DNA of 17,640 nt from a bacterium. GTDB lineage: Bacteria > UBP18 > UBA7526. The position numbers and the translations under genes were made by a program. Shown piece by piece: positions 1 through 17,640 of the stretch. Under the pieces are notes generated by a model. It had not been told where the DNA came from. It worked only from the letters and a program-made list of their open reading frames with translations, and did no database searches. The stretch lies in assembly GCA_030619985.1 (NCBI GenBank), contig JAUXAI010000021.1:1-17640 (forward strand). The letters run 5' to 3'. Numbering within the stretch: the stretch's first letter is position 1; each line of letters begins with the position of its first letter.

Positions 1-2
1 AT

Positions 3-1733
3 GCGGTCATCGCTGTCCCTGGCCAGTCAGTGATCATAAGGCACCTGAGACTCCCTTCTGGAGCAAGGGAGAGATTAGATCAGGTAATTAAGTTCGAGGC
101 CCAGAACCAGATCCCCTTCCCCTTAGATAAGGTGGGTATGGACTACCAGGCTCTGCCCGGGAAGGAGGGGGAAGAGGTAAAGGTCATCTTAGCTGCCATG
201 AAGCAGGAACTCATCGATGACCGTCTGGCTCTGGTTGAGGGGGCAGAACTTAGCTGTGTGGCGATGGACATCTCCTCCCTCGCCCTCTATAATGCCCTGA
301 GGTTCAGGAAGCCCCCTAAAGAGGCGGAGGTGGTAGCCTTGATAGACATCGGGGCCACGACCACAGACATCAGCATCCATCGGGATGGGGTGCTGGAGTT
401 CACCAGGAGCGCACCGGTAGCTGGGAATGATTTGACAGGGGCCATTCAGTATAAGCTCGGGGTATCCTTTAGCGAGGCGGAGAAGTTGAAGAGGGAAGAG
501 GGGGATGCCCTTTTCCAGGCACCTGAGAGACCTCCTGAAATTCCTTCCGTTCCGGAAAGACCACCAGAGGCTGCGCCCCCAGAGATTCCACCCACACCAG
601 AAAAACCACCTGAAAAACCGCCCGAAATACCTCCTGCACCCGAGAAACCACCAGAAGTTCCTCCTTCACCAGAGAAGCCGCCTGAAGTTCCACCTGCTCC
701 AGAGAAACCACCTGAAAAACCACCCGAGATACCTCCTGCACCCGAGAAACCACCAGAAGTTCCTCCCGCTCCCAATCCCACCTCCCAGGTAGCCAGTGCT
801 CTCTCTCCCGTATTAGAGAACCTATTCGCTGAGATCCGGCGCTCTTTGAACTACTATCGCTCCCAGCCAGGTGGGGCGGATATCACCAAGGTCATCCTCT
901 CTGGAGGGAGTGCCCGACTCAAGAACTTAGAGAGGTTCTTATCTCAGAGGCTCGGGGTTCCGGTTGAGATCGCCGATCCCCTATCTCAAATTAAATATGA
1001 CCCCGCTATCTTCAAATTGAAGGAGATACTGCCCTCCTTTAGCGTGGCAGTGGGATTGGCCTTGAGGGCCATTGAATTGGGCGAGGTAAGAATAAGCCTC
1101 CTTCCCCAGATCGTGAAGGAGAGGGTGCTCATCCAGGCCAGGAAGAGAAACCTCATGATTGCTGCTGGTCTGGGAGTGGCGATTATTATCTTCAGTGGCC
1201 TTCTATTTTTACAGAGGATTCAGCAGAGAGAGGCGAGATTGGCCCAGGTTGAAGCAGAACTGGAGAAGATAAAGGACATCGTTCCCAAGGTGGAGAAGCT
1301 TAAAAGAGAGAAGGCAGCGGTGGAGAAGAGAGAAAAGGTCATTACTGGATTACTTACTGAGAAAGCAAAATGGCTCGATGTTCTCTTGGAGATGACCAGG
1401 GTCTTTCCCTCCTCTATCTGGCTTAAGAACCTCTCTTTGCCAACAAAGGAGAGCGCCAGCATCTCTGCCCAGGCAGGTTCTGTAGAGGCGGTCTCCAACC
1501 TCATGATAAGGCTCAAGAGCTCACCCTATTTTGAAGAGATAAATCTGGGGAGCGTATCCACACCAAAGGAGGGTGAAGCGGTGAGCTTCCCCATGAAATG
1601 GAAGATCAAAAAGGTAATAAAGAGGATGGAAGAGGAACCTGCAACCGCAGAGACCGCAGAGTCCGCAGAGGAAAAGAAGAAGGTCGGTCTAAGAGAGAGG
1701 CTTAAGGAGAAAAAAGAGGAATTGGAGGAGTAA
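3..1733 (+). CDS. pilM: PilM-PilN fusion protein, type IV pilus inner-membrane platform (5' partial)
   Basis: This protein joins the cytoplasmic actin-like PilM to the bitopic PilN, which normally bind each other in the T4P alignment complex. The frame is open to the window edge. The codons before the GTG at 30 read AVIAVPGQSVIIRH, a typical internal PilM segment, so the true start lies upstream and GTG 30 is not the start. The PilM part shows the nucleotide-binding motif IDIGATTTDI at 342-371 and the later ILSGGSARLKN motif near 894-926. A Pro/Glu-rich insert (about 519-780) interrupts PilM before the conserved segment that begins EIRRSLNYY. The PilN part starts at VRISLLPQ (about 1086). It has a membrane helix at about 1149-1214, a charged coiled coil, and a small alpha/beta domain containing WLDVLLEM and SIWLKNLSL. 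The tail is Lys/Glu-rich. PilM and PilN are usually separate genes; I see no stop or restart between them. The family call is firm, and the fusion is directly visible. Confidence 0.93.
   Translation, partial: AVIAVPGQSVIIRHLRLPSGARERLDQVIKFEAQNQIPFPLDKVGMDYQALPGKEGEEVKVILAAMKQELIDDRLALVEGAELSCVAMDISSLALYNALRFRKPPKEAEVVALIDIGATTTDISIHRDGVLEFTRSAPVAGNDLTGAIQYKLGVSFSEAEKLKREEGDALFQAPERPPEIPSVPERPPEAAPPEIPPTPEKPPEKPPEIPPAPEKPPEVPPSPEKPPEVPPAPEKPPEKPPEIPPAPEKPPEVPPAPNPTSQVASALSPVLENLFAEIRRSLNYYRSQPGGADITKVILSGGSARLKNLERFLSQRLGVPVEIADPLSQIKYDPAIFKLKEILPSFSVAVGLALRAIELGEVRISLLPQIVKERVLIQARKRNLMIAAGLGVAIIIFSGLLFLQRIQQREARLAQVEAELEKIKDIVPKVEKLKREKAAVEKREKVITGLLTEKAKWLDVLLEMTRVFPSSIWLKNLSLPTKESASISAQAGSVEAVSNLMIRLKSSPYFEEINLGSVSTPKEGEAVSFPMKWKIKKVIKRMEEEPATAETAESAEEKKKVGLRERLKEKKEELEE
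519..780 (+). repeat. Pro/Glu tandem repeat inside the PilM domain
   Basis: Codons here repeat PEKPPE, PPEVPP and PPEIPPAP units. A stretch of about 68 bases at 597-664 recurs almost unchanged at 699-766, an offset of 102 bases (34 codons), so the array grew by in-frame duplication. It lies between the conserved PilM segment ending AEKLKREEGDALF and the one beginning SPVLENLFAEIRR. The insert is likely an extended, rigid polyproline-type loop. Glycine-rich frames on the opposite strand are shadows of this repeat. Confidence 0.9.
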
Positions 1734-1923
1734 ATGAATCCCGCCCCTCTTTGTAATTCGTTGAGAAATCGATATAATAAAGACGCCTCCGCTAAAGGCG
1801 GAGAACTTTGTTATTCCCCCGCGTCTTTAGTAGACGAGGCAAGCGGAGCGCGTCGTCATAATAAAAATAATCTCGTACTATTTAAAATAACAAATTGTAC
1901 CACAGAAGGAGGGGCGGGATGAA
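1734..1923 (+). repeat. Palindromic spacer element whose right end supplies the pilO ribosome binding site and abuts its start
   Basis: The spacer begins right after the pilMN stop. ATCCCGCCCCTC at 1738-1749 is the exact reverse complement of GAGGGGCGGGAT at 1909-1920. The right arm contains the Shine-Dalgarno GGAGGGG and the first two bases of the pilO ATG. ATGAA occurs immediately at the left end (1734-1738) and again at the right end (1919-1923), like a 5-base target duplication. Nested inside are AAAGACGC (1779-1786) with GCGTCTTT (1821-1828), a CTCCGC/GCGGAG hairpin (1787-1803) and a CGTCT/AGACG hairpin. Removing one ATGAA plus the element would place GGAGGAG, at the end of pilMN, five bases before ATGAAG. 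A short reading frame here (MNPAPLCN...) looks non-coding. The element at 17441-17567 has matching ends. Confidence 0.7.
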
Positions 1924-2458
1924 GCTCAATCCCCGGGATAGAAAATTGCTCATCTTCATGGGAGTAATCATTATCTTAGCAGCGGGCTACTATTTTCTAT
2001 ATATAACTCCTCGGTCCCCGGCCAGTAGGTGGAAAGAGGCCAATGAGAAACTGGCCAAGAAGGAGGCCCAGTTCAAGGAGGCCCAGGCAGCAGCCAGGAT
2101 GGAGGAGAAGTTGGAGAGGGACTACTTCGAGGCCCAGACGAGGCTGAAATTTGCCAAGGGGAGGCTACCCAAGGAGGAAGGACTACCTAAGCTACTAAAG
2201 GATGTCTACAGGATGGGAAGGGATTCTGGAGCAACCATTCTCTCCTTCGGCCCGGGAGCTCTCCAGCCAAAGGAATATTATAAGGTCAAGCCCATATCCT
2301 TGAGTCTGAAGTGCGATCTCCCCTCCCTAGCTAAATTTCTTTATAAGATTGAAAAATCAGAGCGGCTACTCGATGTTCAAAGTATGACCATCACCTCTGA
2401 TGCTAAGGGGAACCTGAGCGTCAGCCTTAAACTGGCTACCTTTGTCTATATGGAGTAG
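1919..2458 (+). CDS. pilO: PilO, type IV pilus inner-membrane alignment protein
   Basis: The product is 179 residues with the PilO layout: a short cytoplasmic start (MKLNPRDRK), one membrane helix at about 10-30, a periplasmic coiled coil (about 38-85), and a small ferredoxin-like domain containing YYKVKPISLSLKCDLPSLA and the core FLYKIEKSERLLDV. PilO normally pairs with PilN through the coiled coil and fixes the spacing of the envelope-spanning complex. I chose ATG 1919 because GGAGGGG lies just upstream. A TTG at 1895 is also in frame, but it would add a non-conserved MYHRRRGG inside the repeat element. The gene follows pilMN in the usual M-N-O order, although a 185-base palindromic spacer separates them. 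Confidence 0.9.
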   Translation: MKLNPRDRKLLIFMGVIIILAAGYYFLYITPRSPASRWKEANEKLAKKEAQFKEAQAAARMEEKLERDYFEAQTRLKFAKGRLPKEEGLPKLLKDVYRMGRDSGATILSFGPGALQPKEYYKVKPISLSLKCDLPSLAKFLYKIEKSERLLDVQSMTITSDAKGNLSVSLKLATFVYME

Positions 2459-2594
2459 TGAAGTAACCAGCAAGATAGAGTTTACGGTTAACGGTGTACG
2501 GTTTACGGTAAAAGACGGTAAACGGTAAACAGCGACCCCGATGAATCGGGGGAGCGGGTAAACCGTAAACTATCCGAATGGAGTGAGGAAAAAA
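2459..2594 (+). repeat. Dyad of degenerate TTTACGGT repeats between pilO and the pilP-like gene
   Basis: The left arm (about 2476-2530) is a run of 7-8-base words such as TTTACGGT, TTAACGG, TGTACGG and AAACGGT. The right arm (2557-2572) reads GGTAAACCGTAAACTA, the inverse of the same word. The centre holds CAGCGACCC (2530-2538) and a CCCCGATGAATCGGGG hairpin (2535-2550). The left end GAAGTAACCAG (2460-2470) and right end CCGAATGGAGTGAGG (2574-2588) closely match the ends of the spacer at 16094-16337. The right end provides the Shine-Dalgarno of the next gene. Confidence 0.75.
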
Positions 2595-3494
2595 ATGGCA
2601 GTAGATATTAAAAAGGTCCTTAGCAGTTTGAAGGAGCGAAAAGAGACCATGCTCGTCTGGGGATTGGGAGTCGTTGTCCTCTCTCTAGGGGTCTTTATCC
2701 TCATCGGTTATATCAGGGGGGTCTCCCCTCCTCCCATCTTGGAGGTGGTTGTCAGAAGAAAGAAACCCCTGAAAAGCAAGGAAGAGATCATTGCCCAGCT
2801 CAAGGAGGCCCAGAAGATACCTCCCTTTGTTGACTATCACCATATCCTGACCAAAAACCTCTTCATGCAGTCCAGAATGGCCCGGATTGAAGGGGAAAGG
2901 ATAGTAGGAGTAGGGGGTTTTGTCCTGAGGGGGATCATAGAGAGACCGGAAATGAAAAGAATCGCCGCCCTCATTCAGGATCCAGGAGGCGAGGCCCATA
3001 TTGTGGAGGCTGGCCAGATGATTGGCACCAGTGAAGTGAAGGTAGTGGCTATTGACTTCAAGAACCAGAGCGTGGCCCTCATGGGCAAGGACTGGGAGAA
3101 ACCCCAGGTCATCAGGCTGGCCAGAGAAGCCCTGGGAGAGAAGGCCCTGATCACCTTCCGGCCGAGCGAAAAGAAGAAAGAAGTAGAAAAGCCAAAGGAG
3201 GTCACAGAAGAAGAGGCGAAGAAAGCCATGGATGCTGCAAAACTGGCCATGAGTAAGGCCGACTCCAGCATTGTCGATGCCTCTACGGCAACAGATACCT
3301 CGGAAGCCATAGAGGAAAGGGACGTTGCTAAAAAGAAGTTAAAGGAGGCTCAGGAAGCATATCTCACCAAGGACTATGCTACAACGAGGGATCTGGCTCT
3401 TGAGGCGGAGAAGCTGGCCAAGGAAGCAGTGGAATTAGTGGAGGAAGCTGAGACTGAGGCAGAAGAAGAGGAAGAGGAAGAAGAAGAGGAATAA
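2595..3494 (+). CDS. PilP/GspC-like inner-membrane pilus protein with acidic helical tail
   Basis: This sits where pilP is expected, after pilO. The product is 299 residues from ATG 2595, which has GGAGTGAGG seven bases upstream. GTG 2583 is in frame but falls inside that ribosome binding site. After MAVDIKKVLSSL there is one membrane helix (about 18-40), then a Pro-rich linker and a Lys/Glu-rich helix. A homology-region-like beta domain follows at about 85-180 (LTKNLF, GGFVLRGII, RIAALIQDPGG, VEAGQMIG), typical of PilP and GspC proteins that contact the secretin N0 domain. The last 100 residues are helical and Ala/Lys/Glu-rich, resembling DUF4398-type periplasmic repeats. The protein ends in a run of glutamates. 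The tail is not part of classical PilP, which is a shorter lipoprotein. Function by position and fold: likely. Exact orthology: uncertain. Confidence 0.7.
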   Translation: MAVDIKKVLSSLKERKETMLVWGLGVVVLSLGVFILIGYIRGVSPPPILEVVVRRKKPLKSKEEIIAQLKEAQKIPPFVDYHHILTKNLFMQSRMARIEGERIVGVGGFVLRGIIERPEMKRIAALIQDPGGEAHIVEAGQMIGTSEVKVVAIDFKNQSVALMGKDWEKPQVIRLAREALGEKALITFRPSEKKKEVEKPKEVTEEEAKKAMDAAKLAMSKADSSIVDASTATDTSEAIEERDVAKKKLKEAQEAYLTKDYATTRDLALEAEKLAKEAVELVEEAETEAEEEEEEEEEE

Positions 3495-3515
3495 AGTGGA
3501 GAAAGGAGTAAAATC

Positions 3516-4733
3516 ATGATGAAGAAAATAGCATCAGGAGTCTTATTAATTCTATTGAGCCTTTTATTGAATGTTGCTATTTTTGGAGCAGGGGAGGTAG
3601 TCATCGTACCTGCCAGCCTGGATCACTTCTCGGTAACGGCACCCAGTGAGGTTACTGCGGGAAAGCTCTTCCCAGTAACCATTACTGCCTGTGATTTCTT
3701 CGGGAATATAGTCACTGACTACCGCCTCTCTGGTAAGGGAGTGAAGATAACCACCAGCGGGGTGGGGAAGATTGTCCCAGAGAGGGTCGCTCCCTTAGAA
3801 TTTAAGGATGGAGTAGTTCAGGTGAGCCTCACCTATGATCGGGCGCAGGATATCCTCCTCATCTCTACTGAGATAGAAGGGAAGGCCAGGGGGAGGAGCA
3901 CTACCATAACCGTCCTTCCCTCCAAACTGGATCATTTTGTGCTTACCGTTCCCAGGGAGGCCAGGGCCGGGCAGGAGTTTACCATCTTCATCAGTGCCCG
4001 GGATGCCTTTGGGAATATTATCTCTGATTATTCCAGTAAGGGAAAGGAGCTCTCCCTCTTCGCTTCTGGGGAGGGGAGACTCAATCCCTCCAAGGTAGAA
4101 GTTACCCAATTTAAAGAAGGGGTTACTTCCCTTAACCTCACCTACAATAAAGCTCAGAAGATCACCCTCACCTGTAAGGAGGAGGGAGAGAAGGCAGAAG
4201 GGGTTTCTTCTTCTCTGATCATAAGGCCAGGGGTATTCGATCACTTCCTTTTATCCTGTGCTCCTTCTGCCCGAGCCGGGAAAAGCTTCGAAGCCACCAT
4301 TACTGCCTGCGATTCATTCGGGAATGTGGTGACTGACTATCAAGCCACAGGGAAGGGAGCCCTTCTTTCCGTAACAGGAAGCGGAAAACTCAATCCTTCC
4401 CAGATTCCTGCCTCTCAGTTTATAGATGGAGCGGCCAAGGTCAGGCTCTCCTATGACAGAGCAGAACCCATCACCATTAGTGCTAAGGAGGCTGTTCTAA
4501 AAGCAAGACCGGAGGTAAAAGAGGGGGTTTCCATCACTGTGGCAGGAAGGGAAGTCATGGTTGAGAGGATAGATAAGACCAATGGCTGGGCCTACATCAG
4601 GGATGAGATAAGGTATGTCAACATCAGGATGGATAGCGATGTTCAAGATGTCTGGAGGGAGGTTCCCAGGGAAAAAACCCCGGAGACCTACCAAGCCATT
4701 CAGAAACTCTTGAGGAAGAGAGGAGCTCAGTGA
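3516..4733 (+). CDS. Exported protein with three Ig-like repeats, unknown role in the pilus locus
   Basis: The product is 405 residues. A signal peptide or anchor (about 1-24) is followed by three tandem domains starting with DHF at residues 36, 139 and 242, a period of exactly 103. Each repeat carries a basic or small residue pair then AG, followed by I/VxARDxFGN or TACDxFGN, V/ISDY and later LTYxxAQ or LSYDRAE. This resembles invasin/Big-type bacterial Ig domains found in surface proteins. The last 65 residues (GREVMVERIDKTNGWAY onward) form a separate non-repeat module ending in a basic helix. The start at ATG 3516 has AAAGGAG eight bases upstream, and the spacer to the previous gene is 21 bases. 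The stop overlaps the start of the next gene (GTGA), so they are translationally coupled. A scaffold or adhesive role on the pilus machine is inference only. Confidence 0.75.
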   Translation: MMKKIASGVLLILLSLLLNVAIFGAGEVVIVPASLDHFSVTAPSEVTAGKLFPVTITACDFFGNIVTDYRLSGKGVKITTSGVGKIVPERVAPLEFKDGVVQVSLTYDRAQDILLISTEIEGKARGRSTTITVLPSKLDHFVLTVPREARAGQEFTIFISARDAFGNIISDYSSKGKELSLFASGEGRLNPSKVEVTQFKEGVTSLNLTYNKAQKITLTCKEEGEKAEGVSSSLIIRPGVFDHFLLSCAPSARAGKSFEATITACDSFGNVVTDYQATGKGALLSVTGSGKLNPSQIPASQFIDGAAKVRLSYDRAEPITISAKEAVLKARPEVKEGVSITVAGREVMVERIDKTNGWAYIRDEIRYVNIRMDSDVQDVWREVPREKTPETYQAIQKLLRKRGAQ

Positions 4734-6085
4734 CTAAGAAACTGACCGTTGTTTTACTCGCTATTCTCCTTTCATTATCCCTTCTTTCCAGTGAGTCATC
4801 CTCTCAGGAAATAGTCCGTCCGTTGGAGACGGTCTGTCCGTCAGAGACGGACAGATGGAAGGAGGACATCCTCATCCTTCTCAAGGTTGTCAAGACTGTG
4901 GGAGATTATAAAGACCTTGTGGAACTCATCGAAGTTGCTCCTTCCCTGAAGGAGGACCCGGAAATAAGGAAAGCCTATATCACTTTTGCTCCTAAAGGGA
5001 TGAGTCCCCCCAGCTGGGCAAGGGAAGAGAGGGTAGAAAAGGTAAAGGCCAAGGGAGTAGCAAAGGTGGAAGAGATTAAGGAGCCTGAAGAAAAGCGGGA
5101 GATAGAGATACCGAAGAAGATTGCAACCGCAGAAGCGCAAAAGGAAAAGGAAAGACGCAAAAGGGAAGAAGGGCCCGCACCTCTTGCTATAGAAGCAGAG
5201 ATAGAGAAAAAAGAAGCCCGGCCCCTGACAAAAGAAGAGAAGAAAGAAATCAGGAAGCACTACCTGATAGGAAAGAGATACTACAATGCTCAGGAGGATA
5301 GGAAAGCCATTGAGGAATTTAAAAAGGCGCTTGCCTTAGAGCCTACCCACAAGAAAGCAATTAGATATCTCTCCGAGAGCCACTATCATTTGGGCAGGAA
5401 ATATTACAGAGATGAGGATTATCAAAAGGCGAAGCATGAGTTTGAGAACGCCCTGGATAGGAACCCCGAACATAAGAAGGCCAAAGAATACTTCACTGAA
5501 TCCCAAGCAAGAATAGAGGGAGAGGAAAGGGCTCGGGTTGAAGAGGCACGAAGAATTGCTCTGGAGGTAGCAGAACAGGAGAAGGTTCGGGAGGAACCTC
5601 TTAAAATAGAATCCCTTGAGAAAGTCGAAGTAGTGACCGAAGGTCCTCCAGAGAAGATTGCAATCGCAGAAGAAGCCCTGGCAAAGGAAGAGATTGAGGT
5701 AAAGGTGGAAAAGGAGTTAGGAATCATCCCTACCCCTCTTCCCAAAGGAGCCAAGGTTATCCACTCTACAGATGTGGTTAGCGGGGTGAAGGCAGAAATG
5801 GTTGAAGGAAAGATGAGGGTAACCATCACCCTCTCTGGCGAGAGGAAGTATACGGTATCTGAGAGGGGGCGACCACCTGCCATAGTCATCGATATCCCCC
5901 ATACCATAAATGCTGTCTTTCCCGGAAGGGTAATGGTCAATCAGGGAGGGGTGAGAACGGTAGAGGTAATTCAGCATCGCGCAGTTCCCTTTGATGGAAC
6001 ACGAGTAATAATAAGGCTCTCCCGCTTTAAAGAATACGAGGTAAAGAGCAAAGAAAACGAAATCCATGTTGAGTTTGAGGAATGA
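4730..6085 (+). CDS. Exported TPR-AMIN domain protein
   Basis: The product is 451 residues, starting at GTG 4730, which overlaps the previous stop as GTGA and has GGAG upstream. A signal peptide covers about 1-25. A Lys/Glu-rich region (about 100-170) precedes two TPR units at about 173-254 (YLIGKRYYNAQEDRKAIEEF and YHLGRKYYRDEDYQKAKHEF, each followed by a xLxxxPxHKKA turn). A second charged linker leads to a C-terminal AMIN domain (about 342-449) with VEGKMRVTITLSGERKY, IVIDIPH and TRVIIRLS strands. AMIN domains bind peptidoglycan and are usually at the N-terminus of PilQ, which here also has its own. A periplasmic helper that anchors the pilus complex to the wall is a reasonable inference. 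The early mature region is encoded by two small palindromes (see 4820-4854). Confidence 0.8.
   Translation: MTKKLTVVLLAILLSLSLLSSESSSQEIVRPLETVCPSETDRWKEDILILLKVVKTVGDYKDLVELIEVAPSLKEDPEIRKAYITFAPKGMSPPSWAREERVEKVKAKGVAKVEEIKEPEEKREIEIPKKIATAEAQKEKERRKREEGPAPLAIEAEIEKKEARPLTKEEKKEIRKHYLIGKRYYNAQEDRKAIEEFKKALALEPTHKKAIRYLSESHYHLGRKYYRDEDYQKAKHEFENALDRNPEHKKAKEYFTESQARIEGEERARVEEARRIALEVAEQEKVREEPLKIESLEKVEVVTEGPPEKIAIAEEALAKEEIEVKVEKELGIIPTPLPKGAKVIHSTDVVSGVKAEMVEGKMRVTITLSGERKYTVSERGRPPAIVIDIPHTINAVFPGRVMVNQGGVRTVEVIQHRAVPFDGTRVIIRLSRFKEYEVKSKENEIHVEFEE
4820..4854 (+). repeat. Paired CCGTC-GACGG palindromes within coding sequence
   Basis: CTGTCCGTC (4834-4842) and GACGGACAG (4846-4854) form a perfect nine-base stem around AGA. 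Just before it, CCGTT and GACGG (4820-4832) form a similar smaller hairpin. Both sit in frame near the signal-peptide cleavage region of the TPR-AMIN gene, encoding PLETVCPSETDR. A related CCGTC-TGT-GACGG lies at 9681-9693. Confidence 0.65.
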
Positions 6086-6088
6086 TTA

Positions 6089-6613
6089 ATGGCTAAGCCA
6101 TCCCTTTGGGAGAAGATAGTAGTCCTCTCTTTTATAGCCACTTTTATGGTGGGCGCCCTCTGGGCAGAGGAACCCATCGAGTTAAAGAGTAGTCATTTTG
6201 GAGAGACTCGAGAGGAATCCCACTGGTTAACAATAGAGATAGACGAAGAGGGGGAGATTTCAGAAGAGGAGCCAGTGGAAAAGGAGAAGAGGGAGAGTAG
6301 CCCCCTTCAGTTAAAGAGGAAATCCTCCTATCCCAAACTCCCTCTTTTGAAGTCCCTTCCCCTCTCTGGAATGAAGGCCAATAAAAAGATTATCTCCCGA
6401 CTGCTTAAGGATTTGAAGAGCAAAAACCCCGCCCTCCGCTGTTGGGCAGCAAGGAGCCTGGGAGAACTGGATATCCAGAAGGAGCGAGGCAAGGCAATAA
6501 GGGCTCTCAAAAAGGCCTTTAGAAAGGAGAAACATCCTCAGGTGAAGGAAGCAATAAAGGAGGTACTATTGAAATTAGAGGGCGAACTCCCAGAAACGAA
6601 GGCCTTTCTATGA
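6089..6613 (+). CDS. Small exported HEAT-repeat protein
   Basis: The product is 174 residues, starting at ATG 6089 three bases after the previous stop, with GAGG eight bases upstream. Residues 1-26 form a signal peptide ending near ALWAEE. A low-complexity acidic stretch (about 45-75) follows. The C-terminal 75 residues contain two HEAT/PBS-type helical repeats: LLKDLKSKNPALRCWAARSLGEL and ALKKAFRKEKHPQVKEAIKEVLLKL read as paired amphipathic helices with the usual Asn-Pro and Arg-Ala-Ala turn pattern. HEAT repeats mediate protein contacts, so an adaptor role is plausible, but no function can be assigned. Its stop overlaps the next start as ATGA, which implies coupled translation with the barrel protein. 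Confidence 0.7.
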   Translation: MAKPSLWEKIVVLSFIATFMVGALWAEEPIELKSSHFGETREESHWLTIEIDEEGEISEEEPVEKEKRESSPLQLKRKSSYPKLPLLKSLPLSGMKANKKIISRLLKDLKSKNPALRCWAARSLGELDIQKERGKAIRALKKAFRKEKHPQVKEAIKEVLLKLEGELPETKAFL

Positions 6614-7515
6614 GATTAAAAAGAATACTACTCTTAGGTCTAATCTTCTCATTGATTCAGACTTCAGCCTTACTTGCCCGAGTAGGCGATAGGCCCATGC
6701 CTGTAGGAGCCAGAGCTACCGGGATGGGAGGAGCCTTTGTCGCTGTAGCAGACGATGCCTATGCCGCCTACTATAACCCAGCAGGGCTATCTCAGTTAAA
6801 GAGAAGAGAAGGAACAGTTACCTCTCTGGTAGATATGTCGACCAGAAATAAGTACTTAGATTATAATGACATCGTCATTTACGCTAACCCGGATGAGAGG
6901 TATGGTGCCTGGGCAGGATGGTTTGTGGATAGCGGCTCACATCAGAGAGGAGTGAAGAAGCCGGAATACTGGTACTGCTACTCCTATGGAAAGGAGGTTT
7001 TAAGGGGCCTCTCCTTGGGGGGCAACCTGCGCTATGTCTGGGGTAAAACCCGCCATCCCAATGTGAGCGACCACGCTGGAGCCCTCGATCTCGCCCTTCT
7101 TTACCGTCCAGTAAGATGGTTCTCTGCTGGATTTCTGGTTCAGGATGTGAATGAGCCTGAGCATTGGGATGAGGAGTATGATATTAATTTCCGCCCGGGA
7201 ATCGCCTTCCGCCCCGATAATCAAACAGTCATCGCCTGCGACCTTTACGATGCTACTGGCGAGACGGACGATACCTATCACGATGCCAGCCAGGATGTGA
7301 GGGTCGGCGTGGAGAGGTGGATTACAAAACATAGGTATGTCGCTCTAAGAGGAGGGGCCTACCATATTGGCTCCATGTATAAGGCCTACACTGGCGGTTT
7401 AGGCCTGAGGTTTGAGATCGAAGAGATTGAGTATCGCTTCGACTACGCCTACTTCGCTCATCAGAAAGGGGACGAGGAGGAAAGACATTATCTTGGCCTT
7501 ACCGTTGCTTTCTAA
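6610..7515 (+). CDS. PorV/UPF0164-like outer-membrane beta-barrel protein
   Basis: The product is 301 residues starting at ATG 6610, overlapping the upstream stop (ATGA). The signal peptide ends near LLARVGD. The mature N-terminus has the hallmark of the PorV/PorQ/UPF0164 family, related to FadL-type barrels: PVGARATGMGGAFVAVADD, then YAAYYNPAGLSQL. The rest alternates aromatic and polar residues as in amphipathic strands, and the protein ends LGLTVAF with a C-terminal phenylalanine, as outer-membrane barrels often do. In Bacteroidota, PorV shuttles cargo in type IX secretion, but the family is wider than that and I see no other type IX parts here. Its place among pil genes suggests an outer-membrane partner of the pilus or of an exported protein. 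The barrel call is strong and the role is open. Confidence 0.82.
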   Translation: MRLKRILLLGLIFSLIQTSALLARVGDRPMPVGARATGMGGAFVAVADDAYAAYYNPAGLSQLKRREGTVTSLVDMSTRNKYLDYNDIVIYANPDERYGAWAGWFVDSGSHQRGVKKPEYWYCYSYGKEVLRGLSLGGNLRYVWGKTRHPNVSDHAGALDLALLYRPVRWFSAGFLVQDVNEPEHWDEEYDINFRPGIAFRPDNQTVIACDLYDATGETDDTYHDASQDVRVGVERWITKHRYVALRGGAYHIGSMYKAYTGGLGLRFEIEEIEYRFDYAYFAHQKGDEEERHYLGLTVAF

Positions 7516-7680
7516 ATCTAAAGTAGAATAGTGGACTAGTTGGAATAGTTGGATTAAAATCCAACTCAGCGACCCTGTCGCCAGTAAATTAGTAGATTAG
7601 GTGGATTGGTGAATTGGTTGGAATGAGGGGTATAATCCAACTAGTATCCTAATCCAACAAATTTCCTTCTTCTAAAAAAG
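7516..7680 (+). repeat. Dyad of degenerate AGTTGGATTA repeats upstream of the OB-fold gene
   Basis: The whole spacer is repeat. AGTTGGATTAAAATCCAACT (7548-7567) is a near-perfect palindrome. The words AGTTGGAAT and ACTAGTTGGA on the left face ATCCAACTAG and ATCCTAATCCAAC on the right. Between them lies CAGCGACCC (7567-7575), identical to the core of the spacer at 2459-2594, here within a GCGAC/GTCGC hairpin. It is followed by 8-base words such as GATTAGGT, GGATTGGT and GAATTGGT. I see no convincing Shine-Dalgarno before the following ATG. Confidence 0.72.
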
Positions 7681-8088
7681 ATGGATAAATTGAGAATCTT
7701 AATTGCGGGATTGATAGTGGGAATGGCCATAGCGGGAAGTGCCTGCTCCGGGACCCAGCCCAGAGAGAAAGTAATAAATGAGAAGAAAGTACCGGTGGTG
7801 AAGATAGGGAGTCTGAAGAAAAATCCCTCGCTTTATTTGGGTAAGATGGTAACTGTTAAAGGGGAGTATCGGGGATGGAGGGCAGAGTGTGGTCCCCCTC
7901 CAGTAACTCGTAGCGACTGGGGAATAAGGGATGAGACGGGCACCATCTATGTTACCGGGAAGCCAGCTTCTCATCTCGACCCTTATAAAGACATTGGCAG
8001 GAAAATTACAGTAACCGGAACCTTTCATTTGAAGGGTAAGATCCCATACATTAAGGCAGTAAAGATTGAAATAAGAAATGGAAAATGA
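7681..8088 (+). CDS. Small lipoprotein-like OB-fold protein
   Basis: The product is 135 residues. The N-terminus (MDKLRILIAGLIVGMAIAG) is a signal peptide followed by Cys22; the residues before it (GSAC) only loosely fit a lipobox, so lipidation is uncertain. The mature part is a tRNA_anti-like OB fold: VVKIGSLKKNPSLYLGKMVTV, VKGEYRGW, WGIRDETGTIYVTG, and GRKITVTGTFHLKGKIPYIKA give the five-strand order. Similar exported OB-fold proteins are common, and their ligand is usually unknown. ATG 7681 is taken because it keeps the signal peptide intact. It lacks a clear ribosome binding site, having only AAAAAAG upstream, next to the repeat spacer. The stop overlaps the protease start as ATGA. Confidence 0.7.
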   Translation: MDKLRILIAGLIVGMAIAGSACSGTQPREKVINEKKVPVVKIGSLKKNPSLYLGKMVTVKGEYRGWRAECGPPPVTRSDWGIRDETGTIYVTGKPASHLDPYKDIGRKITVTGTFHLKGKIPYIKAVKIEIRNGK

Positions 8089-9710
8089 AGAAGTATTGGA
8101 TAGGAATAATAATACTAATAATTTTAGCGGCCATTCCAGTTGCCGCTTATCCCGACGAGTGGACATTCATGGTCTATCTCGATGGGGACAATAACTTGGA
8201 ATCGGCTGCCATCGATGATTTCTTAGAGATGGCAGAAGTGGGCTCTGATGTTAATGTCAATATCATCGTTCAGATAGATCGGGTATCTTTTGAAGTTTTA
8301 GATGCTATTGGCCAAGGAGCATATGATGACACCAGATATGGTAATTGGACAACGACAAAAAGGTTTAAAGTCCTTTTGAATAGTACCCCGACTACTACCG
8401 ATCCTGGCTATATTTCGGATATCGGTGAGTTGAACATGGGCGATCCCGATACTCTGAAGGATTTTGTAAACTGGGCAATTGCCGATTACCCGGCAACCCG
8501 TTACGCTCTAATTCTCTGGAATCATGGTGGCGGCTGGAGGAGCAGGATGAGAGCCATGGGGCTGGACAGAGAAGCAATAAAGGCCGTCTGTTGGGACGAG
8601 ACAGATAATGCCGATTGCCTCTATATGTGGGAGGTGAGGAGCGCTCTCCTGAATATTACAAAGCATATGCACCTCATTGGCTTCGATGCCTGTTTGATGG
8701 GGATGATTGAGGTCGCCCACCAGATATATAGCTCTGGAAGCGTTATGGTGGGCTCTGAAGAGGTGGAGCCAGTCTGCGGCTGGCCCTACGATGATATCCT
8801 AACCGCTTTGGTCGCAACTCCCAGTATGGATGCCAGTGCCCTGGGCACCCAGATAGTCAACAAATATATGGCTCATACCACCACTAAAGACTATACCCAG
8901 TCAGCCATAGACCTCTCTACGTCTACGATCAGTGCTCTGACGAGTGCCGTGGATAGTTTTGCCCAGGCACTGGGATACGACTCGGATATAGCAACTGCCA
9001 GGGCAAATGTTGAGTACTACTATGATCCTGCACATATCGACCTCTATCACTTCGCCTATCTCTGTAAGCTATATAGTTCTAACTCTACCATTGATTCCCG
9101 CGCCCAGACAGTAATGGATAACGTCACCAACGCGGTCATTACCAATGGCCATAGTAGCACCGATTACCCCAATTCCCATGGAATAGCCATCTATTTCCCA
9201 AAGTATGAGGAAGACTACGACAGCAATTATGGGTCATCCATCGTTAACACCTTTTCCACTACCCACTGGGATGAGTTCCTGCATAACTATTATAACCAGG
9301 TTCCTCCCGGAGGGGCAGGAGATAAGGGGACAACAGGAACCGGAGGAAGCTCAGGTGGTAAGGTCTGCTTCATCGCTACCGCCGCCTATAGCGGTAAGGG
9401 AATCGGAGAATCGGAGATGCGGAGAAGCGGAGACAGTCACCGTTTCCCCGTTTCACCGTTTCCCCGTTTCACCGCCTCCCCCGATCACCCCATTAATGTC
9501 CTGAAAAGATTCCGGGATGAATATCTCTTGACCAACGCCCCAGGAAGGGCCTTCGTCTCCTGTTATGAAAGGATAAGTCCACCCATAGCGAGATATATTG
9601 AGAATAAGGAATCCTTAAAAACTATGGTAAGATTTTATCTTAAGCCGATAGTCTGGTTGACGAAGAAAGTAACAAGTAATCCGTCTGTGACGGAAACATT
9701 GAACAAGTGA
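8085..9710 (+). CDS. Clostripain-family (C11) cysteine peptidase with CFIATAAY C-terminal module
   Basis: The product is 541 residues, starting at ATG 8085 in a four-base overlap with the previous stop. The signal peptide (1-21) ends near AAYPDEW. The peptidase domain begins WTFMVYLDGDNNLE and carries the catalytic dyad: His147 in NHGGGW and Cys203 in FDACLMG. SHGIAIYFP and a terminal THWDEFL complete the C11 domain. A Gly/Ser/Thr linker leads to CFIATAAYS (from Cys428), a C-terminal module seen on many exported proteins, here with FRDEYLLTN, GRAFVSCYERISPPIARYI and VRFYLKPIVWL. Residues 440-467 (28 codons) interrupt the module and are encoded by a palindromic repeat (9398-9486). C11 enzymes usually cut after Arg or Lys. 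A role in maturing exported or pilus proteins is inference from its position before pilQ. Confidence 0.88.
   Translation: MKKYWIGIIILIILAAIPVAAYPDEWTFMVYLDGDNNLESAAIDDFLEMAEVGSDVNVNIIVQIDRVSFEVLDAIGQGAYDDTRYGNWTTTKRFKVLLNSTPTTTDPGYISDIGELNMGDPDTLKDFVNWAIADYPATRYALILWNHGGGWRSRMRAMGLDREAIKAVCWDETDNADCLYMWEVRSALLNITKHMHLIGFDACLMGMIEVAHQIYSSGSVMVGSEEVEPVCGWPYDDILTALVATPSMDASALGTQIVNKYMAHTTTKDYTQSAIDLSTSTISALTSAVDSFAQALGYDSDIATARANVEYYYDPAHIDLYHFAYLCKLYSSNSTIDSRAQTVMDNVTNAVITNGHSSTDYPNSHGIAIYFPKYEEDYDSNYGSSIVNTFSTTHWDEFLHNYYNQVPPGGAGDKGTTGTGGSSGGKVCFIATAAYSGKGIGESEMRRSGDSHRFPVSPFPRFTASPDHPINVLKRFRDEYLLTNAPGRAFVSCYERISPPIARYIENKESLKTMVRFYLKPIVWLTKKVTSNPSVTETLNK
9398..9486 (+). repeat. In-frame palindromic repeat insert inside the C11 protease gene
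   Basis: The left arm (9398-9434) repeats CGGAGAAT, CGGAGATG, CGGAGAAG and CGGAGAC. The right arm (9438-9486) is the inverse, CACCGTTT and CCCCGTTT alternating, ending CCTCCCCCGATC. In the protein this becomes IGESEMRRSGDSHRFPVSPF plus PRFTASPD, between the conserved CFIATAAYSGKG and HPINVLKRFRDEYLL. The architecture matches the repeat dyads in the spacers, with a different word. The frame stays open throughout. Confidence 0.78.
9681..9693 (+). repeat. CCGTC-TGT-GACGG mini-palindrome near the C11 gene end
   Basis: A perfect five-base stem around TGT encodes NPSVTE close to the C-terminus of the protease. It is flanked by AAAGTAACAAG (about 9667) and GAACAAGTGAGG (9701-9712), which loosely resemble the ends of the spacer elements at 2460-2588 and 16094-16332. 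Confidence 0.5.
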
Positions 9711-9750
9711 GGATTAAAAAATATAAAGATGAAAGAGGAGGAGGAAAATA

Positions 9751-11766
9751 ATGAGAAAGAATTTAAGAAAATGGGTAATTAGTTTAGTTCTATCGCTGAC
9801 TTTAGGCTTAGGGATTGGTCTGGCCCGGGCACAGGAAGAAGAGGCCTATTCACCAGAGGAGGTTGTTCCGATTGTCGAACCTGTAGCTCCGGTTCCCGTC
9901 AAGCCGACCAACGCTGTTCAGAGCATAGAGGTTGTAGATCTGCCGGAGAAGGTGAGGATTATTATTACTACCACCCAGCCGGCGGAGTATATCATTGGTA
10001 AGATGTATAAACCAAAAATGCTCTATGTGGACATTCTGAATTCGGTGAATGACCTTCCCAAGAGAAGGTTCCGGGTGAAGAAGGGTCCGGTTAAAAGAAT
10101 CAGGTCCAGTCAGTATCAGGTCCTTCCCACAGAGATCTCAAGGATTGTGGTAGACCTTGATAAGTGGGTCAAACACGAAATAGCCAGGGAGGAGAATAAG
10201 TTATACTTAGAGTTCTATAAGCCAGAGGTTCTGATTGCCAAGGCTCCCCCAGAGGAGAAGGCCCCTCCTGAAGAAGAGAAAGTTCCTCCTGAAGAAGAGA
10301 AAGTTCCTCCTGAAGAAGAAGAGAAGGTTCCCCTTCCTGAGGAGAGGCTGATAAGCGTTTCCTTTACTGATGCTCCCATGTCTGCGGTCTTGAACTTCTT
10401 AGCAGAGATGAGTGGCTACAATATCGTGGCCAGCACTGAAGTAACTGCCGCGACGGTGACCATAACCCTCAAGGATGTCCCGGTCATGACCGCCCTGGAC
10501 ACCATCCTGGAGATGCAGGGCCTGTGGTATACCAAGGTGAGGAATATCATAAGGGTCATGACCATAGAGGAGTTTAAGGCAACCTTAGCAGTTAAGGCTG
10601 ACTTAACCCGGGTATTCGTCCTCCAGTATGCCGATGCCCCAGGATTAGCCGAGGTTCTGAATAATGTTCTGGGAGGAGCAGTAGTAAAGAAGGTACCCGT
10701 AAGAGTTAGCCTCCGCGTTACTGAAAAGAGAGCTGGTGAATTTTCGAAAGCCGTTCAAGCCGCGAAGACCCTTCATTTTAAGGGGAAGACCTTCGTCATC
10801 GCGGATGTAAGGACAAATTCTTTAATCATTACTACCGATGACCCCAGGAACTTTATCATGCTCGAGAAGTTGATAAAGGAACTTGATACCGAGATTCCCC
10901 AAGTCCTCTTAGAGGTCATGATTGTTGAGGTGACCCTTGGCCCGGATGATACCAATATTGGTCTGCAGTGGGTCTGGGGTGATGTCAACCTTCCTGGTGG
11001 TCTCGATGGGGTGATGCACTGGGATGAGTACTATGAGGGGCCCGGCGCGCCATACCCTACGGTAACTGGAGCTGATACTGAGGACCTCTACACTACAGAG
11101 CGTGGCCAGTATAAACTCATCCTCTGGAATGAGCATGTCAAGATACTCTTTCAGGCCATGCAGGAGACCCACAAGGTGGATGTCCTCTCCACTCCCAGGA
11201 TTCTCACCCTCAACAATCAACCAGCGAAGATTCAGGTGGGTTATGAGTATCCTGTAGTCATAGACGACGACTGGGTCTATAAAGACATCGGGATAATCCT
11301 GAACATCACTCCCAAGATCAATGAGGAGAAGTTTGTCAACCTCAGCCTGAATCAGGAGATCACAGAGATCTATGGAGAGAACATCTATGGACTCCCCATA
11401 TTCTCAAAGCGGATCCTAGAGTCCACTGGCCTGGTGAAGGATGGTTATACCTTAGTTATTGGAGGACTGATCAAGACCTCCAGGGTAGATGCAGAGTATA
11501 TGATCCCCTGGTTGGGTAAGATACCGGGTTTGGGTTATCTCTTCAAGAGGAAGGAGAAGAGGACGGAGAATGTGGAGATCATGATGTTCATCACTCCCTA
11601 TGTTCTCACCAGCCCGGGAGAAGGGACGAGGGTGTCCAGGAAACAGGCGAGGGACCTTTCCAGCGGGAAGGTCTCAGATAGGGACATCCGTGTTCCAGAG
11701 GCGAAGATCGAGATACCAGAATTAGAAGAAACCGAGATACCTGAGATAGAAGAGAAAAAGAAGTAA
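9751..11766 (+). CDS. pilQ: PilQ, type IV pilus outer-membrane secretin
   Basis: The product is 671 residues. The start at ATG 9751 has GGAGGAGG about seven bases upstream. Domains in order: a signal peptide ending near LARA (26), one AMIN domain (about 54-155), a Pro/Glu linker with repeated PPEEEKV units (164-198), a secretin/TonB short N-terminal (N0) domain (about 200-272), an N1 domain (about 286-385), and the secretin barrel (about 385-620). The family signature is clear: VDVLSTPRILTLNNQPAKI, then VIGGLIKTSRVD, WLGKIPGLGYLFK and NVEIMMFITPYVL. The N1 region carries extra residues (about 306-345) between its strands. The tail is acidic, with EIPELEE and EIPEIEE repeats. PilQ forms the pore through which the pilus, and in competent cells incoming DNA, crosses the outer membrane. 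The short gap after the protease suggests the same transcript. Confidence 0.96.
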   Translation: MRKNLRKWVISLVLSLTLGLGIGLARAQEEEAYSPEEVVPIVEPVAPVPVKPTNAVQSIEVVDLPEKVRIIITTTQPAEYIIGKMYKPKMLYVDILNSVNDLPKRRFRVKKGPVKRIRSSQYQVLPTEISRIVVDLDKWVKHEIAREENKLYLEFYKPEVLIAKAPPEEKAPPEEEKVPPEEEKVPPEEEEKVPLPEERLISVSFTDAPMSAVLNFLAEMSGYNIVASTEVTAATVTITLKDVPVMTALDTILEMQGLWYTKVRNIIRVMTIEEFKATLAVKADLTRVFVLQYADAPGLAEVLNNVLGGAVVKKVPVRVSLRVTEKRAGEFSKAVQAAKTLHFKGKTFVIADVRTNSLIITTDDPRNFIMLEKLIKELDTEIPQVLLEVMIVEVTLGPDDTNIGLQWVWGDVNLPGGLDGVMHWDEYYEGPGAPYPTVTGADTEDLYTTERGQYKLILWNEHVKILFQAMQETHKVDVLSTPRILTLNNQPAKIQVGYEYPVVIDDDWVYKDIGIILNITPKINEEKFVNLSLNQEITEIYGENIYGLPIFSKRILESTGLVKDGYTLVIGGLIKTSRVDAEYMIPWLGKIPGLGYLFKRKEKRTENVEIMMFITPYVLTSPGEGTRVSRKQARDLSSGKVSDRDIRVPEAKIEIPELEETEIPEIEEKKK

Positions 11767-12070
11767 ATAGAATTTCGAATATCTAATATCCAATTTCCAA
11801 TTGGTGTAAGTAAGGGGAAATGCCTGCCTGTCGGCAGACAGGGAAAATGGGACTCTTTTTTCTTTGTTACACTTAACAAGTTATTGGGAATTAGTAATTG
11901 GCCCCTCGCATTTGCTCGGGATAAATCTTGTCCCGAACCTTTAGGTGAGGGATAATTGGAAATTAAGTTCAGTAAGAACGAAGTAAAGCCTATTTTGAGG
12001 CATCGGAACTTCAATAAGCAAAACAAGGTTCTGACGAAGTCAGGTTCTTATTTTGTTAGGGAGTAAGTAA
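11767..12070 (+). repeat. Spacer of nested palindromes after pilQ, no gene
   Basis: I see no coding region here. TATCCAATTTCCAATTGG (about 11787-11804) faces TTGGGAATTAGTAATTGG and ATAATTGGAAATTAA further right. Inside are GTGTAA/TTACAC, a CCTGTC-GGCA-GACAGG hairpin (11827-11842), TCGGGA/TCCCGA (11916-11936) within CCCTC/GAGGG, and CTGACGAAGTCAG (12031-12043) within AAAACAAG/CTTATTTTGTT. A TTTTTTCTTT tract follows the first hairpin after about 13 bases, too far for a canonical terminator. The end GGGAG (about 12059) serves as the ribosome binding site of the TPR gene. Confidence 0.65.
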
Positions 12071-13210
12071 ATGGGAAAAAGATTTATTCAAGGAAGCCTA
12101 ATTGTAGGGCTGGTTATCTGCCTATTCCCTTCTCTTTCCTGTGCTTCCGCAAGAAAAGAGGAGAAGATTCAGGAGGCCAGGAAAGAAGAAGTGGTTAGTG
12201 ACCACTATGAAAAGGGGAGGGCCCATCTTAAAGAGGGCTTTATCATCGATGCCATAAGGGAGTTTGAGAAAGCTATTGAGGAGAACCCAGATAACCTGAA
12301 AGCTCACTATTACCTTGCCTTCTCTTATAAGGATAGGAAATATCCCGGCTTGGCGATAAGAGAATTCCAGGAAGTGGTGAGAATAAATCCCAAGATCACC
12401 GTGGCCTATTACCAGCTGGGAGGCCTCTATGTTGGGGGCGGATTAAATGAAGAGGCCATTTCAGCCTATGAGAAGGTCCTGAAACTCAAGCCAGAGCATG
12501 AAAGGAAGGCCGAGATCGAAACTACTCTCTTTACCCTCAATTATAATTTGGGAGTAACCCACTATAATAATGGGGAGTATGCCCAAGCAAAAGAGAGGCT
12601 CCAGAAAGCCTTGGAGATCAGACCAGAGGAGGAAAGGATAAAAGAGCTTCTGGAGGAGATAGATGAAATCTTAGGGGTCACTAAACCAAAACCAGCGGTA
12701 ACCAGAAAAGCCAAGGATCTCATAGACCAAGGAATTAGCTACTATAACTTCAGCCAATATGATGCGGCCATCACTGAGTTTCAAAAAGCAGTAGAGAGCG
12801 ATCCAAAATCTGTTAAGGCCCACCTCTACTTGGCCTGGGCCTATGAGAAGAAGGGAGAGAAGGAGAAGGCCATTGGGGAGTATCAGAAGATAACCGAGAT
12901 CGATCCCAATCATCTGGATGCCCATTATCGATTGGGAAGATATTATGATAGTGTGGGCCAGAAGGCTGAGGCCATAAAGGAGTATGAGAGGGTCCTATCT
13001 TTAAAACCGAGTAAGGAGAAACTTGAGAAGATCTCCCCTGTTCTCTATGCCTTCTACTATGAACAGGGGATGAAGGCCTATAACAAGAAGAAATACCAAG
13101 AAGCAAAGGAGAGTTTCCAGAAAGCACTAAAGGTCAAACCAGGTGATCCAGATGCTACTGAGATGCTTTCCACAGTAAAGATGCTCCTCGAGGAGAAAGG
13201 GAGAGAATAG
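12071..13210 (+). CDS. Exported TPR-repeat protein, possible pilotin-like
   Basis: The product is 379 residues. ATG 12071 has GGGAG about eight bases upstream. The N-terminus MGKRFIQGSLIVGLVICLFP ends in SLSC, a signal peptide with a possible but non-canonical lipobox at Cys24. The mature part is almost wholly TPR. A first block (about 42-195) contains YEKGRAHLKEGFIIDAIREF, AHYYLAFSYKDRKYPGLAI and further units, and a second block (about 212-370) resumes at ISYYNFSQYDAAITEFQKAV after a KPKPAV linker. This suggests seven or eight repeats in two arms. In T4P systems a TPR lipoprotein (PilF/PilW) pilots PilQ assembly, and the position just after pilQ fits that idea. However, PilF is shorter, so orthology is uncertain. 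The next gene starts 16 bases after the stop. Confidence 0.8.
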   Translation: MGKRFIQGSLIVGLVICLFPSLSCASARKEEKIQEARKEEVVSDHYEKGRAHLKEGFIIDAIREFEKAIEENPDNLKAHYYLAFSYKDRKYPGLAIREFQEVVRINPKITVAYYQLGGLYVGGGLNEEAISAYEKVLKLKPEHERKAEIETTLFTLNYNLGVTHYNNGEYAQAKERLQKALEIRPEEERIKELLEEIDEILGVTKPKPAVTRKAKDLIDQGISYYNFSQYDAAITEFQKAVESDPKSVKAHLYLAWAYEKKGEKEKAIGEYQKITEIDPNHLDAHYRLGRYYDSVGQKAEAIKEYERVLSLKPSKEKLEKISPVLYAFYYEQGMKAYNKKKYQEAKESFQKALKVKPGDPDATEMLSTVKMLLEEKGRE

Positions 13211-13226
13211 GAAGGAGTAGGAAGAT

Positions 13227-14471
13227 ATGTCTCCTGTCAAAAAAAAGTTTATCCTAAGACTGGAAGATAAACTAATCATTCTTGTTGTTACCCTGATTAT
13301 CGGTATTATGGTTGCTGTGACCATAGTTACCATCAGACGCGAACAGCGGGGGATGGAACTTAGCATGAGAGCCAAGGCAAAGGACCACTCCGAGATCTTA
13401 GCAATAAGCAATGTGGAACAACTCTTGAAAAAAGACTATGTCGCCTTGGGGAGTGCGGTGGAGGAAGTAATTAAAAGAGACCCGGATATCGCCTATGTCG
13501 CCATCTATGATGAGGAGGGTCGCACCATGACCCGGAGCCGCAGCACTGCCTTAAGCGAAGAAGCCTTCTCCTCAATCGATAGACTGCTCAAGGAATCCAT
13601 TAAGATCACCCTGGCTAGCAAGATGGAGAGGATCCGGGTAGGGAGGGAAGAGACTCTCTACGATACTATCGTTCCCATCAAGGTTCCAGAACTTAAGGCT
13701 GCGCCAGTGGGAGCGGTGCGCATCGGGTTCACTACCGCACGCCTTAGGGAGAAGGCGGCTGAGGTCCGGAATCAGAATATCATGCTCACCGTGGTCTTCA
13801 TCTGTCTGGGCATGGTGGGAGCCCTGGTCATGGGGAAGATATTGAATAGACAGATCAGCGATCTCATCGCTGCCCGCACTGCTCCTGCTCGGGAAGAGAT
13901 TGTACCCGGGGAGGAATACGATCTGGAGAAGGAGTTAAAGAGGTATCTCCCGGAGTATGGGGAGAGGTTCGATGAGGCCTATAAAAAACTCTCTCCCCAG
14001 GATCTCTTTGCCCTCTTCAAGGCAGCCAGGGAGATACCGACTGCCCTAAGCCTCAAAGAGGCCCTGGGGCTCAGCGCCCAGACCATCTCTGACATCATGA
14101 AGGTCTCGGAACTCGTCATCTTCTTGAGGGATGAGAAGACCAGGAAAGTGAGAGCCAGGATGGGCTATGATATGAGTGGTCCCATGAGTAAGGAGACCTT
14201 GGCAGACATCAAGGTGGAGGAAGGAAGGGGGGAGGTCTGGATGGCCTCAGAGTTCGGAACTTCCTCTCTCATAGATACTCCCAAGCCAGGAAGTGGAATC
14301 GTCTCCCCCTTAGTGAGTAAGGAAAAGACCATTGGGGTGGTTGAGATCAGGAGCCGACTATCCGGGGAGCCCTTTGGGAAGAAGGACCAATTACTCTTAG
14401 AACTTCTGGGGGGACTCATCGCTACTTCCATTGAGAAGGCGCAGGTCATAGAAGAGAGAAAGAAAGAATAG
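13227..14471 (+). CDS. Two-helix membrane sensor with cytoplasmic GAF domain and no output domain
   Basis: The product is 414 residues, starting at ATG 13227 with GGAG ten bases upstream. A first membrane helix (about 15-36) and a second (about 185-205) enclose a periplasmic sensor of about 145 residues. The sensor contains DPDIAYVAIYDEEG and GAVRIGFTTARLREKA, motifs typical of single-Cache/PAS-like extracellular sensors. The cytoplasmic part has a linker and a GAF domain (about 258-408), with SELVIFLRDEKTRKVRAR, GSGIVSPLVSKEKTIGVVEI and LLELLGGLIATSIEKAQ. There is no histidine kinase, GGDEF, HD or HAMP motif after it, so it must signal through partners or regulate the pilus machine directly. 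It is the last gene before the terminator at 14538. The domain calls are fairly sure and the role is unknown. Confidence 0.75.
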   Translation: MSPVKKKFILRLEDKLIILVVTLIIGIMVAVTIVTIRREQRGMELSMRAKAKDHSEILAISNVEQLLKKDYVALGSAVEEVIKRDPDIAYVAIYDEEGRTMTRSRSTALSEEAFSSIDRLLKESIKITLASKMERIRVGREETLYDTIVPIKVPELKAAPVGAVRIGFTTARLREKAAEVRNQNIMLTVVFICLGMVGALVMGKILNRQISDLIAARTAPAREEIVPGEEYDLEKELKRYLPEYGERFDEAYKKLSPQDLFALFKAAREIPTALSLKEALGLSAQTISDIMKVSELVIFLRDEKTRKVRARMGYDMSGPMSKETLADIKVEEGRGEVWMASEFGTSSLIDTPKPGSGIVSPLVSKEKTIGVVEIRSRLSGEPFGKKDQLLLELLGGLIATSIEKAQVIEERKKE

Positions 14472-14537
14472 CCCCCTATAAAAGCCCAGGAGGGCGAAAA
14501 GCCCCGAGGGGGCCTCGCCCCTTTTCGGGGGGCAATT

Positions 14538-14565
14538 GAAGGGGGAGAAATCCCCCTCTTTTTTT
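14538..14565 (+). terminator. Rho-independent terminator after the GAF sensor gene
   Basis: GGGGGA (14541-14546) pairs with TCCCCC (14551-14556) around a GAAA tetraloop, followed by TCTTTTTTT. Upstream, 14494-14531 holds further G/C-rich hairpins (GCCCCGAGGGGGC and GCCCCTTTTCGGGGGGC) that may strengthen it. This probably ends the pil transcript that includes the sensor gene. Confidence 0.88.
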
Positions 14566-14625
14566 AAGAAGATAGATACAGATGGGGATGGAATCCCTGA
14601 TACCTACGTTATTGAGGAAAAATAG
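14566..14625 (+). pseudogene. Remnant 3' end of a lost comEA-like gene (DTDGDGIPDT tail)
   Basis: Reading from 14566, the frame encodes KKIDTDGDGIPDTYVIEEK and a TAG stop at 14623-14625. The tail of the ComEA-like protein is VKVDTDGDGIPDTWVTKPQ, and both lie just before a ComEC-like hydrolase gene. Across the ten codons of DTDGDGIPDT there are five base differences, all in third positions and all synonymous. No ATG lies upstream in this frame; it runs back through the terminator to a stop at 14479. A TTG at 14536 could in principle start a 29-codon peptide, but that seems unlikely. It is best read as the surviving end of a duplicated gene. Confidence 0.6.
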
Positions 14626-14626
14626 A

Positions 14627-15478
14627 GTGGGCGAACCCCTTCTTAGAAAGCTACTCCTTACTCTTCTCATCGCCTCATTTCTTCTCCTGACCGTCTTCTC
14701 CCTCTCTGCCCAGAATTACCTCCGGGTCACTTTCATCGACGTTGGGGAAGGGGATAGCTGCCTCATCCAGACCCCGGGAGGGAAGAATATCATAATCGAT
14801 GGAGGGAAGACGAACCAAGGAAAGAAGATTCTCTCCTTCCTGAAGAAGAAGAAGATAAGGAAGATAGATACTATGGTGGCTACCCACCCAGATATGGACC
14901 ACATCGGAGGACTATTGGCCATTTTAGATAGCAATATCGAGATTGAAAATGTCCTGGACTCTGGCCATAAGCATACCTCCTATGCCTATCAAGACTTCCT
15001 GCTCAAGGTGGCGGAAAGGAAAGATATAAAGTACTACCAACCGAGGGCGGGTCAGATATTCGATTGGGGGGAGGGATTGAAGGTCCAGGTCCTGAGCCCA
15101 GCCCATCTCTTTCACAACGCCAACGACTCCTCCATAGTCATCAAACTCACCTATGGCTTAACCTCCTTCCTGTTTACTGGAGATGCTGGCTATCCCGCAG
15201 AGGACGAGATGGTAGCCAACTTCAGGAAAGGGCTAAAGAGCACCATCCTGAAGGCCGGCCACCATGGGGCAAAGACCTCCACCTCTTCCTCTTTCTTAAA
15301 TTATGTCAGACCAAGAGTAGCCATAATCAGTGTTGGCCCCAACTCCTACGGCCATCCCGTTCCCAAGGTTCTCAATAGATTAAAAGAGATAGGAGCCAAG
15401 GTCTATAGAACGGATGAGAGAGGGAATATTACCATAACTACTGATGGAAAGAAGTGCTGGATAGAGACTAAGCGATAG
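14627..15478 (+). CDS. Exported ComEC/Rec2-type metallo-beta-lactamase hydrolase (copy 1)
   Basis: The product is 283 residues from GTG 14627, which has GAGG ten bases upstream. The frame also opens at ATG 14582, but those codons overlap the remnant gene tail and add nothing conserved. A signal peptide or anchor (about 8-28) is followed by the hydrolase fold seen at the C-terminus of ComEC: YLRVTFIDVGEGDSCLIQTP, IIIDGG, the metal motif HPDMDH (87-92), NDSSIVIKL, FLFTGDAG, HHGAKTS (His212-His213) and SYGHPVPKVL. All expected metal ligands are present. ComEC uses this domain as a proposed nuclease on the strand that is not taken up. Here it is stand-alone, exported, and lacks the channel-forming competence domain. 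A nuclease or phosphodiesterase role is inference from family. It opens a new transcription unit after the terminator. Confidence 0.85.
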   Translation: MGEPLLRKLLLTLLIASFLLLTVFSLSAQNYLRVTFIDVGEGDSCLIQTPGGKNIIIDGGKTNQGKKILSFLKKKKIRKIDTMVATHPDMDHIGGLLAILDSNIEIENVLDSGHKHTSYAYQDFLLKVAERKDIKYYQPRAGQIFDWGEGLKVQVLSPAHLFHNANDSSIVIKLTYGLTSFLFTGDAGYPAEDEMVANFRKGLKSTILKAGHHGAKTSTSSSFLNYVRPRVAIISVGPNSYGHPVPKVLNRLKEIGAKVYRTDERGNITITTDGKKCWIETKR

Positions 15479-15496
15479 GGAAGGAGAGTGAAATAA

Positions 15497-16093
15497 ATGT
15501 CCTTTTCTTCTGGTCAGAGAGTGGTGGTTATTGTCCTTTTCCTGGCTTTTCTCTCTGGGGGAGGGGTTTTGGGTTATCGGATTATGAAGGAGTATCCAGA
15601 AATTACTTCCCAGCAGATAGAAGTCTTCCCTGAAATTACCCCCCCACCTATTATTCCCCCACCTATTATTCCCCAACCTATTGAAGAACCGGTCTTACTC
15701 AGACCAGTAGTGGTGACAGAGAAGACTCCCATCAGGAAACTGGCGAGAAGGGAGAAAGAAAAACTCCAGAAGGCCTTGAAGATAAATATCAATACCGCCT
15801 CTTTAGAGGAATTGCAGAAGATACCCTATATCGGTTCTAAAAGGGCAGAGAAGATTATCAGTGGTCGACCCTACCAAAGTATTGAAGATATAATGGATGT
15901 TCATGGGTTTGGGGAAAAAACCCTTGAGAAGATAAAGGATTACATTACCGTTACCGGCAAGGGATTAGCGGAATATAAGCCTCCCGCGGAGAGGGTTAAA
16001 TCTATAGAAGAAAGTAAAAAGAAGGTAAAAATCGTAAAAGTAGATACCGACGGGGATGGCATTCCCGATACCTGGGTCACCAAACCTCAGTAA
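15497..16093 (+). CDS. comEA: ComEA-like membrane-anchored helix-hairpin-helix protein with DxDxDG tail
   Basis: The product is 198 residues. ATG 15497 has AAGGAGAG about ten bases upstream, 18 bases after the previous stop. One membrane helix (about 8-27) is followed by a Pro/Ile linker with PPPII repeats, a basic helix, and a pair of helix-hairpin-helix motifs: ININTASLEELQKIPYIGSK, then GRPYQSIEDIMDVHGFGEKT. This is the DNA-binding core of ComEA, which holds incoming double-stranded DNA at the membrane. The extra C-terminus ends VDTDGDGIPDTWVTKPQ, a calcium-loop-like DxDxDG motif of the thrombospondin-3 type, not part of typical ComEA. The same tail survives as a remnant at 14566. Its position between two ComEC-type hydrolases supports a DNA-processing role. 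ComEA-family assignment is firm and competence is inferred. Confidence 0.85.
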   Translation: MSFSSGQRVVVIVLFLAFLSGGGVLGYRIMKEYPEITSQQIEVFPEITPPPIIPPPIIPQPIEEPVLLRPVVVTEKTPIRKLARREKEKLQKALKININTASLEELQKIPYIGSKRAEKIISGRPYQSIEDIMDVHGFGEKTLEKIKDYITVTGKGLAEYKPPAERVKSIEESKKKVKIVKVDTDGDGIPDTWVTKPQ

Positions 16094-16337
16094 GAAGTAA
16101 CAAGTTAACAAGGATACAAGTTAACAAGATTGTCCAAAGTCGTTGGTAGTTGGGTTAGGGCAAAGTAGTGAGTTTGGTAGTTGGGTAAGGGTTAGGTGTT
16201 TAAAGACCAACTACCTAACCCAACAACTAAACCAACAACCTAACCTTAACCCTAACCAAATGTTTTCTTATTTACTTGTCAACTTATCAACTAATCAACT
16301 TGTCAACTTATTAACTCCCGAACGGAGTGAGGGTCAG
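16094..16337 (+). repeat. Large nested dyad of degenerate repeats upstream of hydrolase copy 2
   Basis: Outer arms: ACAAGTTAACAAG words (about 16100-16133) face CTTGTCAACTT and ATCAACTAATCAACTTG (about 16277-16315). Inner arms: GGTAGTTGGGTTAGGG (16145-16160) and GGTAGTTGGGTAAGGG face CCAACTACCTAACCCAACAAC (16208-16228) and ACCTAACCTTAACCC. The ends GAAGTAACAAG (16094-16104) and CCGAACGGAGTGAGG (16318-16332) match those of the spacer at 2459-2594. ACTCC-CGAAC-GGAGT at the right end can fold over the Shine-Dalgarno of the next gene. The frame happens to stay open through the repeat, giving a false N-terminal extension of that gene. Confidence 0.78.
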
Positions 16338-17423
16338 ATGGTTGAGGCCTATGGAGTAGAGAAAGGGCCAGAAAAAAAGTCAAATAAAGGATTCTTCTCT
16401 CTAGTCATTATTCTGCTCCTACTTGCTTCCTCTACCTGGGGCTTAGCCTTAAATGCCAACTGGCGCCAGGTGCTTTATGCTCCCTTTAAGGAGGCCTCTC
16501 TTCCCAGCCCCGTAGAGACTGATAAGGAGGCCTCTCTTCCCAGCCCTGTAGAGATTGAAGAGGAGGCCTTTCTTCCCAGCCCCATAGAGATTGAAGAGGT
16601 ATATAAATCACCCGATGAGCTGACTATCACCTACTTCGATGTCGGCCAGGGATTGGCCCACCTCATCCAGATCCCTTCAGGAAAGGTAATTATCTATGAT
16701 GCCGGAGAGGGAACGGACCCGGATCATAAGTATACCAAGTATCGCAATGCGGGAGCGAAGGCCATCCTTCCTGTCTTAAGAGGAGAACATATCAAGAAAA
16801 TTGATGTTATTGTTGGTTCCCATCCCCACAGCGACCACCTGGGAGGCTTCCTCTTCATATTGAGTAGTGACGAGTTCGAAGTAGGAGAGATTTTAGATCC
16901 GGGCATGGTCCACTCCACCCCCACCTATAATGCTTTTCTGGAACTGATAGAGAAAAAGGAGATGCCCTATCGCATTGTGAGGGATGGGGATATCCTGGAT
17001 TGGGGCTCGGATGTCTTCGTCCAGGTCCTCTCTCCTCCCAAAGGCGAATTATGGGATCACGCCAATGAAAACTCGGTGACCATAAAGTTAGTCTATGGCA
17101 AGACCAGCTTCCTCTTCACGGGAGATATTGAGAAGAGAGCCATTAATAGGCTCATCGATGTGTATGGCCCGCAGATAAAGGCAGATGTTGTTCAGGTCCC
17201 CCATCATGGTTCTAACACTTCAAACGATAGGGACTTCATTGGATTGGTGGGGGCGGCCCATGCCGTGACCAGTGGTACTGGGGGAGAGCCCTTCGGTCAT
17301 CCCACCCCAGAGACCTGCAGGAGATGGAGGGAGGTCGGGGCCCAGATGCATCAGACCCATCTGGATGGAAATATCACCATTATGAGTGATGGGAAGAATA
17401 TAAGCGTAAGGACTATGAGGTAG
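16338..17423 (+). CDS. Exported ComEC/Rec2-type metallo-beta-lactamase hydrolase (copy 2)
   Basis: The product is 361 residues from ATG 16338, preceded by GGAGTGAGG at five bases. The frame extends upstream to 16143, but that part is repeat sequence and is rejected. A membrane helix (about 17-35) is followed by a linker with three 12-residue units beginning EASLPSPVE or EAFLPSPIE. The catalytic fold has TITYFDVGQGLAHLIQIP, IIYDAGEG, HPHSDHLGG (His162 onward), NSVTIKLVYGKTSFLFTGD, PHHGSNTS (His289-His290) and FGHPTPE. It is clearly homologous to copy 1, with the fuller HxHxDH motif and a longer loop after IIYDAGEG. The two copies differ throughout, so duplication is old. Likely substrate is nucleic acid, as proposed for ComEC; this is inference. 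Confidence 0.86.
   Translation: MVEAYGVEKGPEKKSNKGFFSLVIILLLLASSTWGLALNANWRQVLYAPFKEASLPSPVETDKEASLPSPVEIEEEAFLPSPIEIEEVYKSPDELTITYFDVGQGLAHLIQIPSGKVIIYDAGEGTDPDHKYTKYRNAGAKAILPVLRGEHIKKIDVIVGSHPHSDHLGGFLFILSSDEFEVGEILDPGMVHSTPTYNAFLELIEKKEMPYRIVRDGDILDWGSDVFVQVLSPPKGELWDHANENSVTIKLVYGKTSFLFTGDIEKRAINRLIDVYGPQIKADVVQVPHHGSNTSNDRDFIGLVGAAHAVTSGTGGEPFGHPTPETCRRWREVGAQMHQTHLDGNITIMSDGKNISVRTMR
16491..16598 (+). repeat. Three 36-base tandem repeats in the hydrolase copy 2 linker
   Basis: The unit starts GAGGCCTCTCTTCCCAGCCC and encodes 12 residues (EASLPSPVETDK, EASLPSPVEIEE, EAFLPSPIEIEE). It is in frame, between the membrane helix and the catalytic domain, and acts as a variable-length spacer. 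Confidence 0.9.
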
Positions 17424-17440
17424 AAAGAAGGTCTAATGGG

Positions 17441-17567
17441 ATGAACCCCGCACCTCCTACTGTATTTATCATATTTATCTTTTGAAAATAGAAGAAGCGA
17501 GAACTGGATTGAGTTTACCAAGTACAACACAGAATCTTATTGAATTATAAGGAAGGTGCGGGATGAA
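17441..17567 (+). repeat. Palindromic spacer element abutting the start of the last gene, sister of 1734-1923
   Basis: CCCGCACCT (17447-17455) is the exact reverse complement of AGGTGCGGG (17554-17562), which runs right up to the ATG at 17563. GGGATGAA flanks both sides (17438-17445 and 17560-17567). The right arm includes GGAAGG, a usable Shine-Dalgarno. The arms differ from those at 1740-1748 and 1910-1918 by one base pair (C-G there, A-T here), with pairing kept. The interior, AT-rich and about 97 bases, is not visibly similar to the other copy. Confidence 0.65.
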
Positions 17568-17640
17568 GAAGAGTAGGAGGTGGTGGGTGAGTCTGGTCAT
17601 CGTAGCCGTTCTCTTAGTGGGAGTAATCGGGATTATCACC
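17563..17640 (+). CDS. Start of a membrane or exported protein, cut by the right edge
   Basis: ATG 17563 opens a frame of 26 codons to the window end: MKKSRRWWVSLVIVAVLL continuing VGVIGIIT. This is a basic start followed by a hydrophobic helix, that is, a signal peptide or membrane anchor. GGAAGG lies six bases upstream inside the palindromic element. Too little is visible for a family call. It follows hydrolase copy 2 in the same direction. Confidence 0.6.
   Translation, partial: MKKSRRWWVSLVIVAVLLVGVIGIIT

Follow-up and report, generated by a model that had tools for sequence, protein, structure and literature searches.

What is the palindromic spacer that separates pilN from pilO in this genome, and how does it come to end exactly on a start codon? 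The question is raised by a window of 17,640 nucleotides (UBP18 lineage UBA7526, contig JAUXAI010000021.1). Gene-dense genomes leave few safe places for a mobile element. The reading favoured here is that the spacer belongs to a family of mobile elements that duplicate the target TNAA, and that the long class of this family is seated on RTGAA start codons with the reading frames on both sides intact, nearly harmless to the host. Judged from sequence comparison, its probability is roughly 0.83.

Two copies in one window

The window (contig C36 of genome G000) contains two copies of one element type, both on the forward strand. Copy 1 occupies 1739–1919 at the pilN|pilO junction. Its inverted arms lie at 1739–1750 (TCCCGCCCCTCT) and 1908–1919 (GGAGGGGCGGGA), and a TGAA flanks it on either side (1735–1738 and 1920–1923). 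Upstream, a fused pilM–pilN reading frame (3–1733) ends in a TAA stop immediately before the element. Downstream, pilO (1919–2458) starts on the element itself, and Pfam matches to PilM_2, PilN and PilO surround the copy. The right arm carries a Shine–Dalgarno sequence and the A of the pilO ATG; the TG of the right-hand TGAA completes the codon. This A, which precedes the right TGAA as the last base of the element, pairs in copy 1 with the base that opens the left arm. Copy 2 spans 17446–17563 (118 bp, arms CCCCGCACCTCC and GAAGGTGCGGGA) between TGAA repeats at 17442–17445 and 17564–17567. Its last A and the TG that follows form the ATG of an ORF (MKKSRRWW...) extending past the contig end. 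A relative of this copy lies in genome G004 (L181:7338–7458).

The palindromic spacers and their shared architecture are present as an earlier note on this DNA described them. So is the ribosome-binding site that the element supplies ahead of the pilO ATG, to which the first base of the start codon can be added. The 12-base complementary ends that the note placed at 1738–1749 and 1909–1920, around a 185-base spacer, are real, but with the boundaries given above the element measures 181 bp. ATGAA does stand at both edges; the direct repeat, however, is the 4-bp TGAA, and the A belongs to the element. The pilO spacer had also been taken for a single element, and proves to be a composite of two different repeats. 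Nested within it at 1774–1865 is an interspersed repeat unrelated to the element, 84 bp net (approximately 1774–1857), with ATAATAAA at both edges (1774–1781 and 1858–1865). These edges are possibly the nested repeat's own duplication. The 84-bp span has no counterpart in the pilO element of G002, a genome of the same genus, which is 97 bp long. Related copies of the repeat (GACGCCTCCGC...GTCGTC) occur elsewhere in G000 and in five relatives, and hence in all six genomes of the family, some of them in tandem. The repeat is a separate, later arrival in the pilO element.

The window has other repeats as well. The fused PilM–PilN protein contains a proline-rich repeat (PPEKPPEIPPAPEKPPEV..., window 575–766). 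An inverted repeat with 8-base tandem repeats (CTTATCAACTAAT...) lies at 16143–16314 within the start of a called ORF; it is probably intergenic, and the true gene start is likely to be later. A further long inverted repeat is found in an intergenic gap at 7526–7654 (22 nt, 77% complementary, 85 nt apart).

A dispersed family that duplicates its target

Both window spacers fit the general form TGAA-[Y CCCGC N CCT ... AGG N GCGGG R]-TGAA. Copies of this form are non-coding, 25–190 bp in size and have complementary ends of about 11 bp. The stretches scanned came to approximately 550 kb of G000, 735 kb of G002 and 171 kb of G004. They yield 73 exact pairs with equal TNAA flanks in 1.45 Mb, and none in each of three dinucleotide shuffles; most of the stretches were chosen on contigs that had hits, a choice that biases copy density and leaves position unaffected. 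Allowing at most one mismatch, the right-end motif is found 79 times in G000, compared with three times for the reversed pattern, and 28–77 times per genome in five genomes of the window's family. The relatives include metagenome-assembled genomes of uncultured bacteria (CSMAG_2709, CSMAG_2684 and HyVt-354). The additional copies that the earlier note had proposed to look for are thus plentiful, both in the genome and among its relatives. Their interiors are very diverse, and many are found at one locus only.

The flanks reveal the target. Among 149 nearest pairs of ends, the outer four bases are equal as TGAA/TGAA in 67, TCAA/TCAA in seven, TAAA/TAAA in five and TTAA/TTAA in one. The flanking repeat is a target duplication rather than element sequence because both sides change together. 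The 4-bp duplication is directly visible where an empty site can be set beside a filled one. G000 L112:5011–5118 is filled by a close sister of the element at pilO, and G002 L148 is empty there (GGAGGTAGGAATGAGGGTT); the filled site G000 L117(-):562–699 corresponds to an empty one in G002 L141 (GAGGAATGATGAAGGAG); and for a TCAA copy (L099 versus L142) the empty site is TCAA. Elements are also nested within one another at TGAA. The pilN|pilO junction itself was predicted to read GTAAATGAAGCTC once the spacer is removed, and one relative, G005, has exactly this sequence (...GAGTAAATGAAGCTC). It is empty in G003 as well (...GGAGGAGTAGAAGATGAAGCTC), and occupied in G001 by a different spacer sequence without the element. 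Kinship labels and similarity make it most likely that an ancestor shared by G000 and G002 acquired the pilO copy. The insertion that the earlier note proposed is therefore supported at the junction that it considered and at others.

These empty sites refute a reading in which the spacers are not mobile at all, merely conserved leaders or chance palindromes ahead of genes. Some copies do stand at the same gene across genera (G002 L141 and G004 L199), as a conserved leader would. Nesting, the 4-bp duplications, the occurrence of differing elements at one junction and the count of 73 against 0 in shuffles all speak against it, and it is scarcely credible. Almost as improbable is a single-strand element of the Y1 type (IS200/IS605 or REP/RAYT), whose right end would include TGAA so that the repeat mimics a target duplication. 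The strong preference for one tetranucleotide and the palindromic ends recall such elements. The flanks co-vary, however (TCAA/TCAA, TAAA/TAAA), the empty site that corresponds to the TCAA copy reads TCAA, and the six genomes contain no Y1 transposase (PF01797). The elements are short and non-coding, with terminal inverted repeats, a target-site duplication, dispersed multiple copies and presence/absence polymorphism. By structure, as far as sequence can define it, the element is a MITE.

Position at start codons

The long copies (76–190 bp) stand in a particular place: in 33 of 39, an ORF of 130 or more codons starts on a codon formed by the right end, start codons here being ORF predictions. 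Among TGAA copies of all sizes, 43 of 67 open such an ORF at the right end, compared with 619 of 2589 non-disruptive TGAA sites in the background (Fisher p = 7e-12; orthologous copies were counted separately between genomes, so that this and the other p-values overstate independence). The codon is made from the element's last base, A or G, and the TG of the duplicated TGAA, behind the Shine–Dalgarno sequence of the element; in the 33 long copies, GTG is formed 23 times and ATG ten times. In 13 of these 33 the left TGAA doubles as the stop codon of an ORF of 80 or more codons upstream; for unoccupied RTGAA starts the corresponding figure is 24 of 191 (p = 5e-4). A generic anti-Shine–Dalgarno sequence matches the right end better than the reversed left end (median -11.8 versus -7.0 kcal/mol, p = 2.5e-4). 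Of the RTGAA starts in the examined sequence that have a recognisable Shine–Dalgarno, about 18% (43/234) are occupied by a copy. The proposal that insertion takes place at ATGAA starts holds for the seat on starts, with the target refined to TNAA, mainly TGAA. The shorter classes (25–75 bp) have the same ends and TNAA duplications and lie mostly away from starts. In subfamilies with several members, our impression from few cases is that the interior has one orientation at starts and is flipped among copies off starts, as if the right end mattered only where a gene follows.

The proposed sequence of events is as follows. (i) Insertion at R^TGAA would duplicate TGAA. (ii) For the long class, the site would nearly always be the RTGAA start of an operon gene, often an ATGA or GTGA stop–start overlap. 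(iii) The left TGAA would retain the upstream TGA stop where the genes had overlapped as RTGA. (iv) The right TGAA, together with the terminal A or G of the element, would yield ATG or GTG behind the element's AGGNG, and translation would proceed from this new site. (v) With both reading frames intact, such a transposition event would be close to harmless, in agreement with the earlier expectation for operons. Stop–start overlaps couple translation, and reinitiation has been argued to fall with distance (PMC6728339); an insertion of 100 bases would therefore be costly without a new ribosome-binding site. The family seems to rebuild the signals that it interrupts: target bases restore the stop, and the end of the element restores the start.

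The same arrangement is encountered outside the family. A search of 386 genomes with the exact two-ended pattern and an interior of 65–95 bases finds 32 copies in the window's family, spread over five of its six genomes, and one copy in each of four unrelated genomes (G155, G293, G091 and G222); the reversed control gives none anywhere. A looser pattern finds six copies in G091. All nine copies in the unrelated genomes have at their right end the start of an ORF of 92 codons or more, and in three of the nine the upstream TGA is the left TGAA. The search pattern made no demand for a gene start, so these copies are independent support for the start seat. We take the genes concerned, from their protein starts, to include rplW, adk, rplI and feoB. 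The phyla of G293 and G091 are sampled by two and four genomes, respectively. The two-ended pattern was not found in viral contigs. That the family's design recurs in lineages unrelated to one another suggests a type of element that has been overlooked. In three G091 copies (L236, L237 and L238), a second stretch resembling the right arm is visible by eye inside the element, near the left arm; it could pair with the left arm in place of the Shine–Dalgarno arm.

Whether the elements seek out start codons or merely survive there is a separate matter. The mobilising machinery itself may prefer start codons or stop–start overlaps, through DNA context, transcription or translation; we hold this tentatively, as somewhat less likely than not. 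Six long copies that are polymorphic between the same-genus genomes (G000 L112:5015, L117(-):566, L111:3612 and L119(-):2917; G002 L136:4158 and L142(-):12645) are all at start codons (p = 2e-4 against a background of 24%); for three of them (L111, L119 and L142) the empty allele differs upstream as well. The nine copies in unrelated genomes point the same way. So does one junction, which we take to be rpsB|tsf. It is occupied in G000 by an element of 103 bp, in G002 by another, different one of 50 bp, and in G004 by a 50-bp relative of the latter that has a nested insertion. Against this, the short classes share the ends and TNAA duplications and mostly lie elsewhere than at starts, and copies away from starts show no extended target motif. 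Only survivors are visible, so selection could yield the same picture, and the background of harmless intergenic sites rests on crude ORF calls. An equally tentative extension would make these copies part of a wide element class, in which the machinery recognises start codons or stop–start overlaps and the right end has been moulded to provide a ribosome-binding site together with the initial base of a start codon, so that operons of several unrelated lineages have been colonised with their frames unbroken.

A role for the host is less probable still. The element could be a translation-coupling device whose left arm sequesters the Shine–Dalgarno arm until a ribosome that terminates at the left TGA unfolds the stem, and which the host retains for this reason; we consider this unlikely. 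The arms do co-vary at their variable positions (position 11 is paired in 76 of 77 copies, 35 being expected), the left TGAA is frequently the upstream stop, and some copies are common to different genera. In folding models of the 33 long start copies, the Shine–Dalgarno is predicted to be unpaired with a value of 0.10 when the molecule is free and 0.48 when the left arm is held open. Any inverted-repeat element has complementary ends, however, so folding alone proves nothing, and copies away from genes have matching arms too. Host selection for arm pairing is unsupported because, in orthologous copies, arms change no slower than interiors (8/220 versus 30/544, p = 0.36). Arm co-variation may instead reflect the needs of transposition or shared ancestry.

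Mobilisation and known elements

For the TNAA-duplicating mobile element favoured here, the inverted ends and short duplication lead us to infer that a DDE-type transposase mobilises it in trans. Searches for the transposase families PF01609, PF13701 and PF01797 find no genes in the six genomes; these are three of many families, and draft genomes often lose multicopy genes. An IS4/IS5-type DDE transposase and an IS1380-derived origin (PF13701 in none of six genomes) were rejected accordingly. In the stretches read, no long copy with the same ends bears a transposase, the long end pairs considered as autonomous copies look like neighbouring short copies, and no multicopy ORF qualifies as a transposase. 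The diversity of the interiors is unlike a fresh MITE burst, which counts against the favoured explanation.

Several known systems share features with the family. Prokaryotic MITEs (reviewed in PMC10969869; MITEAba12, PMC6382973) are likewise short, non-coding and multicopy, with inverted ends and a target duplication, and can be nested and polymorphic. MITEAba12 duplicates 9 bp of target with no preferred sequence, is able to disrupt genes and shares its genome with a parent IS (PMC6382973), whereas the elements here duplicate TNAA, their long copies rebuild start codons, and the stretches read contain no parent. The Chunjie MITE of Geobacter uraniireducens is 178–235 bp long (PMC10969869); its title and its description in that review do not mention start-codon rebuilding. 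IStrons (PMC4227781) are also mobile elements with insertions rendered harmless, but they carry an IS gene and achieve this through a self-splicing group I intron. If the elements here are harmless, it is through the rebuilt stop, ribosome-binding site and start; Rfam, including its catalytic introns, gives no match above gathering score at the window copies or the nine copies in other genomes.

IS1380 family members and their derivatives have CC- ends and 4–5 bp duplications. The C-rich ends and 4-bp duplication are thus shared with the elements here, though PF13701 is absent from the six genomes. HEARO and IscB-associated elements have a reported preference for ATGA/GTGA, a lead that may indicate a common preference for RTGA. 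Those elements are far longer and come with a nuclease gene, whereas the ones described here have a true target duplication and lack both an Rfam match and a Y1 transposase. Literature searches by end sequence, by MITE and start codon, and by HEARO, with most subscription literature outside their reach, found no description of the codon-rebuilding start seat; the Chunjie MITE and IStrons come closest in concept. Such a family offers a way to test how transposons come to land where they do no harm. In these lineages it also affects the annotation of gene starts and how much translational coupling is estimated.

Individual loci add further detail. A TCAA copy at one locus has its interior inverted between genomes (G000 L097:14846–14907 versus G002 L146:5300–5430), and the G002 copy holds an extra nested element. 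Ahead of another gene, a 102-bp element (G000 L097:19394–19495, G002 L146:9760–9861, G004 L184 near 3888) is near-identical between genera, while the gene flank is about 81% identical; either recent spread or conservation would explain this. A different 102-bp copy contains an epimerase-like start sequence, MKILITGGAG (G000 L112(-):12098–12199, G002 L133:13503–13604 and G002 L150(-):4422–4523). In L112 it adjoins the remainder of an epimerase-like gene and the frame reads through, with an arm lying within the glycine-rich motif; this copy, and that in L133, were rejected as plain start-site insertions. In L150 the MKILITGGAG sequence is found ahead of a different gene and is bordered by TGAA left and right, which looks as though a piece of host DNA had been picked up and carried along.
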